From: Lytechinus variegatus
Taxonomy: Eukaryota; Echinodermata; Echinoidea; Temnopleuroida; Toxopneustidae
DNA: 64,000 nucleotides
Assembly (NCBI RefSeq): GCF_018143015.1
Contig: NC_054741.1
Span: forward strand, 40,948,510 to 41,012,509
Direction: 5' to 3'
Of the stretch, positions 1-64,000 are shown piece by piece. Under the pieces are notes generated by a model, which was given only the letters and a program-made list of their open reading frames with translations, was not told the origin of the DNA and did not search any database. Positions within the stretch are counted from its first letter, which is position 1. Every line of letters starts with the position of its first letter. The position numbers and the translations under genes were made by a program.

Positions 1-330
1 CTGTAATTACAGAAGAAGTTGATCTCCGGATTGCAAAAATTGTAGATGGTAGACGGGAGTAAAAAGGAACAGAAGCCTGGAACGGAAAGCTTGAAGAAGG
101 ATTGGAGAAGGGCGTGGCGAAGTTCGACCAACGCTGCCACCAGTTGAGGGGTTTACGTTGATGGCAGTAGCAGACGAGGGGTTGTTCTTATACATGTAGG
201 CTGCAGTTGTGGGGTTGTTCTTGTTACGCTGCCACCCAGTTGTGGGGTTAAAAATAATACAAGTCCTAAGGGGAAATGAAGATGTGATCAACTGAAAAAG
301 GGGAAAATACAAGCTCAATCACACATCAAA
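1..330 (-). other. possible retroelement leader fossil, weak
   Basis: The minus strand is open for about 100 codons and is rich in Asn, Pro and Thr, with short internal repeats. It twice carries an AACTGGTGGCAGCG-like string, which resembles the tRNA-Leu primer-binding start of LTR elements seen clearly at 25639. I infer a degraded leader at best. It could equally be a low-complexity chance ORF, because no gag or LTR is recognisable nearby. Confidence 0.15.
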
Positions 331-1456
331 CAGAAGGAAACGGAGAGGAGAAACCAAATGTCAAAATAACAGTCCTACACTAGTATACCTGTACATGTAT
401 ATCCAAGTCCACCTTACAGTCACACCCACACAAACACACACCAACTCACACCCACACCCATGATTCTAAGCATGAAAAAAATTAACAAATATTTAGTTCT
501 AGTCTTCTAGATCTATCATAATTTATTATTAGACAATTAGTAGATCAGACTCTCTCCCTATATTTATCAATTTTGTGTTTCTATTTATTTCATTTTTTTT
601 TTTGGGGGGGAGTAAAAATTTAAAATAAGTCAGTGTGTTTATGATGTTGTACATGGGTGTCTAACTTTGTTGGCGTGTCAAATTACACTTAAACACTTAC
701 AATCTGATTTACCCTGAATAAATACACTTTGTGCTGAAGATTTTAATGTATTGTGATGGTGTTTTAATTCTTAAATAGTTAATGACCAGTAGGCTACTAT
801 GCAAAATAAAAATGTAATAAACTTTGGCTGTTTAAAAACCCTTGCAGGCTCCCTTAAAAAAAAGTGCTTGAGGAGCCCGGTTGGCTCCCTAAGAAAACAA
901 GGCAAAGCGATTTTGTGTCTCGCCCACTCATGAAAATAACCAGAAATATCATGATTTGCAAGGGCACACAACAGAACAGAAATCCTGAAGATTTTTCCAC
1001 ATTCTAACATTGGGACAGATCCATTTAAGCAAATGACGATACAACTATCGAAAAATATTTCCGCTTGAGTGAGCACCACTTACTTTTGAAAAGTTAGTGA
1101 AAAATGATTTGCGCAGAACTTTGAAATAGCTATGTGAATAAAAGTAAACCTTTATCATGAAGAACACGTAGAATTTAGCAAGTAAATTTTATTTGAAGAT
1201 ATCTTTGACCTCTTTTAACTCATTTCCTTGCCCAATACACTTCGAAGTGTGCATTGAGCCCCGCCCCAACACACCAAGGCCATCAAGACGATATTTGATT
1301 TACACTGAGCTGTGATTTACATAAAATGAATTAGGCTTGATTTTCATTTTGACAATCATTGTGAAGCTTGGGAAAAGTGTGGAGAAACAAGTATTAAATG
1401 AAAAATTATTAAATGTCAACCCACTTTAAATAATAACAAGTGGAATGCCTCTGGCC
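331..1456. other. intergenic, nothing recognised
   Basis: AT-rich DNA with a short CACACC-rich patch near 420-460. GAGTGAGCACC near 1065 is echoed as GTGCTCACTC near 2865, beyond the transposon at 1457-2547. This suggests that the transposon interrupted an older repeat. No coding exon or RNA gene was found. Confidence 0.3.
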
Positions 1457-2547
1457 GTCTCACCTGCATCACGCTGTTCAATATAACAGCAGTGCTGACT
1501 TTGAAAACTACTCTTACTCGCACAAGATGTTCAGTGATACATGGTTACTCTTATGTCCACTTTTTTATGAACTAGACCAATAAACTTACAGAGATATGAT
1601 GGTTATTCAACAAAAAATCCCAACATGGCCAAAGTTCATTGACCTTACATGACCTTTGACCTTGATCATGTGACCTGAAACTCGCACAGGATGTTCAGTG
1701 ATACTTGATTACTCTTAGGTCCAAGTTTCATGAATCAGATCCATAAACTTTCAAAGTTATGATGGTAATTCAACAGATACACCCAATTCGGCCAAAGTTC
1801 ATTGACCTTTGACCTTGGTCATGTGACCTGAAATGCGCACAGGATGTTCAGTGATACTTAATTACTCTAATGTGAATGCCCAAGTTTAAAAAACTAGACC
1901 AATAAACTTTCAAAGTTATGATGGTAATTCAACAGATACCCCCAATTCTGCCAAAGTTCATTGACCCTAAATGACCTCTGACCTTAATCATGAGACCTGA
2001 AACTTGCACAAAATGTTCAGTGATGCTTGATTACTATCATGTCCAAGTTTCATGAATCAGATCCATAAACTTTCAAAGTTATGATGGGAATTCCACAGAT
2101 ACCCCCGATTCGGCCAAAGTTCATTGACCCTAAATGACCTTTTACCTTGGTCATGTGACATAAAACTCATGCAGGATGTTCAGTGATACTTGATTAACCT
2201 TATGTTCAAGTTTCATGAACTAGGTCCATATATTTTTTTAAGTTATGATGACATTTCAAAAACTTAACCTCAGGTTAAGATTTTGATGTTGATTCCTCCA
2301 ACATGGTCTAAGTTCATTGACCCTAAATGACCTTTTACCTTGGTCATGTGACATCAAACTCTCATAGGAGGTTCTGTAATACTTGATTAACCTTATGGCT
2401 AAGTTTCATGAAGTAGGTCCATATACTTTCTAAGTTATTTACTTATGATATCATTTCAAAACTTAACTTTAGGTTAAGATTTGATGTCGACGCCGCCGCC
2501 GTAGGAAAAGCGGCGCCTATAGTCTCACTCTGCTATGCAGGTGAGAC
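1457..2547 (-). mobile_element. non-autonomous DNA transposon, GTCTCACCTGCAT family
   Basis: The 13-bp terminal inverted repeats GTCTCACCTGCAT / ATGCAGGTGAGAC are perfect. The interior is a run of diverged ~165-bp modules built on 'ttgaccttggtcatgtgacc' and 'caaagttatgatgg', so it encodes nothing. Its GC-rich end (GCGGCGCCTATAGTCTCAC) lies on the right, making this copy inverted relative to those at 31518 and 41078. No target duplication is obvious. The superfamily is not assigned. Confidence 0.75.
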
Positions 2548-3009
2548 AAAAACTTAGTGAAAAGGTGCTGGAGATGTCTGATGTAAACTTTTGTTCAGAT
2601 TCACTTATGTCCTCAGATCCAGCTGGCACAAAAAGAGTAAAAGTTGTGCTTACTAAGTGTTGAAATTTCAATTTGGGTGGCAAATTTGATTAAGAATGTC
2701 TGAATGTATCTGTTTTTATCTTAATTGACTAAAAGTGCAAGGAAAATGTAGGAAAAATTATTGCAGGGTAAGTTTGATTTCGCCCTTTTCCCTTGACACT
2801 GCGTGAAAACAAGCATTTCTGCGCAAGCAGATTTCTGCGACCTTTAAAAAAAATGGACAGTGCTCACTCTAGTGTAACATTCTGTCAAAACTTTTACTTT
2901 CATTGGATAGATGAGACCCAAACCCAAGATTATATGTGAAAAAATTACCCACATGTTGTATATTTTTTAATTCCCAGAGCTTTTTTAAAGTGTAAACTTT
3001 CTTTTGATA

Positions 3010-3393
3010 CGCACTGTACTTTCAAAGTTATCACATTTAAAAAACTTAACCTTGGTCAAGATTTCGATATTGATTCCCCCAACATGGTCAAAGTTCATCG
3101 ACCCTAAATGACCCTTGACCATGGTCATGTGACCTGAAACTCAGGCAGGATGTTCAGTAATACTTCATTACCCTTATGTCCTAGTTTCATGAACTGGGTC
3201 CATATACTTTCTAAGTTATGATGACATTTCAAAAAACTTAAGCAAGGTTAAAATTTCGATATTGATTCCCCCAACATGGTCAAAGTTCATTGACCCTACA
3301 TTTAAATGATCTTTGACCTTGGTCACAGGACCTGAAACTCATGCAGGATGTTCAGTAATACTTCATTACCCTTGTGAAGTTTCACAGATTAAT
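3010..3393 (-). mobile_element. fragment of GTCTCAC-family transposon
   Basis: Two internal modules of the family ('tgacctgaaactc..gcaggatgttcagtaatac') without either terminus. Separated from the 1457-2547 copy by about 460 bp of unrelated sequence in which I see no gene. Confidence 0.6.
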
Positions 3394-3399
3394 AAAATT

Positions 3400-3485
3400 C
3401 ACCCCTACAAACTGATTTCACCCTCTAACTATGAATTTCCTAGGGAAATCCATCTGGGTGTGTAGGTCTCCCTGCAGCGTAAGTC
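3400..3485 (+). repeat. direct repeat, copy 1 of a ~90-bp unit
   Basis: Matches 3862-3952 closely, sharing GGGAAATCCATCTGGGTGTG and a flanking 'aataaaattcacc..ctacaaac'. The two copies bracket the hairpin at 3536-3661. This suggests either a tandem unit later invaded by the hairpin or a duplicated end sequence. Confidence 0.55.
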
Positions 3486-3535
3486 CTCAAGGCTAATAAT
3501 CCCACCTTTGTTACTCAAAGTATCAGAGCGATTTA

Positions 3536-3661
3536 TAGATAAAAATTATTATTTCACCAATATCAAAATTTATTACGTGATTATAAATAATTAGTAGCTT
3601 ATACTTATTATTTATAATCACGTAGTAAATTTTAGTACTTGTGAAATAATAATTTTTATCT
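3536..3661. repeat. long AT-rich fold-back hairpin
   Basis: The arm GATAAAAATTATTATTTCAC with 'attacgtgattataaataa' is mirrored by 'ttatttataatcacgtagtaa' and GTGAAATAATAATTTTTATC. Arms are about 55 bp with a ~10-bp loop and a few mismatches. It is probably a miniature inverted-repeat element. A partial arm recurs near 3820. Confidence 0.65.
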
Positions 3662-3861
3662 GTAAACTGTTCTTCAAAACGGCATTGCTAACCGGATGTA
3701 TGTTATAACGAAGCGGTTCAAGGGTCAGGTCTATTGTCTTTGCTTTGTTGACAATGGATAGAGAGATCTACAGGAGATCGGTCGGGTAAGAAATGTCTCA
3801 TTTTCGCCATTTATAGTGAAATAATTTTTATCCGTTTATACGCATTAGGCACATGAAGGTT

Positions 3862-3952
3862 CATAGTTAAATAAAATTCACCTACAAACCAATTTCACCC
3901 TCTAGCCATGGATTTCCTTGGGAAATCCATCTGGGTGTGTAGGTCTCGCTGC
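3862..3952 (+). repeat. direct repeat, copy 2 of a ~90-bp unit
   Basis: Second copy of the 3400-3485 unit, ending GGTGTGTAGGTCTCGCTGCA against GGTGTGTAGGTCTCCCTGCA in copy 1. Confidence 0.55.
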
Positions 3953-4038
3953 ACCTTCTATGGAAAGAGTGTCAAGGCTCCATGTCTGTAGAAGTATATG
4001 TCAAAATATTTTTAAAATATCAGACATGGAGTCCTCAA

Positions 4039-4889
4039 GGCTAGGCTTAACCCAGGGAGCTCCAGCCCGCGAAGCGGGCCTGAGCCCAAGAGCTCACCGT
4101 GCATTTACACATACATCACGGGACTAGGGTAGATTGTGGTCACAATAACTTGGAAAGAAAATTGTGAAAAACAGAAATGATGCACTTACCGCGATTACAT
4201 GGATGACAGCTGCAGCCGTCTGTTTCGAGGAGTTTTTAACTTTTTTTTTTTCTCCTCGTACACAGACAGCTCGCTATCATGCAGCCACCATTAGGGGACT
4301 TGCAATGCAAAATCCCCCCGTCAGGGCTCTTCAATTTTTGTCTTTAATGAATAAAAATTTTGGAAATAAACGCGACCAAAATGCAAATTGATATTCCCTC
4401 TTGGCATTAATTGCCAAAAAACAGAGAAAAATCAAGTTAAAAGGAACAAAAACAGTGACTTTCCTCGGCTGTCGCGCAAATTCACTTCCCCGTTTTATCC
4501 GATCTTAAGTACATAAACATATGGCCATTGAGTCCCCTTCGGTCTCTGTATTTGGTGAGTGAAGCCAAAGGAGTTCAGCTGAACAACCAACATAACAGAG
4601 ACCGAAGCTTTTGGTCTAGGGTAGAAAAAGAGGTATCGAGACAGAACTTTTCGTTTTTTTTAGGTTCCAGTCTGTGCCTCGATGTCAGGATACTGCCAAA
4701 TGATAGATCTTCAATGCTCATCCATATAATCGTGGTAAGTGCATAATTTCTGTTTTCACAATTTTCTTTCCAAGTTATTGTGACCAGAACTGAAGGCAGA
4801 ATAAGTCCCGCGAGTATGAGTAAATGTACGGTGAGCTCCTAGGCTCCAGCCCGCTTCGCAGGCCGGAGCTCCCTGGGTTAGGCTAGGCC
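4039..4889. mobile_element. MITE with ~160-bp terminal inverted repeats
   Basis: The left arm (4039-4200) reads GGCTAGGCTTAACCCAGGGA and runs through 'ggtcacaataacttggaaag' to 'gcacttaccgcgattacatgg'. The right arm (4735-4889) is its reverse complement with scattered changes. The ~530-bp centre holds no recognised gene. It is immediately downstream of the JmjC-like exon, within its first intron. No clear target duplication. Superfamily unknown. Confidence 0.75.
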
Positions 4890-4966
4890 ATGCCAATGCA
4901 TGGCTATGCAAAAAAAAATCATCATATTGAAATAAACCAAATTCAAAATAAGCTTGATCGACATAC

Positions 4967-5724
4967 CATCCAATGTACCATGGCTTAGAATTTGAGCCAT
5001 CTCTCAAATAAGCTTGATCAACTGTCATGTTAAACACATCTCCAAGCTTCTCAAAATCTGTTTTATAAGGGAAGAACTGGCAGTCATCTTCTGCGCTCTT
5101 CAGTGCTTTACTGCCTACTGCATACACCTCCTGAAAGAATTGAAAACTGAAGGTATCTAAAGCTGTCCAGCCATCCATTCCATCCGTCACAAGAAGAGGT
5201 CGACTAGAGTACGCATATTTTGCCTTGAACTCATCGGTTGTTAGGTTGGTGCGTATATCTACTGAAGTCATGCCTGCACACATGCTGCAGTTTAAAATGG
5301 GAGGTCGGAATAGATCTTGAACAACTTCATGGAGCGGCATAATGCAATGTTCTTTGTCAAGAAACGCACCATCATATGTTTCAACATAAAACTTGGAGAT
5401 GTGGTAATGAACAGAACCCAGAAAAGAATCCTCCGAAATGACTCCATTTGAAAACAGCGCGAAAAGGAAGAACACTGTCAGAAATAAGCTCACAAAGAAC
5501 CAAAGAAGAGCTTTGAAATATAGACATCCCATACTAAACTTAGACTCTGCCTCTGGTTGCATTGTGATGATGTTGTCAAACATGTGATACTCCTTGTGAG
5601 ATTTCATCAACTCTCGCCATTCTCCTTGTGTCATTTGGAATTCTTCAATTTGCTCACTAATTTTGGTAAAATTATCCCTTAAAATGGTCTGGATACTCGT
5701 CCTTTTTCCATTTTCATCGGACAT
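4967..5724 (-). CDS. 5' exon of a JmjC/cupin-like type II membrane protein
   Basis: The open frame encodes 252 residues plus a split Trp codon. The start is the ATG at 5724 (MSDENGKR); the frame extends three codons further upstream only from a non-ATG codon. Residues 1-66 are charged and cytosolic in character, about 68-92 form one membrane span (ALLWFFVSLFLTVFFLFALF), and the rest should be luminal. That part has a CSMC motif at 146-149 and the blocks RPLLVTDG..W and CQFFPYKT, ending KPWYIGW. From memory this matches the N-terminal half of an animal JmjC/cupin-like family whose Fe(II)-binding residues would lie in later exons. The exon ends at a strong donor (ATG|GTATGT). The open frame beyond it runs into intron and MITE. 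No further exon was found in 1-4966. The enzymatic role is inferred only. Confidence 0.75.
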
Positions 5725-5846
5725 GATGATCAACAGTCATTAGTCTGAATTAGCTCGTTGAAAGTAGATTCTAGTTACCGCGGCGGTACCTTTTTCAGAG
5801 ATCGGGGCCCCGCCTGACGCATGAAAGGGTCTTTCGGGGAACACCG

Positions 5847-5960
5847 CGCGCGCGTTTCCGTTTTACACCCTGGCGAAGGCATTCTCCGCAAAAATAGCTA
5901 AAAAGCGACTAGTGAAGAGTCTACACACGTCGCTGGTTATTGAGAGTCCGACACTGGCGA
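5847..5960 (+). mobile_element. solo end of the GCGCGTTTCCG transposon family
   Basis: Carries the ~75-bp end 'gtttccgttttacaccctgg..ctagtgaagagtctac' that also flanks the TCTA element at 8478-9967. No partner end occurs before 8478. It lies about 120 bp upstream of the JmjC-like start codon, so transposon sequence borders that gene's 5' region. Confidence 0.6.
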
Positions 5961-6119
5961 GTTTCCACCACACACAACCGCACGCAATCTACACTGTAGT
6001 CCAGTAGATATTTTTCATACCTGGAAAAGTTGTTAAGTACAAGTTTTTTTTGTTGATTTGCATTCTAGATGGCTATTGAAGTAAATTCAGCTTGGTTGCC
6101 ACCTTGGCAACCTTGAGCA

Positions 6120-7060
6120 TTTTTTTTAATTAGCCTAATTAGCCTAATTATCTAATTAGCATATTACGATATGTAATATGCTACTTCTCTTAAACCAGCT
6201 AGAAAGATTAAAAACATAAATAATGTCATTTTACTAAGAGGTCCTGTGACGAGGAATCGATTTATAGCAATAAGTTAAAAATTTAAGTTATGCAATGATC
6301 TTAATCAGCCTAATTAGCATAAGTGTAATAGTGTAATATATACGTATTTGTGGATGTCTATCCCCAAAATCCCCAATATGTAGATAATGCATCCCTTTTA
6401 GGGTTTTCTATAGCGAGGAATTCATTTATGACATTATTTTTAAATTTTAGCCAATGTACTTGCTGTAATTAACATAATTAGCATAATGCACTAATTAACA
6501 CATATACATGTATATGTGTAATACATATAAAAATATATTTTTCTTTGTCATTTCATGTCGAGAATGTCCAAAAACATGATTAATACAGCTACCCTATGCT
6601 TGTTTTCTATGACGAGGAATTAATTTCTGACATTATTTTTTCCCCTTTTTACCAATGTAATTGTCGTAATTAGTATAATTAGCATAATGCGCTAATTAAC
6701 ATGTATGTGCAATACATATATTCCTTTGTCATTTTATATCGAAAATTCCTGAATACATGAATAATACAGCTATCCCATGGTTTTCTATGACGAGGAATTA
6801 ATTTCTGACATTATTTTTTCCCCCTTTTACCAATGTAATTGTCGTAATTAGTATAATTAGCATAATGTGCTAATTAACATATATGTGCAATACATATTCC
6901 TTTGTCATTTTATATCGAAAATTCCGAATACATGAATAATACAGCTATCCTATAGTTTGATGAGGAATTCTTTTGTGACATCTTTTTTCCTTTAAACAAT
7001 GTTATTGTTATAATTAGCTTAATTAGCACAATGCGCTGATTAATATTTAGGAAATTAGGA
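6120..7060. repeat. AT-rich ~175-bp tandem array
   Basis: Successive units start near 6240, 6405, 6605, 6782 and 6955. Each has 'tctatgacgaggaatt', 'gacattattttt', 'ccaatgtaattgtcgtaatt' and TAATTAGCATAAT. The central units are the most alike. One further diverged unit occurs at about 7960-8110, so the array may be interrupted by 7061-7959. Confidence 0.75.
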
Positions 7061-7959
7061 TTGTCACTTTCCTAATTATGTAAATGAAAAAAAGGAAAGA
7101 TTGTGTCCTACCTTATATACGCCTACGATTTAACTGATGGAAAGGATGGCAGAGCAGATAGATATCACCTCACTGACAGTTGCCGCTCAAGTATTGCACA
7201 AGTCCCAAATATATTTACAATTTACAAAAGTATATGAAATGCAAAGTATAGAGGGTAGAAATCACAGTTGCAGAAGTATATAATTCGCGAAGTAGCAAGG
7301 CCTCACTAAATGCAGAGAACAGACTTCAAGAGATGTGATTTAAGTAGAGGAAAGCAAAATAAATCTGTAGAAGAGTAAATTGTAGGATCTCTGGTGGGCA
7401 TGTGCTCCACAAAAGCAGGCTGACGTTGAGATGTTGTCAGAGCGAAGACAGAGAGTAGAGTGGTGATGTGGCAAAGTAGCAAGTTGGTTTTTGCCAGCAT
7501 CACAAAAAAGGGGGTATGAAGACCACACCCAAAAGAGAGACAAAAAGCAAGTTGAAAGGAGAGAGTGAGAGAGAGAAGAAAGAGCATCTGTGTAGATGCA
7601 GTATAAGTGCAGTGGGGAGCAAGGCCAGAACAATAAATCAGGTATATTAATGCCAGGTTGCCTTGCTCCAAGTCCATTATGTAAAAGTGAAAGGAAGATG
7701 TTTGTTTGTAAGATTTAGGCAGAAAATATGCATGCAGTAGAAATGCACTGCATTTGACACAAACTGTAGAAGAGAAATTTACATGGAAATAAGACAGAGA
7801 ATATAGGCTTATAAAATTATGTTGACATATGAATGAAAATATATACAGGAAAATAGTATGATATATACATGAAAATAGTATGAAGATATAGTCAAGTCAC
7901 TACAAATATATATTTGCAATAAATAGATTTCTGTGTCAAAGTACTGTCTACATCGGCCT
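7061..7959. other. no gene recognised
   Basis: Purine-rich on the plus strand (GAGAGAGTGAGAGAGAGAAG near 7560). The longest frame, 123 codons on the minus strand, is a byproduct of that composition and has no domain. It separates two parts of the 175-bp array and could be an insertion, but no inverted ends were seen. Confidence 0.3.
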
Positions 7960-8120
7960 GAAAACATATAATACAGCTCTTCTAATGTTTTCTATGTTGA
8001 TGAATTCATTTACGACAGTAATTTTCCATTTCAACCAATGTCAGTGCCTTAATTAGAATTACTGGCCCAATGCACTAATTAACATCTACGAGCAATATAT
8101 CAAATATATATTCCTATAAC

Positions 8121-8460
8121 CGGTGTGTTGGCTCAGTTGGTAGAGCGTCCGTCTCACAACCGTGCATGTTCAGGGGTTCAAATTCTGGCTGCGTCAGACC
8201 AACGTTAAAAGATGGGAGTTGCTGCTACCCTGTTTGACGTTCAACGATTAAAGGGATAGAGCCTCGTCGATCTGGCCCTGCTCAGCGGCTGCTAGTCTGC
8301 TGGGCAAACCCTTCACTCGAAATAAGGGTCTGAATGTGCAGCCTACTCATGCCTTGTGTACTGAAGGCTCTCTATTGGAACAGCAAGTTTTGTATGTGCT
8401 AGTCTTTGCGTGGAGGCACACTTGTTGATCAAAGTTCCAATCAGGGTCTGTCCCTGCAGA
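8121..8460 (+). mobile_element. tRNA-derived SINE
   Basis: The head has a pol III A box (TGGCTCAGTTGGTAGAGCG) and B box (GGGTTCAAATTC) at tRNA-like spacing, followed by an unrelated body. The anticodon and acceptor stems do not pair well, so this is not a functional tRNA gene. The 3' end is approximate, placed just before the TCTA element. Confidence 0.65.
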
Positions 8461-8477
8461 CTAAGCGGCTGCCGGGC

Positions 8478-9967
8478 CGCGCGTTTCCGTTTTACACCCT
8501 GGCGAAGGCATTTTCCGGAAAAGTAGCCAAAAAGCGACTAGTGGAGAGTCTACGTCTACGTTTGTTTACATTATCAGCTGGGCGCGCGATCCAAAGTCCG
8601 CACCGAAGTTATCCGCACAACATATACCTTAGACCTACTTGCAAATGCAGCTGAGCTTATACTTTCCAGGTTCAATACGAATGTTTGCCTTGATCATTTG
8701 CCTTTGCCGATTTGCTGATGTCTGTCTTTCTCTCTATCTGTCTATATATCTATCTCTCAAATTCTATCTCTATCTACTGCAGTATCTATCTATCTAATAA
8801 TCTTCTCTGTCTCTCTCATTCTTTATCTAACATCTATCTATCTCAAATTCTCTATCTCTCTCTATCTATCCATCCATCTGTCTGTCTTTCTCTATTTCTC
8901 TCTCTCTACCTACCTATGTAACTACAGTATCTATCTGTTAATTTGTCGCTCTACTCTCTCATTCTTGATCTATCTGACATCTATCTATCTCTCAAATTCT
9001 CTATCCATCTATCTATCCATCTGTCTGCCTTTCTGTATTTCTCTCTATCTATTTATCTATTTTTTAACTAGAGTATCTATCTATCTGTTAATTTGTTAAT
9101 AATCTTCTCTCTCTCTCTCATTCTTTAATTATCTATTTAATATCTCTCTCTATCTATCCATCTGTCTGTCTTTCTCTTATTCTCTCTATCTATTTATCTA
9201 TCTATTTTTTAACTTATCTATCTGTTAATTTGTTAATATTCTTTGTCTCTCTCCCTCTTTATCTATCTAACATCTATCTATCTGTCTCTCAAATTCTCTA
9301 TCTCTCGATCTCCTCTAGCATCTGTCTGTCTTTTTTTTCTCTCTTTCTCTTTGTCTGTCCATATTTCTATCTACAACATCTCTCTCTCTCTATCTATCTA
9401 TCTATCCTTCTCTCTCTCTTTCTCCCTCTCCCCCTCTCCCTCTATATATCGACCTCTCTGTCTCTCCCCCTCCGTCTCTCTATCCATCCATCTCTCCCTC
9501 TTTCTCTCTCTTTCTATCTATCCACCTCTCTTTCTCTATTTCTATCTATCTGTCTATCTTGTCTCTATCTATTTATCAGTCTTCTATATCTATCTTTCGG
9601 CAGCTTCTAAGTGTATCAATCCATCAGACTTCAATTTGTCTTTCCATTATAAGTATCTGTTTATTTTGATTTTGTCTGTCATTCTATTCATTTAGTTAAT
9701 AATTTATTTTTAGAAAAAAAAAACTATCATAAACAACGCGACTGCAAAAGCATGTTCGGATTTCACTCCTGACTGCCGCTCTCTCTGTACATGAAGTGCC
9801 GTGGAACTCTGTGCTCTGATCAGTAACTGCAAATTGCATGCGGTGGTGGACTCGCCTGTGTCGCACGCTGCATGCAACCAGCGACGTGTGTAGACTCTTC
9901 ACTAGTCGCTTTTTGGCTACTTTTCCGGAAAATGCCTTCGCCAGGGTGTAAAACGGAAACGCGCGAA
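8478..9967 (+). mobile_element. non-autonomous TIR transposon with TCTA microsatellite core
   Basis: The ends are inverted copies of GCGCGTTTCCGTTTTACACC..CGACTAGTG, about 75-80 bp each. Inside the left end is the block 'ttatcagctgggcgcgcgat', then about 900 bp of TCTA/TCTC repeat (8700-9600), then a unique segment before the right end. The second copy at 21919-23305 has the same order. It has no coding capacity: the long Ser/Leu/Tyr frames are microsatellite translations. Confidence 0.75.
8700..9600 (+). repeat. TCTA/TCTC/TCTG compound microsatellite
   Basis: Nearly pure pyrimidine-biased tetranucleotide DNA with about 150-200-bp superstructure marked by recurring 'ctgttaatttgttaata' and 'tcattcttta' interruptions. 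Confidence 0.9.
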
Positions 9968-10127
9968 AGGCGCGGGGAAAAGCCATCGGAACGGGCTATA
10001 AATGGGACTACAGCAGTGCGAGCAAACATTAACCACCTATCACGACATTGGCATTATCGACCGACTCGACTGTAAGAAAACGCATAAAGTCCATCGCAAA
10101 ATGAATCAATGGTGAGTACGAAATCCC

Positions 10128-10147
10128 ACCGCTGCCACCACGCCATT
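10128..10147 (-). other. primer-binding-site-like string
   Basis: On the minus strand this reads TGGTGGCAGCGGTGGGAT, identical to the 18-nt tRNA-Leu-type site next to the LTR at 25639. No LTR is recognised beside it, so it is at most a trace of an LTR element, or the 3' end of a tRNA-Leu relic. Confidence 0.3.
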
Positions 10148-10239
10148 ATTAAGAGACATCTAACAGATGGACACCCAGTCACAATGGTATAATGTTTAAG
10201 CATTTATTCAACATACGCAACGCAAGCTGCCGGCCGGAA

Positions 10240-10330
10240 GCGCTCCGGCGCGTTTCCGTTTTACACCCTGGCGAAGGCATTTTCCGGAAAAGTAGCCAAA
10301 AAGCGACTAGTGAAGAGTCTACGTCTACGT
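10240..10330 (+). mobile_element. solo end of the GCGCGTTTCCG transposon family
   Basis: A third left-type end, nearly identical to those at 5847 and 8478. It is followed by different sequence ('cccgacctttcgtttgagg'), so it marks either a variant family member or a truncated insertion. Confidence 0.6.
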
Positions 10331-10606
10331 TTGTTTACATTCCCGACCTTTCGTTTGAGGACGCGGACGCTTATTTACAACGGTCGTTGACTTTGGAAGG
10401 GACTTTTTGGGCCCGTCATCATGGTCGTAAAACTCAGTCCTGCAATGCAAATTGTGTGACATAAGATTTTTTTTCGTTTCGCATCTGCGACGGAAACATT
10501 CAATATGCGTTTCGTGTGCAAAATTCTGGTTGCTACTATGGTAACAGCGATTTATCCGATTGAGGACGACTTTCCAAAGCCACATTTGACTCCTAGAGCT
10601 CGAGAG

Positions 10607-11650
10607 GCCGCCCGGGGGGCCCACTTCCATTGATTAGTGGATACCACCCTTATAAAAAAAATTGAATGGTATACCATTGACTACCATTTATCATACACCA
10701 TTGATATACCATTGGAATACCATTCGCACAGCACCCACCATACACCAATGGTATACCATTCAAGCCTCAATGGTATACCATTCAAACTAATTTAAATAAT
10801 TCGGACCTTACTATTACCATATTCATGAGCACCATTTACCATTCATATACCATTGATCAAACACCATTCACCATTGATCTACCATATGGCCACTATAGAC
10901 AGGTTTACCATTGACCACCATTCACCATTCAGCCACCATTCACTGGCCTACCATTTACCATTCAGCCACCATTCACTGGACACCATTGGCCTACCAATTA
11001 CCTTACACCATTCACCATACACCATTCAACATACACCATTCGTGTACCATTCACCATTCGTGTACCATTCACCATTCGTGTACAATTCACCATCCGCGTA
11101 CCATTCATCGTACACCATTCACTGTACACCATTCGCGTACCATTCGCCGTACACCATTCGTGTACCATTCACTGCTCACCATACACCATTCAACTACCAT
11201 TCGTCGTACACCATTCACGTACCATTCACCGCTCACCATACACCATTCAACTACCATTCGTCGTACACCACACACCATTCACCATTGATTGACCATTCAC
11301 TTTACACCATTCTACCATACACCGTATACCATTGACCTACCATTTACAGTACACCATTGGCCTACCATACACCATTGAACTACTATTCACCGTACACCAT
11401 AGGCTTACCATACACCATTGGCTTACCATACACCGTACACCATTGACCTACCATTTACCATACAACACTGTCATACACACTATACTATTAGTCAACCATT
11501 CAAATAACACCATTGGTCATACACTATAGACCACAAGTTCAATGGTAGACCAATGGTTTACACTGAATGGTAGACAGTAGAACAACGATGTGCAATGTAT
11601 AGTAGGCCAATAAAGTACAGTGAATGGTAGACCATTGTTGAACAGCATAT
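10607..11650. repeat. CCATT minisatellite built on palindrome AATGGTATACCATT
   Basis: Opens with CCGGGGGGCCCACTTCC..GTGGATACCA, then CCCTTATAAAA, then an irregular array of ACCATTCACC/TACCATTCGTGT units, switching to AATGG orientation after about 11540. The palindrome recurs several times near the left edge. Open frames here (Thr/Ile/His-rich) are array translations. Confidence 0.85.
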
Positions 11651-12480
11651 CTCTGGGGTTAGTGGTAGGCTTAATAATGGAATAAGTATACACAAGAAAA
11701 AAAAATGAAAACAGTTACTTATTTCAATAACTTACGTCAATAAAATGTTTTTACTATAAGAAGTTTAAGTACAGCATAAATGGCACAGAGTATTCACAAG
11801 TATAGACTTTATAATTAAAGCACATAAGTTATTAATATATATGACTTAGCTACTCGTTGATATCTATACTCTGTCAATCTTGTTATCTAAAAGTAAACAT
11901 GCATCAAGACAGAGTTTGATTGAAAAACACAACAAATGAAGGCTAACATTTCCAAGAATAAACCTGTTCTCTCATATTGCTTTTTACATGGATTGAGTAC
12001 TTGGCAAAACCACTGTTCTGCATACAAACCTGATACTTGTAATACAATAAACTTGATGTTAAATCTGTTGTGTGTAATTGCTTTCAACGACATTAATAAA
12101 CATTTTTTTACTAATAAGTTCAAGTACAAAAGAGTATTGACAGGTATGGCATAAAAGCACCATATTATGAATACATGTGACTGTGCGACTCCACAAGAGA
12201 TCAATGATTGCACTCCACAAATTATGTTAATCTTCCTATAAACAAATTTACATGTAAGACAGAGTTTGGACAACAAACTAATGAACACCAAATTTCGAAG
12301 ATTAAACTCAAAATGTGTGATAGCCTTCACATGGCCAAATGAATAAAGGGTACCACACCTAGAAGAAATGAAATATCCCCAAAAGGGGGGAAAATAGTAC
12401 TCCCAAATTGGTCTCTTTTTTTCTTTTCACCTAAAAAGATATATCAATGGCATGTTTCTACATAGAATTATTAAAAGGTA
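11651..12480. other. no gene recognised
   Basis: AT-rich. Two diverged ~330-bp repeats share 'taataagttcaagtacaaaa' and a related 'ataagaagtttaagtacag'. These give a 147-codon minus-strand frame that is repeat-derived and has no domain. Confidence 0.35.
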
Positions 12481-12950
12481 TTACCCGCCTAAGTATCCAG
12501 AATCCCTGATAACTTTCCTGTAGAAACAGACGCGATGCGGTTTATTGATAAATTGCATCGCGCAAAATACGGTTTCTCATAACCATCTCTCTGGGAGGTG
12601 GTTATTGCCATGTTAATCCGTTTAACTTTTCTGTAAAAACACGGGGCAAAATAGCATACGTGTCTGGCTTAAGTGCTTGAACCAAGAAGTGCGATCTCAC
12701 AGTAAACATATATTCTGGCCGTTTTTTATCTCGCCAGCTGATCGCGAAACGTGTACCTGCTACAATGAGTGAGATCTACCATGAATTTTGAAAATTTTCC
12801 TAACGAGATGCAATTTTTGACATACCAAAATGCAATGTGAGGTTATAGGTTGAATTTTCCGATTTCCACCGTATTTGCGACGCGAAATGCAAGTTAATCA
12901 GATTATTCAGTCTGTAGAAACAGGTTGGTTTAAGAACGATAAGGTTATTC
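12481..12950. repeat. unclassified repeat with recurring CTGTAGAAACA
   Basis: The string CTGTAGAAACA or a one-base variant recurs about five times from 12521 to 13310. The palindrome-like 'taaccatctctctgggaggtggtta' lies at about 12578. It looks like a degraded non-autonomous element, and no ends were defined. Confidence 0.35.
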
Positions 12951-13565
12951 AAGTCCGGAAAAGATAAACTGTTTTTAATGATTTACTGTAGAAACACGCC
13001 AAAAGTTTATCATAAATACAATAATGATACATTAAGAAATAAATAATATATCACACATAGAAAAAAAATATAATGAAAATAAGGAAAGAAAGTTATTCAA
13101 TTTGGAACACTAAAAAACAGAAGAAAAATAGAGACCTTTTTTGCAAAATATATAGAAAATAATATATACAAGATACCAACTTATTTCTTTTCTGTCTATT
13201 TTTGTTGTGTTAAATATGTGTGAGAAAGATTGTCTTACACAGTAAATTAGTAGTCAATCGTAATTCGAGTCCGGAAAAGATAAACCGTTTTTAATGATTT
13301 AATGTAGAAACACGCCAAAAGTTTATCATAAATACAATAATGATACATTAATAAATAAATAATATATCACACATAGAAAAAAAATATAAGGAAAATAAGG
13401 AAAGAAAATTATTCAATTTGGAAAACTAAAAAACAGAAGAAAAATAGAGACCTTTTTTGCAAAATATATAGAAAATAATATATACAAGATACCCACTTAT
13501 TTCTTTTCCCTCTTTTTTGTTGTGTTATATTGTCTTACACAGTAAATCAGTAGTCAATCGTAATT
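12951..13565 (+). repeat. two-copy tandem duplication, ~316-bp unit
   Basis: Units begin GTCCGGAAAAGATAAA at 12953 and 13269 and end with 'agtagtcaatcgtaat'. Copies look about 95% alike, with a short deletion in the second. No coding potential. Confidence 0.85.
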
Positions 13566-14154
13566 TTTTACAACCGAGCTTGGACAAAATTTAAATTCAT
13601 ATAATACAAAAAATATATAAATTGTGATCTTGTATATTCATGAGGACTTGCAGAGAACAGTTTTAGCAAAAAATAACAACTTTAATTCGTCAAAACTTTG
13701 TTAATCCTAAACAAATTTGGATGAGATTTTCAGTGTTTTTTGTTTGTCTGATGTACACTTTGAATTATATCACATAGCTTTCAGTCTCGAGTACCTCTAG
13801 CCCTTCAATCAAATTGGTTGGACGACCGGTTACACTTTACATATAACATAGTTATAAGGAGAATGAAGGGGACCATAGAAAGAAAGCATGAGAAAAGGGG
13901 AGATTTTGGTAGGGAGAGAATGAATCAGTAATAGAACCTGGTGAAAATTTCATTAAAATCTGATAATAACAAAGTTATTGAATTTGAAATTTAACAACAT
14001 TTTGGTAAAAAATTAACCCAATGTACACACGATCGTCAGGAATATTTGTTAGGCTTATTCTATAAAATGAAATAATTATTTCATATTTTCATACATGTGT
14101 GTATGATATGTCCCAAGTATCATATCATTATTTCCAGCAATGCATATCTTCACA

Positions 14155-14590
14155 TTAAAGGTCTAGTCCAACACAGAAAAGATTGTTTTGAATCAACAGA
14201 GAAAATCAGGCAAGCATCATGCAAAATATTTCATCTAAATCGGATGCAAAATAAGACCCTCACTTTTTGTTTTGGTTTTCATTGTTTGAATTGTACAATA
14301 TTTCAATTTTTTTACAGATTTGACAATAAAAAATAAAAATAAAACTTTATTTCATAGGACAATGAGGAGAAAATTATAATATTTCATATTTAAAAAACAA
14401 AGAAAAGTGAATGAGTGATGTCATCAGTTCCCTCATTTGCATACCGACCTGGATGTGCATGTAACTATTAAGTGAAATTGAGCGAAACTTAAAAATGTCA
14501 TACCTTTCTTATTTTTCATCCGATTTTTATGTTTGATTTTTCTCTTTTTAATCAAATCAACTTTTTTGTTAGGGTGGACATGTCTTTGAA
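14155..14590. mobile_element. MITE, AAAGGTCAAGTCCACCCC family
   Basis: Degraded palindromic element with ends 'ttaaaggtctagtccaacac' and 'agggtggacatgtctttgaa', and internal 'aatgaggagaaaatta'. Members also occur at 33932, 52400 and (fragment) 59365. Confidence 0.65.
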
Positions 14591-14696
14591 ATAAATTTTC
14601 ACTCCATTTTTTATAGTTCTCGGAGGACAAAATGTAAATTAGCGCGACTTCTTGTAATAAAATACAAAAGAACAAGTGGGGATATGACATCAGCTG

Positions 14697-14880
14697 GGAA
14701 CGTCGTGGTCTAGTGGTTCTGACTCTCACCTTTCAAACAGAGGGTCGTGAATTTGAGTCCTAGCCATGGTGTGTTTTCCTTCAGCCCGAATTTCATCCAC
14801 ACTGTGCATCACTAGACCCAGATGAAGTGAATGGGTACCCGGCAGGATTAATTCCTTGAAGCTGTAATAAGAAATATTGG
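14697..14880 (+). mobile_element. tRNA-derived SINE, sea-urchin-type body
   Basis: The tRNA-Glu-like head (GTGGTCTAGTGGTTCTGACTC) is followed by CCATGGTGTGTTTTCCTTCA and the body string GGGTACCCGGCAGGATTAAT, which I associate with abundant echinoid SINEs. The B box is decayed (GTGAATTTGAGTCC), so it is probably not transcribed. Useful as a taxon marker. Confidence 0.75.
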
Positions 14881-15396
14881 ATGAAAACAATGCAAAGGAC
14901 AGTATATTAGCTAAGGGTTCAAAATATGAATGCTTGTCATGTGTTTAAGCTTTCTTTAGAAGTTCATATATTTTTTTATATATTGAGAAATTTGCAGTAT
15001 ACTCTACCATTCAATTGAATGATACCAATTAACAAATATCAACAAAACATTTTGTAAAATATGATAAATAAATTTATGTTTAACCATAGATGGGTAGACA
15101 ATAACCTATTATATAATGGGAGGTTGCCCCAATGATGACAAATACCACAACAAATGAATACCTGGGGAAAAAGTGTCCACCCTTCCCCCCTCAGCCAACA
15201 TACTGATTTTTTCTGGGGGGGGGTGTCAGAAAAGACGTGTGCTCCTCTAAATAGGGATGACATTTGTCCTTTCTAAGGATTTTTTACCATTCCTGACAAG
15301 GTTTTTTTTTCAGCTATGCCACTGCAGGAATACAATCTGTTTTATCTCATGAAGCTTTGCATTTTTTTCTACTGAAGAAAATTCTTACACACCTAC

Positions 15397-15516
15397 CTTT
15401 CATAAACTCCAATTGTTTCTTGTACACGGTACGTTTTCTGTGTTCAACACCCGTCGTGTCATTCCAAGATAAGGCTGGATCATCTACCTTATCATCCAGT
15501 GTATCCGTCGTCCAAA
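15397..15516 (-). CDS. orphan internal coding exon, product unknown
   Basis: On the minus strand a pyrimidine-rich tract ends in TTTTCAAAG|TTTGG and a 120-nt open segment runs to ATGAAAG|GTAGGTG. The 40-residue product is hydrophilic (starts WTTDTLDDKVDDPALSW and ends VYKKQLEFMK), with no stop and symmetrical phase 1-1. A minus-strand donor at about 18096 (AACA|GTAAGT) is in compatible phase. Its frame reads SKSFVEGYN and is open for only ~20 codons, with no ATG, so linkage is speculative. The protein family is not recognised. Belonging to the JmjC-like gene is unlikely, because that gene already has its start codon downstream of here. Confidence 0.45.
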
Positions 15517-16239
15517 CTTTGAAAATGAAATAAAATCAATTTAAGTGTTGTAAAATCTGCATGTATGTGCAGATACAAACAAAAATAGAATACTAATATA
15601 GTAATAGAAAAAAAAATATATATATATTTTTCATGGACCTCTGATTACCAGCCCAGAATTTAGGATAAAAATAAGGAAATGTGATAGTATTTCAGCGTAG
15701 TTCAGACAAGGCTGTATTATAACTGTGCATGCTTTATACTAGTAATAGCTATGTCATCTGAAATCAAATTTCTAGAGCAGCAATTTTCAAGAGGGTAATC
15801 GATGACATAAATTCCATTTTTCTGGTATTGACAATCGCAGAAGCAGATCCAAGTGGGCACATTTGACCTGTGCCCCCACCTTGAGAGCAATAGTTGATGT
15901 GTTTGATAAAAATGTGGCTTTCTTACACAAGTGTTCTCCCCCCCTTCGAAAGTTACAGCAAATATTTATATTAAAAATATTGTCTCATACAAGAGGATCT
16001 CCTTTTTGGTTTGCTTGTTATTTAAAGTTTCCTTGGGAAAATGTGCCCCACTACCCCCTTTGAGAAATCATGGATCCGTTCATGGACAATCATATGCCAG
16101 TGGATGAACTCCAGACGTTTTTTAGGCAAGTTTTGATCAGTAAATAAATAAAAACAGATAAAATGTGATCACAGGACAAACTTAACTTTAAAAGAGGATA
16201 AAATTTACTTTAAAAATTGATATGCCTAGCCCCATGAAA
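15517..16239. other. no gene recognised
   Basis: AT-rich intergenic or intronic DNA. A short TATATA run near 15618 and a degraded 'atccaagtgggcacatttgac..gtgcccc' segment typical of dispersed repeats are the only landmarks. Confidence 0.3.
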
Positions 16240-17425
16240 GGATCTAAGAATACCCTCCGGCACTAATGCAGTTTCACACCAGCCAACTCACAGTGAACAA
16301 TTGTGTACAACGGATAGCGGAGCGTGAACGTAGCGGTCGTGTACATTTTTGCTTATTACATGACGTCATCCAGCCACTGCCGAGAACCAATTTATGAATG
16401 AAAATATAGTAAGCATGCGCAGTGCAAGCCTTTTGTTTCCCCACACAGAATTCCACCAAAACAAGTGTGCAATTCCCTATCACCTCGTACCAAAATCGAC
16501 CTAGAATTTCAATTTTCCTATATTTTATATGAATTATGAAAGGTATTCTCGGAGGATCTATTTTCTCACCGATACCGCACAGGTAAGCGAATTTTGAATA
16601 CTTCTTGCTTTTCCGTCAAAATCTTACGAATTAGCGTCTATATGTCATCGTGTTCCTTGGAATTTGTAGAGTCTATCGCAACGTGCATAAAGTCAATTGG
16701 CTTCCGGGTTTTGGAGCGTCGCGTGAATATGCATGAAATTGCAGTTTCGATAATTTTCGATCGATACCGGAGCGATCCGATCACGAACCAAGACCATTTA
16801 CCGTGTACACAACATGACTGGATATCGTTATCGATACTTCCGCACGCAGTCCAAAGGAATTATTTTTGGGACCACGTGGTCATGACGTGATCTGCGCTAT
16901 TGACCAATCAGCGGTCTTCGAATCGCTGTGCGGAGACGATCTATCCGTTGTACACAGTCTATGGACAATTGTTCGTTGTGCATGCAACTTCAAGCAAAAC
17001 TCCCCACCAGAATTGTCTACACACATTTTGAGATCAATACACAATATGCCCACCACTTTTCAAAATATTGCGGATCGCTTGGATTCGCCGTCATGTTGAT
17101 ATGGACCGAAGTTATGCGATCAAAAGATTCGCATGCGGCATGCTGGCAGTTTGTTTGCCACATGTTAGCATGATTTGGTTGCTAACTTCAGTCCATATAA
17201 ATATTACGGCGAATCCGAGAGATCCGCGAAGTGATGTCTACGGATTAGATCAACGACGTCGAGATCGAAGACTAAATACAGCCATTCCCAATATTTTGAA
17301 AAACGGTGGGTATATTAACATCGAAATGTGACTGAGAGACCTGTCATGACATTTGGGAACAAGTTTTGGTGATGAGGTATGCTGGTAATCGGCCGGTGCA
17401 AAACTGCATTAGCGCCAGTTTTCTC
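16240..17425. mobile_element. candidate fold-back element
   Basis: The outer arms match in inverted orientation: CACTAATGCAGTTTCACACC at about 16260 and GGTGCAAAACTGCATTAG at about 17396. Inner arms 'caaaatattgcggatcgctt' (17059) and 'tccgcgaag..caatattttgaaaaacggtgg' (17225-17307) also pair. The interior is more GC-rich than its surroundings and is open in several frames, none with a domain. The ends are too decayed to define a target duplication. Confidence 0.4.
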
Positions 17426-19850
17426 TGCATATTTATTGCAGCCTCTGTAGAAAAATTGAATAGGAATCGTTTGTCACTCCGTCCAGTCACAGTTCCACAC
17501 ACAAAGTGCACATTTTACCATTGAAATAGTATGTGCAATGAGTGGTGTGTACAGTGTAGCAAAGTTATAGACCTGCGTAGCCTTTATCATTTTTTAAACT
17601 TTAGGACCCTTACCATGTTTCACCTCCATTTTATCTCATTTACCAACATCTATCAACAACAACAACAACAAATTATAGGCCTAATTTCAAAGCAATATTT
17701 GTTGGCAAGTTTTCAATTTCAGTAAATTAACGTGTGCAGTAACGGTCTATTTATTCACAATTAAAACTTTGACAGTCTTGACATTAGCATTAAAAAATCA
17801 TTCATTCACGAATTCAATGTATTCAGAGATGGTTTTTGTAAAACATTGACAATAAACATCAGGCAATATGAGCGAATTACTATTCAATGCTCGCCGATCT
17901 TAACTCTGCCAATACAAAGCATAAACCATAAGCACTCCCTATCTTCAAAGCCACGTCCCGGCCCGTAGAGCAGCGGCCAGCGCCAACGGGGCAGTGACGG
18001 TGGCAGTGCAGTGGTCGTGCATGTCGTGGCAGTACAACGACATCTAACATTTTGAGACAATTTGAGAAATAAATCAAAGAAAATTGTTATAGAACTTACT
18101 GTTATAGCCTTCTACAAATGACTTTGAAGTCGCTGTCCGAATCTGACCCGTGTTCCTTTAGTTTTTGATGAATTATCGACGGACTTATCAACAGCAAAAC
18201 GGTAGTACCGGTAGATCGAGTTTTCTTTTTCAAATATTGCACTTGGCGGTTAGACGTTCGCGCGTGCGTAGTGCGAGAACAACACGTATAATAGAGCTAC
18301 CTGGCAAGCAGCCAAGCGGCCCCTCTCGCCAAAGCATAGGGGGGGGGGGATAAATTATGACAAAATATGGGGGGAGGGGACTTCTTCGCCAAGATAAATA
18401 CACATCCCGATATGGGTGGGGGGTGAATTAAAACCAAATCAGGGGTGTCTTCTTTTTCCTCTCGATTGGTTCTGGGTTGGAAACCATGATGGCGTGAGTG
18501 CATGCCACTGTTTCCCTTGGATCTTGGAATCTATGAAAAAAGTTTTCGATCCCTTCACTTTTTTTTCCTGTTCTCTATGTTATTTTCTTTTTTATTTTCG
18601 TTGTCTTTTTTTCTTTTCTGTTAATCTTTCGTTTCTTCTTTGCCTTATTTCTTTTCTTGTTTTTTCCCCTTTATATATATATTTTTTACTCACTCCTCTT
18701 CCCTTTTAATTTGCTTTTGTAATGATTGAAATTGAGATTTCATTCAGTAGATTTCTTTTCTGTTACATTGTACTATACCCTGTATGGCGGCAGGGAATTT
18801 TGATAGGGGTGAGGGAGCAAGACCATGTGGATAAATCATTTCAATCAAGTAATGCCGGCCTATAGAATAGCTCTCCTCTTTATAAACGCCGTCCACAAGT
18901 GGGAAAGAATATTTAGAGCCTAAAATAGAATTAGAATTTTGGAAATATCATTTGTAAAAAAAGGGTGAAATAATTCATGATTGGAAGCAGCTATAATAGC
19001 GTACAAATGGGTCAGATGGGGCTTTTGACGTTGCAGACAGACCAAATCAGGGTTTGCGGATGGGAATTTGATAGAGGTTGGGGGACCAAGACAACCAACA
19101 GTGAATTCATTTTTAGCAAAATATGGGGCATTGCAAGAAACTTGCAATCGAAGCAATCGAACGCAAATCAATTTCAGACTCCAAAATCATGAGAGTCATA
19201 CTTTTCATTGCAAACTTGCAACTGATCCATAAAAAAATCCAAATTGATATGTTCTAGATAAATTTAATGTATCATCACCTGTAAATTTGCATCTGATCGA
19301 ATTTTGGGATTGATTGCAAATATCTTCTTGGAACACTAAATATATAGTTCTTTTTATAAAAAGCGGCCATAAACAAGCAAAATGATTATAAAATAGAATA
19401 AAACTTATTAATTAAAAATTAAAACCCTTTTTATCAAAAAAGATTTCATTGACCGATTGATTTTATTTTTGCATGCACCCATTGCATCAGATTTAAATTT
19501 ATGTACAATAGTAAAATATAACAAATTTATAATATTGCATCATAACCACTGGATCAATAATATTTAAACACATATAGACCTTTTACTTAATAAGGACAAA
19601 GACAATTTAAAAGAATGCAAGAGACCATGTTTACAATCATGAGCGATTACACTTGATTTGGGGAAGCTGCTCGCATAAAAGTCACAGGTCAAATATTTAA
19701 TTAACTCTAAATACCTTTTAATCTTTGATATATTTTCTTTAAATCTTCGGAATTATGTTAATGGGTAATGCAATTGGGCATATCATTCAGCATTAACACA
19801 AATGGCATTCATTAGGCAAACACCACTAAGCCACTATAGCTTTACAATTA
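17426..19850. other. no gene recognised
   Basis: Contains (CAA)n at about 17657, a CpG-bearing stretch at 17930-18270 that might be a promoter or 5' exon on the minus strand (donor at ~18096), G-rich runs at 18340-18420, and a T-rich tract at 18550-18680. Two diverged copies of 'gggaattttgataggggtgagggagcaagac' start near 18792 and 19064. No confident exon. Confidence 0.3.
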
Positions 19851-19859
19851 TCCAACATG

Positions 19860-21000
19860 ATTATATTATATACCACTAGGCACATACTACTAAGACACCA
19901 TATTGATACCAATCATACCATTATAGAGGCACATACTACTGAGACACCATTGAATACCACTGAGACACCATTGTATACCACTGAGACACCATTGGGTATA
20001 TAATGGTATACCATGCAGTCATACCATAAGAGGCACATACTACTCAGACACCATTTGACACCACTGAGACACCATTGGGTATATGGTATACAATTCATCA
20101 TACCAGTCATACCATTATAGAGACACATACTACTGAGACACCATTGAATACCACTGAGACACCATTGTATACCACTAAGACACCATTGGTGCATGGTATA
20201 CCATTCATTATACCGGTCATACCATTAGAGGCATATACTACTGAGACACTATTGAATACCACTGAGATACCATTGTATACCACTGAGACACCATTGGATG
20301 TATGGTATACTATTCATCATACCAATCATACCATTACAAGCACATACCACTGAGACACCATTGAATACCACTGAGACACGATTGTATACCACTGAGACAC
20401 CATTGGGTATATCATGGTATACCATGCAGTCATACCATCAAAGACACATACTACTGAGACACCATTGAATACCACTGAGACACCATTGGTGCATGGTATA
20501 CCATCCATTATACCAGTCATACCATTAGAGGCATATACTACTGAGACACCATTGTATACCACTGAGACACCATTGGTGTATGGTATACCATTGATCATAC
20601 CAATCATACCATTACAGGCACATACTACTGAGACACCACTGAATACCACTGAGACACCATTGTATACCACTGAGACACCATTGGATGTATGGTATACTAT
20701 TCATCATACCAATCATACCATTACAAGCACATACCACTGAGACACCATTGAATACCACTGAGACACCATTGGGTAAATGGTATACCATTCATCATACCAA
20801 TCATATCATTAGTCACATACCACTGAAACACCATTCGGTATATGGTATACCATTTACCATTAAATAAACTACCAATTACCATTAAGAACTTACCATTGAA
20901 ACACCACTTAAATACCATTCGCGTACCATTTACCATTCAGATTACCATTCAACTACCATTCGGCACCATTCAAATACCATTGGCGATTTTTATAAGGGCA
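19860..21000. repeat. second CCATT minisatellite, higher-order units
   Basis: A 21-bp unit (ATACCACTGAGACACCATTG) is arranged in ~110-130-bp higher-order units, each closed by a partial palindrome GGTATACCATTCATCATACC. The right edge reads ACCATTGGCGATTTTTATAAGGG, the inverse of the left edge of the 10607 array. Confidence 0.85.
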
Positions 21001-21231
21001 GTAGCGACCACCCGTAAAAGGGGACAGAGTGGGCAGGTACGTTACGTATATAGGCCTATGTAACGTTATAAGGGTGTCAAAACGATGTTTAAAATGCTGA
21101 AATAAGAGATATATATTCAATACTTGTAGGGTTTCACAAGCCAAATACTTGTTAAGAGATGCATTTTCATAATCTGGAAAAGAATTGCTTCCCTTGTTTA
21201 GCATGTTTAGGGTACTTTTCGAAACCCCATG

Positions 21232-21283
21232 GTCATGCCTGGTATCCACTCATCAATGGAAGTGGTCCCCCCGGAATTTGAAT
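21232..21283 (-). repeat. inverted match to the flank of the first CCATT array
   Basis: TGGTATCCACTCATCAATGG..CCCCCCGG is the reverse complement of 10607-10645 with few changes. It lies about 230 bp outside the second array. The two arrays therefore share outer sequence in inverted orientation. Confidence 0.65.
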
Positions 21284-21918
21284 CTAATCCCCATTTCTGG
21301 GGAATGTAAAACATAATGCCCCTCACATCGTGTGCGAGAGGCATATCGTTTGTGTATAAGGAGTAAACAAAAGAAACAAAGAAACAAAAGGAAACGAGTT
21401 CAAAGGTATCGCATAATGTGTACATATCAACGCATGCGAAATGTTCGGCTGGAGAGGTTGATCTTATCCATGAAATCAATTGCCAGTGATCCACCAATAA
21501 TCCACATTAAATGTAATATCGATTCGATGGACTGTAATGATCTATATTTAAGCCTTCATTCAGTAAGTTTTTCCTCACTCAATATGTTCTCGATTTGTAT
21601 GAAAAACCACTTTCTTCTCCATGTCATAAATCTATTTTAAGTCCTGCATTTTGAATATCTCCAGCCATCAGTCGTAATATACATGCATGTATGCGGTACG
21701 GGTGTCGCGGAAAGGGATTTTGCACACGAAAAGCAGATTTGTGGGGCCTGTAACCCCCCTGTTACACAAAGCTTGGCATTGATCGTAGAGCAGTTTTCTA
21801 CGTTTGATTCTATTGACTGTAATGCACAATCAATCCTAAAAATCAAGTGTATGATTAAGCGTTAACTTTTGTGTTAGGGGACCCTAATACTAGCGTCCGT
21901 GATGATTGCGAAAGATCA

Positions 21919-23305
21919 CAATTATCAGCTGGGCGCGCGATCCAAAGTCCGCACCGAAGTTATCCGCAGAACATACCGTATAAAGCTGAGCTTATACTTT
22001 CCAGGTTCAATACGAATGTTTGCCTTGATCATTTGCCTTGCCGATTTGCTGATGTCTGTCTTTCTCTCTATCTGTCTATATATCTATCTCTCAAATTCTA
22101 TTTCTATATATCTATCTATCTATGTAACTGCAGTATCTATCTATCTAATAATCTTCTCTGTCTCTCTCATTCTTTATCTAACATCTATCTATCTCAAATT
22201 CTCTATCTCTCTCTGATCTATCTATCCATCTGTCTATCTTTCTCTATTTCCTCTATCTATTTTTTAACTAGAGTATCTATCTATCTGTTAATTTGTTAAT
22301 AATCTTCTCTGTCTCTCTCATTCTTTAATTATCTATTTAATATATATCTATCTATCTATCCAACTGTCTGTCTTTCTCTTATTCTCTCTATCTATTTATC
22401 TATCTATTTTTTAAACTTATCTATCATTTTTGTCTCTCTCCCTCTTTATCTATATCTAACATCTATCTATCTCTATCTATCCATCTGTCTGTCTTTCTCT
22501 GTTTTCTTTATATATCTATCTATCTATCTGTTAATTTGTCTATCTTCTCTGTCTCTCTCATTCTTTATCTTTCTATCTATCTAACATCTATCTATCTGTC
22601 TCTCAAATTCTCTATCTCTCTCCTTCTCTAGCATCTGTCTGTCTTTTTTCTCTCTTTCTCTTTGTCCGTCCATATTTCTATCTACAACATCTCTCTCTCT
22701 ATCCTTCTCTCTCTCTTGAACTTGAAACTTGAACTCTTTCTTTCTCTCTCTCCCCCTCGATCTCCCTCTATATATCGACCTAGTCTGTCTCTCCCCCTCT
22801 CTCTATTTATCTATCTATCCATCCATCTCTCCCTCTTTCTCTCTCTTTCTATCTATCTATCCACCTCTCTCTCTCTCTCTATTTCTATCTATCTATCTGT
22901 CTATCTTGTCTATATCTATTTATCAGTCTTCTATATCTATCTTTCGGCAGCTTCTATCAATCCATCAAACTTCAATTTGTCTTTCCATTATAAGTATCTG
23001 TTTATTTTGATTTTGTCTGTCATTCTATTCATTTAGTTAATAATTTACTTTTAGAAAAAAAAACTATCATAAACAACGCGACTGTAAAAGCATGTTCGGA
23101 TTTCACTCGTGACTGCCGCTTTCTCTGTACATGAAGTGCCGAGGAACTCTGTGATCAGTAACTGTGCAAATTGAATGCGGTGGTGGACTCGCCTGTGTCG
23201 CACGCTGCATGCAACCAGCGACGTGTGTAGACTCTTCACTAGTCGCTTTTTGGCTACTTTTCCGGAAAATGCCTTCGCCAGGGTGTAAAACGGAAACGCG
23301 CCGGC
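21919..23305 (+). mobile_element. second TCTA-core transposon, left end missing
   Basis: Begins inside the element at 'ttatcagctgggcgcgcgat', passes through the TCTA microsatellite (about 22050-22930), and ends with the full inverted end CTAGTCGCTTTTTGGCTAC..GGAAACGCGC. Colinear with 8478-9967, so the two are copies of one family and not independent microsatellite expansions. Confidence 0.75.
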
Positions 23306-23344
23306 CGGAACTTTCCGAGGCGGAGGTCACAACCTCGTCTCCAG

Positions 23345-23608
23345 CATGCCCAAGATAAAGGGCGTTTCAATCAACAGTTATATTTTGATCATTCTTATAT
23401 TGATGTTACTTATTGTAATCAAGAGTCAGAGTCAATTCAAATCAATGGAAGTGAGAGAAATGGATATGTGACTGAGAGTGATTTGAGTGTCAGTCTAGAT
23501 GAGGATTTGTATGATGATTTTGATGATAGTTTAATGGGGTCTCCATATCAACCTCTTCCCCAGAAGGTAAGGGTAATGCATAGAGATATATGCAACCATA
23601 TCTAATTA
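23345..23608 (+). other. C-terminal reading-frame remnant next to LTR (fossil)
   Basis: An acidic open segment of about 75 codons (SDLSVSLDEDLYDDFDD..PLPQKVRVMHRD) ends just before the purine run AGGAGGGGG and the LTR at 23634. The position fits the 3' end of a retroelement gene ahead of a polypurine tract. The family is not recognised. The upstream part is cut off by the TCTA transposon. Confidence 0.35.
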
Positions 23609-23633
23609 TTCCGGGTCAAGTCCCAGGAGGGGG

Positions 23634-25636
23634 TTAGTTTTTAGTTGAAGTTTGGCCCTCGATGGGTGCAGTAGTTGGTGTGCAGCTTTCGTACTGTGAG
23701 GAGCAGCTGTGGGTTGGCTCCTGAATTGTTTCGCTTTAGTTCCGAAGTCAGAAGATAATTGTTTGGGAGCAGTATTTGTGTAACCATTGCTCCAGTTTAG
23801 CGTTAATAAAGACCAAGACTTGAAGGTAATTTTCAATTGAATTGACTTATTTTTAGTGCTGTAGCTCGGTTCCTTCAACTCGGTCCGAACCCGGCTCGTA
23901 AATCTTATCAGAATCATAGCTCGACCCGGAGAGGCCCGGTAACCCGGTCCGGCTAAAATTGATTTATGTCCATGCAAAAGTACAAAGTTTTGACCTACTT
24001 GACTCTTATCTGTGACCGACGTCACCTTCTGACCTTGTTCTCAAAAGACGATACAAACCCCAAAAATATTTAATTCATTGTTTATATCATCCAGTAGTAA
24101 TGTAGAGAGGAATTGAGTTTGAGACCATACAAGGCCAAATCGCAATTCCTCACATCACCAGTGCAGCGGTCCACAGCACAGTCTGCGCACCGCTAGTGAT
24201 TTACTACGAAACATGTGCTTTGAGATGATTTTTGTGTGTGTGTGTGTGTGTGAAATCAAGAGGCAGATTACAAACCACATTGTTTATTATGTTATCATTC
24301 TGGTGACCCAATTTTCAAACAGGCTCTCACAGAGATTGTTTCTGTCTATCATAGGGCAGATTTTTTTTGGAGGGGTGGAGGTGGCAGAAAGAGTTAATTT
24401 CTGAGCGTATTTCATTCTTCATATTTGCTTTGAAGCAATAGAATATTTTAATCAAACTATTTTTTGTGTATGATTTATTTTTATCTGTCTTATTCTAGCC
24501 TTCAGCTACCGGTAATAATATTTTTAATAAAAATATTTTTAATAAAAAAATGAATCAAAATACATTTTTATTTCATATTAAACTTTGACAGTCGGTCCAA
24601 TATCATCCTACTCCCATATCATCCATTTAGTCATCTCTCACGTTTTTTTGTTTTTGTTTTTTTTGCTCTTGTACACATACCCCCCTTCTCTCTCTCTCCC
24701 GGTAACGGCACCCTCCTCTTCTTGTCCGTCTCGTCCACCCTCTTTAATGTATCCTTTAAATGGGAATTAAATTGTTTTGCACCCACTCCCAGCTGAGCTA
24801 TTATTTTTGGATCACCGATTTTGTGGAAAATGTCAACACAACAGGGTTTTGGGGGGAGGGAGGGAGGGCTTTTATGGTTAGCAGAAAAAACTGGTATAAA
24901 AGATATCTCAATAAACCGGACAGATTATTTTACAAAAAGAGAGAGAAATATTCTGCATGTCATCACAGTCATAATATCAAAAGGAAAACTTCTTGAGTTA
25001 TGACCATGCCTAATGGACCAACTGGCCTTTACTTGTAAACAAATTGGACATTCTCACCCAGTGAAACCATTACTCTCAGCCAATCACATGACCAGTCAGA
25101 CGATATCACATGGCAGGTACTGTGTGCATGTGCGCCGTTAGCCGGCTAGCTATATCATCTCGATCCCTCACACACAAGGCCATAACTCAGACAGGAGGTC
25201 CGATCATGATGGGGAAAAAATAAAAAAAGTAGGGATGGTTGGCCTTTGACCTGTCCCCTCGACCATCACACTAGGTGGATGGATTGCTTGTTAAAAATAG
25301 TTTCACAACTTTTATTGTGGTGACAAATGACACCTCAAATATTATCAAACAATCCGGGTTTATTTTCCGGGTTCGAGGGATTCAAAGTGAAACCCGGCCC
25401 GTAAAGCTCCGAGCCGGTCAATGCCAACTCGGCAGGATTCAGCCCGGTAAACAATCCGAGCTACAGCACTACTTATTTTATTTCTATTTGAATTTAAGGT
25501 TGTCAGATGATCGAGAGCAGAGATTGTGAAAACGTGAGTAGACTGAGGATTGAATGCATGTGAAAATGTGTTGAAAACGCAATATAATTTTGTGAAAGAA
25601 CCTGGTGAGAAAAGTTCAAAGGTGATTTCGGTTACA
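23634..25636 (+). mobile_element. 5' LTR of a non-autonomous LTR element, with hAT-like insert
   Basis: An LTR of about 377 bp once the insert at 23854-25471 is removed. It ends GATTTCGGTTACA directly before a primer-binding site. It is about 98% like the LTR at 28011, implying a moderately young element. Confidence 0.75.
23854..25471. mobile_element. hAT-like non-autonomous transposon in 5' LTR
   Basis: The terminal inverted repeats TAGTGCTGTAGCTCGG / CCGAGCTACAGCACTA are perfect over 16 bp. It is flanked by a perfect 8-bp duplication CTTATTTT (23846-23853 and 25472-25479). The other LTR shows the empty site (GACTTATTTTATTTC) at about 29036. The 1.6-kb interior has a CCGGG-rich sub-terminal pair and no transposase. 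Confidence 0.85.
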
Positions 25637-25638
25637 AT

Positions 25639-25656
25639 TGGTGGCAGCGGTGGGAT
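25639..25656 (+). promoter_or_regulatory. primer-binding site, tRNA-Leu type
   Basis: TGGTGGCAGCGGTGGGAT lies two bases after the LTR end and complements a tRNA-Leu 3' end of the form ATCCCACCGCTGCCACCA. This orients the LTR element on the plus strand. Confidence 0.75.
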
Positions 25657-25859
25657 TTCAACACATTTTCCAGCATGAATTCTGTCAGATTATTCAGTTT
25701 TCTATAAGCTCAGATATTGAAGCAAACTTTGTCCTGCTACCGTACTCATGTGCCCTACACATGTCCATTCAAATAGATGCCTATGTGGCTCTGCATAAGT
25801 GAGGAAAGTAAACAATAGACTAGAGCAGGCTGTACACAGTGAGTAGTACAGATACACCT

Positions 25860-26070
25860 GAGCAGAGCAAGTAGTAACTTGTGAGCAATAGCCTCCTCAT
25901 GAGCATTAAGACTCGTGAGCAAGACTCATGAGCAAGACTCATGGGCAAAACCCACAATGGCACATGAGCGTAATCGTGAGCAAGAATCATGAGCAAAATT
26001 TATGAGCCAAACCCACACGAGTAAAACTCACGAGCAATGAAACCATGCTCATAAAATCGTGCTCACGAGC
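25860..26070 (+). repeat. ~13-bp minisatellite ACTCATGAGCAAG
   Basis: About a dozen degenerate units of GAGCAAGACTCATGAGCAAG, partly inverted toward the right (GCTCATAAAATCGTGCTCAC). Lies in the leader region of the LTR element. Confidence 0.7.
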
Positions 26071-26349
26071 AGTAGATCTATACATAGAATAATAACGAGC
26101 GAATGTGTTCCTATACACACTGTAGTAGTTGCATAAGGCTTGCTCAATGATCGTGAAAGTTTAGAATGCATTGAAAATAGATAAGATCTTCAGTTTCCAT
26201 TGAATGAATATTGTTCAGTTATATTTGATCAACTTAGTATAATATTAAAATGAGATCATTTCCAAATTCTATCATCCATAAGCACATATTCTGGAAGTAA
26301 GCTTTGCTATTTGTATTATTTATATACATACCTCATTTCATGTAGAATT

Positions 26350-26499
26350 ATGGCAAAGAGGGATATTGAGAAAGAATTAGATCAACTAAATGAGAAAATC
26401 AGTCAGTGTAGACTAGAAAAAGAGTTGTTGGAATGGGAGAAGACAAAGGCAGAAGAAAACTCTGAGAAAATGGAAGGTGCTGGGGAAAACCTCAGAAAT
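26350..26499 (+). CDS. short coiled-coil ORF with splice-like borders
   Basis: A 50-codon frame starts at ATG 26350 and is almost entirely charged heptad-like helix (KELDQLNEKISQCRLEKELL). It is preceded by ATTTCATGTAG|A, a good acceptor, and followed by AAAT|GTGAGG, an acceptable donor. The borders would give a phase-0 exon. It sits within the LTR element's internal region, so it may be a leader or gag-like segment of that element or a captured host exon. Downstream sequence is T-rich and non-coding. Confidence 0.35.
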
Positions 26500-28010
26500 G
26501 TGAGGAATTCTCCTTTCATTTCCTTCTCCATGTATCTCTCTTTTCTAAACTCTTTTCTAGTCTGCTCTTCTTGTCTATTCCTAACTCAAACTGATACTTT
26601 TTCTTTATCTTCATTCTATTCTGTGAATTTCATTGCTATGTGACCTTTGTATAATTTGTTACCTCAATTCACTTTGCCTTGGTTTTGTCTGATTGGACAG
26701 GATATTTTAACTAATTTATCTGTGTACGACTGTTTACTAGTTTTTGTAAGAAAAATGCAGTTATATTTCACTTGCCTTGTTTTATGCATCATTGCCAGCT
26801 GATAGTCAATCTTGCAGAAGATAATTTTTTTTTATATATAACCTCAGATGCTGTTTATATTTTTTTTGGCAAAATGTATGAGGTGTATTATTATTAAACG
26901 TATTCTTGGATGTGCTAGAATATTGTTTGTTGAAATTTAATGAAATGTATTCACCACTTATTGTTGTCTATAAGTTTTTTCTTATTTTCCTATCTCTCCC
27001 ATTCTCTCTGTGTCCTTCTTCATCCTTACTCTCGTTCTTTTAATTATCTTCTTTTTTGTTTCATTCCATATACTTCTCTCTCCTTTACTTTTCAACTCAT
27101 GTTTTCTCTATGTATACTATTTTTATATTATGTTATCTTTAACTTTGTTTACATTTTATGTACTTGACAGAGTTGAATTTATTGGCTGAAATGTGACAAT
27201 ATCGCGTTATGTTATGCATTTATCCGATATGTTTTTATTTTTATATGTGTGTGATGATGTTTTCATGCATTTATTAAGCAATATCTCATTTAAAACTCAT
27301 GTCTTTTGCTTGGAGCTTACATTCCAAGAGAGTGCCTTGAAGAAACAGTATTCCTCATACATGTACCTCAGTACTGCCAGTACTAGTGTTACTTATGTTG
27401 AGATATATTTGTGTATTTTATATTGTGTATGTTTTTTTTAGAAGCTAGTTTTATATGGAGTTATTTCATGAAGAGTTTGGTCTTTACTAAGAGTACTGTT
27501 TTATGTGATTGATTCCTTTGCCAAATTTTACTTTGCTTAATTTTACTTTGCTTTTACAGTTCTGTTGTTTATGCTTGATGACAGTCTTAATTGATTTCTA
27601 TGCTTAGGTTTTGCTTACTTATGTTTTGAAGTTCAGAGATAGGAATTGATAGATCTGATTGATACATTCCATTGTATGTTGTACATGTGTTAGGCAATTG
27701 CTAGCCTCTTAGTTTTATTTTCAAAGTTTATTTTGCACCTTCAATCTACAGTTTTTTTTATTTTCGTTAACTAGGAAACGAGGATATTTCAATCTAAGCA
27801 GGGGGTAATGTAACAAAACTGCCTTTTTAGAGTCTGGTAGTAGACTACCTCTGTTATCTTCTTTCTCTCCCTCTCTCCTACTATCCCCATCTTCCCTATG
27901 CACAGTAGTGCAGTCTCTGTATACACTACATGTGTGTATCTTGTGTAAGAGTGCCTTGTGCACTCATGTGTTTAGGGATTCCCCTACAGTCTTGCACTTG
28001 TAGGAGGGGG

Positions 28011-29201
28011 TTACTTTTTAGTCGAAGTTTGGCCCTCGATGGGTGCAGTAGTTGGTGTGCAGCTCTCGTACTGTGAGGAGCAGCTGTGGGTTGGCTCCTG
28101 AATTGTTTCGCTTTAGTTCCGAAGTCAGAAGATAACTGTTTGGGAGCAGTATTTGTGTAACCATTGCTCCAGTTTAGCGTTAATAGGGACAGTGATTTTC
28201 CGTTTCAAAAAATCGCCTTTTCCGTTTCAGAAAATCTCAAATTCCGTTTCAGCATGTCAGAAAACGGAAATTCCGTTTCCCCATAGACTTTGTACACACG
28301 GAAAAGTGGCAATTCCGTTTCCACATTGAATAGCAAAATTACATGTACACTCGCACTGGTCAAATTTGTATCTGCTACTGTACCAACAACACAATAGAAT
28401 CCGTCCTAATCGCATCTATGCGGGTGTATATAAAATTTGTACAAAGAGATTTAGCATGCATACATCCTCACCTTTCACATTATTAGCATTATTTCACGGT
28501 GAAATGATATTTCATCGATAATTTTTGGGGTTTTTTGACATCGTTATCATCAGTCAACGGTGTTTGCAAATCCGCCATCTTGGATTTTAAGACCACGATA
28601 TCGTGCTGTTACATCTTCAAACGTAGAGGGCAGCAACACACGACCGTGTAGTTGGAATGATATGATATGTGTACAGTGCAGTGAAGCTCAACCCGGCCAG
28701 CCGGGCCGGGTACGGTGCGGGGGTACAATCAAGTGTGCTGATATCGAGTGAAGTCGCGATGTGTGAATTGTCATGATTGTTGCGAAGTGAGATCGTGTTT
28801 TCTGGGGTTTTGTGGCCATTAAATATTCTCATTTTGTTGTGATTTTGGAGTAATTTGTGTTGCTATTCTGTGTATTTTGAGGGAAAATACGTTTTCCGTG
28901 ATTTTCCGTTTGAAATGCCACTTTCCTTTTCAAAAGGCCCTTTCCGTGAATTCCGTCCGTTTTCCGCGATCGCGGAAAATCACTGCCCCTACGTTAATAA
29001 AGACCAAGACTTGAAGGTAATTTTCAATTGAATTGACTTATTTTATTTCTATTTGAATTTAAGGTTGTCAGATGATCGAGAGCAGAGATTGTGAAAACGT
29101 GAGTAGACTGACGATTGAGTGCATGTGAAAATGTGTTGAAAACGCAATATATTTTTGTGAAAGAACCTGGTGAGAAAAGTTCAAAGGTGATTTCGGTTAC
29201 A
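28011..29201 (+). mobile_element. 3' LTR of the non-autonomous LTR element, with hAT-like insert
   Basis: Begins after AGGAGGGGG and ends GATTTCGGTTACA. Without the 28185-28990 insert it is about 377 bp and matches the 23634 LTR across its length. Contains AATAAAGACC, a plausible polyadenylation signal. Confidence 0.75.
28185..28990. mobile_element. hAT-like non-autonomous transposon in 3' LTR
   Basis: Ends AGGGACAGTGATTTTCCG and CGGAAAATCACTGCCCCT are inverted with one mismatch. Flanks GCGTTAAT and ACGTTAAT form an 8-bp duplication with one change. The intact sequence in the other LTR near 23799 shows the empty site. Interior GTTTCCGTTTCAG-type repeats occur near both ends. No transposase. 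Confidence 0.8.
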
Positions 29202-31089
29202 GTATTTTGACGTAAGACATAATATTCATATTGAATGATTAATGCAGCAGTAAATCTAAATTCCAACATGTGATGAAGTTGTTTGGTTGAGTCTGATAAT
29301 CAACTCAGTGCTAAGTTCCAAAACCCAAAAATTAAAAATTTCTTAATAGATTTGCTATTAACCCTTTTATTTAAGGGCAAATTTGATCAGATTTTCTTCG
29401 GAACATTGGTAACACTGGCATTTTCTTTCTTTGCTACACACATTCAACAAAATTAATGTCTCTAAAATTCATTTACAAATATAAATGAACTATATTTAGT
29501 ATGTTCGCCAATTCATATGTTAAACTTTATCTCTGTGTGATTAACAAAATACTAATGTAGTGTGATCGTAATAAACAAGCATTGGTAAAATGATTTTACA
29601 GACTGTCTCACTCTTTTTATCACCCCCCCTTTCTCTCACTCTCACTTCTTTTCGACATCCTGCCATACTTATATATGATTGAGCAACCTTTAATTTAAAA
29701 AGTACAAACGACCGCAGTCTAATGTACATTGTAAGGTACATGTGCAATGTACTTACATATTTATTTCTGACCCAATACATGTAATCATAACATTTCTATA
29801 TCACATTGCCTCTTGACTGCTTACTGAATACACCGTGTTCTAATACATTTTTCCATTTTATAGTTAGATTTGGATTTCACTCTGTAATGATTATTGAAGT
29901 TCTTCCTCCAGTTCAACCCAAGATGCTTAACTGAATTGAACCTCCTATCTATATTGAAAGAGAAGTCTGCTATGAATCAGTTGTCTAAAAATATTTCATC
30001 AATAAACTGCTTGGCTTTCAGTGTGAATAGGCAGTCTAGCTGTACATACAAGATTGTCACCCCCTCCCCCCCACACACTTTGATGAAGAAAAATGACTCC
30101 TACCCCCTCTGCTGCCATGGGTAATTGCTGCTAGTTTGAATAACACGGTTACAATAACATGAGAAACAATAAATACCTTCTGAAGTTTGTAGTTCCAACT
30201 GTGTAATTCAATATTCTGAAATCATAGACCAGCATACAATGACTAGATGAATAAGTACATCAAATTTTGAAAAGGCATATGGAGTTACTTTTGTATACTT
30301 TTGGGTAGGAACATAGATATACTGAATTATAGGAAGTAATACGACAACATGTAGATATCGCATATAATCATAACACTGTCAGCAATTTGATAATTAAAGT
30401 TCTGTTTCTTTTGAAAGAAATTGAGTTCCGGTATAAACTTTTTAATTTCAAATAATATTGTTAAAAAACAGGAAAATACAAAATTCAAAACTTAAGGATA
30501 TTTTGGAAAATCCGGTCCTTATTGCTGATCATGGTGTGTGTCCTTATTGCTGATCATGGTGTGTGTGAAGGATTCTAGGATTAGCCAGCCTGTAGATGCT
30601 AGTGTTGAATCTCTAAACCCACACTCACCCAGACTCACAGAGGAAGAGGTGAAAACCTAACCTTCCCAAACCAAGGTTAAAATATGTTCTGCCCAGGGTA
30701 TCTTGCTCAAAATGCTCACTCCAACACACACCTCAATTTCTAACCAATAATCTCACTGCCTGTCCCCATCGCAAAGCAACAGAAAACAATTTCATTGCAT
30801 TCCTTGGGGGGGGACATAATTACTGTGAACTATTGCCTAACTATGCAGCGACCACATTTTGTGTCAGCTCTGCAGTGTAGCAGAAAGGAGAAGAATTAAG
30901 CTAAAAGAATAGTGTGCAAGCTCCTTACAATGCAGCAGCCCGTTTTGCATGCAAGCTCCCTACACTACAGCACCTGAGGAATGTAAGCAGCTGTTTAAAC
31001 ATTATATGCAATAAAAGAGTAAGATTAGGACAAAAAATTCATCACAAGTCCTGAAAAAAATCAACCCATGTCCAAGGTGACTATCGGAC
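29202..31089. other. no gene recognised
   Basis: AT-rich DNA. A 29-bp direct duplication (TTATTGCTGATCATGGTGTG) lies at 30519-30568, and CACCCCCTCCCCCC near 30058. No exon, RNA gene or defined transposon end was found. Confidence 0.3.
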
Positions 31090-31091
31090 CA

Positions 31092-31385
31092 TTAAGAGGC
31101 GAAGTAAGCCCAGTCCTCGCTAGTACCAGCTGCAACTAAGGTGGGCCTCTTGACCTTCTCTATCTTGGCAGCAGACCCTGTCTCAGCAAGGCATGAATTG
31201 TGAAGTGGGTCGTGAGCAGAGCAGCAACAATAGAGGCATCCAGATCTGGCGTGGCGTAGTCGCAGCCTAGAATTGGACAGGATACGGTAGGCATGGTGGT
31301 AGCTAGGCGGGTTTGAACACAAAAGCTGTGAACATAATGGGTTCCTGTACCGTTTGTCTCTATCCAGTAGATGCTGATTCAGCAA
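31092..31385 (-). mobile_element. gag-like retroelement fossil fragment
   Basis: The minus-strand frame contains KVKRPTLVAAGTSEDWAYF, which I recognise from recall as a block near the N-terminus of invertebrate Ty3/Gypsy-type gag proteins. Only this short part remains and no LTR borders it. It is broken and old. Confidence 0.45.
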
Positions 31386-31517
31386 TGTTCACAGCTGTGG
31401 AAAGAGCAGAACAGTAGAAGTAGGTTTTAGAATCCTCTATATGCTGATTGAATGACCATGACCATGCTGATTGAATGACAAGATGAGCACAGCTTGCTTG
31501 AGGAGACTCTGTTTTTT

Positions 31518-32905
31518 GTCTCACCTGTGAAGCAGAGTGAGACTATAGGCGCCGCTTTTCCGACAGGGGCTGCATCAACACCAAATCTTAACCGAAGGTT
31601 AAGTTTTTGAAATGACAGCATAACTTAGAAAGTATATGGACCTAGTTCATGAAACTTGGCCATAACCTTAATCAAGTATTACTGAACATTTTGCCTGAGT
31701 TTTATGTCACATGACCAAGGTCAAAGGTCATTTAGGGTCAATGAACTTAGACCATGTTGGGGGAATCAACATCAAAATCTTAACCAAAGGCTAAGTTTTT
31801 GAAATGTCATCATAACTTAGAAAATATATGGAGCTAGTTCATGAAACTTTGACATAAGGTTAATCAGGTATTGGTGAACATCCTGCCTGAGTTTTGAGTC
31901 ACATGACCAATGTCAAAGGTCCTTTAGGGTCAATGGACTTTGGCCAAATTGGGGTATTTCTTGAAATACCATCATAACTTTAAACGTTTATGGATCTGAT
32001 TCATGAAATTTGGACATAAAAGTAATAAAGTATCACTGCACATCCTGTGCGAAATTCAGGTCACATTATCAAGGTCAAAGGTCATTTAAGGTCAATTAAC
32101 TTTGACCAAGTTTGGGGTATTTGTTGAATTACCATCATAACTTTGAAAGTTTATTGGTCTAGTTCATTAAACTTGGACATAGAGTAATCAAGTATCACTG
32201 AACATCCTGTATAAATTTCAGGTCACATGACCAAGGTCAAAGGTCAATGAACTTTGGCCCTATAGTAAGAGTAATAAAGTATCACTGAACATCCTGTGCA
32301 AATTTTTGGTCACATGACCAAGGTCAAATGTCAATGAACTTTGGCCATGTTGGGGGTATCTGTTGAATTAACATCATAACTTTAAAAGTTTATGGATCTG
32401 ATTCATGAGACTTAGACGTAAGAATAATGAAGTATCACTGAACATCCTGTGCAAGTTTCAGGTCACATGATCAAGGTCAAAGGTCATTTAAGGTCAATGA
32501 AATTTAGCCATGTTGGGGGTATTAGTTGAATAACCATCATAACTCTGAAAGCGTATGGATCTAGTTCAGAAAACTTGTACATAGAGTAATCAAGTATCAT
32601 TGAACATCTCATGTGAGTTTCAGGTCACATGACTAAAGTCAAAGGTTATTTAAGGTCATTGAACTTTGGCCATTTTGGAGGTTATTATTAGATTGCTGTC
32701 ATAACTTTCAAAGTTTATAGATCTAGTTTGTAAAATGTGGATATAGGGGTAATCAAGTATCACTGACAAGTCGTAGGTTGTATGATCAAGGTCAAATGTT
32801 ATTTAATCTCAGTGAAAATATTATTGTATCATTATATGAATGGTGTTTTTTGTGAATAATTATTTGACATTAGTTTTCAAAGTCAGCACTGCTGCTATAT
32901 TGATC
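31518..32905 (+). mobile_element. GTCTCAC-family DNA transposon, long copy
   Basis: Starts GTCTCACCTGTGAAGCAGAG, then TATAGGCGCCGCTTTTCCGA. About eight ~165-bp modules follow, and it approaches the distal end (AAAGTCAGCACTGCTGCTAT) but lacks the terminal GATGCAGGTGAGAC. Four modules contain an exact AAGGTCAAAGGTCA. Serves as the uninterrupted reference for the nested copy at 41078-53535. Confidence 0.75.
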
Positions 32906-33169
32906 ATTGATGATTGCTCATTGATCATTAGCCACTTCCTTTCATGATGTTTTACAATGATAGAGTGAGCATATTTATCACAAAGGATACTAGAAGCAGG
33001 ATCAGTAGATGAAAACCTCACGAAATGCTGAAGCACTCGATGTCACATTACCAGTTGATGGACGTCCGGTCGTAGTCGATGGATAAGACTTGGGTTTTCC
33101 CGTCCAATGCAAATTATTGATGTCTGTTGCTTGCCGATTGAGGTGGGGGGACGTACATGTGCCCCCGTC

Positions 33170-33365
33170 CCTGTAGTTATGCCACTGAAGAAAGTTATTA
33201 GAATTTGATTTATTTATTTGTAACATCATAGACGAGCAGCTGCCCCATATGTTACCTAGCTCATTGAATGAATAAATTTCAATGTTTTAAAGGTTCATGA
33301 TGACTAAATTTTTTTTTTCATTCAGTAGCAGGGATGAAATAATTTGTTGACATACTGAAGCAGTG
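33170..33365. mobile_element. fragment of AAGGGGAAGTTCACCC MITE family
   Basis: Shares 'aagaaagttattagaatt', 'gacgagcagctgccccat' and 'ggttcatgatgactaaattt' with the full copy at 39965-40460 but has neither end. A minus-strand 75-codon frame just upstream is repeat-derived. Confidence 0.6.
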
Positions 33366-33369
33366 TTGG

Positions 33370-33490
33370 CACATTTTAAACGGCGTGTTTTAAAACATGT
33401 TTTAAAATGCGTATTAAAACACCCGTTTTATAAGATGTTTTAAAACATCTTTTTTTTTTTACAAAAAAAGATGTTTTAAAACATCTTATG
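33370..33490. repeat. palindromic TTTTAAAACA cluster
   Basis: GATGTTTTAAAACATC, itself a perfect palindrome, occurs twice (33434-33449 and 33470-33485) in a larger inverted repeat around a T10/A7 loop. Related TGTTTTAAAACATG lies at 33392. Strong cruciform potential. Confidence 0.7.
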
Positions 33491-33931
33491 GACTTATGTG
33501 TTGTAAATTTGCATGGGTGTGATTTTAGATGATTCTTTTGTATTATTTTCTTCTAACTTACTAAAACTCTTTCTCAAAACCACTCTTTTTCTCCTCCCCC
33601 CCCTTTATTCTCCCTTTCTCTATTGCTTTGTTCCTTTCCTCCCTCTTCAGTTGTGCACATCAATCCATATTAAGAATATTCACATTTTAACTAACAATTT
33701 TTAGTGTTGTGCTCATTTTTTTTGACAGGGAAAGAAACACTATTTAAAATAAGCTCAAATACATATAATTGCAGTACTTGAATGAAATAGAAGTGTTCCA
33801 CAAGCATAATAATATAGACTGTAAAACTGACATCGGACTCTTGAGGTACACACAAAAGCAGGTAAACTTTTTGCGCTTTGTATTGATGAAGAAATGCACT
33901 AAACAGTATAAGATAATCAGCGAGCAAAACT

Positions 33932-34374
33932 TAAATGACAAGTCCACCCCAAGAAAAATTCAGATTGAGTAAAAAGAGAAAAATGCAGTTAGCAAAATTT
34001 CATCAATATTGGATGCAAAATAAGAAAGTTATGATATTTCAAACTTTCATTTAATTGCGCAAGACATTTATATGCACATCCTGGTCGGTATGCAGATAAG
34101 GGGAATGATGACATCACTCACTATTTCTTTGTATTTCATTATCTTCTCATTGTCATGTGAAATAAAGTTGGTCATTATTTTCAACTCTAAAAATTGAAAT
34201 ATTGCACTTTTAAATTCAAACAATAAAAAACAAAATAGTTGAGTGAGGGACATCATCGACTCTCTCATTTGCATATCACTGAGTTGTCGATTTCGATGAA
34301 ATTTTCAGCATTATGCTTGTTTGATTTTTCTACATTGATTCAATCAACATTTTTCTGGGGTGGAGTTGACCTTT
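33932..34374. mobile_element. MITE, AAAGGTCAAGTCCACCCC family
   Basis: Inverted ends ATGACAAGTCCACCCC and GGGGTGGAGTTGACCTTT, with the conserved inner strings 'gatgacatcactcactattt' and 'gatgaaattttcagcattat'. Non-coding. Confidence 0.75.
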
Positions 34375-35460
34375 AATCCTAACATTGTAATCCCAGGGGA
34401 CCTTAATGGCCCCCTCAAAACTTTATATGAAAATCCATAAACATGACAGGGCCATGCCAGATTATTCAAGACTACTTTTGGGGTGCATGCATGGGTATTC
34501 GGTTATGATATTACACAACAAATGCATGTCAGACCCCGAATTGCTCAAAAGCACAATTTTATGTATAAAGCAAACGGGCAGTTCTACGGGGTGCCAGGTA
34601 AAAATGGCAGAGGTAATAATGGCAGAGGTAATAATGGCAGAGGTATAAATGGCAGAGGTAATAATGGCAGAGGTAATAATGGCAGAGGTAAAAATGGCAA
34701 AGGTAAAAATGGCAGAGGTAAAAATGGCAGAGGTAAAAATGGCAGAGGTAAAAATGGCAGAGGTAATAATGGCAGAGGTAAAAATGGCAGAGGTAAAAAT
34801 GGCAGAGTTAAAAATGGCAGAGGTAAAAATGGCAGAGGTAATAATGGCAGAGGTAAAGATGATAAAGATAGGCTACATTATAATAACTATCATCCATGAC
34901 CGGACTCTTGTCGACGAAATGGGCTATAAAAACTGATTAAATATTATGTTGTTTTTCGTCATTTAAGATCTATACTCTGTCATTTATATGACTAATCTCA
35001 AGCATTTTCTTGCCAAAATGATTTCAATTAGTGACTGCATGATGAAAGGATCGTAAGCAGAACAACGCTTTACATACAAACCCAATGATTTTTTTTATGT
35101 AAACACCAATATGTGCAGCCACTAACCCTCTGAAACGAACAAGTTCGGGTCTACTTCGAACTACTTTCATAATTTAACCTGGATAAAAAAATAACTGAAC
35201 ATTCTGTAATAATTTTTTATTTTTTTATTTCCACATCATGATGGATCATGATGAATAGATATTGATGTCACTGGCAGATCCATGTTGCACGGCTGGCCCG
35301 TGCCCCCCCCCCTCTTGAGAGGTACAATTAAAATCTTAGCAAATTTGCTAACTCAAGTGTGCCCCCTTTTTAAAGCGAGACCCTTCTCTGCCTGCTAATT
35401 ATTTTTGTGGAAGAGTTAGTAGGCGAAAAACTTTTTTGCGTGTCATTTTTCAGGAAAAAT

Positions 35461-35508
35461 GATGGTGATGATGCTTTAACGATGTCACGTTAAAGCATCA
35501 TCACCATC
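35461..35508. repeat. perfect 21-bp hairpin
   Basis: GATGGTGATGATGCTTTAACG is followed by a 6-nt loop (ATGTCA) and its exact reverse complement, then CATCAT-type trinucleotide repeats. Probably a small palindrome beside a microsatellite. Confidence 0.85.
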
Positions 35509-36039
35509 ATCATCCTCTACATCTCCTTCATCTTCACCATTTCACCATCATCTTCATCCTTATCATCTCCTTCTTCATTGCTCAAATTACATTACTGCTG
35601 TTTTTCATGAAATGTACTGTATATCGATTCTGCTGTATTAATGTATTATATTAATCAATGAGTTTTAACCTGGGGGTTGTCATTTTTTCAAGCAATCTGC
35701 TTATGATGACAATCCTTTTCCTGCAAATTGTAAATGTTAACTAATTTGGTATGAGATCAGTTTTGTTTGTAATGATAATTTTAGTACACTTAGTTATGAT
35801 TCATGCAAAAAAAAAGTTCTCAATATGCTATGTCTGTTATGATATGGAAAATGTATTTATACGAATGATGTAATTGCAGAAGTAAACAATCAAATCAAAT
35901 CAAAATGTGCCCCCCTTAGAAAATCCTGGATATGCCCCTGATTAATGTGATACGTTAAATGTAAATAATACAATTATTGTTCAGTCTTTAGAGCAATACC
36001 TCAATGCAGCTAGTCCAAGTGGATGCCAGGTTCCCAAAG

Positions 36040-37244
36040 GGTTTGACCGTCATAATTATATGGGAAGCTGCCCCATGGCATTTTATGCACTACAAAATGG
36101 TTCATAATTGTTTTAAAAAATATTTCAGGAGCGTCAGTGAAATGATTTGTCTCTTGATACATACTGAAGATAAAAAAATACATTTGGATTTTTTTCTAGA
36201 AAATTACATTTCATTGATATTTTCTATACACCAAATATGGGAAAGCTGCTCGCAAATGACGTCATCATTATAATATAAGTAGGGGAAGGCAGGGTAAGTT
36301 GTGACAGTTTTTGCTTTTTGCATGTTAGAATTTATATGATTAACAATCTTGTCGAAATAAGTACCTTGCCTTGAAATTTAATTCTTCTGAAATATTTTCC
36401 ACCTATATATAACTTTCTATCCCCACACTGAAAGTCATCGTGACCTTTGAAAAAAACGATGTCAAATGGCTCAACTTGCCCCATATATGGGGTAAGTTTG
36501 AGCCACCTTCTGGGGTAAGTTGAGCCACAAAAACTATGTACAAAATGTATGAGGGGAGAACCAGCATGTCAATTTTTTGTTTAAAGTCTTTTCACTTGCT
36601 AATTCTCTATAAATACATCCTTTAAAAGGAAAAGAGCAGTCATTTGAATTTGCTCCTTTCAGCCAGCATTTCAATTGATTTTTATGGTTTGTTTAATTTT
36701 TAAGATACATTACCATAGGAATTACCATGGCTCAACTTGCCCCATGCTGTTTGGCTCAACTTACCCCAGTCCGTACTTAGTGCGATAATTTTTGTATCCA
36801 CACATTTATTATGCATCCATCATATAAAAGACTATGACAAGAATAAAGATCCATACCTGGACTAATAATGTTGTTATCATGTCTTTATTATATTTAAAGA
36901 CGTGTGTGTTTTCAAAGCACTTATCTATTTCACACTCTTTTTTACTTTTTTGGCTGAAATTCATGTTTTTCCCTCTAAAAAACTACTTTTTGTTTCAAAG
37001 TTGAAAACAATGTGGTGGGTTAGGGGTTATGCTATGGGTCATCAATACATGACACCACCACAATGTCTGACTCATTCATTATTGGCCTGGGGCTGGTGGC
37101 TCAACTTGCCCCTATGCTCAACTTACCCCGCCTTCCCCTATAGCTTTTTTAATCTTTGATTGATTTCCTAAAACCCTCACCCATATCATTTTATGTTTTT
37201 TCTGCTATTCTACAATGACTTTTTACTCAGGTTGAACTTCCCCT
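36040..37244. mobile_element. AAGGGGAAGTTCACCC-family MITE, split by another MITE
   Basis: The left part carries 'ctgctcgcaaatgacgtcat' and the right part ends 'ctcaggttgaacttcccctg', matching the order in the complete copy at 39965-40460. The insert at 36282-37138 separates them. Confidence 0.65.
36282..37138. mobile_element. MITE with GGGGAAGGC ends, TA target
   Basis: Ends GGGGAAGGCAGGGTAAGTTG and CAACTTACCCCGCCTTCCCC are inverted and flanked by TA. Inside, GGCTCAACTTGCCCC and its complement recur at least six times. The TA duplication suggests a Tc1/mariner-type mechanism. No transposase. Confidence 0.75.
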
Positions 37245-37674
37245 GTAATGAATTAAGTACAATTGCGATCAAGAGTGTGCTTCAAATTTGAATATTAATA
37301 CAGCGATTTGACATGAAAAGGCTGCCCATGACAGTCCAGAAAAAAATAAGATATTCCAGCCAAAAGATTATCAATTTGGTGCAGACGATCTATCTATGAT
37401 TTTAAAAATGTCCCCCTTTCCATTATTTTTACTTTCTGAGAACCTTTCTTAGTTGATCTATGTAGGGCTTACATGCGGGGGCTTTTTGATTTTTTTTCAT
37501 GGGGGTTTAAGACACTTTTTACCTATACCATTATGACCTCTGCCATTTTTACCTTGCCATTTTTACCTCTGCCATTTTTACCTCTGCCATTTTTACCTCT
37601 GCCACTTTTACCTCTGCCATTTTTACCTCTGCCATTATTACCTCTGCCATTTTTTACACCGAGCAGTTCTACGG

Positions 37675-38070
37675 TTACGGAGTGACATTCAGAAACAACT
37701 TTTTGCATTCAAACAAAGATATCACCCATATTTGAATAGTTATTTGCAAAGAAATGGTACCTGACAGTAGTTGATGAAATCCACTTTTCAAAATAAAATT
37801 CATTATTTTGATCCACTGAATTAATGAGATATAATATTCATAATCATGGTTACGGAGTGACGCAAAATGGACATGCATATTTGAGGAGAAAACATATTGC
37901 TCAAACTCTGAATTTTAAATTACTATCATAATTCTGATTTATTGATTGGATTCTATGTGGTTCTAACTTTAATATGCTGCATTACATAAAAAATAAGTGA
38001 ACTATTTCATTAATTACGACTTGAAACGTAAACCCATTCGCGGTTACGGAGTGACATGAGAATTATCCAC
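37675..38070. repeat. diverged ~180-190-bp repeat
   Basis: The string GGTTACGGAGTGAC recurs at about 37674, 37851 and 38043. The intervening sequence is otherwise strongly diverged. The fold-back element inserted next to the first copy. Confidence 0.45.
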
Positions 38071-39564
38071 TCATAGAACAACATAAAATTAACTTATATT
38101 TTAAAATTTTTGTTTGATATGATGTAAAATGATGACCTTCAGATTATCCAAAAGAAAATTTCACAAAACAAGCAATAGTTTTCTGTTAAATTGAAATTAA
38201 GTAAAAAACAATATATGTAGTCCCACACATAGGATTTCTTGTATGGTTCGGATTTTCCTATAAGGAGATGTGTATATTGTGTTCATACAACACATTTCAT
38301 TCTTCATCAAACCATCCTTTCATTCTGTCATTTTATCATGCTATTAATTCATGCCTCATTATCTCAACTACTGTTTCCATCTCCGTTCATTAGCTCACCA
38401 TCATCATGTTTCCACCTTAGACCAGTTGTGTAAATATTGACTATGCTGTATTACCCCCACCATGAACAACCCCTTGTTCAACTCCATCTGTTTATACTTT
38501 CCTTATCACTTTGCCTTCCTCAGAATATTATGTAACTATGTACAGTGAATTATATATTGTAGTTTAGTATAGAGAATAAAGTCAGTTGTGAATGTGACTC
38601 CAAGCCAAGCAGACATGCCTAGTTATTGAGTAGAGATCGAGACCGAGTATGAGTTCAAGTGTGTATTAGAGTTAAAATACACATACACAAAAGTGTAAAA
38701 AAAAAATTGTGGCTAATTATGCTCCCCTTTTGTATTTATGAAATTCCATATGAGTTTTGATAGAAAAATTTGATCCAGATTTGAAATAGAGCCAATATAA
38801 ATTTTTGGAAAATGTCCACTTTTGCTTGGAATTGCCCAAATGTAAATTCACGCCCAAAATTCGTATCTGTATCATTATTTGTATTTTTGGTAATATTGAA
38901 AAATTATTGCCAATTTCCATAAAAAACAAAATGTAAAAAATGTACATAATGAGTATTTTTAAAACAGTTGAAACAAACATTAAGAAAAAAAATTATACTT
39001 ATTTTTTTAATCTAATATGCATTTGATCGAAATTCCTTAATAAAAAAACAACAGTTCAAGGGTGTTTTTTAAAAGATTTAAACCCAAATATATATTTCAT
39101 TTATGCACTAAAATTTGCATAATTGATACAAATAAAATAAAGCATATTGATTTAATGAAATTAAGCTTTGAAACCCAATGTCATTTTCTTCCATTGTGCA
39201 AATTCTTCTGCCCCCCCCCCCCCTAGATTGACAAGACTCAAAATACACCGGGACTACTTGTATTGTACATATATAAGTAATAAACTTGTGAAATGTCAAC
39301 TTACTCTAATGTTCTTTTTTTTGGCATTCAATTTCCATGATTAATTTTGGGGAAAATATGAACTTTTCTGTTGGAAATTCAGTACCAAAAAAATTGTAGT
39401 CATCCCTTACTCAAAAAAGTATTTCAAACATCAAGAGCTTAAATCATATTGTATTAAGGGTATGGTTTAATTGATTTACAGAAAATTGCATCACTCGTTT
39501 GGGGAAAAAACGTTTAAAACAATAAAAAATGTTTTTTTTTAATAAAAAACGTTTTTTTTAATCA
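38071..39564. other. no gene recognised
   Basis: AT-rich, with a C13 run at about 39212, homopolymer A runs, and two near-copies of AAAAAACGTTT near 39540. No coding exon or defined element. Confidence 0.3.
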
Positions 39565-39790
39565 CAACCCTGTATTGAAGGTACATGTAAAATGCAACAT
39601 ATTTTCAATATTTTGAGATGACATTTCATTGATTACTACACAATATATGAGGAAGCTGGTACCATATGACATCACAAATAAAATTATTGATATTCAAATA
39701 ACTTTGTTAATAGATTTCCTCAATCCTTCAATATTTTGTCCTGCTATTTTTATGATAAATTTTTTGTGAGGGTGACCTTCCCCTTTAACG
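39565..39790. mobile_element. fragment of AAGGGGAAGTTCACCC MITE family
   Basis: Right half only: 'gaggaagctggtaccatatgac', 'ctgctatttttatgataaat', and the end 'gggtgaccttcccctttaa'. Confidence 0.65.
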
Positions 39791-39964
39791 TAATTTGTGA
39801 GGGATTGGAGAAGGAAACATGGGATATACATTTAGGGATTACTCCGGATACCTGATAAACTAATAGGATAAAAAGAATGGGGAAATTTCACAAACTGGAT
39901 AGAAACACATTTCCTGCATTTTATATCAAGCGGATTGATGCTAAAGATATGACTGATGCTTTTA

Positions 39965-40460
39965 AAGGGGAAGTTCACCCTGAAGAAAACTTTCTGGTAA
40001 AAATAGCAGAAAAAATAGTAAAAAATATTGGTGAATGTTTGAGGAAAATCCGTTAAAGAGTAAGAAAGTTATTAGAGTTCAAAGTTTTGGATTTGTGACG
40101 TCATAAACGAGCAGCTGTCCCATGTGTTATGTAATATAAAGTGCATAAATTTCAAATTTTGTATGGTTCCTGATGACTTAATTTTCTTTTCTTTTCATGA
40201 TCGGGTGTGAAACGATTTGTCTATTGATATACAAAAGTTACAGTGAAAATCATTTTAAATTTTCTGAGAAAATGACATTTTATTGATTTTTTACCATTCG
40301 CTATGTAGGAATGCTGCTCGCATATGACGTCACAAATCAAATAACTGAAATTCTAATAACTTTTTAATTATTTGATGAATTTTTCTCAAACCGGCAATAT
40401 TTTTCATTAATTTTTCTGCTATTTTTACAATAAACTTTTTGTCAGGGTGAACTTCCCCTT
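39965..40460. mobile_element. complete AAGGGGAAGTTCACCC MITE
   Basis: Near-perfect inverted ends (AAGGGGAAGTTCACCCTGA / TCAGGGTGAACTTCCCCTT) continue inward for about 60 bp. It is flanked by TA at 39963-39964 and 40461-40462. Length is 496 bp and it is non-coding. Probably a Tc1/mariner-mobilised family given the TA target. Confidence 0.85.
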
Positions 40461-40633
40461 TAAAGACATGATTGATTGTTTTATTTCTTGGATAGAGCAT
40501 GCTCAGATAGCCCATTTTGAGTCGTACAGGATAAATAAACTGATTATTTCTGCAGTGTCTCTGGGAGAATGATTATGGCTATCTGACTACATCTATGTAA
40601 GTCACCATGTTAGTCTTTTTGTTATCCCATTGT

Positions 40634-40822
40634 CAGAGATGCCAAGTTCAAAGACCAGCTATGCGTGAGATTTTTCTGTGAATCTGAGTGAGATCACAGA
40701 CATTGTGTACAATTATTATGGGGATAGGCTGTGAAAGTTGCGTGAGACAGAGATTTGAGGGAATGAACAAGAGTCCAAAATGCTTGAGTCTCACGCATAA
40801 TGCGTGAGACTTGGTAGCTCTG
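40634..40822. mobile_element. hAT-like MITE with 6-bp target duplication, copy A
   Basis: Ends CAGAGATGCCAAGTT and ACTTGGTAGCTCTG are inverted. It is flanked by perfect CATTGT at 40628-40633 and 40823-40828. The interior contains 'tctcacgcataatgcgtgagac'. Related copies at 54348 and 63389 also have 6-bp flanking duplications. Confidence 0.8.
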
Positions 40823-41077
40823 CATTGTGTATTTTATTCAGATCAACTATTTGATTGAGACTCATTGCTTGTGACAATCGACTTTGTTTGTGGAGCGGTG
40901 GTGGAATGGTGTGGGCTTGAGAAAATTGGAAGGCTTTTCTCAAAAGGACGCCGGGTAGAGGGAGGGGAGTCAAATAAATGCATCCTTTCGAGACAACTCG
41001 GGTACAGTCAGTCAGTCGGCAAGCCCTAAAAAAGTAGCTTCTTATATCCAGATGATATTCATGACGAGAGAGTTTTT

Positions 41078-41363
41078 GTCTCACTTGCATAGCAGAGTGA
41101 GACTATAGGCGCCGCTTTTCCGACGGCGGCGGCGTCAACACCAAATCTTAACTTAAGGTTAAGTTTTTGGTATGACAGCATAACTTAGAAAGTATATGGA
41201 CCTAGTTCATGAAACTTGGCCATAAGAATAATCAAGTATTACTGAATGTTCTGCCCGAGTGTCAGGTCACATGACCAAGCACAAAAGTCATATAAGGTCA
41301 TTGAAGTATGGCCATTTTAGAGGTAATTAAAAGATTACTGTCATAACTTTTAAAGTTTATAGA
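41078..41363 (+). mobile_element. GTCTCAC-family transposon, left part (outermost level of nest)
   Basis: Begins GTCTCACTTGCATAGCAGAG and follows the 31518 copy, though it skips most modules, to TTTATAGA. The sequence resumes at 53332. This is the oldest insertion of the nested complex. Confidence 0.8.
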
Positions 41364-42262
41364 TGTTACAAGTCATGTCTATCTATGCCAGTGACTCAAA
41401 TATTTTGTCTTGGTCATGCATCTTTTCCTTTTGTCCATAGTTATGCAGTGCAGTTGGCTATTAGCACTTTTCATTTGTGTGTGCATAACTCAGTGAAAGG
41501 TAGCTTTAAATAGACTTCCACTTTCTAAATTCTAATCCCTATTGAATGTTAGGATGGTTCAGATAGTTTTCTTGCAAGGGTTTTGTTATAAGCAGGTGAA
41601 TGCAATATTTAAGTAGCTTGGGTTTAGAATGGAATTCTTGTAAGGGAGGAACCCTAGTTAAAATTGATAGTTGTCACTTGAAGCTTAGGAATCGGAGAGG
41701 CAAGACCTCCGAGTTCACTCTAAGAGCAGCCGTAGCAGCTAGCCTGCTAGGGTTTGGTAGCATCAGCTAGGCCGACAGGGTCGGGCGACGACAGCATGTT
41801 TAGGCTGTACATCTGGAAACAAGGCGTGGCAGTTTCTTATATTTTTCTAGCTATGTTGCACCACATTTGTCGGTTACACTTTGTAATTCCGAAGGTTCGT
41901 AATTCCGAAACACGTAAATTGCCTATACCTCGATGTTCGTTAATCCGAAAACGGAAAAGGGTTCGTTAATCCGAACATTTGTGGCGTTATTCCGACGGTT
42001 TGTTATTCCGAAGGTTCGATAATCCGAAAACAAAAGAAGGTTCGTTGTTCCGAAGGTTCGATAATCTGAAAACGAAATAAGGTTCGTTGTTCCGAAGGTT
42101 CGTTAATCCGAAAACGAAATAAGGTTCGTTGTTCCGAAGGTTCGTTAATCCGAAAACGAAATAAGGTTCGTTGTTCTGAAGGTTTGATAATCCGAAAACG
42201 AAATAAGGTTCATTAATCCGAAAACAAAATAAGGTTCGTTAATCCGAAAAAAGAAAACCGGG

Positions 42263-44150
42263 AAAGCAGAGGCAGAGGCAAGGGGGGGGCAGGGGACACT
42301 GTTGCCGTTCAATTGTTATGAGGATGGGAAGGCAAGGGCTGCCGAACAAATTTTCGTTGGGGGGTAAAGTCAAAAAATGAAACTCATACGTCAAAATGGG
42401 CACTTTGGTGATATTTTCACCTGAAGATTATCATCTGCTTGAAGTCATTGTGTGTTTGATAGTGATTAAGTAGAGAAAAACTTTTTTGAAGTGACTAATT
42501 ATTATGGCAAAATGTATATTTAGGCTTTATTTTTCGGGAGAGAGTATAATGAGCGAGCGGCTTGGTATTAAACAAATTCAAAGGTGAAGTTGTAAAACGT
42601 TTTGGGGGGTCAATTATTCTTAAAATGGCATTATTGCGAGGTGTTGCGAGCGTGAATCACAAGCTAAAACTTTAGGGTATTTCAATAAAAAATGAAAATA
42701 AGTTTTTAAAAATCCGAGAAGATTTCTGCCGTCATTAAAAAGATGTGCATCTAGCTAAAAAATTAACACGAGCGCAAAACGCGAGCTTAAACATATAGTG
42801 ACCAGAAAAGAAACCTGGTTAAAAAAGCATTTAGTGACCTCTTTAGGATGCATATTTCACCAATCGAATGAGAGTGCGAAGCGCAAGCTGAAAATTTGCA
42901 ATATTCCAGCCTCAAAACTTAACTTGTATACTTAAAAAGAGTATTTCATTTTGAAAAAAAAAACATGAAAAACTGCATATTTATTTTTGAAAAAGGAACT
43001 TTTCCATTTTGGAAAATATTCATTTCCCTGTTTTTTATTTCATTTTTGGGGTGCAAGTGCCCCCTGCCTCCCTCCCAGCGGATCCAACATTCGTCAAATA
43101 GGGGGGGCAATTTTTTTTCAGATATATTTTCCTCGATTGGCAGCTTAAAGTTGATTTTTGTTTGTTTCTTTGAAAGGGTAGTCCTAACAGTCAATAATTA
43201 GCTTTATACTAAAGTAAATATGTAATAACATGATAAACCCTTTTAAATAATGCGAGTGCGAGCTATATATTTTTTTATATGATGGGCAATATGTTTGTGA
43301 TCTTCAAAACGAGATGCCTGTGTAACTAAATTTAGATAATAACTGCGAGCAAGAAGCGCGAACAGAAATTTTAAATATATAAGCTCTGACCTGATCTAAA
43401 GGGGACATTTTAAGAATTTTTTTGCAGTTAGCCATGAAGAAGATGGGTGTTTCAACCAGTGGCGGCAGAACGTATTTTCCTTCTTTTTTTTGGGGGGGGG
43501 CAAAGCCCAAAAAGGGGCCAGTAGGGGCAATTTGGTGCAAATGGATATTTTCACCATGAGATTATGATCTGTGTAAAGAGGTGTGTTTTGTAGTAATTAA
43601 ATTGAGCAAAATTTTTTGAGTGATCACTGATTGATAAGTTATATATTTATGTTTCATTTCTGCGAGCTTAGCGAGCAAGCGGTTTGGGGGAAAAATCAAA
43701 TCTGAAGATGTAAAATTCGCCTTTTTGGTCAATTACTGATAAAAGGGCATCCTTGTGAGATGTTGCAAGCGAATCACGTGCTCAAACTTTTGGAAATTTC
43801 ATGTAGGCCTAGAATGATAATAATGATAATATTGATAAAGATATTATTTATCCAAGGAAGCCACTTCAGTTCTGAAAACTGTTCTCCCAGCTATTGTTTT
43901 TTTTACAAGAATGCTTAGAATGTCCAGTTTTCAGGTTGGAAAATCGGAAAAGTTTGGCTCACGTTTCTCGCTCGCATCAAGTATTGTTTATTGAGGAACT
44001 CATTCTATTCCTGGTTAAAAAAAAATGAAATGTCCAGTTTTCAGGTTGGAATATCACAAATTTTAAGCTTGTGGTTCGTGCTCTCATTATTTAGTTCGTG
44101 AAATAAATATTCTATTCATGAGTCACTAAATGCAGTCCTTAAAAGATTAC
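42263..44150. repeat. interior of fold-back element, ~1.1-kb diverged repeat
   Basis: Two diverged copies (about 42400-42690 and 43520-43810) share 'gatattttcacc', 'gcgag..gagcaagcggtttgg', 'ggcat..ttgygagrtgttgc'. Many 'gcgagc' strings are present. No transposase or other coding region. Confidence 0.5.
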
Positions 44151-44158
44151 TTTCTGAA

Positions 44159-44313
44159 GCCTGTTGCATAAAACTTTTTACCTGAGAAAACTCTGGTAAA
44201 AACTGAAAACTAAGGTTAGTCTGATTTCCGCCATTGACTTTAGCACAGGGCAAAAACTCCGGTAAAAACAACCTGAGTTTTCTCAGGTAAAAAGATTTAT
44301 GCAACGGGGCCCC
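44159..44313. mobile_element. small MITE with GTTGCATAAA ends
   Basis: Inverted arms GCCTGTTGCATAAAA / TTTATGCAACGGGGC continue through CTTTTTACCTGAGAAAACTC on both sides. About 155 bp. Confidence 0.75.
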
Positions 44314-44689
44314 AGGTCAGTATATAAACAAATTACAGCTCGCCCTCGCATTAATTCTTTCGAAAGATACCGGTACACATCTTTCTCAGGATTACAATAA
44401 ATGCTCAGAATGTTTAAGTTCACGTCTTGTTACATGAAATGTCTACTAGTTTGAGCTTGAGATTCGCGCTTTCAACATCTCACAAGGATCATTATTAGTA
44501 TTATTTCTATTTTTATTACCAGCAGAAGCTGTTATTAAAAAATGACATCCCCTCCAATACAAATCCTATTATCTAGAGGTTACTCGCACGCGACCAACAC
44601 ACTTGATCCCCTGCATCTTTAAACCATTTGCTTAGGCAGCAATTGCTCAGATAAATCGAAATTGGCCTATGCTTGATCAGGGCGCCTAT

Positions 44690-45128
44690 TCTTAATGAAA
44701 TATACATGCATTTGACCACAACACACGCATGTATCAACGCTCTAGCCGGGGAGTTGTCTGACCCGTGGGTCACTGAGTTTGGGGTACCCCAAGGGTCAGT
44801 TCTCGGGCCGATTCTGTTTAGTTTGTATATCACTCCCATCTCTGACATTATTAATAAACATGGTCTACAGTATATTTGTTATGCAGATGATATACAAAGT
44901 ATTGTTCCCTTGACCCGCGCTCTTTTGAAAATATAAATGAAACACTTGCGAAAACCTCACTTTGTATTTCAGAAATTAGTAGGTGGATGTCATCTAATTA
45001 TCTCCAGCTGAATAATAGCAAAACTGAATTCACAGCTCTTTGTTCTTCTGCCCGCCATCTGCAATCAATATCACATATCCAGCTTAATGTTAATGGTCAA
45101 TGCATCCCCATCTCCACTAAAATTACTG
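44690..45128 (+). mobile_element. L2/CR1-like LINE, reverse-transcriptase part
   Basis: The frame encodes the reverse-transcriptase core [17 protein letters not shown] followed by the catalytic YADD box (ICYADDIQ), then, after one frameshift near 44925, ISRWMSSNYLQLNNSKTEF. It is 5'-truncated: everything upstream of the RT fingers is missing. The sequence stops at ATTACT where the Ngaro element enters and resumes at 50382 with FLGVCIDN. The LINE therefore predates the Ngaro insertion and is inactive. Confidence 0.85.
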
Positions 45129-45240
45129 GTTCATCCTCCAACGTTCACAGCATAAGTCTTACAAATCTCTCATTACAAACCATAATGCACCAAAAAACCA
45201 AAATACACGTTATTTTGGGATTAGCCTGCCAAGCTACTAG
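45129..45240 (-). repeat. Ngaro split direct repeat B2
   Basis: A 112-bp copy of the repeat at 45819-45930 differing at about two positions. It marks the left boundary of the element against LINE sequence. Confidence 0.85.
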
Positions 45241-45597
45241 CACGATCGACCCGGCGAGGTCTTTATTCAGTAATATCAAATAATCAATACATTTGACAAC
45301 ACAGTTGTCATAAAAATAAGATATGTCACAAACGCGAAAACAAACCAATTGCTTCTTCAGTATGTGTTTTAAGGTACATCATCTTCGTATAGGTTTTATC
45401 CTTTTTAATCCTAACACGGGAAATTTGACTCTAACATTTCCCTATCCTATTAGCCCAGGCTGAAAAAACAGAGATAAAAACTAATAAGCGCAAAAACTCT
45501 GAAAAACCCTAGGCTATTACAAACGTTGTTACCAGACATAAAACGAAATAATGGATTCTTAAAATATTAACTCGGGTAACTAATTGGTCTTTTTTAT

Positions 45598-45930
45598 AAA
45601 AAGACGTGCTAGTTCTATGCTATAGAAGGCTAGAATGATCCTCGGCGTTCTCTACGCCCAACTCAAGAATCTACTTCTTTTCATATACAAATTACCCTAT
45701 ACGTCACATTCAAATTACCCAACGTCGTCAAGTCCGCTACGCTTGCCTGACTTAGCATTCATACGTTGCCGTCTAAACAATATTTACCAGCTATACTCCG
45801 TAACGCTGGAAAATAAATGTTCATCCTCCAATGTTCACAGCATAAGTCTTACAAATCTCTCATTACAAACCATAACGCACCAAAAAACCAAAATACACGT
45901 TATTTTGGGATTAGCCTGCCAAGCTACTAG
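45598..45930 (-). repeat. Ngaro contiguous A2 and B1 repeats
   Basis: 45598-45818 (A2, 221 bp) is followed without a gap by 45819-45930 (B1, 112 bp). In this family the joined pair is the template for the circular intermediate. Confidence 0.85.
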
Positions 45931-46305
45931 AATAAACTACAAAGAAGGGCGGTATTTACATTTAACTTCATTAAATATATATGGACCTAATTTTGACCAG
46001 TTACGAAAATTAGAGCATACATATGTGCTCGTGTCATGTGATGACGTATTCAAAAACTGATAAAATTCTAATTTGTTAAATAATTGAAATATTGATGAGC
46101 GATAGAAGCTGTTACATTAAAAATTTAAACTATTCTGAATCGAAAGTAATTCATACATTCTATATAAGGCATTTTATTATCATTGTCATATCCAACCTGA
46201 ACTTCGAACGTAGGTTAGTCTCAAATGGAATGCAATTAAGAAACAATAAATAAAGATATTATTCCTCAATTTGGAGAAATCAATATTTATAATAGATGTA
46301 CCACA

Positions 46306-47208
46306 TTACAAACCAAGAGCTTTCGATACAGATAATCTATCCTGTAAGCTATCCTCTACGTAGCCGTCTTTGGCTCTCTCACCTTTCCACCTACCATGTC
46401 TTTTCCAGACCCTGTCATTCACCTTGCTCCTTGCGGCGGCTTTGGCCCCGCTAGCTCTCAAGGAGTGTAGACCAATTTTAGCGTCTTCACTACTCACTTC
46501 CTTCAAACGAGCTACTACTGTTTCTCGTGTTCTAGTATAACTCATTGATTTATTTTTATGTATCAAGAACTTTCCTCTCCGGTTACCATAAGCGGGCTTA
46601 AATAAAAAATGATCTGAGGCAGAATTAATCCCTGTGCTAAACATATATCTCTTCAAGATACTGACAGGGCATGCGTTTGTTTGCCCTTTACTTATAACTA
46701 CCTCGTCTCCTTTTCTGTATTGATCAGTTTTACTTTTACAAATTTTTACAGACATATAATCATCGAAGAAGGTAATATCATTACACTTGAGTGATCGCGC
46801 TTCGTCGAATCTGAAGAATCCGCTGTAACAAAGTGTGATAAATGCGAGATCTCTCAGAACGAGAATGTCTTGTGTATCTTTATACTTGTCGCAAAGGTTG
46901 ACTATCTGCTCATTCGTTAAGATGTCCTTCTTCGTCGTTTTCGTGTAACTTTTTCTCTTAGCGGCTTCCACCAAATGAACTACAAAGCCATTGGTCGTCG
47001 AATCGGCTAGACCCTTCAGTTTATGAGCCCATTTGATGGCGTATAAAGCGCCTTGGATAACTGTTGAGGACTTACCGGCGTCAATCAAACTAGTTAAATA
47101 TAAAGCAATGTGTATAGGTTCAGCAGGTAGCGCCCTCTGCGCCCTCAGCGTTGATAAATTCTTCGAACTTTTTGAAACTACAGAAGTAATTGTTGGTTGT
47201 ACCTTCAC
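46306..47208 (-). CDS. Ngaro tyrosine recombinase
   Basis: About 300 residues of a tyrosine-recombinase (phage-integrase fold) protein: an N-terminal core-binding part followed by the catalytic domain, with recognisable blocks such as LCYSGFFRFDEARSL and GLHSLRASGAKAAARS. In these elements the recombinase inserts a circular DNA copy, in place of the integrase used by LTR elements. It lies downstream of the RT/RNase H frame, the family's usual order. The start is not clear. It looks whole. Confidence 0.85.
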   Translation of the reverse strand: MKVQPTITSVVSKSSKNLSTLRAQRALPAEPIHIALYLTSLIDAGKSSTVIQGALYAIKWAHKLKGLADSTTNGFVVHLVEAAKRKSYTKTTKKDILTNEQIVNLCDKYKDTQDILVLRDLAFITLCYSGFFRFDEARSLKCNDITFFDDYMSVKICKSKTDQYRKGDEVVISKGQTNACPVSILKRYMFSTGINSASDHFLFKPAYGNRRGKFLIHKNKSMSYTRTRETVVARLKEVSSEDAKIGLHSLRASGAKAAARSKVNDRVWKRHGRWKGERAKDGYVEDSLQDRLSVSKALGL

Positions 47209-47339
47209 TCCTGGAGTCGACTAGATGGGTTGCCATGCTATCTGCTAATCTCAGCAGCTTGCCCGAAGCCCCAGAAGCCAACACTTCGTTTTTGATTGAT
47301 GTTCGTAGTCCTAAACCTGCAAAATATGAATAAGAATGT

Positions 47340-50141
47340 CTAAAAACGTAATTTCAAAGCAACCAGGGAAAACCGTTGTCCCACGGAACCAAAAATACCG
47401 TTGTTTCCTTTTCCTTTCATAATTTCTTGACATGGAAATAAATAACTTTCTTTCACAAATTGAACAAATTTTCCTCCTTGGTAAATTTTGGGCCAGAATG
47501 GAGCAGATTCCCACACAGGAACAATTAAGGTACCCTCTGCCCTTTCTTTCACTATTTTTCCAATTGCTCTGGCAGCTAAACGAGGTGGAGGGACCCACCA
47601 ATTGATTTCATTAGCCCAGGACTGTTTGAAAGCATCAACACCTTCTGTACTGGGGCATCCCCATCTCGAATTAAATCGACTGCATTTTGCATTGTAATCA
47701 CATGAAAATCTGTCGACCACATGTGGTCCCCATATTTGGTTCAGATATTGAAATACATCATGGCTAATGCTCCAGTCATCACTGTCTGATATTCTACTAA
47801 GACTGTCTGCCATAACATTCATTTCTCTTGGAATCCAAACCATATCTATGCCCAATCCATAAAGATCGCATGTATCATGTATCTCGATTGCTATCTCTTG
47901 CAGTTGTACATTCTTACTGCCTCTCTGAACTATGCTAGTAACGTTTTTGTTGTCTGTGTAACAACGAACATCCTGCCCTTCCAGACACGGACCGACTGAT
48001 TTCAGAGCTCTATTTAACGCTTCGATTTCTCTCCATGAGGAACTATATTTCATTTCGGAGTCTGTCCATGAACCGACCACTTCCAGGTCTGGTATTTCAC
48101 TAACATACGCCCCGAATCCAGTGCCCGACGCATCGGTGAATAAACAGCAATTACATGACTTTACTCGTGAAATTGATACACCGTTAAGCCTGTCTAAGTG
48201 TTTATACCAGAACAATAATTCTGTAACCGCTTCTCCTGTAACTAATACGGGGGCGTTCCAAGAGGCTCGGTTATTGATGCACTTAAATATTTCTTTTGAT
48301 TTCAATTGAACTATTGTACCAATTGCCGGTTGCATAGAAATTATCTGGCCTGCTACGCTGGCCAAAGTTCGAACTGGTATTATATATTTTCCTTTTTGGA
48401 TTTTTGTTAAGACATCTTCAATTGACTTTTTGCATTTTTGCATCCTTGTTTCTGTGATGTAAACATCTCCCTCGTGAAAATCCCAATACATACCTAGCCA
48501 TGTCGCTTTATTCTGGGGAAACCAATCGCACTTGGTCTCAGCTAATACAAATCCCAGCTTATTTAGATCGGCCTTGATTTGTCTGCTCATTTCGTTTGCA
48601 ACTTTCATGTCACTACAACCAGCAATCCCATCGTCTAAGAACATGACAACCTTCTTTCCTTGTGACCTCCAATAAGTAACTGGTACTCTGGTTAATTTTG
48701 TGAAGATGTAACCAGCAGTAGATATACCGAAGGGTAAAACATTAAAGACAAAGTATCTCTTCTGACCATGGAACTCCCAACAAAAACCTAAATATTTCCT
48801 ATGTTCTTCAAAAATCTCCACATGATGGTATGCTGATTTAAGATCGAATGTGAAAACGTTATCCCCTTGCTCAAAAATATCCCTAGCAACCGAGGCATCT
48901 TCATACTTAAATTTGTTCTTGTACAAATGTGGATTGACATGTCTGCAGTCTAACACTAATCTAAGTTTTCCCTTGTTTTCAGAAACGGTTAAGGGGTTAA
49001 CCACTGATGGCTTAAATTGTACTTCTGAAACACAACCTCTTTTGAACAATTTCCCGATTTCTCCCTGTACGAAATTTGAATGGTTACGTGCGGATATGTT
49101 ATTAGTGAGTTCTCTATCATCAGGCAACGTGTGTAAAGGCAATTTGTAACCGTTCTGGATCACGTCTAAAATCTCTTTGCTAGCACCGAATTCGGCCCAT
49201 GCACTAGCATTTTCTTTCAACTTTCCAACAGGAGAAACATTCTCCTCTCTCGAGTCTACCAACTCAGTATCTTGACCCTCAGCTTCTTCATACAACTTTG
49301 TATTTTTAACTTGTACAATTTCAGATATCCCTTCTATTTCTTTTTGGGATGAACTCTCAGATACTATCTTGTTATGCTCAACAAAAAACTTAGATTCACT
49401 TATCTGATCTGAACGGCTTCCTCTGATGGACGGACAATCCACCTTCCAGTGGCCTGGTTTTCCGCATGAAAAACAGATCCCGGGCTTCTTGCGTTCTTCT
49501 GGTGTCGTACGACCGAAGGGGGTATATGATGTGTAGCTAGATGTGGAGGGGCCTTGTTCTTTCTGGGAACCTGGGTGGCTCTTCCATGGCGAAGCTCGAT
49601 ATCCGCTATAAGGGAAGTAACGCCTCCTTTCTGGCTTCTTAGATTTCTTCGCTTTTCTTTCCGCCCTCGCCTCGGCTTTGAACATGCGTTTTTCATCGTC
49701 TGAGTCGTCGGCTAAAGTATTCTGCTCGTACTCATCGACAAGTTTCCATCCCAACGGCGACTTGTCGGCCATTTTGATGAGCTTTTGTCGTTTTTCTATG
49801 ATGTCTATACCTTCGACTATCTTTTCCTTAGCATCTGAAACTGCTGATGGCCTGTCCTGAGATCCCTCGAGGTAATGATTGGCTTCCACGAGTTTTCTAT
49901 GAATCTTAACGTTGACCTTGTGCTGTTCTTCATTTCCTCTCCTCTGGAATTTATAGTCGTCGGAATGCATTTCCCGAATCTTCGCGACCTGGGCGTCGTT
50001 CAGTATCTTCTGGGTTTCTCCAAATGATTGTTGAAAATTGTTAAGTCTGCTTGAAATTAAATTATCTAGTTCGGATAGAAGATTGTTCTGAGACTGACTC
50101 ATCTTGACATCAATTAACTCTGCGACTTTCGACGGATCCAT
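47340..50141 (-). CDS. Ngaro gag-like / reverse transcriptase / RNase H polyprotein
   Basis: A single 933-codon frame starting at ATG 50141. In order: coiled N-terminal gag-like region, a basic segment, a CCHC zinc knuckle (CFSCGKPGHWKVDC) near residue 220, reverse transcriptase (about 340-580, FLDDGIAG), RNase H (about 660-790), and the C-terminal block found in Ngaro and DIRS proteins (DRFSCDYNAKCSRFNS; TLIVPVWESAPFWP). It should copy the element's RNA. No break was noticed. Confidence 0.88.
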   Translation of the reverse strand: MDPSKVAELIDVKMSQSQNNLLSELDNLISSRLNNFQQSFGETQKILNDAQVAKIREMHSDDYKFQRRGNEEQHKVNVKIHRKLVEANHYLEGSQDRPSAVSDAKEKIVEGIDIIEKRQKLIKMADKSPLGWKLVDEYEQNTLADDSDDEKRMFKAEARAERKAKKSKKPERRRYFPYSGYRASPWKSHPGSQKEQGPSTSSYTSYTPFGRTTPEERKKPGICFSCGKPGHWKVDCPSIRGSRSDQISESKFFVEHNKIVSESSSQKEIEGISEIVQVKNTKLYEEAEGQDTELVDSREENVSPVGKLKENASAWAEFGASKEILDVIQNGYKLPLHTLPDDRELTNNISARNHSNFVQGEIGKLFKRGCVSEVQFKPSVVNPLTVSENKGKLRLVLDCRHVNPHLYKNKFKYEDASVARDIFEQGDNVFTFDLKSAYHHVEIFEEHRKYLGFCWEFHGQKRYFVFNVLPFGISTAGYIFTKLTRVPVTYWRSQGKKVVMFLDDGIAGCSDMKVANEMSRQIKADLNKLGFVLAETKCDWFPQNKATWLGMYWDFHEGDVYITETRMQKCKKSIEDVLTKIQKGKYIIPVRTLASVAGQIISMQPAIGTIVQLKSKEIFKCINNRASWNAPVLVTGEAVTELLFWYKHLDRLNGVSISRVKSCNCCLFTDASGTGFGAYVSEIPDLEVVGSWTDSEMKYSSSWREIEALNRALKSVGPCLEGQDVRCYTDNKNVTSIVQRGSKNVQLQEIAIEIHDTCDLYGLGIDMVWIPREMNVMADSLSRISDSDDWSISHDVFQYLNQIWGPHVVDRFSCDYNAKCSRFNSRWGCPSTEGVDAFKQSWANEINWWVPPPRLAARAIGKIVKERAEGTLIVPVWESAPFWPKIYQGGKFVQFVKESYLFPCQEIMKGKGNNGIFGSVGQRFSLVALKLRF

Positions 50142-50160
50142 GTTTATATCGGAAGCTCCA

Positions 50161-50381
50161 AAAAAGACGTGCTAGTTCTATGCTATAGAAGGCTAGAATG
50201 ATCCTCGGCGTTCTCTACGCCCAACTCAAGAATCTACTTCTTTTCATATACAAATTACCCTATACGTCACATTCAAATTACCCAACGTCGTCAAGTCCGC
50301 TACGCTTGCCTGACTTAGCATTCATACGTTGCCGTCTAAACAATATTTACCAGCTATACTCCGTAACGCTGGAAAATAAAT
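50161..50381 (-). repeat. Ngaro split direct repeat A1
   Basis: A 221-bp repeat that reads identical to 45598-45818 over its full length. It marks the right boundary of the element, after which the LINE frame resumes. Confidence 0.88.
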
Positions 50382-51185
50382 TTCTTGGAGTATGCATTGA
50401 TAACATGTTCACACTGTCTGCTCAAGTACATCAGGTTGTCCGTAATTGTAATTATCATCTCAGCAATTTGTGGAGGATTCGTAGATTTATTGATCTTAAG
50501 ACATGTCACCATGCTGTGCGAGCACTTATCCTTTCTCGGTTAGATTACTGTAATAGTTTATATACTGTTTTGTCAGCTAGAGATAGAAGAAAACTTGGGG
50601 TTATACAGAATCGTGCCGCTTGTTTAATTTTTGGCTTTGGATCCTGAACTCATACTACACCCCTACTTAAGGAACTCCACTGGTTACCTCTATTCCAACG
50701 CATTCAGTTTAAAGTCTGTTTATATGTATACAAAACTCTAAATCAATTAGCACCTGAATATCTTAATAATACCATCAAATTATACACACCCTCTCGTAAT
50801 CTTCGTTCAATCACTGACACATGCAGACTTTGCATTCCCTTGTCCAAACTCTCCTCTGCCGCAAAACGGTTTGCTGTAGCAGCTGCCAAGACTTGGAATG
50901 CTATCCCTCTTTCAATAAGAAATGTTTCCAGTGTTCTTGGCTTCAAATCATCCCTTAAGACATACCTTTTTCCTCAATAATTAATATTTTCCTTTTTATC
51001 TTGAATATTGTATAGTAATCATTGCAAATATTAAATGTTTCCTACTTTTGTACGCGCTATGGTACTTTTTGTTTTTAGCGCCTCTAAATACCCATTATTA
51101 TTATGTATCATTGATTGTTATTACTATCATTGCATAATATCGTGTAATTTTGTAATGACAACATCGTTTTTGTTACCAAAATGAA
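50382..51185 (+). mobile_element. L2/CR1-like LINE, C-terminal part and 3' end
   Basis: Continues the LINE with FLGVCIDNMFTLSAQVH, LILSRLDYCNSLY and, after one in-frame TGA at 50644, KELHWLPLFQRIQFKVCLYV..AKTWNAIPLSIRN..FKSSLKTYLF and a TAA at 50978-50980. This is the conserved end of L2/CR1-type ORF2. The untranslated tail has AGCGCCTCTAAATACCC and ATTATTATTATG, resembling L2-type 3' ends. Confidence 0.85.
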
Positions 51186-52399
51186 TTATTTTCATTTTCG
51201 GAAATACGAACCTTATTTAATTTTCGGATTAACGAACATTATTTCGTTTTCGGATTAACGAACCTTCGGAATTACGAACCTTATTTCGTTTTCGGATTAA
51301 CGAACCTTCGGAATTACGAACCTTTTTTCGTTTTCGGATTGATGAACCTTCGGAATTACGAACCTTATTTCGTTTTCGGATTAACGAACCTTCGGAATTA
51401 CAAACCTTATTTCGTTTTCGGATTGACGAACCTTCGAAATTACGAACCTTATTTCGTTTTCGGATTGACGAACCTTCGGAATTACGAACCTTCGGACTAA
51501 CCGAACCTTCGGAATTACGAAGCTTCGGAATTACGAATGTATGCGCATTTGTCTGTACCGGACATGGGCTGCTCCGGTCTTCCAAGCTTTCTTGTCACCA
51601 GTTAAACTGTAAGTGAATTTGGATTGTTACTTTTTTGTAATAGTTTTATAAGCCAAATTGTTGAGATATATTTATGAAGAAGGAAATCAAAGTTTATGGC
51701 TACATTGAAATCATTCAAATCATTAATGATTGATTCAAATTTGTAGTATTACATATGTATGCTTTCCATAAGTGGAATCAAGAGATTATAGATAACTAAA
51801 AGGTCATTTAACTTGAAGCTGCTCAGGTATATTATTGCAAACATTTTAAATAATTTATTCTTTTAAGTTCGATTATTATCCTTAATTGTCAAAGATATTA
51901 ATTGTTCTTTTACAAAATGGACGTTGCTTAGTATAAACATTTGCTTGTCATGTTACTAGAAATCAGGAGTTATATGGAAATAGCATGAGGCTGAATATTC
52001 TTGATTGTTCTTGTGATTTGAGATATTTATAGTATAAAGGTGAAGCTTAGGTCTTGTTAGGGATAGGTAGTTTTTATGCCTTGGTATTTTATTATCTGTA
52101 GATGGCGTTAACCCTGTTGATGTTGACCATGTTGACGTTGATGTCGACAGTTATAAGGACGACGCTATGATGTCCATTAAGTGAAGGCCTTTCTCAAGCA
52201 TAGAGGTGTAAACCCGATGTAAACTACAGTATTATGTTAAGTCTACACTAGTCAAGTTGAGTCAGTCAAGGCAAACGTCGAAGGACTTCGGCCATGTTAG
52301 ACGGTCAACGAGTTGATTCAAATATTCCAAAGAAGTTTGTCAGATCAGGTTCCATATTTTAAAGAAATGAAGATATAGAAATAAAAGAACTTTGGACTT

Positions 52400-53001
52400 T
52401 AAAGGTCAAGTCCACCTCAGAAAAATGTTGATTTGAATCAATAGAGAAAAATCAGACAAGCACAATGCTGAAAATTTCATCAAAATCGGATGTAAAATAG
52501 GAAAGTTACATTTCAAAGTTTCGCTTATTTTCAACAAAATAGTTATATGAACGAGCCAGTTACATCCAAATGAGAGAGTCGATGATGTCACTCACTATTT
52601 CTTTTGTTTTTTATTGTTTGAATTATACAATATTTCCATTTTTACGAAGTTGACGATTAGGACCTCCTTGCCTGAAGCACAAACTGTTAAAATAATGGAA
52701 TTCCACGTGTTCAGGGAGGAATGAAACTTCTTTTCACATGACAATGACGAGAAAATAAGAATATTTCATATTTTATATAATAAAATACAAAAGAAATAGT
52801 GAGTGAGTGATGTCATCAACTCTCTCATTTGGATGTAACTGGCTCGTTCATATAACTATTTTGTTGAAAATAAGCGAAACTTTAAAATGCCATAACTTTC
52901 TTATTTTACATCCGATTTTGATGAAATTTTCAGTGTTATGCTTGTTGAATTTTTCTCTTTTTATTCAAATCAAGTTTTTGTTGGGGTGGACTTGTCCTTC
53001 A
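52400..53001. mobile_element. MITE, AAAGGTCAAGTCCACCCC family, in putative solo LTR
   Basis: Nearly symmetrical: AAAGGTCAAGTCCACCTCAG is mirrored by GGGGTGGACTTGTCCTTC, and arms about 200 bp long share 'ccgattttgatgaaattttc' and 'gctcgttcatataactattt'. Two ORFs of 61 and 90 codons are arm translations. Confidence 0.8.
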
Positions 53002-53331
53002 AGAAGTAATAAAGTAGACTGTTTGGTTATATTTGGATATATGGATCATTTATATAATGTATTGATCAGGAATAGTTAGTGGTTGCATTAATGGATTGTA
53101 TTGCAAGGTATGGTCTCCATTGAATTTCATGATTGTTTTATATTGAACACTTTTCCATATTTTGATGTTTTGAAGTAATGTAATTGTTCCAAGGAACACT
53201 TGAACTTGAAGATTGTAATTAAATTTAATTTCCTTGAAATATTGTCTCCATTGTTACTCTGTCTGAGTTCTGTAGTTAAGAAGTTGCCACTGGACCAACA
53301 AGTCAATCACACCCTCCCCATGGCTGTGACA

Positions 53332-53535
53332 ATAGATTTAGTTTATAAAGTGTGGATATAGGGGTGACCAAGTATCACCACTGACAAGTCTTAGGTTGCA
53401 TGATCAAGGTCAGTTATTGTCAATGAACGTAGTATTGTATCATTATATGAATGGTGTTTTTTGTGAATAATTATTTTATGGTAGTTTTCAAAGTCAGCAC
53501 TGCTGCTACATTGAATCGCATGATGCAGGTGAGAC
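53332..53535 (+). mobile_element. GTCTCAC-family transposon, right part
   Basis: Resumes with ATAGA and runs through GTGGATATAGGGG to the terminal GCATGATGCAGGTGAGAC. Colinear with the 31518 copy, confirming that 41364-53331 is an insertion. Confidence 0.8.
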
Positions 53536-54347
53536 TGTCAGAGGTGCTCCACTTGTTCCTTCTCCATTCATCTCTTTTCTTTGTCTCCTTTATTTCACCC
53601 TCCCTTCCTTTCCTTTTCTTTTTTTTCCTTTCTTTATATTTTTCTTTCTTTCTCCATTTCTTTCCTTCATATTTTATAATTATTTACAGTGATTCCATTT
53701 TATTTTGTGCCACGGTCACAAAAAGTCCATGAAAATGTATGAGAGAGGAAATCATTCAAATAGCATACCAACACGCTAATCTCAGTCATGGCCAGCAAGA
53801 TAAAATCACTTTGAAAAAAAATACAGCTTTACAAATACAAGGTACATCAGTTCATGTTAAAAAGAGGAAAAAGGCAATGGTACATGTCCATAGAACAACA
53901 CTTCTTTCCTTTAATTGGTAAAATCTTGGTTTGAAATATTTTTTTGGGGGGCAAGTATTTTCCAAATACTTATAAAAAAAGGTTATGTAGCACCCTGTAC
54001 ACGATTAAGTACATTTGACATCTTAGATAAAGGATACCAAAAAAAAAAATGGCCTTCAATGCCCTTCTTTGAAAAAGATTTTGGCCTGGTGCCCTTTGTA
54101 GTGGCTTTGGTGCCCTGAAATATATGAGGTATTTCAAGGCCAAACTGGCCTTGCCCGAAAATGATGCAATTTAAGGCCTGGAAAAGGATCCATATAAAGA
54201 AGAAAAAAAAAGACTGGTTGACCTATTGTTTTTTTCTTTGTGGCAAACATACTTTTGGGGTGCTTACCCTAGTTAGCATCAACACCAACATATTTATAAA
54301 TAACGGGGGCCACTGAGTATTTTTTATAATGGAGGGTTGAGCTGAAT
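53536..54347. other. no gene recognised
   Basis: CTTTCTTT-type pyrimidine run at 53570-53670 and scattered A-rich sequence; short frames only. Confidence 0.3.
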
Positions 54348-54744
54348 CAGAGCTACCAAGTCTCACGCATTGTGCGTGAGACTCACGCATTCAGGGTCCG
54401 TCTCACGATCTCACGCATGGCACCCATTTTTCTCACGCATCGGGACCCAACAGAAAAAAGAGAGAAAAAGTAGCATTATTCGCCAGATTATACAACTGGC
54501 CGACCGCCTTCGCGTCTAGCCCGCCACGCGAGACGAATCGAGAGTGCAGTCAGCGCACAGCTAGTACGTGATACAATGAATCGCGTGCGTGCATCGCATG
54601 GTTTTGAAGTCCATATCTCATGCCATGCGCGTTGCGTGCATGCCTTTTCGCAACGAACGAGTGTAAGTACTGGCCGCGCGCGCACAGAGACGTCGAGTCA
54701 TGAAAATCTCACGCGTAACATTTTTTTTGAACTTGGCATCTCTG
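54348..54744. mobile_element. hAT-like MITE with 6-bp target duplication, copy B
   Basis: Ends CAGAGCTACCAAGTCTCACGC and AACTTGGCATCTCTG. Perfect flanking CTGAAT at 54342-54347 and 54745-54750. The interior is CpG-rich, with repeated TCTCACGCAT, as in copy A. Confidence 0.8.
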
Positions 54745-54750
54745 CTGAAT

Positions 54751-56490
54751 GTGGGAGGGAGTGAACCAGCCAAAACAAATCACAAATTTATGGACTTCGC
54801 GTTTTTGTATACGTTTGCTGAAGGGTGGACTGACGCCTCCTACCGACTCCCACTCCTCTGTACTGTTTAATCGAACGATTAAAAAGATAGAGACAAAAAG
54901 GGATACATACAAATCTTTCTTGATTTATTTATTACTTTTGTTTTTTGGTTGTGAAAAAACAGAACAGTTAAAAATGAATAAAATGAAAGAACAAAATAAA
55001 ACACTTGTGATTGTGGATGATTCAATTTCATTGGATAAAAATAATTCACTTTGTCTCATTGTGATGAATAGATATCGCTAGCATGGTTCTCTTTTGCAGG
55101 GAAAAGGGAGATAGAAAAATGAAACATTGTACGAGACATGAAAACAAATTGAATACTGGTATACAACCTTCAGGAACAAAATTATTTTATTACAACAGCG
55201 CTGCGTGGAAAAATAGACTGTAATTCGAAGAGAACTATAATTTATGAAAAGAAAATATGAAAGGCGATCTTTAGTAAAACATTAAGGCCACCGTCTTGAA
55301 GCCCCAAATCACAAAATATTTTGGACTTTTCGTTGTGCAGTATTTTATCATCATCATCGTACTTGCAAGGGAATATTCACCTTTTTGGGGGTATTCATTC
55401 TGGAAAATACAAGTATTTGATATGCTGTTATTATTTCACCCAAAACCATGAAAACGGATTATCGTCGTAATTATACACTTTGCAGATGTTCTCTATACAA
55501 GACGGTAAAGAGACCATTCATGAGTAGCGTGATAATAGGCAACGAAAAAAGCACTAGAGCAGACAGCAATGCTGTATTGATCGAACCCGACCTGTCCATA
55601 CGTGCTGATCGCACTTAAGCATTTTTGTACACAGTGCCTATTGACTTTGATGGAAAGCGAAGATTTGACAAAATAACATGACTCTTTCCTCATAAATATC
55701 TTAACTATTCTGTTGATTTGAGAAGCAAAACCTTTATTCCTAGAAAGGAAAATGCCTGATCTTTCATATTTACTAAAAATCCTGAAAACACATCAGTTTG
55801 GCTCAATTAGCTATTGATTTGGAAAACACCTATCACAAAACAAAGTACATGTAAACCTAATGCTAGTGTGCCGTAGGGTAAATGCGAGCGCAGCCAATAT
55901 TATTGGGACGTGGGCGATTGAGGGTGCGGGCAGACACCCTCGTCCTCTTCCCTCTAATACCCTCGGGTAGATGTAAGAGTGCCCTAGGGTGTTTGCGAGC
56001 ACGGGCGTGATGTTACCCACGGCCGGCACTGTACTTTGCAATGTACATGTACAAGAAGTGCAGTGCTGTGTGTGTGTGTAACACTGAGGTAAGAGTGTAA
56101 GTGGCCAATAATGCTGCAACCTTTCTTTCTTGCCTTTCTTTTGTAGATGAATTAATCAAGAACAGCGGATTTCAGTTTACCGATAATCTCTTTTGATACT
56201 TTGAAATCTTTAATTATCGTTTCTCGGTACCTCAAATATGCATGTAAATGTGAGAAGGATTGAGAAAGAGAGTGTGATGAATTTTTGTGTGAATTTATAG
56301 TCCAAAGTTGGGGGTGCGGTTAATCCACAGGTGTGGTGTATGGTCCGTTACTACGGTACTTAAGTGAGGATCATAAGTGCAGGATATTTATCATCCAAGG
56401 GTTCATGATTTTCAATATCCTCAAAATCATTGTTTGGAACTGAGTAGCTTTCATTGTTGGCATTTTCACAAACACAATTTGCAAAAGGTA
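54751..56490. other. no gene recognised
   Basis: Mixed-composition DNA with short frames only. A duplicated 'taccctcgggtagatg / ccctagggt' motif occurs near 55960-55990. No splice-bounded exon stands out. Confidence 0.3.
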
Positions 56491-56499
56491 AGGCTATCT

Positions 56500-56940
56500 T
56501 CATGGCCTAGAAGAAAGGATAGGCCTTGATCTCGTGCCCATGTTGTCCACAATTACTACACTGGACTTCAGTTCCATGCCTATGTGATTCAGGTCTGTGG
56601 TTGCCTTGTTGGGCCTTCCACAGAAAAGCATCCTGGTGGAGTACTTCGTGCCACAGAAGCATATGAAGGAAATGGATACAGCGGTGGCCATTGTGGTACA
56701 TATGACTCATTTGGAGGTAATCGGGTGCGATTGACATGGACCTGCGAAAGGATGATGGACACTCTGGTGTGGAAAATTGCCAAGGATGCAGAGGGTATTG
56801 TAGTGGCGGACATCCGTGGACCAGATAGTCGTGTCAGTGAGCATCATTTCCGTATCTCGGAACGCGATTCACTTCATTCATTATCCCTCGCTGAGTCGGA
56901 GCGGGTTCTGGAACAGTCGACTGTCGGGTAGGGTCCGTCG
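56500..56940. other. segment open in several frames, zinc-knuckle-like motif on minus strand
   Basis: Long frames run on both strands. The minus-strand frame ending at 56507 has CSNCGQHGHEI, which resembles the first three ligands of a CCHC knuckle, but the final Cys is not present. The plus-strand frame (MIQVCGCLVGPSTEKHPGG) is bounded by GATTCAG|GTCTG and TTTGGAG|GTAATC, splice-like borders. I do not recognise either product. It could be a retroelement fragment (minus) or an unrecognised exon (plus). Confidence 0.25.
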
Positions 56941-57627
56941 GAGGCAGTGGTCGTAGCTGTAGAAGAACTCTTAGTAATCGTCTGCAAGTTGGTTGATTCT
57001 TACAGACATGCATTTACACTTCATGCAAATTCAGTCTGGGCCCTTTTAATCACATATAAAGCATTTATTGTCTGAGGGAATCTTGATGGGATCATTTTGA
57101 ACAATGGGTACAATAGGCGAATCAGGATTAATTGACTGATTGGAAGGAAATAATCCATTGTGTGATCCAAAAGTAGTATTGATCTCATTCTGGCCATTAT
57201 CATTCATTCATTCATTGTCGAATGAGAACAAAATGGCGGTGATCTCTGAGTTTATATCTGGGTAAAACTTTGAGAACATCATGAAGAACAGTATTCGTGT
57301 CATAACTCGTTAAATTTTGCTGGTTTATTGAGTAGTTTAATAATAAAATAGAATCTATTAGAAGTTATTCCTTTTGACAGGTTGAATATAAAATATGGTG
57401 TTCCAGGGTGTCACATGAAGTGATTTTTTAATTATTTATTTACTGCTACTTGGGACACCACATAAAGAAATATAAACAAGGTGTGTAAAGTTAAAGAAGA
57501 TTTAATTTTTAAATCTCTTCAATCATTTATCTGTTTTAATTTTTTTCACAAAATAAACATGATATAGATGGACATGGAAATGATCACAAATAAATATAAC
57601 TTAATTTAGGCAAAATAATGTAGAATC
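56941..57627. other. no gene recognised
   Basis: AT-rich. CATTCATTCATTCATTG near 57204 is the only simple repeat. Confidence 0.3.
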
Positions 57628-57810
57628 ATTGTCTGGGTGTTGTGGCGTGTGCCTCTAATCCTAGAAATGTGGGAAAGTTACAAATTGATGCAGAAGTTTG
57701 AGGTTCAAGCCCTGGTTATGTCTTTCAGGTGGTGACGTTATAGATCGGTTGTAGACGTACATGTAAATAATCATATCTGATTGATACACGTCTGAGAAAA
57801 CTCAAATATA
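57628..57810 (+). mobile_element. SINE with 7SL-like head
   Basis: 57636-57664 matches the 5' Alu domain of 7SL RNA/B1 at 24 of 29 positions (core GTGGCGTGTGCCT..TAATCC), followed at proper distance by a B-box-like GAGGTTCAAGCCC. The tail GATCGGTTGTAGACGTACAT..TGATACACGTCTGAGAAAAC resembles tails I recall from other sea-urchin SINEs. The consensus comparison is from memory. Confidence 0.55.
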
Positions 57811-58090
57811 CAGCACACAATTGTCCGTCTCGACGTGACATGCCCCAATTTGCCTCTGGCAGTCAGTCCCTGGCCTTAACAGTTGGTTGCTCCACTTGGC
57901 CACCCGGTTGTTGGTCCTTTGGCCTCCGCAGATAATGTTGCTTTCTCCACTTGGCTGTCGGCAGACAGACCCTTGGCCTCCGCAGATCAGACTTCGACGA
58001 TTACAGACGAGATCAAGTCCTGAATATTGACATGATATGCTATTTATGTCAATATTCAGGGCTTGATCTTTGGCGACAGCTGGGCTCATA
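57811..58090. repeat. 55-bp tandem duplication and adjacent hairpin
   Basis: A ~55-bp unit containing CCTTTGGCCTCCGCAGAT / CCCTTGGCCTCCGCAGAT is duplicated at about 57890-57990. It is followed by the inverted repeat at 58010-58069. The 95-codon minus-strand frame across it has no domain. Confidence 0.5.
58010..58069. repeat. 24-bp stem, 12-nt loop hairpin
   Basis: AGATCAAGTCCTGAATATTG..ACAT pairs with ATGTCAATATTCAGGGCTTG..ATCT at 23 of 24 positions. Precursor-like dimensions, but flanking pairing is poor, so it is more likely a small palindrome than a microRNA gene. Confidence 0.7.
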
Positions 58091-59364
58091 GTCTTGTCAC
58101 CGACATGGATTCCCTTAGATAACTTTTACTGCCTAAACGGAGATCTATGGTCTCTTAGCTGAAGGTGGTTCTCCCTGATAAACTAAAATCGACCCCCTAA
58201 TATACCCTATCGTAGCTAGGAAAGCACTCCTAAAAATGTTAAGAACAGATGAGTGCATAAAGCATCGCAAGTAAAACATCCTTGTTACAAAAGAGAACTT
58301 CCAGTGCATCTGCACAATTGAATCGATTAAAGACTGATATTTCCAACACTTTATAAAATACGACATCCACCTGACTGGGATGGAATTAATATTCCTTACA
58401 CATGTACAATCCATAACTGGGGTTGAAATATTTATTACACATGTACATATCTTAAACTGAGAACATGTCTAATTAAATGCATTAAATTTCTTCCCGACAC
58501 AGGGGTACCTTTACATCTGTTTCTGCAGATAGTTTTCGATTTCGGAGGCATTGTAGGCACACAAAAGCAAGAAAGTGGGAGTGATAAACTTACTCAGTAT
58601 GGTGGTAACCAAAAGATGAATATAAAATCACTTCAACAATAGTGCCATCATCCCCTTAAGACACATCATAATGCGTATCACGAAGGGAATATGAAGAACA
58701 TATATATATAGCCTTTGAAGATGGATCCTTCCAGCACAAATCAAAGTTACGAAAAAGATGTAAAAAGACCAACTTCACAGCAAAGCTATCCCAATCATGT
58801 AAATAAGCATGGAAAGATGTTCTATGTGCAGTCCTTTTTCAACGATGCATATAAAAAGAGATTTTAGTTGATTGTAAATATCAATGTCAGAGATCTATAA
58901 AGCGATACGTCTTCTCAGTACGGGGCGCCCTGTACGAAAAAAAGAATGTGGTCGTGGACTTCATTTCATTGATTTGGTGGTGCATTGTGTGTGCTGCATG
59001 GTGCATGTTAGTTGATATACGACAAGGCAAGTTTGTCCCACTCACCATTACTGGCGTAATTCCCCCAGCTTTCCTTCGTCCACGTATGGAGAAAACGTAC
59101 ATACCCTCGTATTTTCAATAGGCTTTGCACAGGAGTGGAGCTTGGAGTGGGAGAGCCAATCAGGTCTCTCGTACAAGCATGTACGTCATTGACTTTGAGT
59201 CAATTCAGAGACTGATTCGAGGTATTGTTTGGAGATGCATTTTAGCACTTTTTAATTGGCAATTTCCACCTTATGTATTTTTTTTTCAAATGACATAATG
59301 ATACTCCCCACATCATTACCTTTCGATTGATGTATAATACGACCATTCATAATTATTTCTCCGT
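58091..59364. other. no gene recognised
   Basis: Ordinary AT-rich sequence with short frames. Nothing with splice borders or a transposon end was found. Confidence 0.3.
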
Positions 59365-59481
59365 TAAGATATCATAACTTTCTTATTTTACATCTAATTT
59401 TGATGAAATTTTCAGCATTATGCTTGTTTGAATTTTCTCTATTGATTCAAATCAATATTTTTCTTAGGTGGACTTGACCTG
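59365..59481. mobile_element. right-end fragment of AAAGGTCAAGTCCACCCC MITE
   Basis: Contains 'tgatgaaattttcagcatta', 'tgcttgtttg' and the end 'ttcttaggtggacttgacct'. Confidence 0.65.
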
Positions 59482-60004
59482 TCTATGTGATGACAAAATG
59501 CCATTCAGTGGAACAAATGTTTTTATCCACATATAGGCTTGCATACATGTATCTGAGTAGGATTGTACATTATACCTGACATCAAAAATAACAACTGAAT
59601 AAGGCTTATGAACAAGAGGATACATTTAAATATTAGAATTATGAATATGAGTTAATATGGGCTTAATCTTCTTTCACCACCAAGCCCGCTTTTATTCATT
59701 ATGTAGGTTTATAAGAATATGCATTTATTTAGTAAAAAATCAATGTAGGTATTGATTTGTGAATTTTGTTTCATTTTAATTTGATTATTGTTTATTTTTT
59801 ATCATTGTGTATTTCTTTGTATTTGATGTATTTTGTACTTCTATTTTTATAGGTCTCTGATACATCATCATCAGACAAGTCGAAGATCGTAGAGATACAT
59901 ATAAATGAAAGAGTGTATCAAATGGAAGAAATCTGGCTCTGAAACCTGTGCTCCAAGCATCTCTAGTCAAGCAGAAAATCTATCACTGCTCTGAATCCCT
60001 CATC

Positions 60005-60251
60005 ATGTCTGCAAACACCACATCCACCCAGCCATTGATTAAATTACTCTATCATCTTAAGCTTGCATGCCTGCTTGTCTTGGTGAGCTTTTCACCTTGG
60101 AAGAATGGAATACCATGCACCTCGTCAGCAGCAGCTAGGATGTCAACTACATGTACTACTGTCATAGCAGTCACATTGGCATTAGGAACAGCGTATACTA
60201 CATCCACTGGGGGTGCTGGTGTGCAGTGCTCAACGGTAGCCAGTGTTGAAG
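60005..60251 (+). CDS. leader exon of an SRCR-domain protein
   Basis: From ATG 60005 the frame (MSANTTSTQPL) gives 82 codons plus one base, ending GTTGAAG|GTAAGC. It has two hydrophobic stretches, LACLLVLVSF (about residues 20-29) and, after an internal Met at 60140, TTVIAVTLALGTAY. Either Met could begin a secretory signal; the second gives the more conventional signal peptide. An in-frame ATG 19 codons upstream of 60005 would weaken the leader. The phase-1 donor matches the acceptor at 62905, giving ..ASVEGRLYELRLVG, the usual position of an SRCR domain start. I infer a secreted or membrane receptor of the innate-immune type. Confidence 0.55.
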
Positions 60252-60394
60252 GTAAGCTTAGGAGTAAAGGTAATGTTTATTTGGGAAATATACTAGTATA
60301 CTAAATCAGAATATTAAAGAGACATAGTAAGATAAATATGAACACAAAATTAACATATGCTATGCCAGGTGTGAGGTAGTGAAGTAGAATTATT

Positions 60395-62111
60395 GTATCC
60401 CCCGAACAGAGTTCAGAGGATACTTTGGATTTGGCCTTGTCGCGCCGCCGCTGCAGAGATGTCCTTGTGAGCACTCTATCAGCTGCATTTCTTCTCTGAT
60501 CAACTTCATATTTGGCATGAAGGTCGAGTATGGTATACTGTAGGAGCTGTTATTTTCGCGGGGGTTTTATTTTCGCGGATTTCGCGAATTGCCGATGCCG
60601 CGAATTTAACAACACGCGAAAATATTGACACATTTCTTAGTCAGCGCCAATGCCCCCAACAGCATAGCCTTGCTATTGAAAACATCCTGCATATTGAGAA
60701 ATGGAGATATGCACCTCTATATGTACAAAAAATAGGCTTAGAAAATACAGTTAGTGATTCAAAAAGTTAGCTAGAATTTCACTTTTTTTAATTTCTCAAA
60801 CAAAATCAGGGCCTAAACTATTTTCTAACATTATTTTATCAATATTTATACACTCACTGTAATATTAAAATGTATTTTCCATGAAACAATTTGATTTTAT
60901 TGTCATCTGATTGACTCTTTACACATGTATTGGTAGCTATTTGCATACTCATTAATATTCATAAGTCACATGACCAGAATTTTGAAGGTGAACATTCTGT
61001 TCACAAAATTCCACAATTTTGCACTTTTTACCAACTTTTTTAAAAATGAATCGAATCAAACACAAATTCCAAAGATTGCTTAACCCTATAGATCCTGTGG
61101 CATGATGAATTTTTAGATTTAAAGGTTAAAAAAAGTGAAATTCAAGCCACTTTTTCCACAATTTGTAACTGTTTTTACAGGGACATATTTATGTATAAAA
61201 GACATATCAGCATGGTGACTTTGAGAGGTGTAGATTTGCACATGAATTGCACTAGTTTTGCTTCTTTGAAATGCTGTAAAAATGTATCTTACATCTTCCG
61301 ATCGCGAATTTAACAACCCGCGAAAATGTCGGGACCCCCGCGATTCGCGAAAAATTCTGTACGCGAAAATAACAGCTTTTACAGTAGCGAAGCCGCTTAT
61401 TGATTCTGGTGTAGGCGGAGACATCGGTGCCATGGTAACAAGAGTTTTTGTTGAATAGCAGAGATGTCCTTGTAAGCGCTCTACCAGCTGCATTTCTTCT
61501 CTGATCATTTTCAAATGTGGCATGAAGGTCCATTAAACAAAGCCGCCTATTGATTTTGGTGTGGGCAGAGGCATCGTTGCCATGGTAACAAAGGGTTTTT
61601 GTAAAAATAGCAGAGATATCCTTGTGAGAGCTCTGCTGGCTGCATTTCTTCTCCAATTATCTTCAAATTTGCCATGAAGGTCCATTAAGGTAAAGCAAAT
61701 CCGCCTAATGATTTTGGAGTGGGTGGAGACATGGTTGCCATAGTCACCATATTATTTTTGTGGAAAATTTGGTCAAACCTGTAACTTCTGCTTTTTTTCC
61801 AGTTTGTCATAACAGAAGCAATATTAGGTGAAGCAAAGATGCCTATCATTTTTTTGGGGGGTCTTCGGGTTAGGTTTACAAAATATATCCAGATTACTCT
61901 ATGATTGTATTCCCCAACAGGTGATACTGGATAATACTTTAGGTTCTGCAGAGTCACGCTGCTGCGTCATATTATTGTCATCAAATTTGATACCCACAGC
62001 CAAAATGTGGGAAGGGTCATTGTCGCCATGATAATTGTATTTATTTGTCAAATTTCTGTGTGAGCTCTTTATATTGCAATGACAGATGACGTGGTGGGTT
62101 CGGGGGATACA
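60395..62111. mobile_element. TIR element GTATCCCCCGAAC, intronic
   Basis: Ends GTATCCCCCGAAC and GTTCGGGGGATAC are perfect 13-bp inverted repeats. The interior is three or four ~150-bp modules ('cagagatgtccttgtgagc', 'ctgcatttcttctctgatc', 'ggcatgaaggtccatta'), with no coding potential. It occupies most of the SRCR gene's intron. No target duplication is obvious. Confidence 0.75.
60538..61384. mobile_element. nested TA-target MITE with TTTTCGCG ends
   Basis: Ends CTGTAGGAGCTGTTATTTTC and GAAAATAACAGCTTTTACAG, flanked by TA. Sub-terminal 'gcgaatttaacaac.cgcgaaaat' is also inverted. It splits one module of the 60395-62111 element, so it is younger. Confidence 0.8.
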
Positions 62112-62904
62112 TGTGCTCGGCCGTGCAAACCGCTGAGCATCTCTAGTTTTATCTAAGGTTGGTTCGGCATTTACTATAATAATTACTACATGCATATCGA
62201 GGATAATACATCCCACTATACTTTCAAAAGAAATACCTGCTGTATTCATTTATGTCCCTTCAGTATTAAAGTTTGGACAAAATAAAAATATTTGTAATCT
62301 AGTCCTTATAGATCCATCTCCCTGACTTGGACAAATTCCAGCTCGGCTTAGCTCTAATTTATGCATAGTTGTATCTAAGCTAGCTGGTTCCAGGATAGGA
62401 AGCATGTGGCTGCTTCCCGCAGGCTCCCAAGTCACCATTTTGAACTCCAATGAATCTCAGTTTTCTGTTAAAAATTATGATGTAGTCAGATAAAGAGTTC
62501 TCCCAATCAAATTTTCTGTACTGTAAGGGATATAATATGCATAGTCATGAAAATATGATACTAATCTAATGAAAATGAAAATCCTGTGTCAATCATACAT
62601 GTTTGGCAAATGAGGCGAAATTCCATCAACTTTCATGTTTTTCCTGTATCAAATAAGAGATTTTACTCATTGCATACAGTACGTGACAAAGCAGCTTATC
62701 TTCATGAAGTAAATAGAAGAAAACGAATATCTGTTTTTTTTTTCAAAGTTGTGTTACAAAAATTACATACCGGTAGTAGGTACATATTTCTCACATGATT
62801 ATGAAGTAAATGGTATGAATTTTTAGTAATTGTATTATGTATTGGACATTCATTTCATAAAGTCTCATTTAAACATGCATGTACTTTTTAAATGACTACA
62901 ACAG

Positions 62905-63082
62905 GTAGGCTGTATGAGTTGCGTCTTGTTGGAAGCAATGCCACCAACGAAGGCCTCCTTCAAGTATTTATGAACAACAGATGGGGCTGGGTGTACAGCT
63001 ATACTGATGCTTTACATGTACATTGGAGATTGGGCGAGGTTGCATGCCATCAAATGGGATATGAGGAATATAGTAATACAGG
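62905..63082 (+). CDS. SRCR half-domain exon
   Basis: Follows ACAACAG and ends ACAGG|GTAAGT, 178 nt, phase 1 in and phase 2 out. It encodes the first half of a scavenger-receptor cysteine-rich domain: GRLYELRLVGSNATNEG, VFMNNRWGWVY, and EVACHQMGYEEY. The Cys of the VCRQLGY-type block is kept (VACHQMGY). The Cys of the usual WGTVCDD block is replaced (WGWVYSYT), and about four extra residues separate the two blocks. The second half must lie beyond the window, since no exon is seen to 64000. SRCR domains bind ligands in secreted and surface receptors. Confidence 0.85.
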
Positions 63083-63388
63083 GTAAGTAGTTTATGTGAG
63101 CTGCAGAGTAACTAAAAGTCGCAAACAGAACAAAGTGGATTAATAACGCTACAGAAAATTGAGAAATCCTGCTTGGTCCTACTATATTCATAGCTCTACT
63201 GCTACTGGTTGATTAAAGGTTTGAAATAGAGTCATGTGAAAGTTTTCATATGTGGATTTAGATCTAGGTTTGAAAATATTCAGATTCTCTTGGGCCTTTG
63301 GTGACACTGAATTTCATTTGTAATTTTATCAATTACCGGTCCTGTGGTAATATGGGCAGTCATCGGTCAAAAAAATATGCCTTGAATT

Positions 63389-63595
63389 CAGAGCTGCCAA
63401 GTAGTACTGATTTTCAGTATTTAGTACTGGAAAGTGAGAAAAATACTTATATTTTAATGTAAAATACTGATTTCTAAAGTTTCAGCTTTTTGTGTTGTCC
63501 TATGGTATTTTTGGAAAATGGTGATTTCCTCACTGAAATAACTGATTTTCAACTTTAAAAATACTGAAATGTTCCTTTTCAGGTTGGCAGCTCTG
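63389..63595. mobile_element. hAT-like MITE with 6-bp target duplication, copy C
   Basis: Ends CAGAGCTGCCAAGTAG and AGGTTGGCAGCTCTG. Perfect flanking TGAATT at 63383-63388 and 63596-63601. The interior has repeated AGTACTGA-type strings and differs from copies A and B. Lies in the intron after the SRCR exon. Confidence 0.8.
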
Positions 63596-63601
63596 TGAAT
63601 T

Positions 63602-64000
63602 CAAATGAATACACCCTAGCTTATTATTTAGCATTCCAAGCATTGGAAGTCTTGAAGCTACACTGTACTATAGAAAAATGTTTTTTTTTTCAGCAGATAG
63701 GTTTTTACATGGGAATACTAAATTCACCATTGAAAAGGGGGTCCTAAAGGATAGGTACATGTTAAGTTTAAACATTTTAAATGCATTAATATTGTCATTT
63801 GGCAAAATGCAAATGAATCGTTTTTCTTTTGTTTATTGAAGAAATTATATGACAGTTTCATGAAAATGATGTTAATGAGTTACACTAGGACATGATGTGA
63901 GCTTGGATTGCATTTTTTCTGAAAAGGTTTGATGTTTTCTGCATTTAAGAATACATGTACACACATACATACATTATTAAAAATGTATATAATAATGCTC
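63602..64000. other. intronic, nothing recognised
   Basis: AT-rich sequence to the window edge with no acceptor-bounded frame, presumably the continuing intron of the SRCR gene. Confidence 0.3.

Follow-up and report, generated by a model that had tools for sequence, protein, structure and literature searches.

Nested insertions at one locus

The window, the whole 64,000-nucleotide stretch of sea urchin DNA analysed here, raises the question of how pieces of several mobile elements came to alternate between positions 41072 and 53554, and in which order they arrived. We found that five mobile elements are nested one inside another at one chromosomal spot, and this nesting is real. Six independent transposition events at that spot, from a HINE-like host inward to a PAT-like element, explain the block with a probability of roughly 0.95. 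The original prediction had described five nested elements with a readable order, and it was supported at every junction by undisturbed copies elsewhere in the genome; all five of its insertions were found, and a sixth, a 604-bp MITE, had been overlooked. The features are given below by position, with levels counted from the outermost element (0) to the innermost (4).

41072-53554: HINE-like host, whole, split by the solo LTR
41072-41358, + strand: level 0, 5' portion of the HINE-like GTCTCAC element, with the T-rich start GTTTTT, a 13-bp subterminal repeat, a hairpin and the beginning of the central unit
41359-41363, + strand: 5-bp target-site duplication ATAGA, left copy
41364-53331: solo LTR, whole, TG..CA ends
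41364-41863, + strand: level 1, 5' part of the solo LTR, beginning TGTTACAAG
41864-41871, + strand: 8-bp duplication CATTTGTC around the fold-back element, left copy
41872-51545: fold-back element, whole, splitting the LTR
41872-42255, + strand: level 2, fold-back left arm, containing a 42-bp repeat array
42256-44728, + strand: level 2, middle domain of the fold-back element, no listed ORF of at least 120 aa
44729-44736, + strand: 8-bp LINE target-site duplication ATGTATCA, left copy
44737-51102: LINE, 5'-truncated, whole, splitting the fold-back element
44737-45128, + strand: level 3, 5' part of the truncated LINE, reverse transcriptase fragment
45129-50381, - strand: level 4, tyrosine-recombinase (YR) retrotransposon, apparently PAT-like, 5253 bp, no target duplication
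45129-45240, - strand: split direct repeat B2, 110/112 versus B1
45598-45818, - strand: split direct repeat A2, 221/221 versus A1
45819-45930, - strand: split direct repeat B1, directly adjoining A2
46306-47208, - strand: ORF of 300 aa, tyrosine recombinase, first start codon GTG
47340-50141, - strand: ORF of 933 aa, zinc knuckle, RT, RNase H, Dam-like methyltransferase
50161-50381, - strand: split direct repeat A1
50382-51102, + strand: level 3, 3' part of the LINE, short (ATT)n tail at its end
51103-51110, + strand: LINE target-site duplication ATGTATCA, 8 bp, right copy
51111-51545, + strand: level 2, rest of the fold-back element (end of middle domain, right arm with 42-bp array)
51546-51553, + strand: 8-bp duplication CATTTGTC, right copy
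51554-52398, + strand: level 1, middle part of the solo LTR
52399-53002, + strand: extra insertion inside the LTR, near-palindromic inverted-repeat MITE of about 604 bp, absent from three other LTR copies
53003-53331, + strand: level 1, 3' end of the solo LTR, ending TGTGACA
53332-53336, + strand: 5-bp target-site duplication ATAGA, right copy
53337-53554, + strand: level 0, 3' portion of the HINE-like element: its 13-bp subterminal repeat runs to 53535 and is followed by a decayed short palindrome and the element end

Junctions, duplications and empty sites

The outermost element had been called a GTCTCAC transposon; the element stands, and under its new label it looks, in sequence, like a HINE, a non-autonomous Helentron. 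Subterminal inverted repeats lie near both of its ends (GTCTCACTTGCAT at 41078 versus ATGCAGGTGAGAC ending at 53535, 12 of 13 positions, and 13 of 13 in the family copy L008), and beside the 5' repeat is a hairpin, GTCTCACTTGCATAGCAGAGTGAGAC, with a fold of -7.9 kcal/mol. The host had been thought to end at 53535, but conserved family sequence runs on to about 53554. The conserved stretch that follows the 3' subterminal repeat, GCCAGAGGC, is shared by L003, L005, L007 and L008 as well as by the in-window copy at 1457-2547; as a palindrome it has only a 3-bp stem (-1.4 kcal/mol) and is decayed in the split copy. Central tandem repeats form 162- to 163-bp arrays in the in-window copies (1516-2250 and 31799-32766), and the split copy has one central unit only. 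All six family starts compared are preceded by GTTTTT or ATTTTT, a T-rich target with no clear target-site duplication; GTT is common to both ends in five of six copies and may be a short duplication.

As predicted, a solo LTR with TG..CA ends splits this host and is flanked by a perfect 5-bp duplication, ATAGA. When the host flanks were joined across the LTR, the resulting 485 bp aligned end to end with two other GTCTCAC copies over 488 and 491 columns, and the in-window copy at 31518-32905 reads through the insertion site. A comparison copy within the window had been claimed for each level; this holds for the outermost junction only, and the remaining empty sites were located in other parts of the genome. 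Over 304.5 kb that take in the window and its surroundings, the pieces of the LTR, fold-back, LINE and YR elements had no match beyond the block and a second copy of it, described below (E up to 1e-5). Three other LTR copies read through both the fold-back site and the MITE site, and two of the three have a 5-bp duplication; L037 has no clear one. A further locus, C17, was read at its edges, with the 5' part of its first LTR absent among the matches listed: there a primer-binding-site-like stretch, TTTGGGGGCTCGTCC, comes after an LTR end, and purine-rich AGAAAGTGAGGGG directly precedes an LTR start some 5 kb further along. We take the former to resemble a tRNA-Pro site. Judged from these edges, the LTR sequence appears to serve as the terminal repeat of a longer element with a primer-binding site and a purine tract.

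The element within the LTR proved to be a fold-back with 42-bp repeat arrays in its inverted arms, as first described. It had been assigned a likely duplication of 13 bp; we instead found a perfect one of 8 bp, CATTTGTC (8 of 8 here and 7 of 8 at a second fold-back copy). The 13-bp and then an 11-bp candidate were rejected because the family ends map to 41872 and 51545. On the left, the matches of all 38 other rows begin between 41866 and 41872, 18 of them at 41872; on the right, all 38 other first-ranked rows end at or beyond 51545, and the lower-ranked rows that stop earlier are matches within the repeat array. A third fold-back duplication was sought at C1, where the left end was out of reach of the sequence examined.

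The fold-back interior contains the expected LINE, recognized by its ATGTATCA duplication, its (ATT)n tail and an RVT_1 match (42.2 bits) found in one piece of the three scanned; it may be L2/CR1-like. Pfam yielded nothing in two of the three LINE pieces, and a search of solved structures with one piece gave a single chance-level match (E 0.52). Among the matches listed, the LINE is absent from all 38 other scored fold-back copies, in which its flanks lie 7 to 29 bp apart, and one LINE-free copy was checked letter by letter. The YR-element site is in turn spanned by at least 27 of 37 other LINE rows, one of which was read by letters. Of the ten not counted as spanning, six start to the right of the site, three of these at the exact join; the other four cover it in part or run past it by a few bases. 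Those three starts suggested that the YR element prefers this site in the LINE, a notion left unsupported because no other listed row joins A1 to LINE sequence: among the 40 rows listed, that join occurs only in the block and its second copy. All four element-in-element junctions are read through in copies elsewhere in the genome, the HINE/LTR junction by letters in two copies and the LTR/fold-back junction in three. An Rfam search over 41000-53700 gave nothing at gathering scores.

Insertion order

Identity to the best full-length other copy, compared among the best 40 scored candidates per list, rises inward from 86% for the host to 90% and 91% for the LTR, 95% and 96% for the fold-back element, 98% for the LINE and 99% for the YR element. 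This increase gives soft backing to the insertion order, a trend weakened by partial rows, in which the host reaches 90% and the LTR 98% over 56 bases. It is weakened too by the median identity among the matches listed, which is lower for the YR family (94%, 11 near-full rows) than for the LINE (96%, 27 rows).

The junctions, the duplications and the empty sites are observed directly, and the anatomy of the families suggests how each insertion would have taken place. A HINE-like element of the non-autonomous Helentron type would have landed first, in a T-rich site. An LTR retrotransposon would have inserted into it, making the 5-bp duplication, and its internal region would have been lost via LTR-LTR recombination to leave the solo LTR. 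A fold-back DNA transposon would then have entered the LTR, making an 8-bp duplication, with the MITE inserting into the LTR separately, either before or after it. The 5'-truncated LINE would have followed into the fold-back element, again making an 8-bp duplication, and last the PAT-like YR retrotransposon would have integrated cleanly, without a duplication, in the LINE between ACTG and TTCTTGG.

The innermost element

A Ngaro element had been predicted to split the LINE. A split-direct-repeat retrotransposon is indeed there, but we no longer call it Ngaro; it looks PAT-like in its domains, because it has a Dam-like methyltransferase domain that is said to be missing in Ngaro. One stretch of the 933-aa ORF was matched to DNA methyltransferase by three libraries. 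Pfam scored it as Dam, at 29.6 bits when the whole ORF was scanned and at 34 bits when the piece was scanned by itself, against a cut-off of 28.1; NCBIfam gave a phage N6A methylase (E 9.3e-7, yet 28.5 bits versus a cut-off of 97), and PHROG a DNA methyltransferase (E 2.6e-8). No solved structure matched the methyltransferase piece. A zf-CCHC match (27.1 bits, cut-off 20.8) marks a zinc finger in Gag, a PAT-like trait, and the RT/RNase H, tyrosine recombinase and split direct repeats, traits of Ngaro too, are all present. The internal repeats lie downstream of the recombinase, which is not the nematode Pat1 form, and a 357-bp linker separates A2 from B2. An identity of 95% between B1 and B2 was a register artefact, replaced by 110/112 when they were aligned from the mapped start. 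Both long ORFs are open, and the best other copies are 98-99% identical over the 521-bp end query among the matches listed. Pfam found nothing in the chimeric frame at 50198-50644.

We consider it unlikely that the element is a Ngaro after all, its methyltransferase-like match being vestigial or something that polyprotein tails show in general. The A1-B1A2-B2 repeats, whose internal pair follows the recombinase, do fit Ngaro as outlined in PMC4157794, and the PAT assignment draws on domain content and repeat layout. Three libraries nevertheless agree on a domain that Ngaro lacks according to section 7 of PMC4157794 and to PMC9210276. With the PAT-like assignment preferred, the stack may also reflect a genome-wide sequence of family activity, from HINE to LTR, fold-back, LINE and PAT, ending in a recently mobile, protein-coding PAT-like element with a Dam-like methyltransferase; we offer this tentatively and put it at somewhat below even odds.

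A second copy of the block

A near-identical copy of the region, every junction included, lies 163 kb upstream on the same contig. It is probably an unmerged contig overlap, in which the same locus is reported twice, because it stops at a contig end on either side of a 500-N gap (the first base of contig B, 40881254, matches 40730564, and the last base of contig A, 40880753, matches 41043533). This copy could instead mean that the block was formed at some other place or in a different order and reached this site whole, through segmental duplication; the nesting would then be no record of local events, and a real tandem duplication broken at the seam would look much alike. We regard this as quite improbable: the nesting predates any duplication because the second copy has all junctions, its limits at contig ends are the pattern of an unmerged overlap, and no near-identical third copy of the outer part was present among the best 40 candidates, where the next full-length row is at 86%. 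That the junctions are assembly chimaeras is very hard to credit even in a region so difficult to assemble, with a contig overlap and a gap nearby, since misjoins would not be expected to yield exact duplications at three levels or clean empty sites, and both assembled copies agree at each junction.

Successive insertion at this spot remains our reading, and two observations that the original prediction named as contrary to it were absent: no junction showed a break in the assembly (0 N in the window), and we found no whole-block copy without the intermediate junctions, the sole near-identical second copy seen having all of them. The near-identical "paralogous" block, as a likely assembly overlap, is a warning for copy counting and for duplication searches here.

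Comparison with known systems

Events of this kind are ordinary and well known; the completeness of the record is unusual. In little space the stack preserves the insertion of five transposon classes one into another, resolved at every level; four of its empty sites are on record, and divergence follows the nesting in broad terms. It can help to anchor a relative clock for the repeat families of this genome.

The repeat unit of the sea urchin TU fold-back is 220, and the fold-back element here, compared with TU in its architecture, differs in its 42-bp unit. It is like TU and Drosophila Tetris in having long inverted arms of tandem repeats and a middle without a long ORF, and its 8-bp duplication falls within the 8-10 bp given for Tetris in PMC4079207, which cites Lieberman 1983 for TU. 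With HINE and DINE-1-like elements, including oyster Cg_HINE and Pearl, as characterized in PMC7492417 and PMC4067079, the host shares subterminal inverted repeats with a further inverted repeat next to the 5' one, a T-rich target and no clear duplication, and its sister copies share central repeats of about 160 bp; it differs in the 3-bp stem of its 3' palindrome and in the single central unit of the split copy. The innermost element is like both Ngaro and the PAT-like elements (Pat1, echinoderm form) in its zinc knuckle, RT, RNase H, tyrosine recombinase and split direct repeats, as described in section 7 of PMC4157794; it is like PAT-like Pat1 in combining such repeats with a methyltransferase domain, and unlike Ngaro, so described, in having that domain. 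Nested transposable elements are used for relative dating in interruption analysis, TinT and REANNOTATE, methods in print (PMC2517846, PMC3014933 and PMC2672092), and our reading shares their premise that an inserted element is necessarily younger than the element it splits. The principle is not new; what differs is that five classes occur here in one stack, with each empty site identified.

Order of the nested insertions

By nesting, the order of insertion is a HINE-like GTCTCAC element (a HINE being a nonautonomous Helentron), a solo LTR, a fold-back element, a LINE, and a PAT-like tyrosine recombinase (YR) retrotransposon. The original prediction of nested insertions with a readable order was true, with undisturbed copies found at each junction. 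The genome searched comprised 869.57 Mb in 33 contigs, and the window (C2:40948510-41012509) contained no N. The features of the nest are as follows.

41072 and 41078: GTTTTT and GTCTCAC, start of the HINE-like element
41359-41363 and 53332-53336: ATAGA duplication around the LTR
41872 and 51545: ends of the fold-back element
44729-44736 and 51103-51110: two copies of ATGTATCA at the LINE
45129-50381: PAT-like retrotransposon in the LINE
52399-53002: near-palindromic MITE in the LTR
53337 to ~53554: second half of the HINE-like element

When joined, the GTCTCAC flanks measured 485 bp and aligned end to end with two single-unit copies that read through the LTR junction, L007 (475 bp, 488 columns) and L003 (481 bp, 491 columns), among six other loci fetched (L003 to L008). 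One stretch of L004 spans the same junction, the repeats of L005, L006, and L008 are arranged differently, and the in-window copy at 31518-32905 is uninterrupted there. With ATAGA on both sides and undisturbed copies aligning through, the predicted split of this element by an LTR with a perfect 5-bp duplication was upheld. The predicted end at 53535 was moved to approximately 53554 because one copy in the window and four further copies share conserved sequence past GTGAGAC, including GCCAGAGGC.

The TG..CA element is scarce, with 36 matches for its 5' piece and 32 for its 3' piece, counting the block and a second copy of it 163 kb upstream. Other LTR copies of 1690 and 1707 bp have 5-bp duplications (atgga and gatac), a third of 1117 bp has an internal deletion and no clear 5-bp duplication, and the match to a fourth (L039) is limited to the 3' part. 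On contig C17, ~5 kb separates the end of one LTR from the start of another; TTTGGGGGCTCGTCC, taken to be tRNA-Pro-like, comes after that end, and a purine-rich tract comes just before that start. The 5' part of the first C17 LTR was absent from the 36 matches. We call the window LTR solo because no second LTR was found for it in the 304.5 kb compared.

Three other LTR copies were uninterrupted at the fold-back site (CACCACATT[T/C]GTCTGTACTGG), and the same three lacked the MITE, which had 38 other copies at 95 to 97% among those scored. The fold-back middle domain was abundant (38 other copies of 90 to 95% identity among the 40 scored). The 38 other matches listed for the left end all began at 41866-41872, 18 of them at 41872; at the right end, all 38 other first-ranked matches ended at or past 51545, three of them exactly there. 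Since the family ends map to 41872 and 51545, the duplication is the 8-bp CATTTGTC (8/8), not the likely 13 bp first proposed. Another copy, at C2:14.623 Mb, has CATTTGGA/CATTTGGT (7/8). Inverted 15-bp repeat arrays at 34596-34861 and 37516-37654 are possibly another fold-back element and presumably resemble sea urchin TU elements.

In every one of the 38 other fold-back copies scored, 7 to 29 bp separate the two flanks of the LINE, and one copy read by letters has a single ATGTATCA. The LINE is 5'-truncated, with an RVT_1 fragment and an (ATT)n end. Using the LINE join without ACTG as the query and tallying matches by hand, we found the retrotransposon site spanned in at least 27 of 37 other LINE matches, with exactly four extra bases in 19; six of the other 10 start beyond the site, on its right side, and the last four get only partway up to or across it. 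In a copy read by letters, the sequence is CTACTG/TTCTTGG. The retrotransposon has no duplication, and the join of its first A repeat to the LINE occurred only in the block and the second copy among the 40 matches listed. Separately, matches in three LINE copies (C18:10094176, C3:59276196, and C3:75017852) begin exactly at the insertion point, perhaps as 5' truncations a few bases upstream, and C8:29960084-29962545 has ~2 kb of other sequence inserted ~11 bp or less from the site.

For best near-full copies among the matches listed, identity was 86% for the HINE, 90% and 91% for the LTR, 95% and 96% for the fold-back, 98% for the LINE, and 99% for the PAT-like element. This trend lends soft support to the nesting order, as partial matches exceed the near-full best for the two outer levels, and medians among listed matches (YR family, 94%; LINE, 96%) run against it.

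Identity of the innermost retrotransposon

Its split direct repeats are identical at 221/221 (A1/A2) and 110/112 (B1/B2) positions; a 357-bp linker between A2 and B2 (45241-45597) is common to other family copies. Two long open ORFs, of 933 and 300 amino acids (the latter starting at GTG), match zinc knuckle, RT, RNase H, Dam-like methyltransferase, and tyrosine recombinase domains. The methyltransferase match recurred in Pfam (34 bits with the piece alone), NCBIfam (far under the curated cutoff), and PHROGs. The published key in section 7 of PMC4157794 gives this domain to DIRS/PAT and not Ngaro, as does PMC9210276. Because of this match and these keys, the original Ngaro label gives way to PAT-like, which the domain content favors by about 3 to 1.

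Second copy of the block

C2:40730564-40880753 matches C2:40881254-41043533, and the limits of the match coincide with a single 500-N gap: it begins on the first base that follows the gap and stops on the last base that precedes it. Compared base by base from 40778000 onward (leaving out 40731815-40777999), the copies form five blocks of 98.2 to 99.7% with several size differences; every junction of the nest recurs, with 23 mismatches in 13.9 kb. We read this as two overlapping contigs laid side by side, probably two haplotypes, although a real tandem duplication broken at the seam retains some probability. The ~150- to 160-kb overlap of the contigs flanking the gap, noted in the window at 35368-64000, is likely a false duplication in the assembly. 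Unlike the window, the other copy has ~3.2 kb inserted at 40133-40136, bounded by inverted GGGCCTGTTTCA ends and accompanied by an AATA duplication; the haplotypes are probably polymorphic for this insertion. The start of the right-hand contig has a third near-identical copy, inverted and ~1 Mb away (C2:41856641-41857843, minus strand), and C2:40915117-40921612, upstream of the window, is a tandem repeat of ~1565 bp with copies ~99% alike.

Comparison with known systems

The block is a nicely complete instance of a well-known phenomenon. The GTCTCAC element has a weak 3' palindrome (3-bp stem). Its 13-bp subterminal repeats, 5' hairpin, T-rich target, and lack of a clear duplication, together with central repeats of ~162 bp in sister copies, match the HINE description in PMC7492417 and PMC4067079, so that its anatomy appears to fit that class. 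The fold-back middle domain yielded no ORF of at least 120 amino acids in the ORF listing. Tetris, as described in PMC4079207, has long tandem-repeat arms, a noncoding middle, and 8- to 10-bp duplications, and the window fold-back resembles it in its repeat arms, its middle without coding capacity, and its duplication size.
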